From contig JAAZCQ010000003.1 of NCBI GenBank assembly GCA_012513225.1, positions 1 to 64,000 on the forward strand: 64,000 nucleotides of DNA, read 5' to 3'. Position 1 is the stretch's first letter, and the number at the start of each line of letters is the position of its first letter. Origin of the DNA: Erysipelotrichaceae bacterium (lineage in GTDB: Bacteria > Bacillota_I > Bacilli_A > Erysipelotrichales > Erysipelotrichaceae). Under the pieces are notes generated by a model. It worked only from the letters and a program-made list of their open reading frames with translations. It did no database searches and had not been told where the DNA came from. The translations under genes were made by a program, and so were the position numbers. Of this stretch, positions 1-64,000 are shown piece by piece.

Positions 1-90
1 AAGACAACACAATAAAAATTAGCTAAATGTAATTAGTTCTTTTTTGAATTGTTTAAAAAACTATAAATATATAATGTTTATATTAAAAAA

Positions 91-138
91 GAAGCTGTAA
101 CAGTTTTAATGCGAAATTGCACTATCTGTCACAGCCTC
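91..138 (-). terminator. Intrinsic terminator of the tilS-hpt-ftsH operon
   Basis: On the minus strand a 13-bp stem (arms 126-138 and 91-103, including G-U pairs) is followed directly by a run of six T. The 5' arm overlaps the last ftsH codons, so the terminator begins inside the gene. Bases 1-90 hold no recognisable gene. Confidence 0.85.
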
Positions 139-2077
139 TTGCTTCTTTTGTTTCTTCTACTTTTACTTCTTCTTTTATCTCTGCAGTTTCTTTTACTTCT
201 TCAACTTTTTTTTCTTCTTTAACTGGTTCTTTATTTCCATTAGTTTTAATAAAATCTTCTGCAATTGATTCACCTTTAACTACTCTTTCAATTTGTTCAG
301 CAGTTAAAGTTTCATATTCCATTAATGCCTCTGCCAACATAATTAGTTCATCTTTATGATCTTCTAATATTGTTCTTGCATGTTTATGGCATCCATCAAT
401 AATTTTTCTAATTTCTTGATCAATTTCAAATGCAATTTGTCCAGAAACATTTGCAGGTGAGTTATAGTCTCTTCCTAAGAATACGTTTTGATTACCAGCA
501 TCATATTTAATTGGTCCTAAATCACTCATACCATATAAAGTTACCATGTCTCTAGCTATATTTGTTGCTCTTTCAATGTCATTTACTGCACCAGTACTAA
601 TATCATCAAAGAATATTTCTTCTGCAGTTCTTCCACCCATATAGCCTGTAATACTTGCTAATAAGTCATTTTTTGTATTCATCATTTTTTCATCTTTTGG
701 TGTCATTAAGTTATAACCACCAGCCATTCCTCTAGGAATGATTGTAACTTTTTGAACAACAGTAGAATCTTCTAAGAACAAGCCAATAACAGCATGTCCA
801 GATTCATGATATGCAACAAGTTTTTTAGTTTTTTCATCATAGGTTCTAGATTTTTTTGCAGGACCCATAAGTACTCTATCAATAGATTCATCAAGTTGAG
901 ACATATGAATTACATCAGATTTTTCTCTTACAGCTAAAATTGCTGCCTCATTTAAAACGTTTTCCAAATCAGCTCCAGAAAATCCTGGAGTACGTTTTGC
1001 AAGAGCATCTAAATCTATTTCTGTATCAAGTTTTTTATTTCTAGCATGTACTTGTAATATTTCTCTTCTACCTCTTCTATCAGGTAAAGATACTGTAATT
1101 TGTCTATCAAATCTTCCTGGTCTTAATAAAGCAGGGTCTAATACGTCAGGTCTATTTGTTGCAGCAATAATTACTATTCCTGTATTATCTTGAATACCAT
1201 CCATTTCAACAAGTAATTGGTTTAATGTTTGTTCACGCTCATCATGACCTCCACCAAAACCAGCACCACGTTGTCTACCAACAGCATCAATTTCATCAAT
1301 AAATATCATACAAGGTGAAGTTTGTTGAGCTTTTTTAAACATGTCTCTTACTCTACTAGCTCCTACACCTACAAACATTTCAACAAAGTCACTACCAGAA
1401 ATACTATAAAACGGAACATCTGCTTCTCCTGCAACTGCTTTTGCTAGTAAAGTCTTACCTGTTCCTGGAGGGCCTACTAATAGAATACCCTTTGGTATTC
1501 TAGCACCCATTTTTGCAAACTTTTTAGGATATTTTAAATATTCAATGATTTCTGCCATCTCTACTTTTTCTTCATCAGCACCAGCAACATCACTGAACTT
1601 AACCTTAATATTACCTTCAAGCCTTGCTCTAGACTTTGAAAATTCAAATGCCTTTGCATTTGATCCTTGTCCACCCATTTTATTAAACATAAATAAAATA
1701 AAGCCGCTTATGATAATAAAAGGTACTATTGAACTTAATAAATCTATCCAAACACTTTTACTATTTGCATCTACAATATTTATATTGCTTTCTGAAAGTA
1801 AATCAATAATATTATCAATTTGTTCTTCTGTAGCAGGTATCTTTGAAGTAAATACTATTGTATTTCCTTGTTCTGCCTTATAAGAACCTTGAACTTCTAC
1901 TATATTACTACCTACAGTAACAACTGATTCTTCAATCTTTTGTTCTTCAATTGTTTTTATTAACTCCCCATACGATAAACTTTTTGTACTACTTGTACTA
2001 TTCATATTAAATAGAATTAATAAGAATAAGGTTACAATCATATAAGGAATATAATTAACTAATCTATTCTTCTTCAT
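122..2077 (-). CDS. ftsH: ATP-dependent zinc metalloprotease FtsH
   Basis: Membrane-anchored AAA+ protease that degrades misfolded membrane proteins and some short-lived cytosolic proteins. The 651 residues show a TM helix near 10-25, a short extracytoplasmic domain, a second TM helix near 115-132, Walker A GPPGTGKT (202-209), Walker B IFIDEID (258-264), the second region of homology ending RPGRFD (329-334), and the zinc site HESGH (424-428). The C-terminal tail is rich in Glu, Lys and Val and looks unstructured. A GGAG ribosome site precedes the ATG. It lies 14 bp after hpt in the usual Bacillota order tilS-hpt-ftsH. All catalytic motifs are intact, and the length is typical of the family. 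Confidence 0.98.
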   Translation of the reverse strand: MKKNRLVNYIPYMIVTLFLLILFNMNSTSSTKSLSYGELIKTIEEQKIEESVVTVGSNIVEVQGSYKAEQGNTIVFTSKIPATEEQIDNIIDLLSESNINIVDANSKSVWIDLLSSIVPFIIISGFILFMFNKMGGQGSNAKAFEFSKSRARLEGNIKVKFSDVAGADEEKVEMAEIIEYLKYPKKFAKMGARIPKGILLVGPPGTGKTLLAKAVAGEADVPFYSISGSDFVEMFVGVGASRVRDMFKKAQQTSPCMIFIDEIDAVGRQRGAGFGGGHDEREQTLNQLLVEMDGIQDNTGIVIIAATNRPDVLDPALLRPGRFDRQITVSLPDRRGRREILQVHARNKKLDTEIDLDALAKRTPGFSGADLENVLNEAAILAVREKSDVIHMSQLDESIDRVLMGPAKKSRTYDEKTKKLVAYHESGHAVIGLFLEDSTVVQKVTIIPRGMAGGYNLMTPKDEKMMNTKNDLLASITGYMGGRTAEEIFFDDISTGAVNDIERATNIARDMVTLYGMSDLGPIKYDAGNQNVFLGRDYNSPANVSGQIAFEIDQEIRKIIDGCHKHARTILEDHKDELIMLAEALMEYETLTAEQIERVVKGESIAEDFIKTNGNKEPVKEEKKVEEVKETAEIKEEVKVEETKEARGCDR

Positions 2078-2091
2078 ATTTCACTCCTAAA

Positions 2092-2628
2092 TTATTTATA
2101 ACATTCATCTTTTAATACACCTACATAAGGTAAATTTCTATACAACTGATTATAATCTAACCCAAATCCAACCGCAAATTCATTTTCAATTTCAAACCCT
2201 ATGTAATCTGCTTTAATATCAACCACTCTTCTGCTTGGCTTATCTAATAAAGTCACAATCTTAACAGATTTAGCTCCCTTATTTAATAATGTTTGTTTTA
2301 CAGTCTTAATTGTTTGACCTGTATCAACTATATCTTCTACTAAAAGTATATTAACTCCTTTTATTGAAGTATCTAAGTCTTTGATTATTTTTATGTCTCC
2401 TACTGATTCAGTGCCTTCATAACTTGAAACATCCATAAAATCAATCTTAATATCCATATCTATATGCTTTATTAATTCTGATAAAAATGGAATAGAACCT
2501 TTTAATAGTGCAACAAGTAAAGGTTTATCTTCATTTTCATAATCTTTTGCTAACTCTTTTCCTAACTCTTCACATTTATTAACGATTTCTTCATGTGAAA
2601 CTAGAATTTTTTTAATTTGTGGATGCAT
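2092..2628 (-). CDS. hpt: Hypoxanthine phosphoribosyltransferase
   Basis: Purine salvage enzyme that joins hypoxanthine or guanine to PRPP to give IMP or GMP. The 178 residues carry the PRPP-binding signature LLVEDIVDTGQT (95-106) and the pyrophosphate-loop LKGS (42-45), both diagnostic of the family. CGGAGG sits 6 bases before the ATG and fixes the start, which overlaps the end of tilS by 17 bp and suggests translational coupling. In Bacillota this gene regularly lies between tilS and ftsH, and the order is kept here. Confidence 0.96.
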   Translation of the reverse strand: MHPQIKKILVSHEEIVNKCEELGKELAKDYENEDKPLLVALLKGSIPFLSELIKHIDMDIKIDFMDVSSYEGTESVGDIKIIKDLDTSIKGVNILLVEDIVDTGQTIKTVKQTLLNKGAKSVKIVTLLDKPSRRVVDIKADYIGFEIENEFAVGFGLDYNQLYRNLPYVGVLKDECYK

Positions 2629-3862
2629 TGCTAACCTCCGTAAACTTTATACATTTTATCACAAAAATATTAGGCTTTATAGTGTAATGATTAATATCAC
2701 AACCAATTCCAGGAACCATTATAACCTTATTTTTATTATTTAAAACTACTGGCCAAACTTTTCTTTGATAAACTGGAATTTTTCTATCAATGAACCATCT
2801 ATTTACCTTTTTAGTTCCTATTCTTAATTGAATACTATCTCCAGGCTGATAATTTCTTATCGTAATTGGCCATTCATCGTCTTTAACGCTAATGCCCTCT
2901 ATTGTCTTTCCAATATTAGACACTGAAAAAATCTTAGTTTTAAAAGCCCTGTTAGACATTATATCAAAATTATAAGAAAATACTTTATTTCCCACAATTT
3001 CACACACTTTATAGTTTTTAACTAATACTTTATCATTAATATTTAACTCAAAATTTGAATCACTATTTATTGCTTTTATAATTTCTAAAAGAAATGATTT
3101 AGAGTACTTATCTTTTTGAACATGTTTATTTAACCACAATCTTAAGAAAACAAGTTTTTCTTTTAAAGTAAGTTTATTAAAAAAATCTAAATTCATTTTA
3201 TTATTATCAGTATATTTTTCTAAACGTTCATTTAGTTCTTTTTTTTGTTTATTTTTATATTTAATTTCTTTTAAAATTTCTTTTCTTTGATATTCATCTA
3301 GGTTTTCTATTATATCATGTCTAATTTTATTTCTTGTATAATCATCACTTAAATTAGATTCATCTATAAAATATATTACATTATTATCTATACAATAATT
3401 TAATAGCTCATCCTTTGTATAGTCTAATAAAGGTCTATATACCTTTAAATCTTTATAATAAGAAGTTTTAGAAATACCATATACATTGCCTTCAATATTT
3501 CTTTCTTTTTGCATCAAATAAGTTTCTATATGATCATCTTGATTATGTCCTATTAAAACCATATCATATTCATATTTCTTTGAAATATTTAAAAAGAAAT
3601 CATATCTATAATCTCTTGCAAAAGCTTGAAAATTACCCTTATATGTATATTCCTTATTTAAACAATAAAAAGGAATACTATGTTTATCACAATATTTCTT
3701 TACTTCTTCCATTTCCTTATAAGCATTAAGTCTTATTCTATAATTAACATGTGCAACTCCAATATTAAGATTTTGTTTAATACACATATGTAATAAAGCC
3801 ATAGAATCTGGTCCACCAGAAACAGCTAGTAAATATTTTTTATTATTATTTAATAATTCCAT
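2612..3862 (-). CDS. tilS: tRNA(Ile)-lysidine synthetase
   Basis: ATP-dependent enzyme that turns C34 of the CAU-anticodon tRNA(Ile) into lysidine so that it reads AUA instead of AUG. The PP-loop motif SGGPDS is at residues 15-20 near the N-terminus, followed by the adenine-nucleotide hydrolase fold and a C-terminal TilS domain (about 330-400, with QPGDSIQLRIGTKKV). At 416 residues it is of ordinary length. AUA codons are common in this AT-rich window, which makes the enzyme essential. The ribosome site before the ATG is weak, so the gene may rely on read-through from upstream. It overlaps hpt by 17 bp. Confidence 0.95.
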   Translation of the reverse strand: MELLNNNKKYLLAVSGGPDSMALLHMCIKQNLNIGVAHVNYRIRLNAYKEMEEVKKYCDKHSIPFYCLNKEYTYKGNFQAFARDYRYDFFLNISKKYEYDMVLIGHNQDDHIETYLMQKERNIEGNVYGISKTSYYKDLKVYRPLLDYTKDELLNYCIDNNVIYFIDESNLSDDYTRNKIRHDIIENLDEYQRKEILKEIKYKNKQKKELNERLEKYTDNNKMNLDFFNKLTLKEKLVFLRLWLNKHVQKDKYSKSFLLEIIKAINSDSNFELNINDKVLVKNYKVCEIVGNKVFSYNFDIMSNRAFKTKIFSVSNIGKTIEGISVKDDEWPITIRNYQPGDSIQLRIGTKKVNRWFIDRKIPVYQRKVWPVVLNNKNKVIMVPGIGCDINHYTIKPNIFVIKCIKFTEVSNASTN

Positions 3863-3899
3863 ACTATATATAATACAACAAAAAAAAGCTTAAAAAGCC

Positions 3900-4493
3900 T
3901 TAATTTGTATCATTAAACATTATTTTTAACATTCTTTGTTGAATTAATCTAAATAAAGAAGAATTAGTATTAATATGTGCTTTTATATCAATTATACGAG
4001 AGCTATTAATATATTTCATATCATTCATAAATAGCACAGAAGGCTTACTTAAACCTGGTATTTTACCTATCCTTAATAAATGTATCTTACCTTCTAATTT
4101 ATCATCATCAAATGCTTTTTGGTATTGAACAGTATTACTAGTCATAGGAATAACAAGAGCCTTATTTTTACAAAAAGACATTATTAATCCAAAATGTTGA
4201 TACCCTGTTTCATTTACATATGCTTGTCCAAAATCAATAAAACAAATATCTCCTGTTTTTGCATTAACACCAAAACTTTCGCAAGACACATATTTATTTC
4301 TTAATATCCAATTAGCTTCACTCACCATATTTGCATCTAATGATTTATCATCTATCTGTGAATAAACATTTCTTTTATGTTTTAAATACTTTTGCCATTC
4401 CCTGTAATATTCTTTTCTTAAATCATTATTTGTTTTAAATATAGGTAGTTCAGGACAATTCTCTATAATATCTTGTATTTCACTATAATTCAT
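3900..4493 (-). CDS. PemK/MazF-like protein with an N-terminal extension
   Basis: The C-terminal part (about 80-190) has the pattern of the PemK/MazF family of mRNA endonucleases: GDICFIDFG, then a strand ending VIPMTSN, then a conserved-looking stretch around LSKPSVLFMNDMKYINSSRI. About 80 residues precede it and match nothing I recognise. A GGAGG site 6 bases from the ATG supports the start. It sits between a polysaccharide deacetylase gene and tilS on one transcript, with no antitoxin-like small gene on either side. It may therefore be a domesticated or regulatory relative and not a toxin. Family assignment is by motif reading only; RNase activity is inference. Confidence 0.72.
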   Translation of the reverse strand: MNYSEIQDIIENCPELPIFKTNNDLRKEYYREWQKYLKHKRNVYSQIDDKSLDANMVSEANWILRNKYVSCESFGVNAKTGDICFIDFGQAYVNETGYQHFGLIMSFCKNKALVIPMTSNTVQYQKAFDDDKLEGKIHLLRIGKIPGLSKPSVLFMNDMKYINSSRIIDIKAHINTNSSLFRLIQQRMLKIMFNDTN

Positions 4494-4535
4494 AAATAAC
4501 CTCCTAATAATTTATTAGGATCTTATTTATTATTC

Positions 4536-5714
4536 CTATTTTATATTATAGTAAACCTCTCCTGCTTTAAGTTCTATACCTTTTAAATCATATAATTGAG
4601 AAACAGTAACAAGTTGAAATCCTTTATCTATTAATATAGGAACAAGCTGTTCTACAGCATCCCTTGTTTCCTCATGTATATCATGTAGTAAAATAATATC
4701 TCCATCTTTTACAGTTAAAATTGCTTCTTCTATTATTGAATCAATGTCATGAGATTTCCAATCATAAGTATCTATATTCCAAAGTATTAGTGGATATGAT
4801 GAATTAATCCTTACATTATCATCAATTGCACCATATGGTGGTCTAAACAATTTTATTTCATATTCTTCTTTAGAGCTTGCTTTAATAACATCTTTAACCC
4901 AATATAACTGTTTATATAACTCTTCATAATCAAGTTTTAACATTAGTGTATGATCCCAAGAGTGTCCACCAATCTCATTTCCTTCTTCTAAAATATTATT
5001 TATAATATCTTCTTTTCCTTCAACATTTTTTCCTACTACAAAAAATGTTGCAACACTATTAAATTGTTTTAATGTATTTACAATGTCTTTAGTATATATG
5101 TTTGGACCATCATCAAATGTTAAAGCAATTATTGGTTTATTAGGGTCTATGTATCTTTCTTCTAACTTAATTAAAATTGGATCAGATTCAATATTTTCAA
5201 ACATAAATGACATAAACTTACTACTTTCATTGTATGGTAGTTTATATATTATATTTTGATCTTTTGTATGTTTTATAATTATAGATTCATAATCAAAATC
5301 AAAGCTATCAAAAAATTCATCAAAATTATGTATTTCATCTAAAAATTCTTGATTATTACCTAAGTCATTATAAGTGTCTTTATCATCTTTAATACTATAG
5401 ATTACATTTTTAATTACTCTTGTTTTTTCTTCATCATTTAAAAGAGTACTATCAATACTTAATGTTTCTTCATTTTTATCAATTTTTACAATGTTATTTT
5501 CTTTATAAACCTTAAATCCATCTTCTATATTTATAGAATCATACTTACCTTTTCCCATTTGATAATCTAAAATATTAATTTTATTAAACAAAAAACCATT
5601 TTCAAGTGCATCTTGAAAATAGTCTTCTTTTATATTAAAAAGTATTATTAAACTAGTAATTGTAAATATTAAAACTGTAGCAATATATAAAATAGTATTA
5701 TTGCTTTTTTTCAT
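4536..5714 (-). CDS. Membrane-anchored polysaccharide deacetylase
   Basis: Predicted cell-surface NodB-type metal-dependent deacetylase acting on peptidoglycan GlcNAc/MurNAc or a related polymer. It has an N-terminal TM anchor (about 8-27), a poorly conserved linker domain (30-190), then the catalytic domain with motif 1 TFDDGP (199-204), motif 2 HSWDH (251-255), motif 3 RPPYG (291-295), the NIDTYDW segment and the final HD pair in LLHDIH (about 342-347). All metal and acid-base residues are present. Its start overlaps the end of the upstream transferase gene by 17 bp, which ties it to wall-polymer synthesis. The exact substrate cannot be told. Confidence 0.88.
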   Translation of the reverse strand: MKKSNNTILYIATVLIFTITSLIILFNIKEDYFQDALENGFLFNKINILDYQMGKGKYDSINIEDGFKVYKENNIVKIDKNEETLSIDSTLLNDEEKTRVIKNVIYSIKDDKDTYNDLGNNQEFLDEIHNFDEFFDSFDFDYESIIIKHTKDQNIIYKLPYNESSKFMSFMFENIESDPILIKLEERYIDPNKPIIALTFDDGPNIYTKDIVNTLKQFNSVATFFVVGKNVEGKEDIINNILEEGNEIGGHSWDHTLMLKLDYEELYKQLYWVKDVIKASSKEEYEIKLFRPPYGAIDDNVRINSSYPLILWNIDTYDWKSHDIDSIIEEAILTVKDGDIILLHDIHEETRDAVEQLVPILIDKGFQLVTVSQLYDLKGIELKAGEVYYNIK

Positions 5715-6795
5715 CTGTTTTTCCCTTTTTCTTAGGCCATCCTGTTAATCTTCTACATAAACCTATCATTGGATGGAATTTATCATTAATCATTCCAGTA
5801 ATTTCAACAAACAATTCTGCAAGAAATAGTAATATTACAATCATTATTAATCCATATGTTTCATTAAAATAAGATAATATAGCAGCACAACCAAACAATG
5901 CAGCAACTATATATAATACAATTACAGTATTTCTATGACCTAAATTTAATTTATACATAAGAACATGATGTAAGTGTCCTCTATCAGCTTCAGATATTTT
6001 TTTATTGCTTAATTTTCTTCTAAGTATAGCAATTAAAGTATCAGAAATAGGAATAAACAATATTAATATTGGAAAACCTAAAGTTATAATAGCTGTTGTT
6101 TTAAATCCTAATAAACTTAAACAAGCAATTGTAAAACCTAAAAATAATGCTCCACAATCTCCCATAAAAATAGAAGCAGGATGAAAATTATATGGTAAAA
6201 AACCTAAAATACTTCCTGATAAAACTAAAGCAATAACACTTATGTCTCTTCTTCCCATAAAGAATCCTAAAAGCCCAATTGTAATAGTAACAATAAATGA
6301 AATACCACTTGATAATCCATCTAATCCATCTATTAAATTAATAGCGTTAGTAATTCCTACAATCCATAAAAAAGATATTCCATAAGTAATAATAGGATTA
6401 CTAATTGTAATATTAAAAGGAAGATAGATATTCATTAATAATGTGTTTCCATATGTTAAAACTATAATAGCTCCAGCAATTATAAATAAAAGTTTTTGTA
6501 AGGGTTTAATATCATAAATATCATCAATTAATCCACCTATAAACACTACAAAACCACCTAGCAATATAGTATTAATTGTACTATCCGCCTTCATAAAAAT
6601 AGCCATTCCTATAATAAAAGCTAAATATATAGCCATGCCGCCAATTCTTACAATCTTACCTGAATGAACTGTGCGCTCATTTTCAATCGCATATATATTT
6701 AACTTAAATCCTATTTGTTTACAAAGAGGAACTAATAAAGTTGATATTATTAAAGGTACAACAAAAAATGGAAATGCACCTTTTATCAAATTCAT
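5698..6795 (-). CDS. tagO: Undecaprenyl-phosphate GlcNAc-1-phosphate transferase (TagO/WecA family)
   Basis: Polytopic membrane enzyme that moves a HexNAc-1-phosphate from UDP to undecaprenyl phosphate, the first step of wall teichoic acid or other lipid-linked polymer synthesis. The 365 residues show the family motifs DDIYD (91-95), NAINLIDGLDG (150-160), FMGDCGALFLGF (211-222) and the histidine motif RGHLHH (273-278), with about ten TM helices. AGGAGGTGG lies just before the ATG. This is the first gene of the operon that runs through tilS to ftsH. No other teichoic-acid gene is adjacent. It could supply the primer lipid for the exopolysaccharide locus at 37-48 kb, which shows no priming transferase of its own. 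Confidence 0.9.
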   Translation of the reverse strand: MNLIKGAFPFFVVPLIISTLLVPLCKQIGFKLNIYAIENERTVHSGKIVRIGGMAIYLAFIIGMAIFMKADSTINTILLGGFVVFIGGLIDDIYDIKPLQKLLFIIAGAIIVLTYGNTLLMNIYLPFNITISNPIITYGISFLWIVGITNAINLIDGLDGLSSGISFIVTITIGLLGFFMGRRDISVIALVLSGSILGFLPYNFHPASIFMGDCGALFLGFTIACLSLLGFKTTAIITLGFPILILFIPISDTLIAILRRKLSNKKISEADRGHLHHVLMYKLNLGHRNTVIVLYIVAALFGCAAILSYFNETYGLIMIVILLFLAELFVEITGMINDKFHPMIGLCRRLTGWPKKKGKTDEKKQ

Positions 6796-6822
6796 CCTGC
6801 CACCTCCTAAATACTCTTAAAT

Positions 6823-6831
6823 ATTATATCA
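6823..6831 (-). promoter_or_regulatory. Extended -10 promoter of the tagO-to-ftsH operon
   Basis: On the minus strand the sequence TGATATAAT is a perfect TGn extended -10 box (TATAAT at 6823-6828), about 28 bases before the start codon. No good -35 hexamer is visible, as is usual for extended -10 promoters. Confidence 0.55.
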
Positions 6832-6865
6832 TAGCCTTTATTTTATTATCTTAAAATTCTAAAAA

Positions 6866-7888
6866 TTATAACATTTCATTACTAAGTATTTCAAAGTGTT
6901 TTTCATATAGTTCAATAACATCATCGCACCACTTATCAAACTCTTCATCTTCAATCTTTTCTTCAGGGTGTGCATCCATATATTCAATAAACATTGAAAG
7001 TCCTTTTTCCATATCAATGTCAAATTTTAAATCAGGTATAACCTCATTAATTTTTTTAACATCAAATATTTTAGACCATCTTTTATCACCTTGTATAGAT
7101 CCAACAAAATCATATTTTTTACTATAAACTAAAATATCAGTTGGAATATAAACAGGATTATATTCAACATTTAATAAGCGTGCTAGTGTTGAATAAATCA
7201 TATCCCATGTATATACTTCTGGATTCATAATTTGATATACTTCACCATTTGCTTTTTCATTATTAACTAGACCCATAAATGCTTTTGAAAAATCTAATGC
7301 ATGAGTACCTGCCCAAACTGATTGACCATCACCATGAACAATTACCTTTTTGCCTTTTAGCATTCTAGACACTACTCCCCAATAATTACTACCTTTAACA
7401 CTTAAAGGTATTCTATGATCAGAATATGTTTGTGTAGGTCTTACTATTACAACATTAAAATTATCTTCTTTATATTTTTGTAAGAAAAATCTTTCTGCAC
7501 TTGCTTTTTCTATACCATACATAGAATAGCAATTACCTACTAAACTATCTTCATTTAAATTACAACTAGAAGGTCCATTTAAAACACAAACAGTACTTAT
7601 ATAAATAAATTGTTTTGTTTTATCTTTAAAAATTTCATAATTATTTTTTGCATCTTCTAAATTCATTATTAAGAAATTTATTACAACATCAAATTCTAAA
7701 TCTTTTAATAATGTTTTTACTCTTTCGACATCTTTAATGTCTGAAACTAAATACTTTACTCCTTTTAATTCTTCAGTTTTCTTCTTTCCTCTATTTAATA
7801 CATATAATTCAACATTATCCATTTTTGAAAGTGTATTTGTGATAGGAGAAGAAATAGTGCCTGTTCCACCGATTATTAATACTTTCAT
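6866..7888 (-). CDS. NAD-dependent epimerase/dehydratase (extended SDR)
   Basis: Extended short-chain dehydrogenase that probably acts on a nucleotide sugar or related substrate. The Rossmann glycine motif GGTGTIS is at residues 7-13, and the catalytic Tyr-x3-Lys is Y124-K128 (YGIEK) after a Ser/Thr-rich strand. The N-terminus resembles the atypical SDR group often annotated as NAD-dependent epimerases. A GAGGTGA ribosome site lies before the ATG. The gene stands alone, upstream of and codirectional with the tagO operon, 70 bp away. The substrate cannot be assigned. Confidence 0.82.
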   Translation of the reverse strand: MKVLIIGGTGTISSPITNTLSKMDNVELYVLNRGKKKTEELKGVKYLVSDIKDVERVKTLLKDLEFDVVINFLIMNLEDAKNNYEIFKDKTKQFIYISTVCVLNGPSSCNLNEDSLVGNCYSMYGIEKASAERFFLQKYKEDNFNVVIVRPTQTYSDHRIPLSVKGSNYWGVVSRMLKGKKVIVHGDGQSVWAGTHALDFSKAFMGLVNNEKANGEVYQIMNPEVYTWDMIYSTLARLLNVEYNPVYIPTDILVYSKKYDFVGSIQGDKRWSKIFDVKKINEVIPDLKFDIDMEKGLSMFIEYMDAHPEEKIEDEEFDKWCDDVIELYEKHFEILSNEML

Positions 7889-8020
7889 AATATCACCTCA
7901 ACTAAATATTAGATTATTTCTTATATAGATTCAAATATAAGAGCCTATAATCAATTTTTAGAGTTCTTCTATTAAAAAGAAGCTGTAATAATACAACCCT
8001 CTGATGTCAAGCTAATAACA

Positions 8021-8310
8021 ATCAAGTAGGAGATAATTAATTAATTTAATTACCGACCTCTCACACCACCGTACGTACCGTTTGGTATGCGGCGGTTCAA
8101 TATATTTTATATAGAATATTTAATACAGAGGCTTTCCATTGCTAGGAAACCTCTTTTTACTAGAATTTTATTCGTTACTGAAGTACACATTATGAAAGAT
8201 ATTGCTACTCTTGCATATCCTTTACAGGTATTAGCCCATTCCCTTGCTTTTGATTTATTAATACCTAACTTATAACCAATGCACGATACTTGGTTGAGAC
8301 CTTCTTCCAC
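8021..8310 (-). mobile_element. 3' remnant of a group II intron
   Basis: On the minus strand the end of an intron reverse-transcriptase/maturase frame is followed within about 10 bases by a hairpin of the domain V type (about 8060-8099, built on complementary ACCG/CGGT arms with a CG bulge). A short domain VI-like AT hairpin comes next, and the stretch ends in CTACTTGAT (8021-8029), which resembles group II intron 3' ends. The 5' part of the intron and most of its ORF are absent. It cannot splice as it stands. Confidence 0.75.
8107..8310 (-). pseudogene. C-terminal fragment of a group II intron reverse transcriptase/maturase
   Basis: About 67 codons remain. The segment GINKSKAREWANTCKGYARV matches the maturase/X-to-D region of group II intron proteins, where a motif like AWEWANTRKGYWRI is standard. 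The Arg and Trp of that motif are changed here (CKGYAR), in keeping with decay. All reverse-transcriptase motifs upstream are missing because the IS3-type scrap begins at about 8340. Domain V follows directly, as expected for an ORF in domain IV. Confidence 0.8.
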
Positions 8311-8339
8311 TGCTATAAATGCTTAAATAAAAATACCCA

Positions 8340-8560
8340 ATAGGAGGTACGGACATAATCCTGGACTTAAACTTGAAAACCCAAACTTTTATGATAATTA
8401 ATTGGGCTCATCCTTTTAAGTGAACTTTTAATTCTTTCGTTTGAATATCAATCAAGATATTTATCTAAATAATCTATGAACTGATTTACAGTCACTTTAT
8501 TCCAATTTCTTGAATAGAATATTTCTTGTTTTATTGAAATATACTTATTCTTCTAAGTAT
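8340..8560 (-). mobile_element. Remnant of an IS3-family element (C-terminus of the transposase)
   Basis: On the minus strand, codons from about 8560 down to the stop at 8367-8369 read EIFYSRNWNKVTVNQFIDYL, then an in-frame TGA where a Trp is expected (DWY in relatives), then NERIKSSLKRMSPINYHKSL. This is the C-terminal signature of IS3-family OrfB integrase domains. The TGTCCGTACCTCCTATTG stretch (8338-8355, minus strand) just after it could be the terminal inverted repeat, but the other end was not found. It is truncated and inactive. Confidence 0.7.
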
Positions 8561-8603
8561 ATATTTCCATATATTACTTTACACTACCAAAATTTTGCTA
8601 AAT

Positions 8604-9112
8604 CTATTTATTGTAAAGACACACTTCCGCAGTAAAGATGGCATTCAATTTTTCAACATAATCGGTATAAGGAGTGATATCGGTGAGCCTCATTACCACA
8701 GAATCGCCCGGATGCTCCCATTCACCGACCTGCAGCTATTTTACTTATCTGGCATTCTTATACTCGCTACGCTCATCATCGAAAGTGTATTCACTTGTAA
8801 CAATGCCCTTACCTACCAGAGTATTTGCCCTTTTTGCGAAGATGACATCGTTTACTTTGATGTTTTTTGATAAATTCCATATCATCAGTGTCTGATTCTT
8901 ACGGGAACTGTCACCCTCATATTTTGCAATAAGAGCCTGACGCAAATTTTCCTTGGAATCATACTGCATATAATCGCCAATCAAATCCATTCCGATGACC
9001 ATGATGCCTTTTTTATGACATTCCTCCCAGCTTTCATCATCAGCAAAGCAATCAGCTTATTTGCAAATTCTATATAAAATGCCACCCATAGATATGTCGT
9101 TTTCTCATCCAT
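8604..9112 (-). pseudogene. Broken McrB-like N-terminal (EVE-like) domain gene
   Basis: A gene starting at 9112 (ATG after AGGAGG) can be read as MDEKTTYLWVAFYIEFANKL, then a one-base deletion near 9044-9048, then an open stretch through VIGMDLIGDYMQY and NVDVIF-like text to EYKNAR. Two premature stops follow close together (probably CAA to TAA and TGG to TAG). After these the frame continues VGEWEHPGDSVVMRLTDITP to a stop at 8604. The pattern (KNQTLMIWNL, DVIFAKRANTLVGKGIV, GEWEHPG) matches the EVE-like modified-base reader domain found at the N-terminus of McrB-type restriction proteins. The AAA+ GTPase part and mcrC are missing. The IS3-type remnant begins just beyond, so insertion and deletion probably removed them. 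Confidence 0.68.
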
Positions 9113-9166
9113 CAGCTTTTCCTCCTATAGCCGTTTCATGAACTATATCAAATGTTTATTCCTGAA

Positions 9167-9742
9167 TCACCAGCCAGCATTCATTGCATAAATTAGAACA
9201 ACTATCTGCATTACAATTATTAGCGGAATACCTACTGTAAAGTAATCCTTTTTAATTTTATGCCTCAAAAGGTACATTGCGAGAAGTCCTCCCAACGAGC
9301 CTCCATTGAAAGCTAAGCTTAATAGCGTTACAATCCGAATCCTTGATCTGTGTTCAGCAGCATTTACTTTATCGACAGCGAATGCTACAAATGTTACAAA
9401 GTTTATTATCACGAGATAAATTAATATAACATTGTACTTTGCAAAAAACTCCCAAAAAGCTAATGAAAAATTGTCCGCGTGATGTCCTTGAAAAACCAAA
9501 AATAGAACAACTTGGATTACAAATATGCATGCAATAAACACTCTGGACATCATATTGTCTTTGACAACTTTTCTATCAAACAAAAGAATCGGAATTAAGA
9601 TTCCCAATGAACTACCCAATAACGAAACCACCGTCAGTAATTTATCGACCTGTCCTTTTGGTGTATGTGAATAGAGCCACATATTTACCAGATAGAGGAT
9701 AAAGCCGATTACATTGATACCAATCAAATAATATGTAAACAT
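9167..9742 (-). CDS. DUF1294 membrane protein
   Basis: A 191-residue protein with about five TM helices. The C-terminal half (about 105-180) fits the DUF1294 pattern: a helix with NFVTFVAFAVDK, then RIRIVTLLSLAFNGGSLGG and a conserved RHK before a short loop and the last helix. The N-terminal half adds two or three helices not needed for DUF1294. AGGAGA lies 6 bases before the ATG. It follows the 91-residue gene by 11 bp and so is the last intact gene of the cassette that starts at 13072. The function of the family is not known. Confidence 0.75.
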   Translation of the reverse strand: MFTYYLIGINVIGFILYLVNMWLYSHTPKGQVDKLLTVVSLLGSSLGILIPILLFDRKVVKDNMMSRVFIACIFVIQVVLFLVFQGHHADNFSLAFWEFFAKYNVILIYLVIINFVTFVAFAVDKVNAAEHRSRIRIVTLLSLAFNGGSLGGLLAMYLLRHKIKKDYFTVGIPLIIVMQIVVLIYAMNAGW

Positions 9743-9753
9743 ATAGTTTTCTC

Positions 9754-10029
9754 CTATTTGTTAAATGAGTGATACTTAATCAAAATTTTTGTATCATAAT
9801 CATATACTTTACCTTTTGTAAAATTTTGATCACTACCGATTATAACCTGCTGCACATGACCAACATAATAATTGGTATCAGTATAAATATCTTTTATGGC
9901 TAAAGATTTATAATTGTTAAAACCTGCTTCTTTAAGACCATTGAGAACGCTATTTATTTCTTTGTTCAATAAATCATTGGTTGAAAAATCAATATGTATT
10001 TTCTTTCCATTGAAAAGCAGAGCCTTCAT
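9754..10029 (-). CDS. Hypothetical protein, 91 aa
   Basis: I do not recognise this protein. It is soluble and mixed alpha/beta in appearance, with no TM helix or signal peptide. The order runs from a beta-rich start (KALLFNGKKIHIDF), through a helix (NKEINSVLNGLKEAGF), to a strand-rich end with YYVGHVQQVIIGSDQNF. Its ATG overlaps the upstream 149-150 aa gene by 41 bp and has only a weak ribosome site, so translational coupling is likely. A programmed shift at the A7 run just before the ATG was considered, but the reading frames do not fit a -1 shift. Confidence 0.6.
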   Translation of the reverse strand: MKALLFNGKKIHIDFSTNDLLNKEINSVLNGLKEAGFNNYKSLAIKDIYTDTNYYVGHVQQVIIGSDQNFTKGKVYDYDTKILIKYHSFNK

Positions 10030-10438
10030 TCGTTTCTTTTTTTATATTACGTTCATGCTTTCTTTCCGCTTGTTTTATGCGCCGGATTCTTTCTTCTTCA
10101 GCACGTTTTTCAGTAGCTATTCGTTCAGATTCCCTTTGGCGTTCTTGCTCGGCTTTTCTTTCTTCTCTTGCCTTTTGAGAGTGCTTGGCAAAGGAAACTG
10201 CACCAATCCCCATCGCCAATCCGACCAGTCCTTCGGCTAATGTAATATCCGAATCACTTCTTGATGAACTGTAACTTTCGTTATCATCACCATCATCATA
10301 ATACGAATTACTGCCACCATCAGAACCGCTGTAGTATCCGCTGCCATCTGAGTATCTGTAGCTATCTCCATCATCTCCGTTGATAAAGCCACAATCATCT
10401 GAAAACAAAAAATCTTTTCCCTTGTAGCTTTGTGACAT
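9989..10438 (-). CDS. Hypothetical acidic Ser/Gly/Tyr-rich protein with a hydrophobic segment and charged helix
   Basis: I do not recognise this protein. From the ATG at 10438 it has a short start, then a low-complexity stretch of Asp, Ser, Gly and Tyr (roughly residues 12-62), one hydrophobic glycine-containing segment (ITLAEGLVGLAMGIGAVSFA), and a long Arg/Glu/Lys helix likely to be a coiled coil. A longer frame from a TTG at 10477 would overlap the end of the 798-aa gene by 17 bp; the ATG is preferred because GGTGTGAG precedes it. The gene belongs to the cassette of the 798-aa protein. Its hydrophobic segment resembles the glycine-zipper region of that protein, so partnership is possible but is inference. 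Confidence 0.6.
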   Translation of the reverse strand: MSQSYKGKDFLFSDDCGFINGDDGDSYRYSDGSGYYSGSDGGSNSYYDDGDDNESYSSSRSDSDITLAEGLVGLAMGIGAVSFAKHSQKAREERKAEQERQRESERIATEKRAEEERIRRIKQAERKHERNIKKETNEGSAFQWKENTY

Positions 10439-10460
10439 TAACTCACACCATTTCTTGTTT

Positions 10461-12857
10461 TCACTGTACCAAACCAATACCTACTTCGTATGAACTAATG
10501 AACTTGTTCATACTCTTCATGGCAATTTTCATAGCTTTTACTGATTCCTCAGCGCTCTTAATTTCAGCCTTGAGTTCTTTTTTCTTTTTGCTATCAGCAA
10601 TATCGGCTTTCAGTCTAAGTTCAATCAGACCTTTTTCAATATCCATAATGTTATGAACATATTTTTCGTAAACCGTATTAGAATATACAACATCTTTTTC
10701 ATCGTTTAAGAACACTTCTCTAACCGATACCATCAGCTTGGCAGATTGCAAGATAGTGCTTTTCTTTCCCATAAGGCTGATAGCACCTACAGTTCCACCG
10801 ACACCAGCACCTACTCCCACACCGAGAATTGCTCCGCCACCAACAATTGTAATCGTTCCACCGGCCATTCCAAGCCCTCCAGCTGCAATTGCTCCGCCAC
10901 CGAGATATGCTAAACAGGCACTTGTTAGTGCAGCACCACTCAATCCGGCGAAATTAGATCCTACCAATGCCACCGCAATTGTCGGAGCTAATGCGCCAGC
11001 TGTAGCAATAGTGACAATTGCTACACCTCCGGTAATTGCAATAGAAGTAATTGCTATTTTCAAAACCTCATTCAGTTCACGACATATTTTGTCATAACTT
11101 TTTCTTAATCGCTTTACATACCCAGGCAGATGATATTTTTCCGCAAACACATCATCTAAATACTTATCACCATCACCCTTTTTGTATCCTACTATAGGTG
11201 CGTTAACAGAAGAATACTTCTTGCTTGGCACCTCATTCCCTTTTTTATCGGTTTCGGTCGTTAGTGGGAAATATGGCTCAAATAGCATCGCCTCCAATAA
11301 AACAAGTCTAAACCAAGGATTGCATGGACTATTGGTTTTTATTTTCTCGTTGAGTTCATCGAACGTGTACCAATTTAACTCTGCATTCGCACGGTTTATA
11401 AAACCAGTGTAGCCAGATGTCATATAATCTTTCCATTCCTGAAGCCACTCTCTTTTTAGTTGGCGAGTTTTTTCCCCACCAACTAGGTTGTTCATACATT
11501 CAATATCATGAAGAGTTTTGTAATATTCAAGATTATAAAGAATTTCTGTTTGATCTTCATTAAGACCAAACTTATCATAATCCATATCATCGCCCATTCT
11601 CTCATTAATTCTTTGATCGGTATCTGTGTATGTATTTCGATATATTGTTTCATACATATTTTTTACCTTTTGGACATCTTGACGTTTTAATGCCCAGACC
11701 ATCTCATCACCTAAAGCAAGCGTAAATCGTCCGATACCGACATAGTTTACAGATACCCAGTACTTTTTTGTAATGACAGCTTCTGATACGTCAAGTGTTG
11801 TAAATACCCCCGTTGCTATCGTAAGCATTCTGGTAAGGGTTGGTGAATTAATCGGAAGTATCTCTTTAATTCTAATTTTTTTAAAATCTTCAAGCTTGGT
11901 CACATGGACTTGTTTAATCTGCTGTGCAAGCTGTCTAATCATAAAAAACGTTCTGACTATACACTCATTTGCAATAACAGGGATAGCTTGCTTTCCAAGT
12001 TCAACGGCTATACCCATCTCACCACGCAAATCCAACTTCACTACGGTATTCTTGATGATTTTTCCGTTTTCATTATGCTCAGCCAATAGTGTTCCGTTAA
12101 ACAACTTGGCTAGGAATACCGAGATGGGCATATCGTTCTTTTTCAAATCTTTGAAAAATGGAAGAACCGACATTTCCTTTGCGATAGATAGAATAGGCCC
12201 AGGAATGCCTGTACCACCACTCAGACCCGCTGTACTGCTCGAACCTGTAATATCACTTATCAGATGGAAGAACCATACAAGTGTACCGTTTATTATTTTT
12301 GAATGAGTATCTTCACCAATAAATATTCTGCTCTTTTCGGGAACATCAACTATCAAAAAGTTTCCAACAACATCTGTTCCATAAGATTTATAGGTAAACT
12401 GCGTTAATAACGAAAACACCAGTCCTACTATGGTCGGATGATGTGCAAAATCTCTCAGATGGTGCTGCAGACCACCACCAAAATCAGGAGTGTTCCCGTC
12501 CGCAGAAATCGGAAATTTTCCTTCTAAGAATTTTACGCACTTTTTCAAATCATTAGATTCACAACCCATCATTTTTGCGGTCTTTTTTACAAGACCCTCA
12601 ACCTTCTGGCTTGAAACATCTCTGCCTTCAACAAGAGAGAATTCTCCTGTCCAAAAGATATCCATCATGCCACATACTATGCCAGAACCTAATGCAACAA
12701 GACAATCCCATTTATCAGCCTTGCTTGAGAGAATTTCTATCTGTGAATTAAGGTCAAAAATAATACTTTCAATATCATTAACGCCCCCTATGGTAAGTTC
12801 CGCAGGATCGGTTACTATTTCAATTTTTATCTTTTCAAGTTCGTACATATTATTCAT
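10461..12857 (-). CDS. Large unrecognised protein with C-terminal glycine-zipper membrane region
   Basis: A 798-residue protein of no family I can name. Residues 1-590 are mostly soluble and mixed, with a His-rich segment (GGLQHHLRDFAHHPT) followed by hydrophobic stretches. Residues 599-697 form a long Gly/Ala/Ile-rich membrane region with GxxxG repeats, typical of pore-forming or oligomerising glycine zippers. Residues 735-790 form a Lys/Glu-rich coiled coil. The ATG overlaps the reading-through end of the upstream HTH gene (ATGAATAA arrangement), so the two are coupled. Base composition is clearly richer in G+C than the flanking housekeeping genes, a sign of transfer. It may be the effector of an accessory system such as a membrane-acting defence protein, but nothing in the sequence proves this. 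Confidence 0.7.
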   Translation of the reverse strand: MNNMYELEKIKIEIVTDPAELTIGGVNDIESIIFDLNSQIEILSSKADKWDCLVALGSGIVCGMMDIFWTGEFSLVEGRDVSSQKVEGLVKKTAKMMGCESNDLKKCVKFLEGKFPISADGNTPDFGGGLQHHLRDFAHHPTIVGLVFSLLTQFTYKSYGTDVVGNFLIVDVPEKSRIFIGEDTHSKIINGTLVWFFHLISDITGSSSTAGLSGGTGIPGPILSIAKEMSVLPFFKDLKKNDMPISVFLAKLFNGTLLAEHNENGKIIKNTVVKLDLRGEMGIAVELGKQAIPVIANECIVRTFFMIRQLAQQIKQVHVTKLEDFKKIRIKEILPINSPTLTRMLTIATGVFTTLDVSEAVITKKYWVSVNYVGIGRFTLALGDEMVWALKRQDVQKVKNMYETIYRNTYTDTDQRINERMGDDMDYDKFGLNEDQTEILYNLEYYKTLHDIECMNNLVGGEKTRQLKREWLQEWKDYMTSGYTGFINRANAELNWYTFDELNEKIKTNSPCNPWFRLVLLEAMLFEPYFPLTTETDKKGNEVPSKKYSSVNAPIVGYKKGDGDKYLDDVFAEKYHLPGYVKRLRKSYDKICRELNEVLKIAITSIAITGGVAIVTIATAGALAPTIAVALVGSNFAGLSGAALTSACLAYLGGGAIAAGGLGMAGGTITIVGGGAILGVGVGAGVGGTVGAISLMGKKSTILQSAKLMVSVREVFLNDEKDVVYSNTVYEKYVHNIMDIEKGLIELRLKADIADSKKKKELKAEIKSAEESVKAMKIAMKSMNKFISSYEVGIGLVQ

Positions 12858-13072
12858 CGTCCCCTTTGCGTTTCACATAAGTGATTTCTATATCGTAACC
12901 AAGAGCCTCCATCATCTGAACAAAGGTGTTATTAACAACACCCCCCCTTCTTTTTAATGACCCGATTCACATACTGGCTCGTTGTATTTATCTCTTCCGC
13001 AATCTGCACCTGTGTCTTGCCAGACTCGATGCACTTAACCTTTACATCAACTTCTATATTGTTCTTTATCAT
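12850..13072 (-). pseudogene. Small HTH (XRE-like) regulator, frameshifted at a G7 tract
   Basis: From the ATG at 13072 (GGTGG site) the frame reads KVKCIESGKTQVQIAEEINT and TSQYVNRVIKKKGG, a helix-turn-helix of the Cro/XRE type. It then meets a run of seven G (12941-12947) and stops at 12932. With six G the frame would continue VVNNTFVQMMEALGYDIEIT and YVKRKGDDE to a stop at 12850-12852, overlapping the start of the 798-aa gene. That continuation is coherent and ends in a natural coupled junction. One extra G is therefore the only defect. It may be a true mutation, a slippage-prone switch or a sequence error. The intact protein would be about 73 residues. Confidence 0.8.
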
Positions 13073-13104
13073 GTAGTCCACCTTCCATACAGATGCATAA
13101 AATG

Positions 13105-13149
13105 ATCTTATTAAGATACATTATAGCACACCTATAAATATTCCTACAA
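13105..13149 (-). promoter_or_regulatory. Promoter and operator-like palindrome of the HTH/798-aa cassette
   Basis: Minus strand: TTGTAG (13144-13149), an 18-base spacer, and a perfect TATAAT (13120-13125). At the expected start of transcription lies the inverted repeat ATCTTA-t-TAAGAT (13105-13117), well placed for binding by the HTH protein encoded just downstream. Autoregulation is inference. Confidence 0.65.
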
Positions 13150-13159
13150 TAATGAAAAT

Positions 13160-13179
13160 GCCCAGACCGAAGCCTGGGC
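13160..13179 (-). terminator. GC-rich terminator hairpin between the Fic gene and the HTH cassette
   Basis: A near-perfect hairpin with GCCCAG/CTGGGC arms and an inner CCGAAG-type loop. On the minus strand it is followed by ATTTTC, so it can end the Fic transcript; on the plus strand it is followed by a CTTTTATTTC stretch. Bases 13180-13288 hold nothing else recognisable. Confidence 0.65.
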
Positions 13180-13288
13180 GTTACGCTTTTATTTCTATTT
13201 TTTATTCGTTTATCCTAATTTGAATCCAAAAATTTTCAGGTTTATAAAGATGGTGGAAATTTTTGGATTTAGGATTAAGTCCACACTC

Positions 13289-14179
13289 TCAATTGGGGAA
13301 ATTTTTATTGACATTTATACTTGAATTAACATATCCTGCAAATAAATTTTCCATTGCCAGCAGATTATGTTTCATCTGGTATTCATCAAACGCATTATAA
13401 TATGCAATTCTATTCGTAAACTTAATGTCAATCGGTGGATATCCAGCCTTCATTAACTCAAGATTAATTAATAACCTACCCGTTCTTCCATTCCCATCAA
13501 TAAATGGATGAATTCCTTCAAACTCTATATGGAAACGAGCTAATTTTGTGATAATATGCTCTGTACTTTCTTCAAACTCGTGTAATAACTGTTCCATCTT
13601 AGGTTCAATTAGATATGGTTGTATAGGTCCATGCTGAGCACCCATAATACGAACCGGAACTCGTCTATATACACCTCTGTCATCTTTTTTATCTGCAAGT
13701 ACGAGATAATGAATCTGTTTGATAACCTTCTCGCTGATTGGAATATTTTCTTTTACCAATTGACTCACAAATTCAAATGCTTCCTTATGTCCAACAGCTT
13801 CCATATGATCCTTTAATGGCTTTTGATCAATAGTAAGGATACGAAGTACCAAGTCTGTCTCTCTCAAAGTAAGTGTATTTCCTTCGATAGCATTGGAATT
13901 ATAGGTGAACTCCACAACAAACTCCTCATCGAGTCTAGCTACTTCTCCTTCGGTAAAAGGTCTTTTACTATTCAGTTCTTTTTTCTTGCGATCAATTTGT
14001 GAAAAAATGCTTTCTTTTGATTTGTATCGCCCATCTGCAGGTTTATCTGCATCAATGGGAATCTTCCATCCCCTTCCTTCTTGATATGCTCCAAAAATCT
14101 TGCCTTCAAAACAAAGAACACGAACCCTTCTATCAGATATACCCCATTTTTCTACAGCCTGCTTGACTGTTATAAACAT
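13289..14179 (-). CDS. Fic-domain protein with N-terminal DNA-binding domain
   Basis: Predicted AMP-transferase (or related nucleotide transferase) acting on a protein target. Residues 1-50 look like an excisionase/MerR-type helix-turn-helix (VKQAVEKWGISDRRVR). The Fic core carries the full active-site motif HPFIDGNGRTGR (224-235). Upstream is the inhibitory-helix motif S95-N-A-I-E99-G100, which fits the (S/T)xxxE(G/N) rule for Fic proteins that carry their own inhibitory helix, whose Glu blocks the ATP site. Length (296 aa) is normal for HTH-Fic proteins. The gene stands alone in the accessory island. Three TTATTCCG repeats upstream may be its own binding sites. Target and trigger are unknown. 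Confidence 0.9.
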   Translation of the reverse strand: MFITVKQAVEKWGISDRRVRVLCFEGKIFGAYQEGRGWKIPIDADKPADGRYKSKESIFSQIDRKKKELNSKRPFTEGEVARLDEEFVVEFTYNSNAIEGNTLTLRETDLVLRILTIDQKPLKDHMEAVGHKEAFEFVSQLVKENIPISEKVIKQIHYLVLADKKDDRGVYRRVPVRIMGAQHGPIQPYLIEPKMEQLLHEFEESTEHIITKLARFHIEFEGIHPFIDGNGRTGRLLINLELMKAGYPPIDIKFTNRIAYYNAFDEYQMKHNLLAMENLFAGYVNSSINVNKNFPN

Positions 14180-14219
14180 AGATTATACCTTCAATCTTAT
14201 ACCTAATATACTATTTTAT

Positions 14220-14270
14220 CGGAATAATACCAATATTAACGGAATAACATTTTACCTTTAATCGGAATAA
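14220..14270 (-). repeat. Three direct TTATTCCG repeats upstream of the Fic gene
   Basis: On the minus strand TTATTCCG occurs at 14263-14270, 14240-14247 and 14220-14227, i.e. steps of 23 and 20 bases, within 95 bases upstream of the Fic start codon. Spacing near two helical turns suggests an operator array, possibly for the HTH domain of the Fic protein itself. Confidence 0.6.
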
Positions 14271-14280
14271 TATAAGAAGG

Positions 14281-14692
14281 TTTTTATTGTCTACTACTGG
14301 TTATGGTTGTAATCATAATATGACCCACGGGGTAGGTCATGAAAGCTTCAAAGCCTATTAAATACAGTGTTTTTACCCCTTGTCACTATTATGACACGAG
14401 CCCCGGTAAATAAAAAAGAGCAATAATTTCTTCCCACTTATATTATCTTATATTTAGGTTAGCTATTGCTTTTTCAGATAGTATATTTATTTTTATTTAG
14501 ATAATAATCACGCTTCATTTATAAGCTCTTTTTTTATCTATGTTTTCTTACATAAAATACTCCTTGTTTTCATATAAAATATTTCTCTTTGATATAAAAA
14601 CTTATCAACTCTTTAATATTAGCTTGTATCACTAAATATAAAAATGCCACATCTGTAAAACTTAGAATAGTGTCAATAACAAATAGAATTAG
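14281..14692. other. Non-coding stretch with hairpins, island interior
   Basis: No gene is seen. It holds a small inverted repeat ATGACC/GGTCAT (about 14320-14340), a long-loop terminator-like pair (arms 14419-14425 and 14464-14470, flanked by A and T runs), and an AT-rich tail. The segment at 14342-14372 (GAAAGCTT ... ATTAAATACAGT) is similar to one at 17635-17663. It may be the eroded end of a mobile element. Confidence 0.4.
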
Positions 14693-14839
14693 CTAGTCTG
14701 ATTTACTCATAAATCCACCAATGCCAAAACCAAGCCCAATGACACCAATAATAAGTGATACAATATCAAGCCCAGACGAACACAGTTTAAACAGTATTGC
14801 AAAAAGAAGTATCCCAATCCCTAAAGCTAGCTTCTTTAT
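14693..14839 (-). CDS. Small two-helix membrane protein, likely non-ATG start
   Basis: Forty-eight residues that read (M)KKLALGIGILLFAILFKL then an SSGLDIVSL turn and a second hydrophobic glycine-rich helix, ending FMSKSD. A perfect AAGGAGG site (14848-14854) lies 8 bases before an ATA at 14839, so ATA appears to be the start, or a lost ATG. A longer frame from a TTG at 14926 is rejected because its first codons lie inside a terminator hairpin. The function is unknown; small proteins of this shape are common in Bacillota. Confidence 0.5.
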   Translation of the reverse strand: MKKLALGIGILLFAILFKLCSSGLDIVSLIIGVIGLGFGIGGFMSKSD

Positions 14840-14911
14840 TTTAATAACCTCCTTATCTTTGTTTAATATTGGGATTTGGTTTAGAAACCCTTTATGTTTT
14901 TTCAATAAAAT

Positions 14912-14944
14912 AAAAAAACCCCTCAAAATCGCTCATGAGAAGGG
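14912..14944 (-). terminator. Intrinsic terminator upstream of the small membrane protein gene
   Basis: On the minus strand CCCTTC pairs with GAGGGG around a loop, followed by a run of seven T. It probably ends the transcript of the decayed membrane protein gene at 15047-15430. Confidence 0.6.
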
Positions 14945-15046
14945 CTGGTTTTGTGTTTATAGTATTTTTAACTTTAAATCTAAATTTTTTATATTGTCTA
15001 ACTATCAAAGATGAGAATATATGATATCTACTAAATCTTTTATAGA

Positions 15047-15430
15047 CTAGTCCGTTGTTTCCTTAGATTTCCATAGCATAGTGCTAATTGTCAAAAAATC
15101 TACTATAGCACTAATAACAAGACCAATTCCAACAGACTTCATCATTGTTGCCATTGTCTGTCTTAAAGTAATCATTATAATTATTCCAAACACTAGATTT
15201 ATAATAGCTACAAGAGCAATTATCCATTGCTTTTCTAGTTTTAGTTTTAATACATCTATATGCTTTGTATCTCCCTTATACCATTTATCGCAATCAAGAA
15301 GCCTAAAGTATACGATATAAACGATATTAAAATTACAGCTTTTGAAATTAGTGTAAGGCCAAAGACAAAACCATTAATTAAAAATTTTTCGATGTAAAGC
15401 TTAAAGTTTTTGTGACCTATAAAATGTATT
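15047..15430 (-). pseudogene. Decayed membrane protein gene with frameshift
   Basis: Two minus-strand frames join into one plausible protein. The upstream frame reads KNFKLYIEKFLINGFVFGLT and LISKAVILISFISYTLGFLI. After a shift near 15290, the downstream frame reads DKWYKGDTKHIDVLKLKLEK, QWIIALVAIINLVFGIIIMI and a final helix ending in WKSKETTD at the stop (15047-15049). No start codon with a ribosome site is visible at the 5' end. It probably had three or four TM helices. The family is not recognised. Confidence 0.55.
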
Positions 15431-15477
15431 TTTCAAGCTTTGTTTACTCCAACAATAAAACTATTTATTCAATAAAA

Positions 15478-15816
15478 TTACATACTAATACAACGATAGC
15501 CTTGATTGATATAGGCCTTCATCCCTGCATGACCATTCATATCATCTAGCATGACCAATCCAGATTTCAAATTTTCATCATAAACGCCCATGACTTTAGA
15601 ACAGGCCAAACAAATCCCTGCAATTAGCCCTTGTTCTTTTGCTTTTTTGTAGAGTGGATTATTCTCCTCTTCAAAAACTGGCACCAATTTTACAGATGCT
15701 CCCTCAAATATAATTTTAACATCCTTGCCATCTGCGACCAAATCCAAGGCATTTAGCAAGATATGTTGGAAGCACATTTTTTCCCCTGTCATTCCATAAA
15801 ATAAAATCTTTTCCAT
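15478..15816 (-). CDS. DsrE-like cytoplasmic protein
   Basis: A 112-residue protein resembling the DsrE/DsrF-like group of small sulfur-relay proteins. It has an N-terminal ILFYGMTGEKMCFQHILLNA segment, a central FEGASVKLVPVF strand, and a CLACSKVMGV segment whose Cys pair is at about 69 and 72. GAGGG precedes the ATG. It stands alone between the decayed membrane gene and the serpin gene. Members of this group are often annotated only as cytoplasmic proteins; a role in persulfide handling is inference from the family fold and the cysteines. Confidence 0.65.
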   Translation of the reverse strand: MEKILFYGMTGEKMCFQHILLNALDLVADGKDVKIIFEGASVKLVPVFEEENNPLYKKAKEQGLIAGICLACSKVMGVYDENLKSGLVMLDDMNGHAGMKAYINQGYRCISM

Positions 15817-15996
15817 TTAAATTACCCTCTTTTCTTACGTTTATTTGTTACCTTCTACATGATTAAAATGTATTCCAATACAATTATAACAAATATTCAA
15901 AATAAATTATTATTTCACTAACAAATTTCTTTTTCATTAATATAACTATCTTAATATCTTCTGATCTAAATTCTTAACAGACATATACCTGACTAG

Positions 15997-17376
15997 TTAC
16001 TCTGACGGATTCATACAAATACCAATAAACAGCAAACTGCCATTAGATGAAGTTATTCCATATATAAAAGGACGATTAAGAATCATATCTGCATGCCCCT
16101 CTGGTAGAGCACTCCCAGCATAATCAATTTGTGTAAATGCTGAAGCTTCAACCCCTTCTTCATCTATTGAAATCTGTGTTTCCTGCTGGATTGCACTTAT
16201 AAAAGCCATTTGTTCAACCATTCCGCTAAAATCCGCATCAGATTGAAAAGCAAGCTTTACATTCAATTCTTTTAAGGTGTCTATCAATTCAACTTTTGAA
16301 CTGAAATTAAATTTAGGTATCTTCCACACTACTTCTCCATAAAAATCTTGACCTTCTTCGAAAATCTCTTTTACCTCTTCATATGATGAAAGTAAATCAT
16401 AAAGAGAAACTTTTTTATCAGGTAAGATAAATACCATCTGACCACCATTTTTCAAGTTCAAACCTGATCTAGTAAAATTTTCACCTTTAAAAAATCCTGT
16501 AGAACCCATTGTCTTGTTCATAAAGTCTACCTTTACTTCTTTATCATCTAATAGATAAAATGCATCTTCAACTGTACTATCTTTATCAAATCGATTAACC
16601 CATTGGTCATAAAAATAAACTGTATTAATAATTGATAGTATTTGTTCTGAATTAGTTTCTATATCTGGTGTTAATCTTCCATTAGTATTTTCAGCTATCC
16701 AATTACCCATAGCTTTTCCTGTTTCCTTATTAGAAAAATCTACATTGTAAGAAGATGCATAAAAATTCTTGGCTGCATTCTCTACAAAACTATCTTTAAA
16801 CATAAGAGGTTGACCGTTTATTTCATTACCTAGCCAAAGAGAATTTGCAATTTTAAGCTTTCCTATTTTATTATCCTTATAAAGGGTCCTGTATAAATTC
16901 CCACTTTCTAAAGATAGAGTTTCCCTATCAGGCATGCCCAATAAGTTAAGTAATTCCATTTCTGTTTCAGCCCTTGCCCCTGTTGTTGCTAGACCTAAGG
17001 CATAATACAATGATAAAGGTGAGTAATTCATATTTTTTTCAGAATCTTTAAGAATTAATGAGCCTGTTTTATAAGCAAAATCATTGATTATCTTAATTGT
17101 ATTATCCTCTACTTTGTTTTCATCTATTATCTTTCTCCAACTATCATAATCGTCAAAAGCATATGCTTTTGGATATATAACTTCTGCAATTGGTTTAATA
17201 TAATTATTAACTTCCTTATTCTTCACTAGTAAGACTATACTTATTACTACTAAAACACTAACAGCAAGAGTAACTATTTTCTTTCTTTTAAATCTTGGTC
17301 TTTTATTTACTTTTGCTTCTTCAATTAATTCATCATCAATATCTGTAATGTCATCAAACAATTTTTTTTCCTTCAT
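15997..17376 (-). CDS. Membrane-anchored serpin
   Basis: Serine protease inhibitor of the serpin superfamily, rare but known in gut bacteria. The 459 residues start with an acidic cytoplasmic segment and one TM anchor (about 34-51), so the serpin domain (about 85-457) should face outward. The hinge EEGVEASAF and the reactive centre loop (about 404-430) are followed by the serpin signature NRPFIYGI and LLFIGICMNP. Small residues at P12-P10 (A-S-A) fit an inhibitory serpin. Counting from the hinge Gly as P15 puts P1-P1' at Ser-Ala in AGSALP, which would suit an elastase-like target; this is only an estimate. GAGGAGA precedes the ATG. No protease gene is adjacent. Confidence 0.93.
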   Translation of the reverse strand: MKEKKLFDDITDIDDELIEEAKVNKRPRFKRKKIVTLAVSVLVVISIVLLVKNKEVNNYIKPIAEVIYPKAYAFDDYDSWRKIIDENKVEDNTIKIINDFAYKTGSLILKDSEKNMNYSPLSLYYALGLATTGARAETEMELLNLLGMPDRETLSLESGNLYRTLYKDNKIGKLKIANSLWLGNEINGQPLMFKDSFVENAAKNFYASSYNVDFSNKETGKAMGNWIAENTNGRLTPDIETNSEQILSIINTVYFYDQWVNRFDKDSTVEDAFYLLDDKEVKVDFMNKTMGSTGFFKGENFTRSGLNLKNGGQMVFILPDKKVSLYDLLSSYEEVKEIFEEGQDFYGEVVWKIPKFNFSSKVELIDTLKELNVKLAFQSDADFSGMVEQMAFISAIQQETQISIDEEGVEASAFTQIDYAGSALPEGHADMILNRPFIYGITSSNGSLLFIGICMNPSE

Positions 17377-17684
17377 AATGAGATCTCCTCTTTTTTATAA
17401 TAGGATTTTCAACTTTTTGTGTTCATAGTTATATACTAACACCAAAATATATAATAACAAAAGGTAATATAACCAATTGTGATAAAGAACCTCTTTTACC
17501 TACTTCAACATTTCATCCTTCTTTATATTGTTTGATAACTTCTAATCTTTCTACGAAAGTCATTTTTTCATGAAAACAAAATGATTCATATCTTTTAGCC
17601 TTTTATAATGTTCTAGAGCCCTTTAGACATTTTGAAAGCTTTAAAATCCAATTAAATACAGTTTTTTTATCTTTCTTCCCATAT
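17377..17684. other. Non-coding stretch with a possible coding relic
   Basis: No intact gene. On the minus strand around 17490-17590 the frame KAKRYESFCFHEKMTFVERL and EVIKQYKEG looks like an eroded protein end but is cut by stops, and I cannot name it. The segment 17635-17663 resembles 14342-14372 (shared GAAAGCTT and ATTAAATACAGT). This stretch must also hold the serpin promoter, but no convincing -35/-10 pair was found. Confidence 0.35.
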
Positions 17685-17706
17685 AAAAAAGAGCTATAGC
17701 TCTTTT
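17685..17706 (-). terminator. Terminator of the leu-ilv operon
   Basis: Minus strand: an eight-base palindromic stem AAAAGAGC-TATA-GCTCTTTT whose last arm runs into six T. The 5' arm starts at the ilvA stop codon, so the operon ends right behind ilvA. Confidence 0.85.
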
Positions 17707-18913
17707 AATATGGGTTACGACTTAATACACAAAATCCATTCTTTTCTAAATCATCTTTAATTTCCTGAATTTGTGTGAAATTTCTTGTCTCCATCTTTAT
17801 TTTTAATATACAACTGTTTATATCAGTATTTTCTTCACCTTGATCATAAAATACACCAACAACGTTTCCACCATTAGAAGCAATAACTCTAGAAACACCT
17901 TCTAATTGACCTGGTTTATCCATTAAAGATATATAAAGATCACTTGTTCTACCACTACTTAATAAACCTCTATTAATAACTCTATTTAGTATATTAACAT
18001 CAATATTACCACCAGAAAGTATACAGCATACATTTTTATTATCAACTTCAACTTTCTTACTTAATAAGGCTGCAACACTAAGAGCACCTGCACCTTCACA
18101 AACAAGTTTTTGTTTTTCCATTAAAACTAAAATAGCAGTAGCAATTTCATCTTCACTTACTGTAACAATGTCATCAACATATTCACTAATATAATCATAA
18201 GTTAGTACACCCGGCATTTTTACAGCAACTCCATCCGCAAAAGTACTTACAACCTCAGTTTTTGTTCTCACTCCATTTTTTATAGAACAATACATTGAAG
18301 CAGCTCTTTCAGCTTGTACCCCTATTACCTTACATTCTGGTCTAAGTTGTTTAATCGCATAGGCAACACCACTAATTAAACCACCTCCACCAATAGGAAC
18401 TATAACAACATCAACATTGGGTAATTGATCAAGAACTTCAAGTCCTATAGTACCTTGACCTGCAATAATATCATCATCATCAAAAGGGTCAATAAAAGTT
18501 GCTCCAGCTTTTTTGCAATATTCTACTGCAGCATCATGAGATTCTGTATATGTTTCACCCACTAATTTAACATCTGCTCCATAGCTTTTAGTAGCCTCTA
18601 CCTTACTAATAGGTGCTCCATCAGGAATAAATATAGTAGCTTTAATATTATTCTTTTTAGAAGCTAAGGCAACTCCTTGTGCATGATTTCCAGCAGAACA
18701 AGCAACTATACCATTAGTAATCTCATCTTCTTTTAACTGACTAATCTTATAATAAGCTCCTCTAATCTTGAAAGAACCTGTCTTTTGAAGATTTTCACAT
18801 TTAAGGAAAATATTTCCTAAACTATCTATATTAAGCGCATTAATCATGTCAGTTTTATTTACTGCGTTTTTTAAAATAAATGCTGCATGATATATCTTAT
18901 CCAAAGTTAACAT
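17705..18913 (-). CDS. ilvA: Threonine ammonia-lyase (threonine dehydratase)
   Basis: PLP enzyme that converts threonine to 2-oxobutanoate, the first step toward isoleucine. The PLP lysine is K49 in SFKIRGAYYK, and the phosphate-binding loop GGGGLISG lies near 175. The C-terminal part (about 325-402) is an ACT-type regulatory domain. At 402 residues it is the shorter form, with one ACT unit, seen both in catabolic and biosynthetic roles. Its place as last gene of a complete leu-ilv operon argues for the biosynthetic role. Ten bases separate it from ilvD. Confidence 0.93.
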   Translation of the reverse strand: MLTLDKIYHAAFILKNAVNKTDMINALNIDSLGNIFLKCENLQKTGSFKIRGAYYKISQLKEDEITNGIVACSAGNHAQGVALASKKNNIKATIFIPDGAPISKVEATKSYGADVKLVGETYTESHDAAVEYCKKAGATFIDPFDDDDIIAGQGTIGLEVLDQLPNVDVVIVPIGGGGLISGVAYAIKQLRPECKVIGVQAERAASMYCSIKNGVRTKTEVVSTFADGVAVKMPGVLTYDYISEYVDDIVTVSEDEIATAILVLMEKQKLVCEGAGALSVAALLSKKVEVDNKNVCCILSGGNIDVNILNRVINRGLLSSGRTSDLYISLMDKPGQLEGVSRVIASNGGNVVGVFYDQGEENTDINSCILKIKMETRNFTQIQEIKDDLEKNGFCVLSRNPY

Positions 18914-18923
18914 ATTTTATCTC

Positions 18924-20585
18924 CTATTTTAAAACAGCTCCTTTATCAGCTCCTTGAACTAATTTTTGGTATCTATTTAAATAACCTTTGTACTCATTCT
19001 TTTTAAGTACAACATTCTTTTTTCTATCTTCTAATTCTTCATCACTAACAAGTAAATTAATACTATGATTAGGAATATCAATTTGAATTATATCTCCATC
19101 TTTTATTAAACCAACTTCACCATTTGCGGCAGCTTCAGGAGATATATGACCAATAGAAGCACCTCTACTAGCACCACTAAATCTACCATCAGTAATTAAA
19201 GCAACACTAGTATCAAGTTTCATTCCTGCAAGTGCACTTGTTGGATTTAACATTTCCCTCATACCAGGTCCACCTACTGGCCCTTCATATAAGATAACAA
19301 CAACATCACCACTTACAATTTTTCCGCCATAGATAGCTTCAATAGCGTCATCTTCACTATAGAAAACCTTTGCTTTACCTTCATGTTTTAACATTGATTC
19401 ATCTACAGCACTTCTTTTAACTACACAACCATTTTTTGCAATATTTCCAAATAATATTGCAATACCTCCAGTTTTACTATAAGGATTATAAACATTTCTA
19501 ATAACATTATAGTTTTTAACTTTTTGGTTTTTTAAATTTTCTTCAACTGTTTTACAAGTAGAAGTAATACAATCTTTATGAAGTAAATCTTTATCTAATA
19601 ATTGTTTTAAAACTGCACTAACTCCTCCAGCATGATATAGATCTTCCATATGATGAGGTCCAGCAGGAGCTAAATGACAAAGATTAGGTACTCTTTCACT
19701 TACCTCATTAAATTTATTTAAATCAAGATCCACTTCAGCCTCATTTGCTATTGCAAGAAGGTGTAAAACACTATTAGAAGAACAACCCAATGCCATATCA
19801 CATGCAATAGCGTTTTCAACAGATTTTTCATTAATGATATCTTTTATAGTAATATCATTTTTTAAAAGATCCATTATCTTCATACCAGCACTTTTTCCAA
19901 GCTGTATTCTTGCAGAATATACTGCAGGAATACTTCCATTACCAGGAAGTGCTAATCCAATTGCTTCACTTAAACAATTCATACTATTTGCGGTATACAT
20001 ACCAGCACAGCTACCACAACTAGGACAAACACTTTTTTCCATAATTTCTAGTTGTTCAGCGTTAATTAAATTTGCCTTAAATGCTCCAACTCCTTCAAAC
20101 ATAGTAGATAAACTTAAACTTCTATCATCCATATGTCCTGCAAGCATTGGTCCACCACTTACTAAAATAGTAGGTAAGTTTACTCTTAAAGCACCCATAA
20201 TCATTCCTGGTACTATTTTATCGCAATTTGGTACTAAAACTAATGCATCAAAACCATGAGCTATAGCCATTGTTTCAACACTATCGGCAATAAGTTCTCT
20301 ACTTGGTAAAGAATACTTCATTCCTATATGTCCCATTGCAATTCCATCACAAACTCCAATAGATGGAACCAGAATAGGTGTACCACCAGCCATAGAAACT
20401 CCAGTTTTAACAGCATCACTTAGTTTATCAAGCATCATATGCCCAGGAACAACTTCACTATAAGCAGAAATAACACCTACTAGTGGTCTATCTAGTTCTT
20501 CTTTTGTATAACCTAAAGCATAAAATAAACTTCTATTAGGAGCCCTTTCAGGGCCCCTAATAACTTTATCACTCGCTAATTTCAT
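18924..20585 (-). CDS. ilvD: Dihydroxy-acid dehydratase
   Basis: Iron-sulfur enzyme that dehydrates 2,3-dihydroxy-isovalerate and -methylvalerate to the 2-oxo acids in valine and isoleucine synthesis. Cluster and Mg sites are visible in [10 protein letters not shown] and [19 protein letters not shown]; the C-terminal [11 protein letters not shown] and GHISPEAA motifs are present. At 553 residues it is a normal full-length enzyme. It lies 12 bp behind ilvC. Its oxygen-sensitive cluster fits an anaerobic lifestyle but does not prove it. Confidence 0.97.
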
Positions 20586-20597
20586 ATAATCACCTAT

Positions 20598-21605
<1,008 letters not shown>

Positions 21606-21614
21606 CTATACAAT

Positions 21615-22091
21615 TTATCTTGATAAGGCAGTAATGCCTGTTCTACACATTTCAACTATTTCAAATTCTTCAGCCATTGTTACAAAACCATCAATAGTAC
21701 TTGATTTTCCAGCTAATTGTATTACTACACTTCCTGGAGATAAATCTACTATTGAAGCTCTAAAGATATCCACAAAGTCTCTAATCTTACCTCTATTAGT
21801 TTCATCAGCTTTAATCTTTAGTAATAATAATTCTCTCATTACTGATTTTTCAGGTTCTAATACATATACATCTATTACTTCTTCTAATTTAGAAATTTGT
21901 TCAATAATATGATCTATATTAGCTTCATCACCTTTAGTAGTAATTGTAATTCTAGAAATACTATTATCATTTGTAGCCGATACAGTTAATGTATCAATAT
22001 TGTACCCTCTTCTACCTATAAGAGTTACAATTCTTGCCAAAACTCCATATGAGTTTCTAACTATTAAACTTAATACTTCTCTTTTTTCCAT
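21615..22091 (-). CDS. ilvN: Acetolactate synthase, small regulatory subunit
   Basis: Regulatory subunit that stimulates IlvB and gives it feedback control by valine. The N-terminal ACT domain reads VRNSYGVLARIVTLIGRRGYNI (about 11-32), and a second ACT-like C-terminal domain with ELLLLKIKAD follows. Length 158 aa is typical. It starts 9 bases behind ilvB, so the two subunits are made together. Confidence 0.95.
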   Translation of the reverse strand: MEKREVLSLIVRNSYGVLARIVTLIGRRGYNIDTLTVSATNDNSISRITITTKGDEANIDHIIEQISKLEEVIDVYVLEPEKSVMRELLLLKIKADETNRGKIRDFVDIFRASIVDLSPGSVVIQLAGKSSTIDGFVTMAEEFEIVEMCRTGITALSR

Positions 22092-22100
22092 ATTTTTCTC

Positions 22101-23762
22101 TCAATCCATTATTATTTCTTCTATAGTTTTTCCAGCAGGTATTAATGGAAGAACTCTCTCATCTCTATCAATCATACATTCAATAATTGCTGTATCAGGA
22201 TTTTCAAGAGCTTTTTTAAATGCATCTTCAAATTCAGCAAGATTTGTACAATGATATCCCTTTGCACCAAAAGCTTCAGCAAGCTTTAAGTAATCTGTTT
22301 TTCTAAATAAATCTGTTTCAGAAAATCTATCATCATAGAAATGATGTTGCCACTGCCTTACCATTCCTAATGATTTATTATTAAATAACACTGTAATAAT
22401 TTTAATACCATGATTCACTGAAGTAATAACTTCATTTAAATTCATATTGAATGATCCATCACCCGTAATATGAATAACATCCTTATCTTTATTAGCAATC
22501 TTAGCACCAAGTGCTGCTCCATAACCAAATCCCATAGTACCAAGGCCACCACTAGTAACAAAATGTCTAGATTTAACTCTACCGTTATATTGTGCTGCCC
22601 ACATTTGATGTTGTCCTACATCTGTAACAATAATTCCATCTTCACCAATATTATCAGAAATTGTTTTAAGAATTTGATGAGGTCTTAATATACTATCATC
22701 ATCTTTAGGAATATAATCTTTCTTTTTCCATTCTTCAATTTGTTCTAACCATGGTTTTCTTTCTTTATATTCAACATGTTCAATTAATTGAGTAAGAATA
22801 TCTTTAACATCACCAACTAAGCTGTAATCAACATAAACATTTTTATTAATTTCACTAGCATCAATATCTATATGAACAATTTTTGCGTTTTTCGCGAATT
22901 TTTTTACATTTGATGCAACTCTATCATCAAATCTAACGCCTAAAGCTAGAAGTACATCACTATGATCAATTGCTAGATTTGATGTAGCAGTCCCATGCAT
23001 TCCAACCATACCAAGATTTAGTTTTTCTTCATATCCTAGTACTCCTGCAGCCATTAGTGTGTAAGTTGCAGGAATATTAGCCTTTTCAACAAACTCTCTT
23101 AATACTTGTGATGCTTCAGAAGCAACAATACCTCCACCACAATAAACAACAGGTCTTTTTGCATTATTAATTAATTTTGCAACTTTATCAATCATTTCAG
23201 AATTGTCATATTTTTTTGGAATTATCTCTTGTATTTCTACTGGTTTATATTCTGCTTTTTTCATTGTTATATCTTTTGGTAAATCTATTAATACTGGTCC
23301 TTTTCTACCACTATTAGCAATCCTAAATGCTTCTCTAACAGTGTTTGCAAGTTCATTAACATCTCTTACCACAAAGTTATGTTTTGTGATTGGCATTGTA
23401 ACACCAGTAATATATGTTTCTTGAAAACTATCTTTACCAATTAAATTTGTAGAAACATTTCCCGTTATAAACACTGTAGGAACACTATCCAAATAAGCAT
23501 CCGCAATACCAGTAACTAAATTGGTAGCACCTGGTCCACTAGTAGCTATTGCAACTCCTACTTTACCAGTAGTTTTTGCATAGCCTTCTGCTGCATGAGC
23601 TGCTCCTTGTTCATGACAAGTAATCACATGGTTAATTTCATCCTTATGATGATATAGTGCATCATATATTTCCAAAACAGCTCCTCCAGGAAAACCAAAC
23701 ACTACATCAACACCTTGTTCAACTAAAGTTTTTACAAGTATATCTGCGCCTCTAAGCATCAT
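22101..23762 (-). CDS. ilvB: Acetolactate synthase, large catalytic subunit
   Basis: TPP-dependent enzyme that condenses pyruvate with pyruvate or 2-oxobutanoate. The catalytic Glu is in CHEQGAAHAAEGYA (about 49-62); the TPP/Mg motif GDGSFNMN with the following NN (LFNNKSLG) is near 435-465; a central FAD-type domain lies between. The 553 residues are full-length. The start overlaps the leuD stop by four bases (ATGA), so it is coupled to the leu genes. Biosynthetic AHAS is favoured over catabolic AlsS because ilvN follows. Confidence 0.97.
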   Translation of the reverse strand: MMLRGADILVKTLVEQGVDVVFGFPGGAVLEIYDALYHHKDEINHVITCHEQGAAHAAEGYAKTTGKVGVAIATSGPGATNLVTGIADAYLDSVPTVFITGNVSTNLIGKDSFQETYITGVTMPITKHNFVVRDVNELANTVREAFRIANSGRKGPVLIDLPKDITMKKAEYKPVEIQEIIPKKYDNSEMIDKVAKLINNAKRPVVYCGGGIVASEASQVLREFVEKANIPATYTLMAAGVLGYEEKLNLGMVGMHGTATSNLAIDHSDVLLALGVRFDDRVASNVKKFAKNAKIVHIDIDASEINKNVYVDYSLVGDVKDILTQLIEHVEYKERKPWLEQIEEWKKKDYIPKDDDSILRPHQILKTISDNIGEDGIIVTDVGQHQMWAAQYNGRVKSRHFVTSGGLGTMGFGYGAALGAKIANKDKDVIHITGDGSFNMNLNEVITSVNHGIKIITVLFNNKSLGMVRQWQHHFYDDRFSETDLFRKTDYLKLAEAFGAKGYHCTNLAEFEDAFKKALENPDTAIIECMIDRDERVLPLIPAGKTIEEIIMD

Positions 23763-24334
23763 ATTCCTTCACCCCTACTTTCATATTCTTTTATTAAATC
23801 CTCATACACTAATGTTTCATCAATAAAGTCTACACCTTTTAATAATCTTTCTTTATTGACTTGTGGTACATCAAACAAAATATCTTTTTCTTTTGTTTTA
23901 ATAAGCTGTTGTTTTAAATCTACTACTATTTCTTCATCAAGACTTGCAAGATAGTCTCTAACATCTTTATCTACAATTATCGCAAGTAGTCCATTACTAT
24001 ACCAGTTATTAATAAATATATCAGAGAAACCTAAGGCAATGATTACCTTAATACCAACATCTTTTAGTGCCCATGCTGCATGTTCTCTTGAAGAACCACA
24101 TCCAAAGTTATTACCACTTATCAATATTTGTAAACCTTTGTTTTCTTCTTTATTTAATTCAAAGTCTTTTATTTTTTCTCCTTTAGAATCATATCTCCAA
24201 GGATGAAATGCATTTTCTTTAAATCCTGTTCTAGAAATTGTTTTTAAGAATTGTTTTGGAATAATTATGTCAGTATCTATATTGTCATTTAATATTTTTA
24301 TAGCTTTACTTTTTACAATATCAAACTTCTCCAT
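23759..24334 (-). CDS. leuD: 3-isopropylmalate dehydratase, small subunit
   Basis: Swivelling domain of isopropylmalate isomerase, which works with LeuC. It has IDTDIIIPKQFLK near the N-terminus and FGCGSSREHAAWAL (about 77-90), which positions substrate. At 191 residues it lies between the shorter archaeal-type and longer enteric forms. The start overlaps leuC by 14 bp. Confidence 0.95.
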   Translation of the reverse strand: MEKFDIVKSKAIKILNDNIDTDIIIPKQFLKTISRTGFKENAFHPWRYDSKGEKIKDFELNKEENKGLQILISGNNFGCGSSREHAAWALKDVGIKVIIALGFSDIFINNWYSNGLLAIIVDKDVRDYLASLDEEIVVDLKQQLIKTKEKDILFDVPQVNKERLLKGVDFIDETLVYEDLIKEYESRGEGI

Positions 24335-25709
24335 AATATTCCTCCTTACTAATATCTACAACCTTACCATATATAGCACTTGCTGCCGCAGTTGCAGGTG
24401 ATGCTAGGTGTGTTCTTGAATTTGCTCCTTGTCTTCCTTCAAAATTTCTATTGCTTGAAGAAATACAATGTGCATAAGGTTTAACTAAGTCAGGATTCAT
24501 TCCTAAACAACTAGAACACCCTGGTAATCTAAATTCAAATCCGGCTTTTATAAATTCATCTTTAATTCCACTTTCAATCGCTTTATTGTATACAGCCATT
24601 GAGCCTGGTACTATTATTGCTTTTATACCTTCTTTAACTTTCTTTCCTTTTATTACTTTATATGCTTCTAATAGATCACTATATCTTCCATTAGTACAAG
24701 ATCCTATAAATACTTCTTCTACTGGAATATCAACTGCATCCATACCTGGTTTTAAATCCATATAAGAATATGCTTTAGCATGTATTTCATCAATACTTTC
24801 AGGTAATTTTTCATCTACACTTACACATAAGCTAGGATTAGTTCCCCAAGTTATTTGTGGTTTTAGATTTGTTACATCTAAAGTAATTATCTTGTCATAA
24901 TCTGATTCATTATCTGTATATAATGTTTTAGATTCTTCAACAATTTTTTCATATAGCTCATCATTCATATATTTTGTATTTTTTAGATAATCAAGAGTCT
25001 TTTGATCTGGTTTAATCATTCCTACTTTTGCCCCTGCTTCTATTGCCATATTACATATAGTCATTCTTTCATCCATACTCATATTTTCTATAGTATCTCC
25101 ATAGAATTCAGCAGCACAATTATTACCTATAGATACTCCATATTTTCTTATTAGAGCTAGTATTACATCTTTTGCATAAACTCCTTTATTTAATTTTCCA
25201 GTTATTTTTATTCCTAAATTTTTTAATTTTTTATTCCATATTGTTTGAGTTGCTAGTACATGTTCTACTTCTGATGTTCCTATGCCAAATGCTAAAGCAC
25301 CAAATGCTCCATGGGTTGCAGTATGACTATCACCACAAACAATGGTATTTCCTGGAAGAGTTAAGCCTAATTCTGGTCCAATAATATGTACAATTCCATT
25401 ATCATTATGGTCCATATCAACTAATTTAATGCCATACTCTTCACAGTTTTTCTTTAATGCATCTAATTGCATTTTTGCTAGTTCATCTACAATATTTTCT
25501 CTTTCCTTTTTTGTAGTAGGAGTATTATGATCCATTGTTCCAAATGTCTTATCAGCTCTTCTTACTTTTCTATTGGAAAGTTTTAATCCTTCAAATGCTT
25601 GTGGAGATGTTATTTCATGAATATAGTGTCTATCTATATAAATAAGTAATAGTTCACCATCTTGTTTTATTATGTGTTTATTTAATACTTTTTCATATAA
25701 TGTACTCAT
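24321..25709 (-). CDS. leuC: 3-isopropylmalate dehydratase, large subunit
   Basis: Aconitase-family [4Fe-4S] subunit that interconverts 2- and 3-isopropylmalate. Cluster cysteines are visible in FIGSCTNGRYSDL and in the GCSSCLGMNPD motif; the early VCGDSHTATHGAFG segment is also diagnostic. The 462 residues are close to the usual bacterial LeuC length. It overlaps leuB by 17 bp and leuD by 14 bp, tight packing that favours coordinated synthesis. Confidence 0.96.
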   Translation of the reverse strand: MSTLYEKVLNKHIIKQDGELLLIYIDRHYIHEITSPQAFEGLKLSNRKVRRADKTFGTMDHNTPTTKKERENIVDELAKMQLDALKKNCEEYGIKLVDMDHNDNGIVHIIGPELGLTLPGNTIVCGDSHTATHGAFGALAFGIGTSEVEHVLATQTIWNKKLKNLGIKITGKLNKGVYAKDVILALIRKYGVSIGNNCAAEFYGDTIENMSMDERMTICNMAIEAGAKVGMIKPDQKTLDYLKNTKYMNDELYEKIVEESKTLYTDNESDYDKIITLDVTNLKPQITWGTNPSLCVSVDEKLPESIDEIHAKAYSYMDLKPGMDAVDIPVEEVFIGSCTNGRYSDLLEAYKVIKGKKVKEGIKAIIVPGSMAVYNKAIESGIKDEFIKAGFEFRLPGCSSCLGMNPDLVKPYAHCISSSNRNFEGRQGANSRTHLASPATAAASAIYGKVVDISKEEYYGEV

Positions 25710-26763
25710 GTTTCACCTCCTGTATTTTTTCAATTAATTTATTTGTCCAATCAGTTGTAGACAAATAATTTTCATTATCTAAATCTTTTGTATAATAGCC
25801 TTCATTTAATACTCTATCTATACAATCATCTATTAAATTACTTAAATTGTCTTGATCAAATGAATATCTAAGCATCATACTCATTGAACTTATCATCGCA
25901 ATTGGATTTGCAATGTTTAATCCAGCAATATCTGGTGCTGAACCATGTGCTGGTTCATATAGAGAAATACCAGTTTCACTAAAGCTACTTGATGCAAGTA
26001 AGCCTAATGAGCCTCCTAGAACACTTGCTTCATCACTTAATATATCTCCAAATAAATTTGAAGTTACAATTACATCAAATGAAGATGGTTTTGTTATTAA
26101 CTCCATTGCCATTGCATCTACATATCTATGTTCTAAAGTAACATCAGGATAATTTTTTGATACATCTATTGAAATTTTTCTAAATAACTTAGAACTTGCT
26201 AGAACATTTGCTTTATCAACTGAAGTGACTTTTTTATTTCTTTTTGATGCTATTTTAAATGCGTAATCTACTATTCTAGTTATTTCTTTTTTGTTGTATC
26301 TCATAGTATCATATGCTTCTTCATCACTGTAGAATCTTGGTTCTCCAAAGTAAATTCCACTTGATAATTCTCTTACTATTACAAGATCACTTCCTTTAAC
26401 TATTTCTGGTTTTAGTGGTGATAATGATAATAGACTATCACTTACTTTTAATGGTCTTATATTTGCATAAAGATTTAAGTATTTTCTTAATTCTAGTAAT
26501 CCTTGTTCTGGTCTTACTGGTGCACTATCATATTTTGATGAACCTATACATGCAAGTAATACTGCATCTGCATTATTTAGTTTTTCTTTTAGATCATTTG
26601 TAAATGGTTCACCATGTTTATCAATTGATACTCCACCAAAATCTTCAAATAATAATTCGTATTCAAAATTAAAATCTTTACTAATGGATCTTAGAACCTT
26701 AATACTACTATCCATGATTTCTGGTCCAATTCCATCTCCTTTTAAGCATATAATTTTATTCAT
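25693..26763 (-). CDS. leuB: 3-isopropylmalate dehydrogenase
   Basis: NAD-dependent beta-decarboxylating dehydrogenase of leucine synthesis. It shows GDGIGPEIM (9-17), the substrate-binding RPEQGLLELRK segment, the YFGEPR motif, the DKANVL catalytic Lys region, SNLFGDILSDE for metal binding, and GSAPDIAG for NAD. The 356 residues are normal. Seven bases separate it from leuA. Confidence 0.96.
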   Translation of the reverse strand: MNKIICLKGDGIGPEIMDSSIKVLRSISKDFNFEYELLFEDFGGVSIDKHGEPFTNDLKEKLNNADAVLLACIGSSKYDSAPVRPEQGLLELRKYLNLYANIRPLKVSDSLLSLSPLKPEIVKGSDLVIVRELSSGIYFGEPRFYSDEEAYDTMRYNKKEITRIVDYAFKIASKRNKKVTSVDKANVLASSKLFRKISIDVSKNYPDVTLEHRYVDAMAMELITKPSSFDVIVTSNLFGDILSDEASVLGGSLGLLASSSFSETGISLYEPAHGSAPDIAGLNIANPIAMISSMSMMLRYSFDQDNLSNLIDDCIDRVLNEGYYTKDLDNENYLSTTDWTNKLIEKIQEVKHEYII

Positions 26764-26770
26764 TTTTCAC

Positions 26771-28267
26771 CTATATTCCAAATTTATTTATACCTTGTAC
26801 ATAAGCTTGTATAGAAGCTTTTATAATATCTAAGTCTAAGCCAGAAGTTGATATTTCATTATCACCTAATTTAAGTAATACTTTTGCTTCTCCTAGTGCG
26901 TTAGATAAACTTGATACTGCATTTATTTCAAAATCTAATACTTCTATTTCTTTATCGACAATACTATTTAATGCATTAAATGCTGCATCTATTTGTCCAT
27001 TACCTATAGCTCTTTTAGTTATTAAATCATTTCCATGTAATATGTTTAAATAAACAGTTGCTGTTCCATCATCATTATTTGAACTTGTATAACTATGAAA
27101 TTTATAATTTTCATTATATGGTAGTTCTCCTACTAAAGATGTAATATCATCTATTGTTACATATTTCTTTTTGTCAGTTAATTCTTTAAACTTAATAAAA
27201 TATTTTTGAATTTCTTCTTCTTCCATTTCAAATCCATGTTGTTTTAGAAAAGCATTAAATGCATGTCTTCCTGAGTGTTTTCCTAAAACTAAACCGTTAT
27301 TTTTTGGAATTCCTACTTTATCAGGATTCATAATTTCATATGTTTCTCTATTCTTTAATATTCCATCTTGATGAATTCCTGATTCATGTAAGAAGCAATT
27401 TTCTCCTACTACTGATTTATTTTTTGCAATACTTACACCAGTAATTGCGGAAATTAATTTAGATGTTTTATATATTTCTGTAGTGACTATATTAGTTGTA
27501 ACATTATAGTAATTTGATCTTGTATCTAATATCATTGCAATTTCTTCTAGTGATGAATTTCCAGCTCTTTCTCCAATTCCATTTACTGTACATTCAACTT
27601 GTCTAGCTCCTGCTTTTACTCCTGATAAAGCATTTGCTGTTGATATACCTAAATCATCATGACAGTGTACTGAGAAAGTAGCCTTATCTGAGTTTTTAGT
27701 ATTAGTTATAACATAGTTCAATAAATCATAGTATTCATTTGGTTGTGCATATCCTACAGTATCTGGAACATTGATAGTAGTCGCTCCTGCTTCAATTACT
27801 TTTTCAAATATTTCTACTAAGAAATCTTTATCACTTCTACTAGCATCTTCTGCGGAAAATTGAATATCATCCACTAATGTTTTTGCATAAGCTACCATTT
27901 CAACTGCTTTTTCAACACATTGTTCTTTACTCATTTTAAGCTTGTATTTTAAGTGAATATCACTTGTTGCTATAAATACATGTATTCTTGGATGTTTTGC
28001 GTTAATTAAAGCTTCTGCAGCCCTATCAATATCTTTTTTGTTGCATCTTGCTAAAGCGCATACAGTTACATTTTCTACAGCCTCACTTACTGCTTTAACA
28101 GCTTCATAGTCTCCATCACTTGATATAGGAAATCCAGCTTCTATAATGTCTACACCGAGTTTTTCGAGTTGTTTAGCAATCATGACCTTATCATTCATGT
28201 TTAGACTAACTCTAGGGGTTTGTTCTCCATCTCTTAATGTAGTATCAAATATCTTAACTTTTTCCAT
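26771..28267 (-). CDS. leuA: 2-isopropylmalate synthase
   Basis: First enzyme of leucine synthesis; condenses acetyl-CoA with 2-oxoisovalerate. It has DTTLRDGEQTPRVSL (9-23), metal-binding HCHDDLGIS (about 200-208), and GNSSLEE near 238-244. The C-terminal third (about 370-498) is the LeuA dimerisation/leucine-sensing domain, so feedback control by leucine is likely. The 498 residues are the usual length. It is the first structural gene of the operon, directly behind the attenuator leader described below, so its expression should follow branched-chain aminoacyl-tRNA supply. Confidence 0.96.
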   Translation of the reverse strand: MEKVKIFDTTLRDGEQTPRVSLNMNDKVMIAKQLEKLGVDIIEAGFPISSDGDYEAVKAVSEAVENVTVCALARCNKKDIDRAAEALINAKHPRIHVFIATSDIHLKYKLKMSKEQCVEKAVEMVAYAKTLVDDIQFSAEDASRSDKDFLVEIFEKVIEAGATTINVPDTVGYAQPNEYYDLLNYVITNTKNSDKATFSVHCHDDLGISTANALSGVKAGARQVECTVNGIGERAGNSSLEEIAMILDTRSNYYNVTTNIVTTEIYKTSKLISAITGVSIAKNKSVVGENCFLHESGIHQDGILKNRETYEIMNPDKVGIPKNNGLVLGKHSGRHAFNAFLKQHGFEMEEEEIQKYFIKFKELTDKKKYVTIDDITSLVGELPYNENYKFHSYTSSNNDDGTATVYLNILHGNDLITKRAIGNGQIDAAFNALNSIVDKEIEVLDFEINAVSSLSNALGEAKVLLKLGDNEISTSGLDLDIIKASIQAYVQGINKFGI

Positions 28268-28301
28268 ACAATTTTCCTTTCCTTTATTTGTATAAAAATA
28301 A

Positions 28302-28347
28302 AAACCTTAACAATCAGCTATCTTATTCAAGCTAATTGCCAAGGTTT
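28302..28347 (-). terminator. Attenuator (regulated terminator) of the leu-ilv operon
   Basis: Minus strand: an 18-bp fully paired stem (arms 28330-28347 and 28302-28319, three G-U pairs) with a 10-base loop, followed by a T-rich run. It lies after the leader peptide and 34 bases before leuA, so it ends transcripts early unless prevented. Part of its 5' arm and loop is also complementary to the end of the leader-peptide gene. Confidence 0.9.
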
Positions 28348-28397
28348 ATAAACAAACTACTTAACTATACCTACCTAATTCTACCCTTCTTGAATAA
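28323..28397 (-). promoter_or_regulatory. Antiterminator pairing of the leu-ilv leader
   Basis: The RNA segment UUAUUCAAG (28389-28397), which lies in the last codons of the leader peptide gene, is perfectly complementary to CUUGAAUAA (28323-28331) in the loop and inner stem of the terminator. If a ribosome stalls earlier on the Ile/Leu/Val codons this segment is free to pair and break the terminator; if the ribosome reaches the stop codon it covers the segment and the terminator forms. The logic is that of enterobacterial ilv/leu attenuators. Confidence 0.75.
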
Positions 28398-28476
28398 TAT
28401 AATATGATTGCATGACTAACAGAACTATTACTAGAACTAGGAGAATAATAATAATGTTAACTAAACAATTTGTCAT
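28381..28476 (-). CDS. Ile/Leu/Val-rich leader peptide of the leu-ilv operon
   Basis: A 31-codon reading frame with ATG at 28476 and TAG at 28381, preceded by AAGGTGG five bases upstream. The peptide begins MTNCLVN, then has 14 branched-chain residues in a row (residues 8-21, IIIILLVLVIVLLV), and ends MQSYYIIQEG; 18 of 31 residues are Ile, Leu or Val. It sits between a promoter and the attenuator hairpin of leuA. The peptide itself need have no function: its translation speed senses all three charged tRNA pools. No T-box element, the common device for these genes in Bacillota, is visible here. Confidence 0.88.
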   Translation of the reverse strand: MTNCLVNIIIILLVLVIVLLVMQSYYIIQEG

Positions 28477-28497
28477 ACGTCCACCTTATTGTTGAAA

Positions 28498-28526
28498 ATT
28501 ATCACATATATTTAAGAAAATTGCAA
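28498..28526 (-). promoter_or_regulatory. Promoter of the leu-ilv operon
   Basis: Minus strand: TTGCAA (28521-28526), spacer of 17, then GATAAT (28498-28503) preceded by TG, an extended -10. Transcription should start near 28491, only about 15 bases before the leader-peptide ATG. Confidence 0.7.
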
Positions 28527-28582
28527 CATATTTTCTGAAAATTGTTTTCAGAGTTTGCTTTTTTTACTTTTTAAGAATAAAA

Positions 28583-28606
28583 AAACCTCGAATTTCTTCG
28601 AAGTTT
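28583..28606 (-). terminator. Terminator of the str operon behind tuf
   Basis: Minus strand: nine-base stem AAACTTCGA with TCGAGGTTT (one G-U pair) around a small loop, then a run of seven T. It lies 12 bases after the tuf stop codon. Confidence 0.85.
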
Positions 28607-28617
28607 TATATAAATTT

Positions 28618-29802
28618 TTATTTTATGATTGAAGTAATATTTCCAGAACCTACAGTTCTTCCACCTTCACGAATTGAGAACTTAGTTCCTTGTTCAATAG
28701 CGATTGGTGAAATTAACTCAACGATCATTTCAATATTATCACCAGGCATTACCATTTCAACTCCTTCAGGAAGTTTAATAATACCAGTAACATCTGTTGT
28801 ACGGAAGTAGAATTGTGGACGGTAGTTAGATACAAATGGTGTATGACGTCCTCCTTCTTCTTTACTTAATACATAAACTTGTGCTTTGAAGTTTTTGTGA
28901 GGAGTAACTGAACCTGGTTTTGCTAAAACTTGTCCACGTTCAACTTCATCACGGTTAACACCACGTAATAATGCTCCAATGTTATCTCCAGCTTCTGCAT
29001 AGTCTAGTAATTTACGGAACATTTCAATTCCTGTAACAACAGTTTTCTTAGTTGGGTTAATACCAACGATTTCTACTTCTTCGTTAAGTTTTAATTTTCC
29101 ACGTTCAACACGTCCAGTAGCAACTGTACCACGACCTGTGATTGTAAATACGTCTTCAACTGCCATTAAGAATGGTTTGTCAGTTTCATGAGTTGGAGTT
29201 GGAATCCAAGTATCTACTGCTTCCATTAGTTCTCCAATTTTTGCTCCCCAAGCTTCATCGCCTTCAAGAGCTTTTAAAGCTGAACCACGAATTACTGGAG
29301 TATCATCTCCTTCAAATCCGTATTCAGATAGAAGTTCACGAACTTCCATTTCTACTAAGTCGATTAATTCTTCATCATCAACCATGTCACATTTATTTAA
29401 GAATACAACCATTCTTGGAACTCCAACTTGACGAGCAAGTAGGATGTGTTCACGTGTTTGTGGCATTGGTCCATCAGTTGCAGCAACAACAAGGATAGCT
29501 CCATCCATTTGAGCTGCACCAGTAATCATATTTTTGATATAGTCAGCGTGACCTGGGCAATCTACGTGTGCGTAGTGTCTATTAGCTGTTTTATATTCAA
29601 CGTGAGAAGTATTAATAGTGATTCCTCTAGCTTTTTCTTCTGGAGCACCATCAATTTGTTCATATGCTCTAGCTTCAGCAAAACCTTCTTTTGCTAAATA
29701 ATTGGTAATAGCTGCTGTTAATGTTGTTTTTCCGTGGTCAACGTGACCAATTGTACCGATGTTAACATGTTCTAACGATCTGTCAAACTTTTGCTTTGCC
29801 AT
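28618..29802 (-). CDS. tuf: Elongation factor Tu
   Basis: GTPase that delivers aminoacyl-tRNA to the ribosome. It has [16 protein letters not shown] and NKCDMVDD G-motifs in domain 1, then beta-barrel domains 2 and 3 ending [11 protein letters not shown]. The start is put at the ATG of MAKQKFDRS because AGGAGG stands 11 bases before it; a TTG nine bases upstream is in frame but too close to that site. This gives 394 residues. It is the last gene of the str operon, 81 bases behind fusA, and has its own terminator. Confidence 0.98.
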
Positions 29803-29883
29803 CTTTTGCAAATCCTCCTAATTTCTTTTAATTAACCATATATCATTTTAAGATAAACCCCGTAATATTGCAATATTTATTGC

Positions 29884-31959
29884 CTATTCACGAGTGTTTT
29901 TCTTAGCAATATCTTCTGCAATGCTCTTAGGAACTTCTGAGTAATGGTCCATTTGCATTATATAATTGCCGCGACCTTGTGTAAATGATCTTAAATCTGT
30001 CGCATAACCAAACATTTCTGATAAAGGAACGAATGATTTTACTTTTACTGCATTACCAATTTCTTCTTGGTCTCTTATTTGACCACGACGTTTAGTAATG
30101 TCTCCCATTACACTTCCTAAGTATTCAGCTGGTGCAGTTACATCTACTACCATGATTGGTTCTAATAATACTGGCTTACATTTTTTTGCTGCTTCTTTTA
30201 ATGCCATACTTGCGGCAATCTTATAAGCCATTTCTGATGAGTCAACATCATGATATGATCCATCAAATAATGTTGCTTTTACATCTACTACTGGATATCC
30301 TGCTACTAAACCATTGTTTAGTGCAGCTTCTAATCCTTCTTGTGTTGGTTTTATGTATTCACGAGGAACAGTTCCTCCAACAATTGCATCCACAAATTCA
30401 AAGCCTTTTCCTTTTTCGTTTGGTTCAAATTTAATCCATACATGTCCATATTGTCCACGACCGCCTGATTGTCTTACAAACTTACCTTCACATTCAGCCA
30501 TTTGTGTAATAGTTTCTCTATATGCTACTTGTGGTGCTCCAACATTACATTCAACTTTAAATTCTCTTTTCATTCTATCTATGATGATATCTAAGTGTAA
30601 CTCACCCATACCAGCAATAATAGTTTGTCCTGTTTCTTCATCAGTGTATGTTTTAAATGTTGGGTCTTCTTCAGCTAGTTTAGATAATGCAATTCCCATC
30701 TTATCAGAGTCACCTTTTGTTTTTGGTTCTACTGACATTTGAATAACTGGTTCTGGGAAAATCATTGATTCTAATATAATTGGTGCTTTTTCTGCACATA
30801 ATGTGTCTCCAGTAGTTGTTGATTTTAATCCAACTGCTGCTGCAATATCTCCAGAATAGACTTCACTTATTTCTGCTCTATGATTTGCGTGCATTTGTAC
30901 TATTCTACTGAATCTTTCTCTAACATCTTTTGTAGCATTTAATACATAGCTACCAGATTTTGCTGTTCCTGAATATACTCTAAAGAATGTAAGTCTTCCA
31001 ATAAATGGGTCTGTCATTACCTTAAATGCTAATGCAGCAAATGGTTGATCATCTCCTGGATTTCTTGCTTCTTCTTCACCATTAGGTAAATGTCCAATAA
31101 TTGCTGGTACATCTAATGGAGAAGGCAAGTAATCAATAACAGCGTCTAATACTAATTGAATTCCTTTGTTTTTATAAGCTGTTCCACATAGTACTGGGAA
31201 AAATTCTGATTTTAATACTCCAGCACGAATTGCTTTTTTGATTTCTTCAATTGTTGGTTCTTCACCTTCTAGAACCTTCATCATTACTTCATCATCATAA
31301 TCTGCAACTGCTTCTACAAGTTTTTCTCTTAATTTTTCTGCTTCTTCTACAAATTCAGGTGAGATTTCTGTTACTTCATCAACTTTCCCTAAATCATCTT
31401 TATATATGTGTTGTTTTCTTTCAATAAGGTCAATAATTCCTCTAAAAGTATTTTCTACTCCTATAGGCATTTGAATTGCCGCAGCTTTTGCGCCTAATCT
31501 ATTGCCAATAGAATTTACTGACATCATGAAGTCTGCTCCTGTCGCATCCATTTTATTGCAGAATACGATTCTTGGAACTTTATATGTAGTAGCTTGACGC
31601 CAAACAGTTTCTGTTTGTGGTTCTACACCCGCTTTTGCATCAAGTACTGTTACTGCACCATCTAGTACACGTAATGAACGCTCAACCTCGACAGTAAAGT
31701 CTACGTGTCCTGGAGTATCAATAACGTTTATTCTATGTTCTTTCCATGTAGCTGTAGTAGCTGCGGAAGTAATAGTAATTCCACGTTCTTGTTCTTGTTT
31801 CATCCAGTCCATTTGACTTGCACCATCATGAGTTTCACCGATTTTGTGTGTCTTTCCTGTATAGTAAAGAATACGTTCTGTGGTAGTTGTCTTACCAGCA
31901 TCGATGTGAGCCATAATTCCGATATTTCTAGTGTGTGCTAAATCAAACTCTCTAGGCAT
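29884..31959 (-). CDS. fusA: Elongation factor G
   Basis: Translocation GTPase, 691 residues. It has [15 protein letters not shown] (17-31), the switch segment [19 protein letters not shown] and [10 protein letters not shown] in the G domain. Domains II-V follow, with GMGELHLD and GRGQYGHV motifs and the C-terminal RSFTQGRG segment. The length and motifs are those of the canonical factor, not of the EF-G2 or tetracycline-protection types. It lies 18 bases behind rpsG. Confidence 0.98.
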
Positions 31960-31977
31960 TTGAATCTCCCTTCCTGA

Positions 31978-32448
31978 TTACCAACGGTAATGAGCATAAG
32001 CCTTATTTGCTTCTGCCATTTTGTGTATGTCGTCTCTTTTCTTAACTGAAGCTCCAGTTCCATTAGCAGCATCTATTATTTCTCCTGCTAATCTTTGTTC
32101 CATAGTTTTTTCATGACGTAATCTAGAGTAGTTAACTAACCATCTTAATCCAAGTGTTAGTTTTCTTTCTGCAGATACTTCAACTGGAACTTGATAGTTA
32201 GACCCACCAACTCTTCTTACTTTTAATTCAAGCATTGGCATAATATTTCCTAAAGCTTTTTCAAATACTATCATTGGTTCTTCACCAGTTTTCTTTTCGA
32301 TGATTTCAAATGAGTTATAAAGTATAGTTTGTGCAACTCCTTTTTTACCATCTAACATAATTTTATTGATTAGTTTTGTAACTAATTTTGAGTTATAAAT
32401 AGGATCAGCTATTACTTCTCTTTTAGGTATACTTCCTTTTCTTGGCAT
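31978..32448 (-). CDS. rpsG: 30S ribosomal protein S7
   Basis: Primary 16S rRNA 3'-domain binding protein, 156 residues. It begins [11 protein letters not shown], contains [11 protein letters not shown] and ALRWLV-like text, and ends [13 protein letters not shown], all typical of S7. It lies in the standard place between rpsL and fusA, and is the usual autoregulator of the str operon in many bacteria, though that is not tested here. Confidence 0.98.
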
Positions 32449-32462
32449 TTAGTGCACCCCCC

Positions 32463-32882
32463 CTACTTAGAATCCTTAGGTTTCTTAGTACCATATAAAG
32501 AACGTGATTGATTACGATTGTCTACACCAGCGCAGTCTAGCACTCCTCTTACTATGTGGTATCTAACTCCTGGTAAATCTTTAACACGGCCGCCTCTGAT
32601 CATAACAACACTGTGTTCTTGTAAGTTGTGTCCAATTCCTGGGATGTAAGCAGTAACTTCCATACCATTAGATAAACGAACACGCGCATACTTACGTAAT
32701 GCTGAGTTAGGTTTCTTAGGTGTCATAGTTCCTACACGAGTACATACTCCTCTTTTTTGAGGACTTGATAATGTCGTGTTTTCAGTCTTTAATGAGTTAA
32801 AACCTCTATTTAAAGCTGGAGATTTTGATTTGTAAACTTTATCAGTACGTCCTTTACGCACCAATTGATTAATTGTTGGCAT
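32463..32882 (-). CDS. rpsL: 30S ribosomal protein S12
   Basis: Decoding-centre protein. The start is set at the ATG of [12 protein letters not shown] (32882), 8 bases behind AAGGAG; a longer in-frame ATG at 32909 would place the ribosome site inside the gene. The conserved loop [11 protein letters not shown] is intact with its Lys residues, so no streptomycin-resistance change is seen at those positions. The [10 protein letters not shown] segment and basic C-terminus are present. It opens the str operon. Confidence 0.97.
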
Positions 32883-32986
32883 TAAATATTCTCCTTTCAA
32901 TATATGCACACACTTTCAAGTGTGCCAAACTTTAGCCTAAAATATAGTTTTCATAAGAAAACTCATTAATGTCGCTAAGCTTTTAT

Positions 32987-33015
32987 ATTTTATTACAAAC
33001 TTTCACATGTGTCAA
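32987..33015 (-). promoter_or_regulatory. Promoter of the str operon
   Basis: Minus strand: a perfect TTGACA (33010-33015), spacer of 17, then TAAAAT (32987-32992). It lies about 100 bases before rpsL, leaving a leader of roughly 95 bases. Confidence 0.75.
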
Positions 33016-33066
33016 CGGTTTTTTTAAGCATATTCATATATAATAAAAATAAACAGAGGTAAACAT

Positions 33067-33243
33067 ATGAATGAAGAATTAAAAACCAAACTACAAGAGC
33101 TAGAATCACTTACAAGGATATTAAGTGAATCAATGGAATTAGTACCAGATACACATGATGAATCTATTAAGAAGAGTGATGTATCAAATATACTAGCGAT
33201 TATCAATAATAAGGTAAAAGAAATCATAGAAGAACTAGAGTAG
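33067..33243 (+). CDS. Small hypothetical protein, 58 aa
   Basis: A plus-strand gene divergent from the str operon. ATG at 33067 follows AGAGGT; the stop is TAG at 33241. The peptide begins MNEELKTKLQELESLTRILS, is acidic and almost entirely helical, and likely forms a short coiled coil. A TATAAT-like box (about 33038-33044) lies upstream with no clear -35. The antisense frame over it is a shadow. I recognise no family. Confidence 0.6.
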   Translation: MNEELKTKLQELESLTRILSESMELVPDTHDESIKKSDVSNILAIINNKVKEIIEELE

Positions 33244-33507
33244 TTATTTTATGTGTTATTAGATAACTGAAAGAGATATCAAAAAGTTTTATCCACAAAA
33301 TGAAAAAAATAAAAAATGATGTAATTCAGTTTTTTCATTATTTTATCACAATATTTTCTAATGATTTTATGTTGTTATTTATTAAATCTTTGTAGTATTT
33401 CTTGTACAGTCATCTATAATCACTATTTCTTTTAGTATGATTACAAGATTATATTCACAGCTAATAAAGATGGAATAGGTCTTTCAATTACTTTACGATT
33501 ATAGAAT

Positions 33508-33815
33508 TTATAAAATACTCAAAATATTTGTTGACGATTTTTTTTCTTCAATAGTAATATCCAAATAAATTTTAAACTCGTGCTCAATTTCTAAAGCAAT
33601 ATTTTTAATTATTTCGTATTTTACATACAATTGATCTAATTTAGGCATAGTTCTTCTAGGATCATGGTGTGGTGTAGTCAATATTTTCCTTATACCTTCT
33701 TTATATGATATGCGATATATGATATGCAATGTTAATATTTTTTGTATCTTCTATAGATATTGATCCATCATCAACATCAGTAATGAAATGACAGTATATA
33801 TCTGTAAACAAAACC
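33508..33815 (-). pseudogene. Decayed CpsB/YwqE-type PHP-domain tyrosine phosphatase
   Basis: Two minus-strand frames join into the N-terminal half of a CpsB-like protein. The first reads DIYCHFITDVDDGSISIEDT and KNINIAY; after a shift near 33720 the second reads SYKEGIRKILTTPHHDPRRT and MPKLDQLYVKYE. The order DIHSHILPGVDDG ... EGI..I.ATPHH is the metal-binding signature of this family; here the first His is Tyr, and the protein breaks off before its C-terminal half. Such phosphatases sit in capsule/EPS loci, and one lies a few kb downstream of this relic, so it may be a discarded part of that locus. Confidence 0.7.
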
Positions 33816-33975
33816 ACTTAAACCTAATTTCTTATTTTAAGTAAACATTTATCTTATATTAGAACTATTTGCTTAATCAATTATTTAAAAATATTAAGTT
33901 ATTAATAAACTGTAAACTTAAATTCCACAATAAAAAAATAAAAAATATTATTTAATAAGAAAAAAATGAACAGTG

Positions 33976-34004
33976 TTGACAATATAACGTTATTGCGTTA
34001 TATT
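33976..34004 (+). promoter_or_regulatory. Promoter with perfect operator-like inverted repeat, AIPR-XRE cassette
   Basis: TTGACA (33976-33981), spacer of 17, then TATATT (33999-34004). The nine-base arms AATATAACG (33981-33989) and CGTTATATT (33996-34004) form a perfect inverted repeat with a six-base centre that covers the spacer and the whole -10 box. Binding there would shut the promoter. Further AT-rich near-repeats (ATATTGCGATATA, CGATATTCGC) follow to 34040. The XRE protein of the cassette is the likely ligand. Confidence 0.8.
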
Positions 34005-34092
34005 GATATTGCGATATATTATTATTCCGATATTCGCTATCTTTTTATAACTCTGTTAAACTTATGAGTTTAACTAGAAACGGAGGATCTAT

Positions 34093-35247
34093 ATGATCAA
34101 AAAAATTATGGCAGTAAAAGACAGCTCTTTCAGAAGGTTAGATGACCCGTTCATTAACACAAATCAAAAAAAGTATATATTCTATGTACATGTTAATGAA
34201 GTGCCTGAAGGTATTCCAATGGCAACAAATCCTCGCGATCAAAAACTTACATCAAATGTTGCTAAGGCAATTACTGATTCCTTATTAAGCAACGACGGAT
34301 ATTTCCATCTAAAAAATAGAGGTATTGTGTTATCAGCAGAAAGTGTCCACTATAGCAACAAAACAGGTTTAGTTGAAATTAATTTCAAAGATGATTTATA
34401 TCATGGAAACATCGATGGAGGACACACTTATAAAATAGTCTGTGAACACCAAAATGAAGGATTAGATCAGTATGTCACTTTTGAAGTAATGACTGGAGTA
34501 GAGGATATTATAGAAAGTTTAGCCGAATCAAGAAACACATCTGTTCAAGTTGATGAAAAATCGATGGCTGAATTAGCCCAACAGTTCGACCCTATTAAAG
34601 AGGGTCTTGAAGGAATGCCATTCTATAATAGGATTGCATTTAAACAAAACCAAACATCACTTGATGAAAACGGAAAGAATGAGCGAATGATTGATGCTCG
34701 TGAAATTGTAGCAATAATAAATATGTTTAATGCCGATAAATTTGATCAAAGTAGCCATCCAGTTCAGGCTTATTCATCAAAAGCAAAAATGCTTGAGCTT
34801 TATCTTAAAGACCCTGAATCGTATAGAAGATACGTAAATATTTTACCTGATATCTTTGATTTATATGATGCAATAGAAGCTGAATTTGCTGAAAGTTACA
34901 ATGCTGCTGGTGGCAGATATGGCAGAAAGAAATATTCTGGTTATAAGGATGGAAAAATTGTCGGAAAAAGTAAGTTTGGCGCAGTTGATCTTCAATACAA
35001 AATTCCTGACGGAATTATTTATCCAACTATTGCCGCTTTTAGATCATTAGTATATTATGATTCAAATACAGATAGATATACTTGGAAGAATGATATTAGT
35101 CCCCTAGATGTTTGGAATAAAGTTAAAAATGAACTTACCTCTAAAATTATGAATTTTGCATCTTCAATTGGTGATAATCCAAATGCTGTAGGGAAAGATT
35201 CCAATATTTGGGATTTAGCATACATGACTGTTGTAGTAAATAGCTAA
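34093..35247 (+). CDS. AIPR-like (abortive infection phage resistance family) protein
   Basis: A 384-residue protein whose core matches the pattern of AIPR-type proteins. It has a strand and turn reading GYFHLKNRGIVLSAESV (about 76-92), then NIDGGHTYKIV (about 106-116, where relatives have NGxQT or DGQ), then VTFEVMTGV and a helix rich in SLAESRNTSVQV. The N-QT and ARNTQVxV-like motifs are the family hallmark. The rest is helical with no TM segment. GGAGG precedes the ATG. An XRE gene follows 10 bases behind. Some AIPR proteins come from phage-resistance plasmids and R-M neighbourhoods; the biochemical activity is unknown. Assignment is by motif reading. Confidence 0.72.
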   Translation: MIKKIMAVKDSSFRRLDDPFINTNQKKYIFYVHVNEVPEGIPMATNPRDQKLTSNVAKAITDSLLSNDGYFHLKNRGIVLSAESVHYSNKTGLVEINFKDDLYHGNIDGGHTYKIVCEHQNEGLDQYVTFEVMTGVEDIIESLAESRNTSVQVDEKSMAELAQQFDPIKEGLEGMPFYNRIAFKQNQTSLDENGKNERMIDAREIVAIINMFNADKFDQSSHPVQAYSSKAKMLELYLKDPESYRRYVNILPDIFDLYDAIEAEFAESYNAAGGRYGRKKYSGYKDGKIVGKSKFGAVDLQYKIPDGIIYPTIAAFRSLVYYDSNTDRYTWKNDISPLDVWNKVKNELTSKIMNFASSIGDNPNAVGKDSNIWDLAYMTVVVNS

Positions 35248-35257
35248 AGGAGGTTTT

Positions 35258-35476
35258 ATGAAATATTCAGTGAAATTATTAATTAAAGATTTAATTGAAG
35301 AAAAAGGTATTAGTCAAAAAAAACTGGCAGAAATGTCAAATGTAAGAGAATCTACAGTGAGTGATATTGTTAGAGGTAATCGTACCGTGATTAATTTTGA
35401 TCACCTAGCAAAAATTGCGGAAGCTCTGGAAATTGAAGATATTTCTAAGCTTATTAAAATCGTAAAAATAGATTGA
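35258..35476 (+). CDS. XRE-family transcriptional regulator, probable antitoxin-like partner
   Basis: A 72-residue Cro/C1-type helix-turn-helix protein: IEEKGISQKKLAEMSNVRES (13-32) and TVSDIVRGNRTVINFDHLAK are the turn and recognition helix of HTH_3. A strong AAAGGAGG site stands before the ATG. It is the second gene of the pair, in the order larger gene then regulator. It probably binds the inverted repeat at the cassette promoter and limits expression of the AIPR-like protein; whether it also neutralises it is unknown. Confidence 0.85.
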   Translation: MKYSVKLLIKDLIEEKGISQKKLAEMSNVRESTVSDIVRGNRTVINFDHLAKIAEALEIEDISKLIKIVKID

Positions 35477-35650
35477 TATCTTTTATTGTTGAACAGTATT
35501 TTACCTTATAGTTATATTTTCAAATCCTATATTTTTTTATCGCCTATATATTTTAGTTAATATTATTGTATGACCATATATTAAAATATAAAATATATTA
35601 ATTGTGTAATTAATCTCTGACTTTATTATATTACAAAACTCAAAACCATT

Positions 35651-35696
35651 AAAACGGGCCATCTCTTTTAAAATAAAAAGATAAATAGTCCGTTTT
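35651..35696. terminator. Bidirectional terminator between the XRE gene and the LCP gene
   Basis: Nested arms AAAACGG/CCGTTTT (35651-35657, 35690-35696) and ATCTCTTTT/AAAAGAT form a long hairpin. The plus strand ends in CCGTTTTTATTG and the minus strand in GTTTTAATGG, so it can end both convergent transcripts. The rest of 35477-35769 holds nothing recognisable. Confidence 0.75.
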
Positions 35697-35769
35697 TATT
35701 GTTATTTTGATTAGTACCTATATTTAAGGATGAAGTTAGAAATAACATTTAAATAAATATTCTTGAAAT

Positions 35770-36816
35770 TTATTCTTGTTTTGTAAATCCAAAATATTCG
35801 TATGTTTTCTTTTCTAGTTCTAGTAGTGTACTACTCACTTGATAATCATCATCATTGTATATATGTAAGTGAACTTCTTTAACAAGTTTTTCAAAGTTTT
35901 TAGGAACATATATTGGACCATAACCTTGGTATGATATAACTTCACTACTAGCCACTCCATCACTTGGTATTGAGTTTTGAGTAATATTATTTAAATCAAA
36001 TGAAAGTAGTGATGTTAGATAAGTCTTTATTTCATTATTAGTAATATTAGTTTCTACATAAGGAAGCATTTCATTAACTATGTCTAATATTTCTAATGGT
36101 GATTTTGTTTTAAGTTTTCTAACTATTTCTTTTATTACTTTGTTTTGTCTTTCCATTCTATAAAAGTCATCATCAATGTATCTTATTCTAGAGTAATTCA
36201 TTGCTTGTTTACCATTAAGAGTATAGACTCCTTCTTCACCATAGATTCCAAGTGGTTTATCTCTTTGTAGTATTTCTTGACCTTTTAAATCTATATTTAC
36301 TCCACCTACTAAATCAACAAGTTTTTCTGAGGCTTTAAAACTAAATGTAGCATATTTAGTAATGTCTAAGTCAAAGTTTGTATTTATTGTCTTAATAGCA
36401 AGAGTAGGTCCACCAAACCAATATGCATGATTTAGCTTTGACCAATCATTATGTGGATCTGGCATATATACTAATGTATCTCTTTGAATAGAAGTAATAT
36501 TAATGACTTTATCATCAAAGTTTAAACTTATAACTTTTATAGCATCACTTCTATCTGTATCAGAATAGTTACCATCATTATCCGTACCAAATAAAGCTAT
36601 GTTTACAACTTTAGTAGCTTTTTTTGACTTTTGTACTTCTTCAGATATTCCAGCATCTTCTACTTTTATCTTTTCAGTTCTTTCTGTTTTATTTAAAGTA
36701 TTATCTACAAAAGCATTAATTCCTAAGTAACCTAAGCCAAAAATTGATATTATTATAGTTAACACCAATATAACTTTTACTTTAGTTTTCATTTTTTTCT
36801 TTTTAATTTTTGACAT
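35770..36816 (-). CDS. LytR-CpsA-Psr (LCP) family glycopolymer transferase
   Basis: Attaches undecaprenyl-linked wall glycopolymers or capsule to peptidoglycan outside the cell. A Lys-rich cytoplasmic start and one TM helix (about 12-30) are followed by the LCP domain with TDRSDAIKVIS (about 92-102), SIQRDTLVYMPD with the catalytic Arg (about 112-123), KLNHAYWFGG, and SRIRYIDDDFYRMERQ. The start is taken at the ATG of MSKIKKKK (36816), because GGAG stands 8 bases before it; a longer frame from 36834 covers that site. It closes the EPS locus and is the probable ligase for its product. Confidence 0.9.
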   Translation of the reverse strand: MSKIKKKKMKTKVKVILVLTIIISIFGLGYLGINAFVDNTLNKTERTEKIKVEDAGISEEVQKSKKATKVVNIALFGTDNDGNYSDTDRSDAIKVISLNFDDKVINITSIQRDTLVYMPDPHNDWSKLNHAYWFGGPTLAIKTINTNFDLDITKYATFSFKASEKLVDLVGGVNIDLKGQEILQRDKPLGIYGEEGVYTLNGKQAMNYSRIRYIDDDFYRMERQNKVIKEIVRKLKTKSPLEILDIVNEMLPYVETNITNNEIKTYLTSLLSFDLNNITQNSIPSDGVASSEVISYQGYGPIYVPKNFEKLVKEVHLHIYNDDDYQVSSTLLELEKKTYEYFGFTKQE

Positions 36817-37013
36817 ACAAAGTTCTCCATACAAGTAATCAATGAAAATATTATAAGCAAATAATATTAATTAAACAATGGGAAGAAATTTTAAGGAATG
36901 TTATTATTGGTGATAATTTTCAGAAGACATATTCAACAATTTAAAAATTTTACTTATTTTATTAATTAATACACTTTCCTACTTAATCCAAATAAAACTT
37001 ACCTTTTATGCTA

Positions 37014-38180
37014 TTAAATATCATTTTCTTTAAGCTTGACAATAATTCTTTCAATTTTTCTTCTAACTTTTTGGTATACTTTTTGATAAATAGGCTTTTC
37101 AATATATTTACATAATTGATTAATATTTTTTTGATCTAGCTCTTTAAAAAATAGCTCTCTATTCTTGTGAGGAATTACTGATTTTCTAGAATCAGCGGTA
37201 GCTGGCAAAATTACATCTAGTTCAGCCTCTTTTATTACTAATTTTTTTCTGACTGAAGATAATAATTCATTTCCTTTTTTTGAATTTGTTATTAAAACAG
37301 ATGTTCCTTTATCATCATCCATATCTGACATATGATTTTCAATACCCCAAGCATCACCAATTGTTAAATCTGACTCTCTTGGAAAATCTTTAAACTTACA
37401 ATCATGACAAGAAGGTCGCAAACATATCTCATTCAAAAATAGTTTCATAAAAGGATCATCATGATGATTCTTAAGGTATGCTTTATCTTTATATTTTAAA
37501 GATAAAGCAAACCTTTTCCATCCAAAGTCTTTTTTTCTGAAAAAGGTTTGCTGAAGTTTTGAACCGTACTCGAGTTCTTTCTCAGATAAATATTTTTTCC
37601 AAACTTTCGGACTTGGAACTCCATGACATAAAACATCTATAGTATATAAATTAGAATATTCCTTTCTTAAATATCGTTTGAGTCCCTCAATCTGACACGC
37701 AGTACCTGTAAACAATACTTTCGTATTTTGATCTAAATATGTTTTTACTTCTTTCAAACTATTCTTCATATTACTTTGTAAGTACTTACTTCCTTGTAAT
37801 TTGTTTAATTCTTCATTAGATTCAATAACAATATGTTCAACCATAAACTCATTATCAAATGCTGCTCCTGCAACCATACCACCTTGATTAAATATTTGAT
37901 TCGCAAATATTGTAAACAAACCACCTGATGAACTCTTTAATCGTATTTCATCGTTATCCGTATATGCAGCATAAGCCTCAACATCAGTTTTCTTGGACTT
38001 TTTTTTATTTAGTATTGGACATACTTTTACACATAGATTACATGATATACACATTTCTGTATTTACACTAGGATAAAGGAATCCTTCATCATCAAATAAC
38101 ATCGAAATACAATTTGTCGGACATACTTGTTCACATGCAGTACATCCACAGCAATCTTTTTTATTTAAAATTTCAATCAT
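37014..38180 (-). CDS. FrhB-type iron-sulfur protein of the EPS locus
   Basis: A 388-residue protein with two ferredoxin-type clusters: C10-C11-x-C13-x2-C16-x3-C20-P and C44-x2-C47-x2-C50-x3-C54-P. It then has the coenzyme F420 hydrogenase beta-subunit domains (GTACQIEGLKRYL; SDLTIGDAWGIE). Such proteins occur in many bacterial capsule loci next to polysaccharide pyruvyl transferases, where their exact reaction is not settled; reduction of a sugar or use of a flavin is suspected. Its start overlaps the flippase gene by 8 bp. A decayed second copy lies at 43178-43621. Confidence 0.88.
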   Translation of the reverse strand: MIEILNKKDCCGCTACEQVCPTNCISMLFDDEGFLYPSVNTEMCISCNLCVKVCPILNKKKSKKTDVEAYAAYTDNDEIRLKSSSGGLFTIFANQIFNQGGMVAGAAFDNEFMVEHIVIESNEELNKLQGSKYLQSNMKNSLKEVKTYLDQNTKVLFTGTACQIEGLKRYLRKEYSNLYTIDVLCHGVPSPKVWKKYLSEKELEYGSKLQQTFFRKKDFGWKRFALSLKYKDKAYLKNHHDDPFMKLFLNEICLRPSCHDCKFKDFPRESDLTIGDAWGIENHMSDMDDDKGTSVLITNSKKGNELLSSVRKKLVIKEAELDVILPATADSRKSVIPHKNRELFFKELDQKNINQLCKYIEKPIYQKVYQKVRRKIERIIVKLKENDI

Positions 38181-39696
38181 ATTTTCTCTCCAAATAATTT
38201 TGAATTGGTTTAAAAATCAATTCTTTTTCATAATCATTAAACCCATATTTATATATTAGGATAATAAAAGAAATTAAATATATTATACCAACGGTAATAA
38301 AACTAATAAAATTTGTAACACCAATGAACAATTTTCCTAAATATCCGATGCAAAAAGCAAAAAGTATCGATGGTAACAGTTTACTAATTTCTTTCCAAAA
38401 ATATTCCATATCTAAACAAACTACTTTTTTATAATAGATATTCATTATAATTATATTCCCAACTATCAAAGCAATTGCAGTTCCTAATGCAGCACCAATC
38501 TCGCCAAATTTTATTGTTAAAGGAATACTAATTAAAATATTACTAACTGCAATAAACAAGTAAACAAATGATCTAAATTTGTGTAAATTTTTAGCTCTCT
38601 GTATTTCTATCCCTAAGTTTTGAATTAAAGGAATGGTAACGGGAGTAATCAATAATAATGCTACATAATATGCTGTATGATATTCTGTGCCCGCCCATAC
38701 AGATATAAAATAATTACCAACTATGATAAACCCAGATAAAATACATGATAAAATAATAAATTGTATTCTTCCAACTTTTGTAAATATATCAGTTAAAGTA
38801 GAATTATCATCATAGTCATTAGCTATAATTTTATTTACTCTAGGTATAAAAACGGATGAAACTGCAGTAGATAAATTCATATATAATGTATTTATTTGTC
38901 CACCTATTGAATATATTGCCACAGACACTGTACCTCCAAAAACTCCTAATATATATTTATCTACACTCCAATTTATTTGGTCAACAATAATATTAATAAA
39001 AATATAAAAAGAAAATGTTCCAATTTCTTTAAATAGACTAAAATCAAAATCTTTAAATATAAAACTCATATGTAATTTATTTTTGCAATAAAAAACATTA
39101 ATAATCAACTTTGAAAATGTTAAGACAGTTGTTACTATAATTAAGCTAACTGACTTATATCCCATCACTAATAATGGTAGTGCTAAAAATGGATTACAAA
39201 CTGTTTCTAATAATTGAATAATTCTTTGAAAAAAATATTTTTCATTAGCAGTTACATACGAATCAAATACACTTGATAGAAAAGTTAAAGCAAGATTTAT
39301 TACCATAAGCAACATTAATAATTTCGCAGTAGATATTTCATATTCAGTTAAAGATTTACCAAAAATTACTTCAATATTATAGATCAACAAACTTCCACAC
39401 GCAATTGTTATTATCGATATCAAACAAAAAACAATCAAAAATAAACCGTTGAGCTTAGCTAATCCTATACCATCATTTAATCTATTATATCTCGAATAAA
39501 ACCTAACATAAGCACTTCCAAATCCAAAACTTAACAATCCTAAATAGCTAACTACAGAATATACTAATTGATATAAACCATATTCACTTTGTCCCAAAAG
39601 TCGTAACATTATTGGAGTATATAGAATCGCTATAGCATTTTTAGCAAACATAGTTAAATACGAAAGAATAATACCTAGCTTTAATTGGCTTTTCAT
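38173..39696 (-). CDS. Wzx-like polysaccharide flippase
   Basis: Membrane protein of 507 residues with about 14 TM helices, of the polysaccharide transport (PST/RfbX) group that flips lipid-linked repeat units across the membrane. The N-terminal pattern AKNAIAILYTPIMLRLLGQS is usual for Wzx. It sits between the FrhB-like gene and the pyruvyl transferase gene, 5 bases from the latter, in a Wzy-dependent type locus. Confidence 0.88.
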   Translation of the reverse strand: MKSQLKLGIILSYLTMFAKNAIAILYTPIMLRLLGQSEYGLYQLVYSVVSYLGLLSFGFGSAYVRFYSRYNRLNDGIGLAKLNGLFLIVFCLISIITIACGSLLIYNIEVIFGKSLTEYEISTAKLLMLLMVINLALTFLSSVFDSYVTANEKYFFQRIIQLLETVCNPFLALPLLVMGYKSVSLIIVTTVLTFSKLIINVFYCKNKLHMSFIFKDFDFSLFKEIGTFSFYIFINIIVDQINWSVDKYILGVFGGTVSVAIYSIGGQINTLYMNLSTAVSSVFIPRVNKIIANDYDDNSTLTDIFTKVGRIQFIILSCILSGFIIVGNYFISVWAGTEYHTAYYVALLLITPVTIPLIQNLGIEIQRAKNLHKFRSFVYLFIAVSNILISIPLTIKFGEIGAALGTAIALIVGNIIIMNIYYKKVVCLDMEYFWKEISKLLPSILFAFCIGYLGKLFIGVTNFISFITVGIIYLISFIILIYKYGFNDYEKELIFKPIQNYLERKYD

Positions 39697-39701
39697 AATA
39701 T

Positions 39702-40748
39702 CTACTTATTTTCCTTTTTTAATGACTTTTTTAAGAAATCTATTGATTTTTGACGTTCTATATTAATCTTTTCATATACATCATTTCCAAATAGTTTAAA
39801 ATTATCATCACTAATTTCTTTATCAAACTTTATATTGGAAAGTCCAAAATTTGTTATAAGGGTATTAATTCTTGAATTCATAGAAAAAATATTTTGGTTT
39901 CTCTCAAAAACAACCAAAGGTTTGTTAAATATCAAGGCAAAAACACATGAATGAAATGAATCGGTACAAATTAATTCCGCATTTTTTTCAAGATATAAAA
40001 ATTCACTTGGACCACATTGAAAAAAAGGACTATTTTTATTTAATATATCAATCACTTTCAAATCTTTAGCAGCTGATATTGTTTTTATTTTACTCATATA
40101 CTTATCATTATCACCTAAAAAATAACTCAAAATATACTTTTTTGGCATTTTTACTTTTGGTCGTTTAATAACACTATCCCATTTATGTGCATCTAACAAC
40201 ATTGTAGGATCTAATACAACTTCAACATCTTCTCTTCCAGATAACTTTTTTACAATCTCTTTTCCTTTATTTTCTCTTACAGAAATGTTCTTAAATTTTT
40301 TTAGTTCATTTGATACATTTATATTTTCCTCAATACTTGAAATACCAAAGCTTGCTGCATAAGATATTCTTTTAGATGGACGAACAAAAGATAAAAGATC
40401 AACTTCTCTTAATCTACCAAATATAGGATTCCAAACTTGATCTGACCCAACAATATAAAAATCGTATTTCTTATCTGATGCATATGGAGTTAACTTTTTC
40501 TCATTGAATTTTATATTTTCGTTAAACGATTTAAAATTATTTGCTCTATTAACATTATCAGAATATCCATCTTTCTTTTTAAAGTTTTTAATTTGTCTTA
40601 ATATAAATTTAACTTTTGTATTTGAATATGGATAATTAATCAAAGTTTCTGAATTATACCCTAATTCAGCTAATACTTCTTGCAACGCATAGTTTTGCAA
40701 TCTGTTCCCATAATTATCATAATCATTTATTGTAACTATTCCTATCAT
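39702..40748 (-). CDS. Polysaccharide pyruvyl transferase family protein
   Basis: Predicted to add a pyruvate ketal from phosphoenolpyruvate to a sugar of the repeat unit. It opens TINDYDNYGNRLQNYALQEV, has the VGSDQVWNP motif (about 95-103), DPTMLLD, and the GxxH-like ICTDSFHSCVFALIFNKPLV segment near the C-terminus, all typical of the family (CsaB/WcaK type). The 348 residues are normal. A GGAGG site precedes the start. Confidence 0.9.
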   Translation of the reverse strand: MIGIVTINDYDNYGNRLQNYALQEVLAELGYNSETLINYPYSNTKVKFILRQIKNFKKKDGYSDNVNRANNFKSFNENIKFNEKKLTPYASDKKYDFYIVGSDQVWNPIFGRLREVDLLSFVRPSKRISYAASFGISSIEENINVSNELKKFKNISVRENKGKEIVKKLSGREDVEVVLDPTMLLDAHKWDSVIKRPKVKMPKKYILSYFLGDNDKYMSKIKTISAAKDLKVIDILNKNSPFFQCGPSEFLYLEKNAELICTDSFHSCVFALIFNKPLVVFERNQNIFSMNSRINTLITNFGLSNIKFDKEISDDNFKLFGNDVYEKINIERQKSIDFLKKSLKKENK

Positions 40749-40775
40749 AAAAACCCTCCTTATATTTTATATTAT

Positions 40776-41951
40776 TTAAAATTTTATATGTATTTTTCTT
40801 TTTTTTGGCTTAACTTTGTTTAAAAATTTTTCAGATTCTACTTGCTTATATGTGATACATCCAATTACTAAAAATGTTAAAATCCAATTAAATGAATTAC
40901 TCAATGAATGCGAAGTTAACAAATTAAAAAATTGAAAACCCATTAATGTATTAGTATAGATTATTTGCCCTGAACAATTCCAATAATTAAATACGAATAT
41001 AATTAACCCTAGAAAACCAGTTTCAATTAAAATTTTAATTAAATCCATTTCTAAACTTTTGCCAAGAAATTTTGTTGTACTACCTAAACCTAAATTAGTA
41101 AAATTTCCGTTCAATATCCAAGATAAAAATTCACTACGTCCCATAGTAAATTTTCTTTGTGTTTCATTAAATATTTTATAAAAAAGTGTTGATGAAGATG
41201 GCATTAGTAATAAATAATACACTACTGTTAAAATAATAAACATAATTTTTAAAAACATTTTTTGATTCTTAGTGACCATTCTATCCATATTTACAACCAT
41301 CGGCAAAAAGAATAATAAAAGAGCAAATAATACGGAAAATCTTTTAAATGTAAATAAAGGAAATATAAAACTTAAATACTTCAATACTTTATTTTTTCTA
41401 AAATACATAAAAAAAGTAAAAAATGCAACTGATGCTCCGGCTGCAGCACTCGATTCAAATGGTGAATAAGAATTTGAAAAATCAACACTTAATATATTAG
41501 AATACGAAAAGGTACTAAACCCTATTTCTAAAATATATCCAAGCATTGAGAATGCAAATGCAAGTACCATTGATTTATATATATCTTCAAAATCAAATGT
41601 ATTTAAAATAAGAAAAACATATGTAATAGGTAAAAATAATTTAAATAATTCTTCTAACAATTTATTATTAGATCCTCTATTGATAAACATCATTAATAAT
41701 GAAATAACAAAAAATAACACAATTATAATATAAACACTTTTTATTTCTTTCAAATATATTAATTTTTTCTTTTTTATTAATTGTAATGCACAAAACAACA
41801 TTCCAAATATTAGAAAAAAATATTTTAAATTAATTAATGGACTTGATATATCTCTTGTAACATATATAGCATCTGTTAATGACCTAGACGCAAAAATTAA
41901 AGTAAATATCAAAGTATTTATCACACTAATAATTTTTCTATTTGTTGCCAT
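40776..41951 (-). CDS. Wzy-like O-antigen/EPS polymerase
   Basis: Integral membrane protein of 391 residues with about ten TM helices and a large outer loop (roughly 230-290, with RSEFLSWILNGNFTNLGLG). There is almost no fixed motif in this class, and the call rests on topology and on the position between glycosyltransferase and flippase genes. The RSEF/GLG pattern in the loop fits Wzy ligase-polymerase proteins. Confidence 0.75.
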   Translation of the reverse strand: MATNRKIISVINTLIFTLIFASRSLTDAIYVTRDISSPLINLKYFFLIFGMLFCALQLIKKKKLIYLKEIKSVYIIIVLFFVISLLMMFINRGSNNKLLEELFKLFLPITYVFLILNTFDFEDIYKSMVLAFAFSMLGYILEIGFSTFSYSNILSVDFSNSYSPFESSAAAGASVAFFTFFMYFRKNKVLKYLSFIFPLFTFKRFSVLFALLLFFLPMVVNMDRMVTKNQKMFLKIMFIILTVVYYLLLMPSSSTLFYKIFNETQRKFTMGRSEFLSWILNGNFTNLGLGSTTKFLGKSLEMDLIKILIETGFLGLIIFVFNYWNCSGQIIYTNTLMGFQFFNLLTSHSLSNSFNWILTFLVIGCITYKQVESEKFLNKVKPKKRKIHIKF

Positions 41952-41969
41952 TTATTACCTCATTCTCTA

Positions 41970-43004
41970 TTATATTTTTTTAAATTTGTATTTTATATTA
42001 AATAAAATCGTAATGATAATGGCCATTTTTAGCCTAACTAAATAATAAATTAAGCATCTTCCCATATCTAGCTCTTTTGTAATTGAATTTGAAATATCTA
42101 CATCAGTGTTACATTGATGAATTTTAGATTTTATTTCTCTATACTTGTTAAAAAAACTTACATCATTTTTCATAATATTTGAAAAAGTCAAAGTATACAT
42201 AGTAAACTTATTAATGCCGTATCTAATTTTTAAATCATCATTTTCATTAATTCCATATTCTATAAATCTTTTCTTTAAAAGTTTATGAACTTGATAATTT
42301 ATATCATCAAAATTTTTTTTATAATTACCAGTTACAGAATTCTCATTTCTTACATAATTATAAAAGGCTTTATTGATTACCAAAATTTTATTAGATTCTC
42401 GTAAAGCGTCTATGAAAAATAATAAATCTTCTACAATTGGAATATTCTTTTCAAAGAATATATTTGTGATAACTTCCCTTTTAAATATTGCTCTCCATAC
42501 TGCTCCCATAATAGAATTTTTTTCTGATTTAAGTTTTCCAATCATGTGTAGCATAAATTTAGATATTATTGACTCATCATCAAACTCTTTTAAAGTATCA
42601 CTCCATGGAAAACCCACTTTTTTCTTTTTGCTTTTATAAATTTCATAATATGAATATATATATATATCAGCATTATATTTTTTCATTATTTTTTTGAAAT
42701 TTAACAAGTATCCTGAGTCTAAATAATCATCAGCATCTACAAAAGTGATAAATTTTCCTTTTGCGCTCATGATTCCAACATTTCTAGCTACAGAAACACC
42801 TTCATTAATTTTATTAATAACTCTAATTCTTTGATCCATTCTACTTAATATTTCGAGTTTTTCTAGAGTGTGATCATTGCTACCATCGTTTACTACAATT
42901 ATTTCCATATCATCAAATTCTTGTAATATTAATGAATTTATGCATCTTTCGATATAATTTTCACAATTATATACTGGTATAATTATACTTATCATGCAAC
43001 TCAT
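41970..43004 (-). CDS. Family 2 glycosyltransferase
   Basis: Cytoplasmic GT-A fold enzyme that adds one sugar to the lipid-linked repeat. It has IIIPVYNCENYIERCINSLI (7-26), VVNDGSNDHT (36-45) and the metal-binding DADDYL (about 94-99), then the ED acid region VEDLLFF. The C-terminal part ends in a basic amphipathic or TM segment. The 344 residues are usual for EpsJ-like enzymes. The sugar cannot be predicted. Confidence 0.92.
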   Translation of the reverse strand: MSCMISIIIPVYNCENYIERCINSLILQEFDDMEIIVVNDGSNDHTLEKLEILSRMDQRIRVINKINEGVSVARNVGIMSAKGKFITFVDADDYLDSGYLLNFKKIMKKYNADIYIYSYYEIYKSKKKKVGFPWSDTLKEFDDESIISKFMLHMIGKLKSEKNSIMGAVWRAIFKREVITNIFFEKNIPIVEDLLFFIDALRESNKILVINKAFYNYVRNENSVTGNYKKNFDDINYQVHKLLKKRFIEYGINENDDLKIRYGINKFTMYTLTFSNIMKNDVSFFNKYREIKSKIHQCNTDVDISNSITKELDMGRCLIYYLVRLKMAIIITILFNIKYKFKKI

Positions 43005-43177
43005 AAAATCTACCTCCCCTCAAATTTACAATTGTTTTTCTATCCAATCATACACAATATAGCCATTATGAGCTTTAATTTTAATATATAGTTTACAAAA
43101 AAAGTATACAATTCGCTTTCCTATGATTTCTTCGAACAATTTCAACGGTTGATTCTAATTCATCTTTTATTCTTTTG

Positions 43178-43621
43178 CTAATTCTTTTTATATTCATATA
43201 TCCCTTTTTTATCACCATTACTTTGCACAATTGATTTTATTTTTATTCTAAATTTTCTTGGAATTGCATTAAATATCCAACGAATAAATAAATGTTTTCT
43301 ATATTTGCTAAAAAACCATTTATTTAAATAATAATCTTTATTATTATATAGATTTAAAATTGTATTTCTTTTATTAGTTAACTTAGAAGGTCTTTTTAAC
43401 TGTTCATTTTTCTTAGATACTTTCTCAAAAGAAGATGAAATGACTTTTAAATTATTTAATTGTTTGTAGAAATTTCGCCCTTTAATTGTATTTATTAAGA
43501 TACACGAAACTCCCTTTTCTTCATCTAATTCGCTAGTATGTATAATCTCAGGATGCTCTTCTTAAATTCCCCAATAATCTCCAATAGTTAGATCAGAAAC
43601 CCTTAAATTACCTGTAAAACC
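43178..43621 (-). pseudogene. Decayed second FrhB-type iron-sulfur protein gene
   Basis: The minus-strand frame from 43621 reads GFTGNLRVSDLTIGDYWGI, stop, EEHPEIIHTSELDEEKGVSC and ILINTIKGRNFYKQL, ending at a TAG (43178-43180). SDLTIGD-W-GI and D-DKG-S-ILINT also occur in the intact FrhB-like protein at 37014-38180, so this is the C-terminal third of a paralogue. The cluster-binding N-terminus is gone. Bases 43021-43177 may hold another short broken frame (MNIKRISKRIKDELE), and 43622-43707 nothing I can name. Confidence 0.75.
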
Positions 43622-43707
43622 TGTATACTATTATAATAAAAATATTTGGGCACCTCCGCAAGATAGATATAGTACTGCAAATCACACATTTCACTCATAC
43701 TACTCAC

Positions 43708-44745
43708 CTAAATTAACGTTTTATTAAACTCTTCAAGAATAGAATCTGTAGAATATCTCTTTGCTTCATTTTTACACTCGTATTGTATCTCTTCATACAA
43801 TTTATTATTTACATAAAGTTCATATAAATATTTGGCAGCTACTCTTATATCTCTATACGGATATATAAGTCCATTCTCACCATGTCTTATTATTTCTTTA
43901 TTATATTTCCAATCATTTACTATCATAGGTGTTTGGCTGACAAAAGCGTCTAAAATTGTTCCCGCAAATCCTTCTCCTTCATAATATGTCGGGAAAAGCA
44001 AGGCAAAATAATTGCTTAATGTTGCTGGCCCATCATCAGCATTTTTCACCCCACAATAATTAATTATATTAGTATTTTGTGAAACCGACTTTTCAAATTC
44101 GGTTTTAAATTCAGGATCTATTTTTCCGTATATATCTAAATAAAATAGATTTTTTTTAGACTGACGATTAGCCTCTTTTACTATTTCTATTGCATCCAAA
44201 ATACCTTTTTCTTTAACTACTCTCGAATAGGTACATACAGGTAACGGTTCAATCCATTGTTGTGTTCTTTTAATCGGCATTATCGGCAAAATTCTAAAAT
44301 TGGGCATATGATATATTTGGCTAATACCAATATTTTGTAACTTAGAAACCATTTCTTTTGTTTCTACATGAACTGCATCAAATGAATAAATGTATTTCTT
44401 CATTCGAGGTTTTTCAGATAACATCTCTGGTAACCAACCGCCTATTACAACATAATGAACTTTTCTCTGAAATACTTTATTGAAATAGTATATAAGTGGA
44501 GCAAATACTTTTATGCCATGCTGTGCAGGCATTATAATCACATTATTACATCTAAAAAAAGCGTTTAATAGATTTACAAACAATTTCAATGGAGTTTTAT
44601 TCCATTTATAAGTGTTCACAACATCTATGTCATTTTTGCCATATTTTTTCTTCAACCAATTAATAACCTCATAGCATTTCACAGCTTGCCCTGTTGTAAA
44701 ATCAGACCCTACTCCATATATACCAACCACTGCTGCTTTTTTCAT
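43708..44745 (-). CDS. Family 4 glycosyltransferase
   Basis: GT-B fold enzyme with VVGIYGVGSDFTTGQAVKCY at the N-terminus, VVKEKGILDAIEI in the nucleotide-binding domain, and the ExxxE-type FPTYYEGEGFAGTILDAFVS segment (about 258-277 from the ATG). The start is taken at the ATG of MKKAAVVG (44745), 7 bases behind GGAGGG, and not at the in-frame ATG at 44766. It follows a stretch of about 640 bases that contains only broken genes. Confidence 0.88.
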   Translation of the reverse strand: MKKAAVVGIYGVGSDFTTGQAVKCYEVINWLKKKYGKNDIDVVNTYKWNKTPLKLFVNLLNAFFRCNNVIIMPAQHGIKVFAPLIYYFNKVFQRKVHYVVIGGWLPEMLSEKPRMKKYIYSFDAVHVETKEMVSKLQNIGISQIYHMPNFRILPIMPIKRTQQWIEPLPVCTYSRVVKEKGILDAIEIVKEANRQSKKNLFYLDIYGKIDPEFKTEFEKSVSQNTNIINYCGVKNADDGPATLSNYFALLFPTYYEGEGFAGTILDAFVSQTPMIVNDWKYNKEIIRHGENGLIYPYRDIRVAAKYLYELYVNNKLYEEIQYECKNEAKRYSTDSILEEFNKTLI

Positions 44746-44771
44746 ATAAATTCCCTCCAATAACATAAATG

Positions 44772-45920
44772 TTAGCTTGAAGCTTCAATATCCTCATACT
44801 CAATTATATTGCCGGCATAAACTTCAAGAATCTGTGTTACCACTTTATCCCAGTTATATTTATCAAGTATATATGGTGCTGCTTGCTTTTTAAATAAACT
44901 CACCATCTCATTATTATCCAATATTTCTTGCATCTTTTCTTTCAATTGCATGATATTTCCTTTTTCAAAAATAATCGCTTTATCTTTTACAACCTCAGTA
45001 TTTTCCGGGATATCACTTACTAGGCAACAATTACCATAACTCATTGCTTCCAATAGTGCATTTGCCATCCCCTCTAAGTTACTTGGAAGTATAAAAGCAT
45101 ATGCGTTACTATACAATTCAGCTATCATATCTCCTGTTACAAAACCAACAAACTTGATTCTGTCATCGTTTTCTGCCTGTTCAACAAGATGTTTATAATA
45201 ATCGCTATTTGCTTCAGAACCTCCGGCAATTATTAATTGTTTATTGGTTTTGCACTGAAGAAAAGCTTCTATCAAATAATGTAGACCTTTTTCTGGAACT
45301 ACCCTTCCTAAAGAAAGCAAATAATTATCTTTCTCCAAGCCAAAACGCTTTTTAATTTTAACTGGCGGAAGTAAGGTGGGTGCATCTACTCCATTTGCAA
45401 ATAACACTGATTCAACACCATATGTATCCTTTATATACCTCTTCATGTTTTTGCTCAAAACAAGACAAACATCTGCTTTAGTTGCAGCCATTTTTTCCCC
45501 AAATCTAAGATAACGACTGGCAAATCCTCCCCATTTATCACGTTGGGAATCAATTCCATGTAAAGATGCTACACAGCGAATTCCGAATAGCTTCGCCAGT
45601 GGAATCATTGCACAAGATCCTGAAGCACGATATGAAATAACATCATATCGAGAAAAAATTGCATGAAAAGTCGCTAAAAACGAATAAATAGGAACGCAAG
45701 CACTTCCTTTTACTGTTGGGACGGTTACTATTTTGATACCTTTATAATTTTTAAATTTTCTATCATCATATTCTTTCCCAAAAACATTATGTCCACCACG
45801 ATTATATGCGGTCACTTTGTGCCCTCTGGAAATCATGCGAATTGCATGCTGCTCCACACCCTTTTCAATTCCTCCCTCGTTGGAAGGAATTCTTTTGTGT
45901 CCAATTATTCCAATTTTCAT
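44772..45920 (-). CDS. Family 4 glycosyltransferase, DUF1972-type N-terminus
   Basis: The N-terminal GHKRIPSNEGGIEKGVEQHA segment is the acceptor-side domain found in rhamnosyl- and galactosyl-transferases of capsule loci. It is followed by a GT4 domain with LGRVVPEKGLHYLIEAF, the GGSEA turn, and LPSNLEGMANALLEAMSYG (about 287-305). The 382 residues are usual. As the first transferase after the sugar-nucleotide genes it may add the second residue of the repeat unit. Seventeen bases separate it from ugd. Confidence 0.88.
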   Translation of the reverse strand: MKIGIIGHKRIPSNEGGIEKGVEQHAIRMISRGHKVTAYNRGGHNVFGKEYDDRKFKNYKGIKIVTVPTVKGSACVPIYSFLATFHAIFSRYDVISYRASGSCAMIPLAKLFGIRCVASLHGIDSQRDKWGGFASRYLRFGEKMAATKADVCLVLSKNMKRYIKDTYGVESVLFANGVDAPTLLPPVKIKKRFGLEKDNYLLSLGRVVPEKGLHYLIEAFLQCKTNKQLIIAGGSEANSDYYKHLVEQAENDDRIKFVGFVTGDMIAELYSNAYAFILPSNLEGMANALLEAMSYGNCCLVSDIPENTEVVKDKAIIFEKGNIMQLKEKMQEILDNNEMVSLFKKQAAPYILDKYNWDKVVTQILEVYAGNIIEYEDIEASS

Positions 45921-45937
45921 ACTATTCCCCCTCTAAA

Positions 45938-47170
45938 TTAATCTCTTTTAAAAATATCTCTAGTATATAACTTATCTATAACATCACTTAAACATTCATC
46001 ATATCTATTTGCGATAATTGCATCACTTTGTTTTTTAAATGATTCTAAATCATTTATAATCTTACTTTTAAAAAATGTTTCTCCATCTTTTAATGTTGGT
46101 TCATAAATAATTACTTTTGCACCTTTTGCTTTTATTCTTTTCATAATACCTTGAATAGATGATTGTCTAAAGTTATCAGAATTTGATTTCATTGTTAGTC
46201 TATATACACCAACAATAATTTCTTTTTCTTTTGACAAGTTCCATGCTTCATTTGCTTCATATGCTCCTGCAAGTTCTAATACTCTATCTGCAATATAATC
46301 TTTTCTTGTTCTATTTGATTCAACAATTGCTTCTATTAAATTTTCTGGTACATCTTCATAGTTAGCTAATAGTTGTTTTGTATCTTTTGGTAAACAATAA
46401 CCACCATATCCAAAACTCGGATTATTATAATGAGTGCCAATACGAGGATCTAAACAAACACCATCAATAATTTGTTTAGTATCTAATCCTTTTATCTCAG
46501 CATAAGTATCTAATTCATTAAAGTAAGATACTCTTAGTGCTAAATATGTATTCGCAAATAGTTTAACAGCCTCTGCTTCTGTAAAGCCCATAAATAATGT
46601 ATCAATATCTTCTTTAATAGCTCCTTCTTGAAGTAGCTTAGCAAATATTTGGGCTTTTTTAAGAAGTCTTTTATCATCTATATCAGTTCCTACAATTATT
46701 CTTGAAGGATATAAATTATCATATAAAGCTTTTGATTCTCTTAAAAATTCTGGTGAAAATAAAATGTTTTTACTTCCAGTTTTTTCTCTAATACTTTGTG
46801 TATAACCAACTGGTACTGTTGATTTAATTACCATAATAGCTTCTGGGTTAATTTCCATAACTAATTTAATTACTTCTTCAACAGCACTTGTATCAAAGAA
46901 GTTTTTCTTTGAATCATAATTTGTTGGTGTTGCTATTACAACAAAATCAGCATCAGAGTATGCTTTTTTTGCATCTAATGTAGCTGTTAAATCTAATTCT
47001 TTCTCTGCTAGATATTTTTCAATATAATCATCTTTAATTGGTGATTTTTTATTGTTAATAAGATTTACCTTTTCTTCTATAATATCAACCGCAACAACTT
47101 TATGATGTTGAGCTAATAATGTAGCTATACTTAATCCTACATATCCAACTCCTGCAACTACAATTTTCAT
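45938..47170 (-). CDS. ugd: UDP-glucose 6-dehydrogenase
   Basis: Four-electron oxidation of UDP-glucose to UDP-glucuronate. It has Rossmann GVGYVGLS (7-14), ATPTNYD, the STVPVGYT and [10 protein letters not shown] segments, and the catalytic Cys in [15 protein letters not shown]. At 410 residues it has the short bacterial form. Its ATG shares one base with the stop of the epimerase gene (TAATG), so the two steps are coupled. UDP-ManNAc dehydrogenase is the main alternative, but the pairing with a UDP-GlcA epimerase favours Ugd. Confidence 0.88.
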
Positions 47171-48252
47171 TATTCAACATCCCTTCCTTTTAAATAATAT
47201 TCTTTATACCATCTTGCAAATTTTCTTAATCCTTCTTTTAAACTTGTACTTGGTTTAAAACCAAAATCTTGTTCTAATGTACTTGTATCTGCATAGGTGA
47301 TAGCTACATCTCCTGGCTGCATAGCAACTAATTTTTTATGTGATTCAAAATCATAATCTTTTGGAAGTATACCTGCAAGAATTAGTTCTTCTTGCAATAT
47401 AGTTACAAAATCAAGTAGATTTTCTGGTTGATTATTTCCAATGTTATAAATCTTGTATGGAGGTAGTGGAAGGCCATCTTCTCCATTATACTTATCTGGT
47501 GATTTACTCATAACACGAATAACGCCTTCCACAATATCATCTATATAAGTAAAGTCACGCTTACAATTACCGTAATTAAAAATCTGAATAGTCTTTCCTT
47601 CAAGAAGTTTATTTGTAAAATCAAAGTAAGCCATATCTGGTCTTCCTGCAGGACCATAAACAGTAAAAAAACGTAATCCAGTAGAAGGAATGTTATACAG
47701 CTTAGAATAAGCATGAGCTAATAGTTCATTGCTTTTTTTAGTTGCTGCATAAAGGCTTATAGGATTATCTACTTTATCATCAGTGCTGTATGGTACTTTC
47801 TTATTAGAACCATATACAGAAGAACTAGAAGCATAAATAAGGTGTTCTACACCCTTTGCACCATTATCATAAGAGTGTCTACAAGCTTCTAAAATGTTAT
47901 AAAATCCAATTAAATTAGATTCTATATAAGCATCTGGATTTGTAATAGAATAGCGTACACCTGCTTGTGCTGCAAGATTAACAACTACATCTGGATGATA
48001 CTTTTCAAATAGATTTTCAATTAGAGCTTTATCTGCAATAGAGCCTCTTATAAAAATAAAGTTTTGTTGTTTATATAATTTCTTTAGTCTTGATTCTTTT
48101 AATTCAACATCATAATAATCATTCATATTATCTATGCCAACAACTTTTATATTTTTCACATCTAAAAATAAACGTTTTGCTAAATTAGACCCAATAAAAC
48201 CAGCTACACCCGTAAGCAAAACTGTTTTATTTTTTAAATTAATATTACTCAT
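47170..48252 (-). CDS. UDP-glucuronate 4-epimerase (CapI-like)
   Basis: Extended SDR that turns UDP-GlcA into UDP-GalA. It has [14 protein letters not shown] (14-28), [17 protein letters not shown] (about 138-154), the catalytic Y-x3-K in [10 protein letters not shown], and [15 protein letters not shown], which is characteristic of the CapI/LspL group and not of GalE. The 360 residues fit. It is the first gene of the EPS operon and shares one base with ugd. UDP-glucose 4-epimerase activity cannot be fully excluded. Confidence 0.85.
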
Positions 48253-48286
48253 AATTTAATACCTCTTTTATATCTATAAACTTATT

Positions 48287-48330
48287 TATAATAAACATGT
48301 TTATTATATAATAAATCATTACTTAATCAA
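48287..48330 (-). promoter_or_regulatory. EPS operon promoter with a 22-bp perfect palindrome
   Basis: Minus strand: TTGATT (48325-48330), spacer of 16, then TATAAT (48303-48308). A perfect 22-base palindrome with the core AATAAACATGTTTATT (48287-48308) starts at the -10 box and covers the expected start of transcription, an ideal repressor site. The remaining 48309-48541 is AT-rich and holds the divergent murJ promoter region, in which no clear hexamers were chosen. Confidence 0.7.
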
Positions 48331-48541
48331 AAAGTTTGTTTAGTTAATTATATTTACTATTTATAAAATCACTTCTTGTAAAATCACAAAAGTTTAAACT
48401 AACAAAACTATACACAATTAGATACAATAAAGATATTATATAACTAATACTATTATTCATTTTAAGCAAAGTGCACTATATATCTATGGTGTTTAAAGTA
48501 AAATATGTTAAGTTTAATAGATACTTAGTGGAGGAAGCTAA

Positions 48542-50095
48542 ATGACTCAAACAAAAAAAGTTGCAAAATCAGCAATAATTATTATGGTTATAGGACTGTT
48601 AATACGACCTTTAGCTTTTTTTAAAGAAATGTTAATTGGTGCAAAATTTGGATTAGGAATGCATACTGACACCTATATCTTAGCAACCTCAACTATAGAA
48701 CTGTTTATCCTACTCTTAAACAAAGCAATTAGTACAACTTTCATTCCAATTCTTCATGAAGTTGAATCAAAAGAAGGCAAAGCAGGAAAGATTAGACATA
48801 CAAATAATTTACTAAATATAATTATCGTATTAGCAACCTTAATAATACTGATTGACTTTATAATTGCACCATGGATTGTTAAAATAACAGCCCCAGGATT
48901 TAATACTGAACCACAGTTTTCACTTGCGGTTTTATTAATAAGAATCGGATTACCTGCAATTATCTTTTCAAGTGTCCAAGGTGTTCTTATAGGCTACTTA
49001 CAAACCGAAGGTCGATTTATTGAAGGAGCCGCTATAGGAATGCCAATGAATATTGTCTTTATTATATTCTTAGTCTTTTTAAGTCAAAAATTTGGGATTA
49101 TTGGTCTTATGGTAACTTCTGTTGTTGCATCTATATTCCAAGTTCTCTATCTTTTGTATGGAACAAAGAAAACAGGATTTAAATATAGTTTCTATTTGAA
49201 CATTCACGATGCTTATATTAAGAAAGTTATTGTTTTAATCCCTCCCGTTATTATCAGTGTTGGTATTTCAGATTTAAATACACTCATTAATAAAGCCATA
49301 GGATCAACTTTAGTAGAAGGTAGTATCTCAGCACTTAATTATGCAGATAAATTAACTAGCCTTGTAAATCATATCTTCATTTCTGCCATAACTACAGTAA
49401 TGTATCCTATATTTGCAAAAGAAGCTGTAAATGAAAACAAAGATGAGCTCAAAAAATCATTAAATCAATCTATAAATATTATCCTACTTATTACAATACC
49501 AGCGACAATCGTATTAATTGTTTTATCACATCCAATTGTTAAAATTGTATATGAGCGTGGAGTGTTTGATTCACTAGCAACATCAATGACTGCTAGTGCA
49601 TTGGTATATTATGCAATACGATTAACAACTATGGCTATCACCATAATTGTTAATAATATTTTCTACTCACTTCAAGATACAAAGACACCACTATATATTG
49701 GTGGTTTATCAGTACTAACAAGCATTATCTTTAGCCTTATATTAATTGGATCAATGAAACACAATGGTTTAGCACTTGCTGCTACAATATCTTCATTTGT
49801 TTCCGCTACGGCTCTACTTTATACACTACATAAAAAAATTGGAAGACTAGGTTTAAATAAAACTTTGATTGTTGGGCTTAAAGCATTATTTGCTACAGGT
49901 ATAATGGGAATAATACTTTTAATTTCTTTTAATTTCTTATTATCAATACTAGGTTCTAGTAGTATAATGTCTATCATTTCACTATTTGGTTCATTACTAA
50001 TAGGTATTATAGTTTATACTATTATTATTTATTTTCTTAAAATTGATGAATTTAAATGGATAATAAATTCATTAAAACAAAAAATCAAAAAATAA
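48542..50095 (+). CDS. murJ: Lipid II flippase MurJ/MviN family
   Basis: Membrane protein of 517 residues with about 14 TM helices; moves the peptidoglycan precursor lipid II outward. The N-terminal FFKEMLIGAKFGLGMHTDTY (about 27-46), with the conserved Arg/Asp positions nearby, and the PLYIGGLSVLTSII-type helix are typical. GGAGGAAG precedes the ATG. It is transcribed away from the EPS operon. A related Wzx-type role for EPS export is less likely because the locus has its own flippase. Confidence 0.85.
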   Translation: MTQTKKVAKSAIIIMVIGLLIRPLAFFKEMLIGAKFGLGMHTDTYILATSTIELFILLLNKAISTTFIPILHEVESKEGKAGKIRHTNNLLNIIIVLATLIILIDFIIAPWIVKITAPGFNTEPQFSLAVLLIRIGLPAIIFSSVQGVLIGYLQTEGRFIEGAAIGMPMNIVFIIFLVFLSQKFGIIGLMVTSVVASIFQVLYLLYGTKKTGFKYSFYLNIHDAYIKKVIVLIPPVIISVGISDLNTLINKAIGSTLVEGSISALNYADKLTSLVNHIFISAITTVMYPIFAKEAVNENKDELKKSLNQSINIILLITIPATIVLIVLSHPIVKIVYERGVFDSLATSMTASALVYYAIRLTTMAITIIVNNIFYSLQDTKTPLYIGGLSVLTSIIFSLILIGSMKHNGLALAATISSFVSATALLYTLHKKIGRLGLNKTLIVGLKALFATGIMGIILLISFNFLLSILGSSSIMSIISLFGSLLIGIIVYTIIIYFLKIDEFKWIINSLKQKIKK

Positions 50096-50109
50096 TAACT
50101 TTTTTATAT

Positions 50110-50634
50110 TAACTTTCTTATATATAAAAGGGGACTTTATATATTTAATAGAAACAGGTGGAGTAAACATTGTACTCTCATCTGACATTTTAATTGAGGA
50201 ATCCTTATCAATTACTCTTGTATAGTCTTTTTTTTTTGTAAAAATAATGCGTCTACCTTCCCCATTTGAGCGTTTAACGCTATTCTTGTTTATAAATCGA
50301 ACTTTTTTAAAAGGCTTGATTTATCAAGATACTATATTGGAAGAATTATTGTTGCATATTTATGATGTCTAAAATCTGTTGTCTAGCTTTCTATTTTAAC
50401 TTTTTTAACATTAAATTCGTTTTTAATCATTTCAGGTAAACCTACATGGATAAGCTTAATCCATCAATAACTGGTATTAGACATGTCTAAACACCATATT
50501 TAATGTATATCTATAATCATCAAAACTCCACGGTGTAAAACTGTCATAATATGGACAAATAAAACCCTCATATTTTAATAAAAATATGAGGGTGCACCAC
50601 AATTTCTACATTTTATTGCGGTTACATCTTTCAT
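50110..50634 (-). pseudogene. Decayed zinc-ribbon protein gene
   Basis: From an ATG at 50634 the frame begins MKDVTAIKCRNCGAPSYFY and stops. Other minus-strand frames continue with GFICPYYDSFTPWSFDDYRY, TLNMVFRHV, then GLPEMIKNEFNVKKVKIES, then KRSNGEGRRIIFTKKKDYTR and VIDKDSSIKMSDESTMFTPP. Joined, they give one protein of about 170 residues with a CxxC...CPYx zinc ribbon. At least three frameshifts or stops break it. The family has no name I can give. Confidence 0.6.
50564..50593 (-). terminator. Terminator hairpin behind the MFS gene
   Basis: A perfect 13-bp stem (ACCCTCATATTTT type, four-base loop) followed on the minus strand by TTTATTT. It lies about 70 bases after the MFS stop codon, inside the zinc-ribbon pseudogene. 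Confidence 0.7.
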
Positions 50635-50664
50635 TAGATTTCTTTTGTCTTATACTAGTCAAAC

Positions 50665-51843
50665 TTAATTAGATTTCTTATTTGAAACTGTAAATAAACT
50701 AATCGCAAATCCTATTATTGTAGTAATTACACCAATAAGTAATGTTTCTTTTACTCCAATATTATCTAATAATACTCCACCTGCTAAAGATGCAAATACA
50801 CCAGCAACAACCGATGCTGTTGTAACTAATGATTGTCCTTTAACTCTATCATTTTCACTTACTATCTCATTAACATAATAAACTGATGCAGGGATAAATA
50901 AAGCATAGGCAAATATTTGTAAAAATTGTGCAACATATAAAACAAGCATATTCTTAGCTAAATAAGTTAAAAGATGTTTTAAAACAAAGAAAAACATTGA
51001 GACTTTAATTATAGTAGAAGATTTGAACTTTGAATTTATTTTCTCAAAAAACATCATTATAGGAAGTTCAACCATTGCTGCAACAAATATTGCATTACCC
51101 ATGTCTCCACTATCTCCACCTATATTATTAATAACTTGAATAAAGAAATTATTTATAAGCATGTGAGTAAAGAAGGCTCCAACTACCCCTATTAAGAAAA
51201 TCATGAATATTTTATATTTAGAGAAAAACTCAAGTAAGCTTACTTCATCTTTTTGTTTTACTTTTTCTTCAACTATTTCATCTTTTGCTTCTTTTACTGT
51301 ATAGCTTTTGATCACAATATATAACAGTACACTAAATATAAGATAAGATAATGGAATTATCGAAGGGTTTAAATGTGCAACTATATTTCCTAATATCATT
51401 GAAGTTACTGCATAAGAAACTGAGCCTAAGCCTCTAGCTAATCCAAAATTAACCTTATAACCATATTTTTCAAACATAAAAGCTAAAGAATTAATAAAAG
51501 GCATTAAAGTTATGGTCAATGCAAGAACAAGTGAAAATAATACTACTAATAATATTTCAGATAATGGAATGACATATAGACTTAAAGATAATATAACTAT
51601 CACTCCTATTAATATTCTTAAAATAAGATTAGTTTTACTTGAAGATGACTTGTCTACTAAAACTGCAACTGCAGGTTGAAGTATAGCCGCAATAATATTA
51701 CTTGCTGCTAGTACTATTCCTATATGAGAATTCATAAATCCTTTTGAAATTAAAAACACTGATGCAAATCCCATCATTGAACTCATAGCACCATAATAAA
51801 AAACAGAACTTAAAATATATTTAATGTTTAAACTCTTATCCAT
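50665..51843 (-). CDS. MFS transporter
   Basis: Twelve-TM major facilitator of 392 residues, resembling the MFS_1-like/LacY-NupG branch. It begins LNIKYILSSVFYYGAMSSMM, has the loop-2/3 segment VLVDKSSSSKTN in place of the canonical GxLaDrxGrr, a charged central loop (about 180-200, KEAKDEIVEEKVKQKDE), and a second half starting FFSKYKIFMIFLIG. AAAGGAGA precedes the ATG. The gene is isolated between the ATP synthase operon and the murJ region. Substrate, probably a sugar or nucleoside, is not predictable. Confidence 0.82.
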   Translation of the reverse strand: MDKSLNIKYILSSVFYYGAMSSMMGFASVFLISKGFMNSHIGIVLAASNIIAAILQPAVAVLVDKSSSSKTNLILRILIGVIVILSLSLYVIPLSEILLVVLFSLVLALTITLMPFINSLAFMFEKYGYKVNFGLARGLGSVSYAVTSMILGNIVAHLNPSIIPLSYLIFSVLLYIVIKSYTVKEAKDEIVEEKVKQKDEVSLLEFFSKYKIFMIFLIGVVGAFFTHMLINNFFIQVINNIGGDSGDMGNAIFVAAMVELPIMMFFEKINSKFKSSTIIKVSMFFFVLKHLLTYLAKNMLVLYVAQFLQIFAYALFIPASVYYVNEIVSENDRVKGQSLVTTASVVAGVFASLAGGVLLDNIGVKETLLIGVITTIIGFAISLFTVSNKKSN

Positions 51844-51925
51844 AGTTTGTCTCCTTTACTTAATTATACTTGATTGTAATGAAATATATATTCTAAAAAT
51901 GTATTTGTTAATAATACATAAAAAA

Positions 51926-51947
51926 AGATGTAACTTTAATTACACCT
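51926..51947 (-). terminator. Terminator of the upp-atp operon
   Basis: Minus strand: eight-base stem AGGTGTAA with TTACATCT (one G-U) and a six-base loop, then seven T. It begins at the stop codon of the DUF1146 gene. Confidence 0.85.
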
Positions 51948-52166
51948 TTACCAAATACTAAGTTGATATATCATCGAAATAATAAATTGAGAAACTAAGT
52001 AAGCTAAACCACTAGATAACATTATATATAATAATTGTGATTGAAATACTTTTCCTTGTTTTATAGATTTTTCAAAATTAAATGCTTGTAATGAATAAAA
52101 AGCTCCAATAAAACAAATAATTTGAATTAAAACTTTCATATAAAACAAAGTTCTATAATCCATCAT
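51948..52166 (-). CDS. DUF1146 (YwzB-like) membrane protein
   Basis: A 72-residue protein with two TM helices (about 10-28 and 44-66) and the family-type middle QAFNFEKSIKQGK. DUF1146 genes often follow atpC in Bacillota, and here the ATG shares one base with the atpC stop (TAATG). The function is unknown; the constant position suggests a link with the ATP synthase or with the wall genes that usually come next. Confidence 0.8.
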   Translation of the reverse strand: MMDYRTLFYMKVLIQIICFIGAFYSLQAFNFEKSIKQGKVFQSQLLYIMLSSGLAYLVSQFIISMIYQLSIW

Positions 52167-52564
52167 TAATATATGCCTCTTTTTACATGAAGTCTATTTA
52201 TAGCCTTCTTTAATGCAAATTCAGCTCTTTTAAGGTCAATACTTTCATCTTTTTCTTTTAGATACTCCATTGCTCTATCACGAGCTTTTATAGCTCTTTC
52301 TTCATCTATTTCACCCTTAGATTCTATAGAGTCAGTAAGAATCTTAGCAACATCATTTTCAAAGTATAGTAGTCCACCAGACACTGCATATTCTTCTCTT
52401 TCACCTTTTTCAACTGAACTAAGTTTACTCACCTCTAAAATGGTCACTAAAGGAACATGACTTGGCAAAATACCTCTTTGTCCATCAATTGTAACAACAT
52501 TTAAAATAGGTGTATCAAATTCTTTATATTTTCCACTTGGTGTTACTATTTCACAATGAATCAT
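52166..52564 (-). CDS. atpC: ATP synthase F1 subunit epsilon
   Basis: Central-stalk subunit that inhibits ATP hydrolysis. The N-terminal beta sandwich has GQRGILPSHVPLVTIL (about 28-43), and a C-terminal helical pair with DEERAIKARDRAMEYL follows. The 132 residues are full length with both helices. It lies one base behind atpD. Confidence 0.96.
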   Translation of the reverse strand: MIHCEIVTPSGKYKEFDTPILNVVTIDGQRGILPSHVPLVTILEVSKLSSVEKGEREEYAVSGGLLYFENDVAKILTDSIESKGEIDEERAIKARDRAMEYLKEKDESIDLKRAEFALKKAINRLHVKRGIY

Positions 52565-52565
52565 T

Positions 52566-53975
<1,410 letters not shown>

Positions 53976-54821
53976 CTACAGAGCATCTGCACCACTTACT
54001 ATCTCAGTAATTTCTTGAGTAATAGCAGCTTGACGAGCTTGATTATATTTCAATAATAATTTTTCACTTAATTCTTCTGCATTATCTGTCGCAGATTCCA
54101 TCGCAAGTCTTCTAGAACCTTGCTCTGCAGTCTTTGTTTGAATCCAAGTACTATATAAAACGTTATGTATCATCATAGGAATTAATTCATCTAAAATTGA
54201 ATTTTCATCAGGCTCAAATAATATCTCAACATTATATGCTCTATACTTTTTTTCACCTAGTTCAATACAAGGTAATAATGTTTCTAATTTTGGCTCAAAA
54301 GTAACTGTATTAACAAATTCAGTATATAATACTTGAATTCCAGATATTTCATTATTTAAATATTTTTCAATACCCAAATTTCCAAATGATTTTAAAGTCT
54401 CATAATCAATATTATCAGAACTAATTTCATTATTTAAAATATTATAACCTCTACTAATTAGCCAACTTCTTTGTTTTCTTCCTATTACAATTATTGGATC
54501 ATCTTTTCTAATAACAGTATCAACAAGCTTCAACATATTAGAGTTATATCCACCACATAAGCCCATATCACTACTAAAGAGAAATGTAAGCTTAGCAGTC
54601 GCACTTTTTTCCTGAAGAAACTTATTTTCACTATGCTTATTACGAGAGATAATTTCATTTACAGTAGATTTCAATATATTTGAATACTCTCTATTTTTCT
54701 CCATATGCATTCTTTGTTTTTGAAGTTTTACTTGCGCTATTAACTGCATAGCTTTAGTAATCTTTTTTGTAGTATTAATTGAGTTTATTCTACTTTTGAG
54801 TTTTTGCTTACTTAAACCCAT
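53976..54821 (-). CDS. atpG: ATP synthase F1 subunit gamma
   Basis: Rotor shaft. The N-terminal helix reads LKSRINSINTTKKITKAMQL, a conserved segment reads SDMGLCGGYN, and the C-terminal helix reads ATDNAEELSEKLLLKYNQAR with the ending AAITQEITEIVSGADAL. The 281 residues are usual. Two bases separate it from atpA. Confidence 0.97.
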   Translation of the reverse strand: MGLSKQKLKSRINSINTTKKITKAMQLIAQVKLQKQRMHMEKNREYSNILKSTVNEIISRNKHSENKFLQEKSATAKLTFLFSSDMGLCGGYNSNMLKLVDTVIRKDDPIIVIGRKQRSWLISRGYNILNNEISSDNIDYETLKSFGNLGIEKYLNNEISGIQVLYTEFVNTVTFEPKLETLLPCIELGEKKYRAYNVEILFEPDENSILDELIPMMIHNVLYSTWIQTKTAEQGSRRLAMESATDNAEELSEKLLLKYNQARQAAITQEITEIVSGADAL

Positions 54822-54823
54822 AA

Positions 54824-56353
54824 TTATTCTCCAAACATAACCTTAAATTCTTCAAGAGAATTCTTCATAATTTCATGAATTTTCTCTTCAACTAAGGTTG
54901 ATACTTCTCCTGTTTTTTCAATTTCGTGAATAATATCTTCATGTTCTTCTTCAAAAGTGTTATGTAATAATACTTCAAAATTTCTAATCTTATCAATATC
55001 AATAGTATCTATATACCCATGTTTTGCAGCAAACAATGATATTACTTGTTTAGCCATAGTCATAGGAGAATATTGTGGTTGTTTTAATAGTTCTGTAACC
55101 CTAGAACCATGATCAATAGCACTCTTTGTAGTAGCATCCAAATCACTACCAAATTGAGCAAAAGACAATAATTCATTATATTGAGCTAGTTCCAATTTTA
55201 AAGAACCAGAAACACTCTTCATCGCTTTTGTTTGTGCAGCACTACCAACTCTACTAACAGACAAACCTGAATCTACAGCTGGTCTAATACCTGCATTAAA
55301 CAATTCGTTTTGTAAAAATATTTGTCCATCAGTAATAGAAATAACATTAGTAGGAATATAAGCACTAATATCACCAGCTTGAGTTTCAATAATTGGAAGT
55401 GCTGTTAAAGATCCACCACCAAGTTCATCATTAAGTTTTGCAGCTCTTTCTAATAATCTAGAATGCAAGTAGAAAACATCACCTGGATAAGCTTCTCTTC
55501 CTGGAGGTCTTCTTAACAATAATGACATTGTTCTATAAGCAACAGCATGCTTACTTAAATCATCATAAATGATTAAAACATCTTTGCCTTGTTCCATCCA
55601 TTCTTCACCTATAGCACAACCAGAATAAGGTGCAATATATTGCAATGGAGCACTTTCAGAAGCAGTAGCAACTACTACAGTTGTATAATCTAAAGCATCA
55701 AACACTTTAAGTTTTTCAACAATTTGAGCTATTGTACTAGCTTTTTGACCAATTGCAACATAGATACAGTAAACATCTTTGCCCTTTTGATTAATAATTG
55801 TATCTATAGCAATTGCAGTTTTACCAGTTTGTCTATCACCAATAATTAATTCACGTTGTCCCTTACCAATAGGAATCATTGAGTCAATAATCTTTAAACC
55901 AGTCATTAAAGGTTGATGTACACTTTTTCTAGTAATAACTCCAGGAGCAACTCTTTCAACAGGCCTACTCTTTGTAGTTTCAATTGGAGCTTTTCCATCA
56001 ATTGCTTGTCCAAGAGCATTAACAACTCTTCCAAGCATTGCATCTCCAACAGGTACTTCTACAATTTTCCCTGTTCTTCTTACAGTGTCTCCTTCTTTAA
56101 TTTCAGCATCATTACCTAAAATAACGGCACCAACATTACTTGATTCAAGGTTTAAAGCCATTCCATATATATCATTTTCAAACAACAATAACTCACCAGC
56201 CATTGCATTATCTAAGCCATATATTAAAGCAATACAATCACCAACAGTAATAACACTACCTATTTCACTTACTTCAAGTTCTTTTTCATAATTTTCAATC
56301 TGAGATTGAATTATCTTACTTATTTCAGCAGGTTTTAAGCCCATACCACTCAC
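54824..56353 (-). CDS. atpA: ATP synthase F1 subunit alpha
   Basis: Non-catalytic nucleotide-binding subunit. P-loop GDRQTGKT (about 170-177), [13 protein letters not shown] and [20 protein letters not shown] are all intact. The 509 residues are normal. Confidence 0.98.
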
Positions 56354-56360
56354 CCTCTTT

Positions 56361-56897
56361 CTATATAGTTACCTTAGATAACATATGTTTCATATTATTT
56401 ATTTTTGTATCAATTGTATTATCTAAGACCTCATCTTTAAGTATTATTCTTACTCCAGCTAAACAAGAAGGATCAATTATTTCCTGTAACTCAACTTTCT
56501 TGTTTATTTTTTTCTCAACCAATTGTTTTATAGAATTAAAATCTTCTTTATTAAGCTTAATTGCACTAGTTACCTTAACTATTTCAATACCTAAATATTC
56601 ATTTGATAACTCTTCAAAAACATCACTTATTTCAGGTAAATACGAAAATCTATCATTATCAACCAATACTTTAAGAAAATACATTAAGTCATTTTCGTAA
56701 TTAAAGATTTTTTCAATGATAGAAATCTTATCTTTCTTTAATACATCAGGATGAGCTATTACCTTACTTAAATCATCATTTTCTAAATATAATTCTTTTA
56801 TATCTTTAAGTTCACTCTTAAAAGATTCAACACTAGAATCTTTAACAGCAATATTGAAAAGAGCTTTTGCATAATTTTTAGCAATTAAGCTTGCCAT
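56361..56897 (-). CDS. atpH: ATP synthase F1 subunit delta
   Basis: Peripheral-stalk cap, 178 residues. It begins [13 protein letters not shown] (about 5-17), the family signature, and ends with the beta region [19 protein letters not shown] and a short helix. It overlaps atpF by 13 bp. Confidence 0.95.
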
Positions 56898-57400
56898 TCA
56901 TCATTTCCTGCCTTTTCAATAAAATCTTTTACATATTTACGTTGTGTATCATTATCTAGTTCTTTTTCAACTAATTTTCTAGCCGCTAATAATGCAATAT
57001 TACTCATTTCATCTTTCATCTCAACTAAAGCTTCACGTTTTTCAAACTCTATATCTTCTTGAGCCTTAAGTTTAATTCTTTCAGCACTATTTCTTGCATC
57101 CTTTAAAATTACTTCGGCATTCTTTCTAGCTTCAGCCTCTACTTTATCCATAACAATATTAGCCTGTTCTTGGACATCTTCGATTTTTTGCTTAGCTTCA
57201 TCAAGTAATTGTTTACTCTTAATATCTCTTTCACTTGCTTCATCAAGTTCTGCTTGAATAAGATTTTGTCTTTTATCAAGATACTCTTTTGCATAATTCC
57301 AAAAATATTTCTTAGCCAACATTACCATCAAAAAAGTTGATATAAGAACAAGAGTTACATCTACTAAGTCTAAACGTAAATAATTATCTATATTTATCAT
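56885..57400 (-). CDS. atpF: ATP synthase F0 subunit b
   Basis: Peripheral stalk: one TM helix (about 12-30), then a long charged coiled coil to the end (EYLDKRQNLIQAELDEASER onward). The 171 residues are of usual length. A GGAG-type site precedes the start. Confidence 0.95.
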   Translation of the reverse strand: MINIDNYLRLDLVDVTLVLISTFLMVMLAKKYFWNYAKEYLDKRQNLIQAELDEASERDIKSKQLLDEAKQKIEDVQEQANIVMDKVEAEARKNAEVILKDARNSAERIKLKAQEDIEFEKREALVEMKDEMSNIALLAARKLVEKELDNDTQRKYVKDFIEKAGNDEWQA

Positions 57401-57421
57401 TTGTAACTCCTTTATCTATAC

Positions 57422-57670
<249 letters not shown>

Positions 57671-57695
57671 TTAATATCCTCCTTGAAATTTAAAA

Positions 57696-58385
57696 CTAAA
57701 CGTCACTAGATTGTGACAAGAAAAATGATGCAATTGTGAAAAATATGTACGTCTGCATAAATGCAGAAAACACATCAAAATATAAATGCAAAAACGGTGT
57801 AACAATAAAAGAAATAATACTATATGGCAATAAAGCTTTTATTAGCACATATAATAATCCTGTAATTATTGATCCACCTAACATATTTCCAAATAAACGT
57901 AAGGTAATTGATAAAGGAAAAGCTAAATCCCCAGCAATATTTAACGGAAATAAAAATGGCATTGGCTCAAACATCCCTTTAATTTTACCACCTATACCAT
58001 GCAATTTAATATCTGTAGCATGTATTAAAACAACCATCAGCATACCTAAAGTAGTAGTAACACTTAAATTTGATGTTGGTACTTGTAAGCCTAATAAACC
58101 CATTAGATTTGATAATACTATTGCCAACATTAAAGTACCAAACAATGGAACATGTTTCCAAGTTAATTCTTTTAAATTACCACCAATAACACCAACTGCT
58201 GTTTTCACAAGTATTTCAAATACTAATACTATTCCAGTAGGTGCTTTTGATGGATCTGCTTTTTTTATTTTACTACCAGCGTATATCAAAGTAATTGTAA
58301 TTAAAATACATAGAATTAACCATGTCACAATACTTTGATGAACAAAAAATTTATAATTACCAATTGTAACTACTAATCCCTCCAC
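57696..58385 (-). CDS. atpB: ATP synthase F0 subunit a
   Basis: Stator subunit with about five or six TM helices. The essential Arg is in ITLRLFGNMLGGSI (about 159-172), followed by the final long hydrophobic pair ending FFTIASFFLSQSSDV. The 229 residues are usual. It lies 28 bases before atpE. Confidence 0.96.
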   Translation of the reverse strand: MEGLVVTIGNYKFFVHQSIVTWLILCILITITLIYAGSKIKKADPSKAPTGIVLVFEILVKTAVGVIGGNLKELTWKHVPLFGTLMLAIVLSNLMGLLGLQVPTSNLSVTTTLGMLMVVLIHATDIKLHGIGGKIKGMFEPMPFLFPLNIAGDLAFPLSITLRLFGNMLGGSIITGLLYVLIKALLPYSIISFIVTPFLHLYFDVFSAFMQTYIFFTIASFFLSQSSDV

Positions 58386-58386
58386 T

Positions 58387-58743
58387 TTATCCCCCTTTCT
58401 TTAAAGATAATTGCATAATATAAACAATTACATTAATAATAGAAAAACCTATTATTAACGCAAATACGTTAAAATCATACTTTATTGCAAAGAATATTAT
58501 TATTCCATAAAAAATTAATCTTCCTATATAATTCGCTGTTGACATATAAGACTTTCCTGACTTCAAGATATTATTTGCACCTTGAATTATTGCAAGAAAC
58601 CCTATTAATCTACCAACAGCTCCAAACATTAATCCACCAATTATTTTATAATCATGAAATATAAACCATGATATTAGTGATAAAAGAATTGCAGTTATAA
58701 AACCATATAAAACAATTTTTTTGTATAATTCTTTTTCGCTCAT
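58387..58743 (-). CDS. atpI: ATP synthase subunit I
   Basis: Small assembly-related membrane protein of 118 residues with four predicted TM helices; helps c-ring assembly in other bacteria. Identified by size, topology (helices near 13-30, 33-55, 75-92 and 95-112) and position before atpB. The start overlaps the atpZ stop in an ATGA arrangement. Confidence 0.82.
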   Translation of the reverse strand: MSEKELYKKIVLYGFITAILLSLISWFIFHDYKIIGGLMFGAVGRLIGFLAIIQGANNILKSGKSYMSTANYIGRLIFYGIIIFFAIKYDFNVFALIIGFSIINVIVYIMQLSLKKGG

Positions 58744-58913
58744 TTTTCACCTTTTATTAATATATACAAACTACCAAAAATAACATATATTATCAAGCCA
58801 ATCATTACCCATGGAGTCGTATTTAACTTCTCATCGACAATCTTACCTACTAGTATACCAATAATTAAGCCAGCTACTAATCTACTAATAAATTGTAAAA
58901 CAATCTTATCCAT
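58740..58913 (-). CDS. atpZ: AtpZ/AtpI-type small membrane protein
   Basis: A 57-residue protein, [20 protein letters not shown] then a KIVDEKLNTTPW loop and a second helix, ending LIKGEK. The two-helix shape with a short loop containing a Pro-Trp is typical of AtpZ, which lies first in many atp operons and is linked to ion uptake for the ATP synthase. Its ATG shares one base with the upp stop (TAATG), and its stop overlaps the atpI start. Confidence 0.85.
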   Translation of the reverse strand: MDKIVLQFISRLVAGLIIGILVGKIVDEKLNTTPWVMIGLIIYVIFGSLYILIKGEK

Positions 58914-59533
58914 TACTTAGTACCAAATATTCTATCTCCTGCATCTCCTAAGCCTGGAACAATATAACCTTTTTCATTTAATTTTTCATCCATTGCAGCA
59001 AGATATATTTCTACATCAGGATGAGCATCCATTACAGCCTTTGCTCCTTCTGGTGCACCAACTAAACAAACAAGTTTGATATTAGTTGCACCACGTTGTT
59101 TTATCATTTCTATAGCTGCAACTGCACTACCTCCAGTAGCAAGCATAGGATCTAATACCATACAAACTGCATCAGGTAAATTATTAGGCATTTTCGCAAA
59201 GTATTCATGAGGTAATAAAGTTTCCTCATCTCTATATAATCCAATAAAACCTACTTTAGCAGTAGGAATTAAATCAGTAATACCATTTACTAAACCAAGT
59301 CCTGCTCTTAGAATTGGTACAAGTACAATATCTTTTGATAAAACTTGTGTATCACATGGTCCCATCGGTGTTTCTACAGTAATATTTTTTACAGGCAAAT
59401 CTCTACAAATTTCATATGCCATTAGTCCAGCTATTTCATCAAGATTTTGTCTAAAATCTTTTGTCCCCGTATTCTTATCTCTCATATGGGCTAACTTATG
59501 AGTTATTAAGGGATGATTTAATACATTTAACAT
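58913..59533 (-). CDS. upp: Uracil phosphoribosyltransferase
   Basis: Pyrimidine salvage: uracil plus PRPP gives UMP. It has [20 protein letters not shown] at the N-terminus, the PRPP loop [15 protein letters not shown] (about 122-136) and the uracil-binding end [18 protein letters not shown]. The start is taken at the ATG of MLNVLNHP (59533), 9 bases behind GGAAGGA; an in-frame TTG at 59551 lies on the ribosome site. This gives 206 residues. upp directly before the atp genes is a common Bacillota order. Confidence 0.97.
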
Positions 59534-59560
59534 TATTTTTTTTCCTTCCAATCGTTAATA

Positions 59561-59566
59561 ATTATA
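59561..59566 (-). promoter_or_regulatory. Probable -10 box of the upp-atp operon
   Basis: Minus strand TATAAT at 59561-59566, 27 bases before the upp start codon. The -35 region 17 bases upstream (TTTTAC) is poor, so confidence is moderate. Confidence 0.5.
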
Positions 59567-59642
59567 ACATTGTGATAATTAAAGTAAAAGCACACAAAGC
59601 TATAAGTAGTCTTAATATCTAAAAATTTATAAACAATATATT

Positions 59643-61259
59643 TTATTTACTAATTGTTTCAATTATTACTGGTAAAACTTGTTTTTTTCTAGAAATAATA
59701 TTTGGTGCAAATGTCCCAACTAATACATCACTAAATCCTTCTTCAATAACCCAAGACTTCTTACCAGTGTATAAAAGATGAGATCCAGTTCCAAGAGGAT
59801 CAGTAAACATTATTAAAATCAAATCATATTGTTGAGTTATTACAACTTCATTTAAATACTTTAAAAAATCATCTTTAATTTGAAAAAATTCACTCGAATC
59901 CTTACATTGACTTTGTCCTATCGCAACCCTACTATCTTCAATTCTAAACTCTTTAAAATCATCATAAAGAAGTTCTATATGAGATTTATTTACAATTGTC
60001 TCCGATGCTTTTACCATCTCTGTACTAAGTTGTTCAATAGATATTTTAGAAATAGCACTAAGTCTAGTAGCCATTTCAATATCAGTACCTGTTGTTGTAG
60101 GAGACTTTAAAGACAATGTATCACTAATTATTGCACCAAGTAATAATCCAGCCATCTCTTTACTCATACTTACCTTATTACTTAAATACTGTTGAGCAAT
60201 TATAGTTGCGGTTGCTCCAACAGTTTTTGCGATTATGTTAATTGGATTACTTGTCTCAATTCCTCCAAATCTATGATGATCTACTATTTCTAATATTTCT
60301 CCATATTCTAAATCATTAATTGAATGAGACATTTCATTATGATCTACTAAAATAAATCTTTTCTTTTCATAATTAAATAAGTGGAATCTACTTACTGCAT
60401 TTATTACTTCACCTTTTTCATTTAAAACAGGATAAGTTCTAAATCTTGTTTTAGCCATTCTATTACTAACTTCTTCTACTGTTTCAGTATTTTTAAAGAA
60501 AATTACATCTTCACTCATTACCTCTTTAACACTAGGTGATTGAAATATAACCTGACTACAATCTAAAGCACTAAGAGTTGTATGAATAATACTAACATCA
60601 GATTCTATAGCCTTAGTTAGTGTCACATTATCAACCCAATCTTCACCACAAACAATTACTAAAGCAGCTTTTGCGTCTATTAAAAATCTTTGAATATCAG
60701 GATTATTTCCAACAATCACAATTCCATCTTTATAATCTTGTCCATTATCAGATAAAGAAGGCAATAAAAAAACATTCCCATTAGTCTTAAATGAAGTACT
60801 TCGATTATATATTTCACCTTTTAATGTCTGTGTAATATTTTCAATACTTGCCTTTGACATTAAGTTTTTTAAAACATCAGGTTTGTTTGTCCACAAACTA
60901 GTTAAATCTGAAATAGATACTATTCCTAGTAACTTCTTATTATCATCTACTACAAATACACCTTTATTTTTTCTTTTTAAAATCTCATCTAAAGCTTGTT
61001 TCATAGTATAATTTACAGTCACTAAAACAGTATCATCCATATCAATTTCTTTTAATTGACATTTTGCTGTATATATTAGTTCTGGTTGTTCAAAATTAAA
61101 CTTTTTTAAAAGATACTTAGTTTCACTATTACATGGACCTAATCTACAAGCTACAACATTTTCGTTTAATTCTCTTTTTAAGTTAGAGTAAGCAATTGCT
61201 GACACAATCGAATCACAATCTGGATTCTTATGTCCAATTACATATATTGGCTTATGCAT
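59643..61259 (-). CDS. ppaC: Manganese-dependent inorganic pyrophosphatase with CBS and DRTGG domains
   Basis: Family II pyrophosphatase of the regulated type. The N-terminal DHH half has GHKNPDCDS (9-17). It is interrupted by a CBS domain, a DRTGG domain and a second CBS domain (together roughly 65-300), then resumes with LVDHNEMSHS and VDHHRFGG metal ligands, and ends in a DHHA2 domain with RKKQVLPVI. The 538 residues match the long CBS-containing form known in clostridia, in which AMP/ADP inhibit and ATP or diadenosine polyphosphates activate. A GGAGAT site precedes the ATG. It stands alone. Confidence 0.93.
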   Translation of the reverse strand: MHKPIYVIGHKNPDCDSIVSAIAYSNLKRELNENVVACRLGPCNSETKYLLKKFNFEQPELIYTAKCQLKEIDMDDTVLVTVNYTMKQALDEILKRKNKGVFVVDDNKKLLGIVSISDLTSLWTNKPDVLKNLMSKASIENITQTLKGEIYNRSTSFKTNGNVFLLPSLSDNGQDYKDGIVIVGNNPDIQRFLIDAKAALVIVCGEDWVDNVTLTKAIESDVSIIHTTLSALDCSQVIFQSPSVKEVMSEDVIFFKNTETVEEVSNRMAKTRFRTYPVLNEKGEVINAVSRFHLFNYEKKRFILVDHNEMSHSINDLEYGEILEIVDHHRFGGIETSNPINIIAKTVGATATIIAQQYLSNKVSMSKEMAGLLLGAIISDTLSLKSPTTTGTDIEMATRLSAISKISIEQLSTEMVKASETIVNKSHIELLYDDFKEFRIEDSRVAIGQSQCKDSSEFFQIKDDFLKYLNEVVITQQYDLILIMFTDPLGTGSHLLYTGKKSWVIEEGFSDVLVGTFAPNIISRKKQVLPVIIETISK

Positions 61260-61324
61260 GATATCTCCTTCATTATTATATTAAAAGTATATCATTCAAA
61301 CACTTTAAAATTAAGCTTTCAATA

Positions 61325-61356
61325 GAAAAAAGTTAGTAAACTTTTGTCTACTAACT

Positions 61357-61358
<2 letters not shown>
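61325..61358 (-). terminator. Terminator of the GH1 gene
   Basis: Minus strand: ten-base stem AAAGTTAGTA with TACTAACTTT, ten-base loop, then T-run. The 5' arm starts on the stop codon. Confidence 0.85.
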
Positions 61359-62832
<1,474 letters not shown>

Positions 62833-62842
62833 TCATTATGAA

Positions 62843-62885
62843 TTAAAAGGCAAACCCAAAAATAAAAATTGCTTATGGATTTGCC
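62843..62885 (-). terminator. Terminator hairpin in the leader of the GH1 gene
   Basis: Minus strand: GGCAAATCC (62877-62885) pairs with GGGTTTGCC (62849-62857) over nine bases, followed by TTTTAATT and then, 12 bases later, by the GGAGGAA site and ATG of the GH1 gene. A terminator between promoter and start codon suggests control by antitermination, as BglG/LicT proteins do for beta-glucoside genes. It could instead end the upstream DUF4173 transcript, 110 bases away. The rest of 62886-62996 holds nothing else I can name. Confidence 0.7.
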
Positions 62886-62996
62886 AAATTATGTGTTTAA
62901 GATCTCTTCCCAAATTCATTTTAGCATATAAAATATATATTTAAAATACAATAGTTTATTAATATTTTCACTACTTTATATAATCTATAAAAATTA

Positions 62997-64000
62997 TCAA
63001 TTAATATCTTCTAACATTTCTTTATATTTAATAAGTTCTAAATTTAAATGTAATAATTCATGATTTGATATATCATTTTTTATATAAATAAGATTATTTT
63101 TTAATTCATTTTTTTCAAATACATCTTTCTCATTATTATATTTTTCAATTAAAAATGGAGTAATTTCATAACCAAACTTATATTTATCATAATATCTAAT
63201 TTCTTGTTTAATACTTAAGTTATATTTCAATATTAAATTTCCAACATTTATATAACATAAAGCTAAAAATACACTAGATCCAATTATCACTGAAATCTTT
63301 GTATAATTTATATTTGAATATAAACTATAAGCTAATAATACAATTACAAAAAACATTAAAAATATAAATATAAGTGCATATATTCTTAAATAAGTAAGAC
63401 CATAAATATTTATATATACAAAAAGTCTAAGTAATGCAAGTAAACTTAATATCAATGTTTGAACAGCAATTATTATAAGCAAATGTTTAATTGATAAATC
63501 TACTTCACTAACTAACCACTTACAAACAATAAATAAGATGAAATTAATAAAAGAAACACCACACAATTCATAAAAACCACTTCTTGCATAATTAGATATA
63601 TCAGATGCACTATTTAATAAAGTTAAGTGATTTATATATGTAAAGCTAACACTTGATAAATACAATACATAAATTAATATCATAGAAATTAAAATAGTTT
63701 TAATAATTAATTTATCAAGATTTAAAGCCTTTAAATTATCATTTATTTTAATTTTATTTACATTTATATAAAGTGCTGAAAATAATCCACTCGCAAGAAA
63801 AAATGAAACAACAATATAAAATATATTTAATTCATAAAGAAAATCTAAATTAATTGAAAAATTAATTAGCTTTCTAAATGTTTCATCAGTATTTGATAAT
63901 AAACTAGATACAATAATAATTAATGGAAAAACAATAATTAGTCCTATAATAACATTTGTTGTTTTCTTATCTTTTATTGATATTTTAAAAAATAAATTTT
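62997..64000 (-). CDS. DUF4173/DUF4153-type membrane protein, 5' end outside the window
   Basis: The frame is open from the right edge of the window to the stop at 62997, so the start lies beyond 64000 and the ATG at 63683 is internal. The visible 333 residues hold about eight TM helices. The pattern IGLIIVFPLIIIVSSLLSN and D-FRK early on, then YARSGFYELCGVSFINF and LRLFVYINIYGLTYLRIYAL, is that of the DUF4173 family of polytopic proteins of unknown role. A short cytoplasmic C-terminus rich in Asn, Glu and Lys ends the protein. It may share a transcript with the GH1 gene. Confidence 0.8.
   Translation of the reverse strand, partial: NLFFKISIKDKKTTNVIIGLIIVFPLIIIVSSLLSNTDETFRKLINFSINLDFLYELNIFYIVVSFFLASGLFSALYINVNKIKINDNLKALNLDKLIIKTILISMILIYVLYLSSVSFTYINHLTLLNSASDISNYARSGFYELCGVSFINFILFIVCKWLVSEVDLSIKHLLIIIAVQTLILSLLALLRLFVYINIYGLTYLRIYALIFIFLMFFVIVLLAYSLYSNINYTKISVIIGSSVFLALCYINVGNLILKYNLSIKQEIRYYDKYKFGYEITPFLIEKYNNEKDVFEKNELKNNLIYIKNDISNHELLHLNLELIKYKEMLEDIN

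Follow-up and report, generated by a model that had tools for sequence, protein, structure and literature searches.

The locus described here constitutes, with a probability of roughly 0.6, a mobile, self-contained cassette in which an AIPR-type effector and a dedicated XRE repressor share one promoter, with additional control by a leader hairpin and a role in abortive infection or against plasmids. It lies within a window of 64,000 nucleotides, i.e., the whole stretch of DNA that was analysed. In the proposed mechanism, a single promoter would transcribe both genes and, since the XRE protein and the operator are conserved together, XRE would most likely bind as dimers to the operator between the -35 and -10 hexamers and to a third box, thereby blocking RNA polymerase and autoregulating the operon. 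After transcription, AIPR might bind the leader hairpin, or the hairpin might otherwise limit the synthesis or activity of AIPR, which is predicted to combine a ParB/sulfiredoxin-like nucleotide-binding domain with a helical C-terminal half. Phage or incoming DNA would lift the repression, and AIPR would then act as an abortive-infection or anti-plasmid effector. The cassette is most likely an inducible defence effector that is held down by XRE and subject to a second control in its leader. To our knowledge, AIPR is among the oldest family names in phage resistance. The cassette represents a minimal version whose parts, a single effector, repressor, operator and RNA hairpin, lend themselves to joint cloning and testing.

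Both genes are located on the plus strand, and ten bases separate the AIPR stop codon from the XRE start codon in the open reading frame list and the sequence, as the initial annotation of this DNA had reported (Table 1). The genes, promoter and inverted repeat of that annotation were retained, while the conserved hairpin in the leader had been missed.

Table 1. Features of the AIPR-XRE cassette (positions refer to the window)
Feature	Position	Strand	Remarks
-35 hexamer TTGACA	33976-33981	+	top promoter-like site of the region
-10 hexamer TATATT	33999-34004	+	17-nt spacing, identical in relatives
Putative operator, inverted repeat CAATATAACG-TTATTG-CGTTATATTG	33980-34005	+	over promoter spacer and -10 box; arms of 10 perfect bases
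Third operator box TTGCGATAT	34009-34017	+	16 bp past the second; GCG conserved in 14-15 of 17 loci
Leader RNA hairpin	34052-34078	+	match to covariance model R1 at 34045-34084, 39.9 bits
Shine-Dalgarno sequence GGAGG, AIPR gene	34082-34086	+	from the sequence
AIPR-family protein, 384 aa	34093-35247	+	PF10592 match
DGGHT codons (residues 108-112), candidate nucleotide-binding motif	34414-34428	+	invariant in 49 aligned sequences
Shine-Dalgarno sequence AGGAGG, XRE gene	35248-35253	+	from the sequence
XRE (HTH_3) regulator, 72 aa	35258-35476	+	PF01381, E 4e-13

Comparison with related loci indicates that the AIPR-XRE pair is a real, horizontally spread and mobile cassette. An alignment query yielded 166 relatives in named genomes, and a single-protein query of viral and genome contigs gave no close relatives. 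Among 146 relatives scanned, three genomes, including the one analysed here, hold the cassette, and two other genomes of the same genus are devoid of it. A maximum-likelihood tree and the gene order separate three AIPR groups, termed clades A to C. Clade A comprises 21 loci (54-74% identical), window included, from Lachnospiraceae, Oscillospiraceae, Selenomonas, Listeria and Paenibacillus, and in the tree its 17 rows are united in a single starred set (100/97). The XRE gene is situated directly downstream of the AIPR gene in 19 of the 21 loci, the exceptions being one Listeria lineage, so that the same pair does recur elsewhere. The initial annotation had named the lack of a profile match and of the pair in other genomes as grounds against its reading; on both points, which are the computable ones, the opposite was found. 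The clade A neighbourhoods have no third gene in common, and a minority of them adjoins restriction or other defence-like genes. In clade B, the XRE gene belongs to a different family and is mostly located upstream in divergent orientation, while the AIPR genes of clade C, with few exceptions, have no XRE gene within the distances searched. Plasmid-borne relatives show 27-38% identity across more than 90% of the protein length. The 5.6-kb Enterococcus faecalis plasmid NC_019385.1 (L009) carries a replication gene, an epsilon antitoxin gene, a hypothetical gene and an AIPR gene with a divergent XRE gene; matches of equal score were found in similarly small plasmid records of E. durans and Corynebacterium ulcerans.

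With 11 of 12 matches, TTGACA-17-TATATT ranks first among the 18 promoter-like sites of the region; given the AT-richness of the DNA, chance would yield the same number of sites, and the promoter call on its own means little. All 17 aligned XRE-carrying relatives contain TTGAC (15 contain the complete TTGACA). When the alignment is anchored on TTGACA, these 17 clade A loci have the spacer sequence AATAACGNTATTGCGN in common. The spacer of the window is 71-94% identical to those of 16 relatives, while the flanks show 17-48% identity, and the mean information per base amounts to 1.27 bits within the spacer as opposed to 0.20 bits on the upstream side of the boxes and 0.15 bits on their downstream side. 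The operator is kept at a divergence at which synonymous sites are near saturation. In a leave-one-out test, for which the matrix was built without the scored locus, all 17 loci scored above each of 200 shuffles (20.7 bits for the window operator, shuffle maximum 12.4). The conservation of the spacer in 17 loci with differing flanks and the outcome of the leave-one-out test together place the operator beyond chance. Most of these loci also carry the third box. The DNA switch is thereby shared by numerous bacteria of the gut. Altogether, the operator was identified in the promoter spacer of 17 of the 19 XRE-carrying clade A loci; XRE is likewise present in L037, where the operator is not recognisable, and in L042, where it has diverged. 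The inverted repeat over the -10 box noted in the initial annotation exists, albeit with arms of ten rather than nine bases. The 1.55-Mb host genome contains a single copy of the exact operator core TAACGNTATTGCG, site counts being based on pattern searches.

The presumed reader of this operator is also conserved: relatives differ very little in the recognition helix of XRE, RESTxSDIxRGxRTV, and no close XRE paralogue was found in the own genome. The XRE proteins of clade B carry an unlike helix, SRAYYGRIERGEHSxT, and the promoter palindrome of this clade, AACGTCATATATGACGTT, differs from the clade A operator, as would be expected if each XRE protein reads its own operator. The palindrome was observed together with a mostly divergent XRE gene in L050, L051, L056, L057, L058, L062, L069, L074, L079-L082 and L104. 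Based on the gene pairing, the shared operator, the single genomic core and the separate palindrome that accompanies the clade B XRE, comparative analysis lends good support to autorepression of the cassette by XRE through an operator inside the promoter, which was the regulatory model put forward initially. Small HTH genes adjoining the effector gene, combined with operator boxes in tandem across the promoter, are also known from the C proteins of restriction-modification systems and from other HTH autoregulators of defence loci. The cassette shares this arrangement with the C proteins and differs in effector and operator sequence; sequence matches to the Control_protein and CapH models reflect generic HTH similarity.

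The assignment of the 384-aa protein to the AIPR family, suspected from the start, was confirmed by a match over its whole length to PF10592 (E 6.4e-34; 118.5 bits, cut-off 25; residues 45-352, profile positions 3-293 of 308). No model of the PADLOC and NCBIfam libraries matched this protein; weak matches to the PADLOC AbiU model were obtained for 10 of the 49 aligned sequences, at best with an E of 2e-5. An N-terminal HEPN RNase domain (Rx4-6H), which is an extra claim made for some AIPR proteins rather than a criterion of the Pfam family (PMC3506569), received no Pfam match, and the invariant R and H residues do not show the Rx4-6H spacing. The gene evolves under strong constraint, i.e., purifying selection, with a dN/dS of about 0.03 for the closest pair of relatives (dN 0.05, dS 1.6). 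No solved structure was found by sequence. The predicted full-length model (pLDDT 90.7, pTM 0.63) gave no PDB match below 1e-3 in Foldseek. The N-terminal 174 residues (pLDDT 89.5, pTM 0.83) matched the ParB-type structure 6sdk_A with a probability of 0.92 (TMq 0.44), at a non-significant E of 0.11, and further ParB-type structures (7bnr, 0.66; PadC and Noc, 0.30), none of them significant by E-value; no other kind of structure was matched with fair probability, and in a viral structure library, AIPR and GmrSD-N proteins were matched. The N-terminal domain thus weakly resembles the ParB nucleotide-switch fold in these models. The predicted N-terminal fold may recall that of DndB/DGQHR, GmrSD (DUF262) and ParB-CTPase proteins, and the DGGHT motif is comparable to DGQQR/DGQHR; DGQQR of GmrS aligns with the ATP-site signature of sulfiredoxin (PMC4619093). 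This parallel and the ParB-type matches make an NTP-driven switch in AIPR a reasonable, if weak, proposition. Unlike those proteins, the 384-aa protein matches none of the Pfam models for DndB, DUF262 and ParB and has no HNH domain, and dnd genes are lacking nearby; of the two family profiles suggested initially, PF10592 and DGQHR/DndB, only the former applies.

AIPR proteins described so far occur in restriction-modification operons (PMC2292703) or together with Z1, PD-(D/E)XK and methylase genes (PMC9523054). In contrast, the AIPR gene of the window is solitary except for its XRE partner: none of these partners, mza-like genes included, is adjacent, and it is flanked in the window by genes for translation and by polysaccharide genes. 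AbiU1 and the N-terminus of DndB have been grouped with the AIPR family (PMC3506569), and AbiU of Lactococcus lactis (AbiU1/AbiU2) likewise is a two-gene locus with a family member, AbiU1. However, the 384-aa protein fails the AbiU model, and its partner is a Cro/CI-type HTH protein (HTH_3), whereas AbiU2 is a HEPN protein (PMC3710099). The link between AIPR and defence rests on gene neighbourhood and the distant kinship with AbiU1 (PMC2292703, PMC3506569); by this association in the literature, in which no published test of a solitary AIPR protein was found, the protein is a probable anti-phage protein.

Between promoter and start codon, most clade A loci have the potential to form a hairpin of one geometry with a free upper-stem sequence. 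In the window, it consists of a lower stem UCUG/UAGA, an upper stem of 7 bp, a UAUG loop and one unpaired base on the 3' side, which is C here and G in most relatives. In an alignment of 13 clade A sequences, 91.7% of cells pair, compensated changes occur at 7 of 12 pairs, and covariation reaches a score of 0.619, compared with 0.289 (sd 0.033) for shuffled and at most 0.215 for slid alignments. The 13 members were initially picked by eye, and exactly these were recovered by the covariance model from 633 kb of loci (E < 4e-6; next match E 1.9). Scans of whole genomes detected one strong copy in the own genome and in each of five out of ten others. Rfam searches of the leaders gave irrelevant or sub-threshold matches only, none at or near the gathering score. 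By its conservation and covariation, the window hairpin is a previously uncatalogued conserved RNA element. No intrinsic terminator was found in the window leader. The AUG of the loop was considered as an upstream start codon and rejected, as the codons that follow are in frame with AIPR only in some loci and no ribosome-binding site precedes it.

Covarying structured RNAs are present at the effector gene in all three AIPR clades. The clade B hairpin (GGAUG-stem-GGA-stem-GUAUCC) shows compensated changes in 7 of 9 pairs and a score of 0.574 vs. 0.226; it was seen in most of the clade B loci that bear AACGTCATATATGACGTT. In clade C, a two-hairpin leader has 11 compensated pairs (score 0.418 vs. 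0.201) and no Rfam match, and in many cases an intrinsic terminator follows it immediately ahead of the ribosome-binding site. Its layout suggests an attenuator or riboswitch-like RNA. Hairpin P1 reads AGCUU-G-stem-GAUUUU-stem-UUU-AAGCU and P2 CCAGUAUCU...AGAUGUGG with a bulged A; examples are found in L053, L068, L075 (1458-1600), L077, L084, L085, L088, L090, L094 and others.

Across the clades, the hairpin tracks AIPR and not XRE. Because it persists where promoters, operators and XRE proteins differ, AIPR is the component to which it most plausibly belongs. It could serve as an RNA target of AIPR or as its inhibitor, and its conservation suggests a second, RNA-level control of the cassette. 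It is doubtful that the hairpin is an ordinary stem that stabilises or spaces the mRNA without a specific partner: its position between promoter and ribosome-binding site would suit this function, as would its absence from several members (L027, L035, L039, L040 and Listeria, several of them with intact AIPR), but the UAUG loop, the lower-stem bases and the single unpaired 3' base are conserved while the upper stem varies. In addition, leaders of clades B and C also show a related two-tier geometry; the strict pattern, with G opposite GU or CU, was detected in 16 of 82 leaders vs. 17 of 1640 dinucleotide shuffles. A tentative and rather unlikely extension would regard AIPR proteins in general as RNA-controlled defence effectors of a double-locked (DNA repressor plus RNA) abortive-infection system, with the leader hairpin, whose conserved lower stem and G/[G,C]U internal loop persist in three clades of differing promoters, operators and XRE partners, as cognate RNA, be it inhibitor, sensor decoy or autoregulatory target. 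Should AIPR indeed have the hairpin as its partner, the family, hitherto regarded as a restriction accessory, would become an RNA-controlled effector, and the leader RNAs of the sister clade, which are uncatalogued and often end in a transcription terminator, would provide a ready assay for what the AIPR family senses.

A type III-like system, in which the leader hairpin binds and inhibits AIPR and XRE adds a transcriptional layer only, appears unlikely, although it has a precedent in AbiF, an Abi-type gene that is also headed by a conserved structured RNA: in C. difficile, AbiF is neutralised by its abiF RNA, RCd22, which contacts the protein and acts both in cis and in trans (PMC12373285). 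The co-occurrence of hairpin and AIPR across the clades would agree with this analogy, and so would the fact that, wherever the model detects the hairpin, the single strong copy is situated at the AIPR leader. However, AbiF belongs to an unrelated protein family, and the element described here is a single short hairpin of two tiers that lacks a separate terminator in the window and is missing from the intact members listed above.

The cassette displays one trait of type II toxin-antitoxin systems: by comparison, it is a two-gene operon encoding a small HTH protein, and the promoter of this operon contains a conserved putative operator for that protein. That AIPR is a toxin which XRE neutralises by binding, in addition to repressing the operon, is nevertheless quite improbable. 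The gene order, effector first and HTH protein second, together with the autoregulation is toxin-like, and relatives are frequent on plasmids, including the small Enterococcus plasmid with little else. Moreover, the AIPR frame is broken in 4 of the 21 clade A loci (L031, L043, L044 and L046; one in-frame stop and three frameshifts) and the XRE gene, where present, is intact in these loci; yet this excess is not significant given the gene length, and some cases stem from draft assemblies. Against an obligatory bond, Listeria rustica (L038:2800-4400) encodes an intact AIPR, and its genome contains no XRE homologue at E < 0.1, so that the effector was retained without its partner in this single lineage. 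L. cornellensis (L044:2800-4400), with a frameshifted AIPR gene, likewise lacks XRE and the spacer operator; both species retain TTGACA-17-TAATAT. Loss of XRE most likely explains this state, as Paenibacillus L042, which carries XRE, branches earlier. The idea of a clean joint loss of operator and XRE in Listeria was softened, as a weaker relic site persists downstream of the -10 box. The differing XRE families, with a mostly divergently transcribed partner in clade B, and the general absence of XRE from the searched surroundings of clade C genes also speak against a toxin-antitoxin bond. Given the intact L. rustica AIPR without a close XRE relative and the other XRE family in clade B, XRE looks more like a repressor than an obligatory antitoxin; of the toxin-antitoxin-like unit with autorepression proposed initially, the autorepression is supported and the toxin-antitoxin-like character is weakened.

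That AIPR is itself a regulator instead of an effector, i.e., a DndB-like NTP-dependent repressor or co-repressor, is very improbable, for although its predicted fold is ParB-like and the related DndB (PMC3506569) is an ATP-dependent transcriptional repressor (PMC12704722), the loci share no third gene to regulate, the genome holds one exact operator core and a repressor is already supplied by XRE.

The genomic setting agrees only in part with the initial annotation, which had placed the cassette between a ribosomal operon and a decaying EPS relic. The upstream neighbours rpsL-rpsG-fusA-tuf are indeed present, on the minus strand, and the flank upstream of rpsL shows no synteny with the nearest genomes. 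The downstream polysaccharide genes (35758-45920) are full-length open reading frames, and the term “decaying” is therefore unsupported for these genes. Between rpsL and the cassette (33024-33729), short minus-strand open reading frames, which may be gene remnants, were observed in a stretch with a G+C content of 22-24%.
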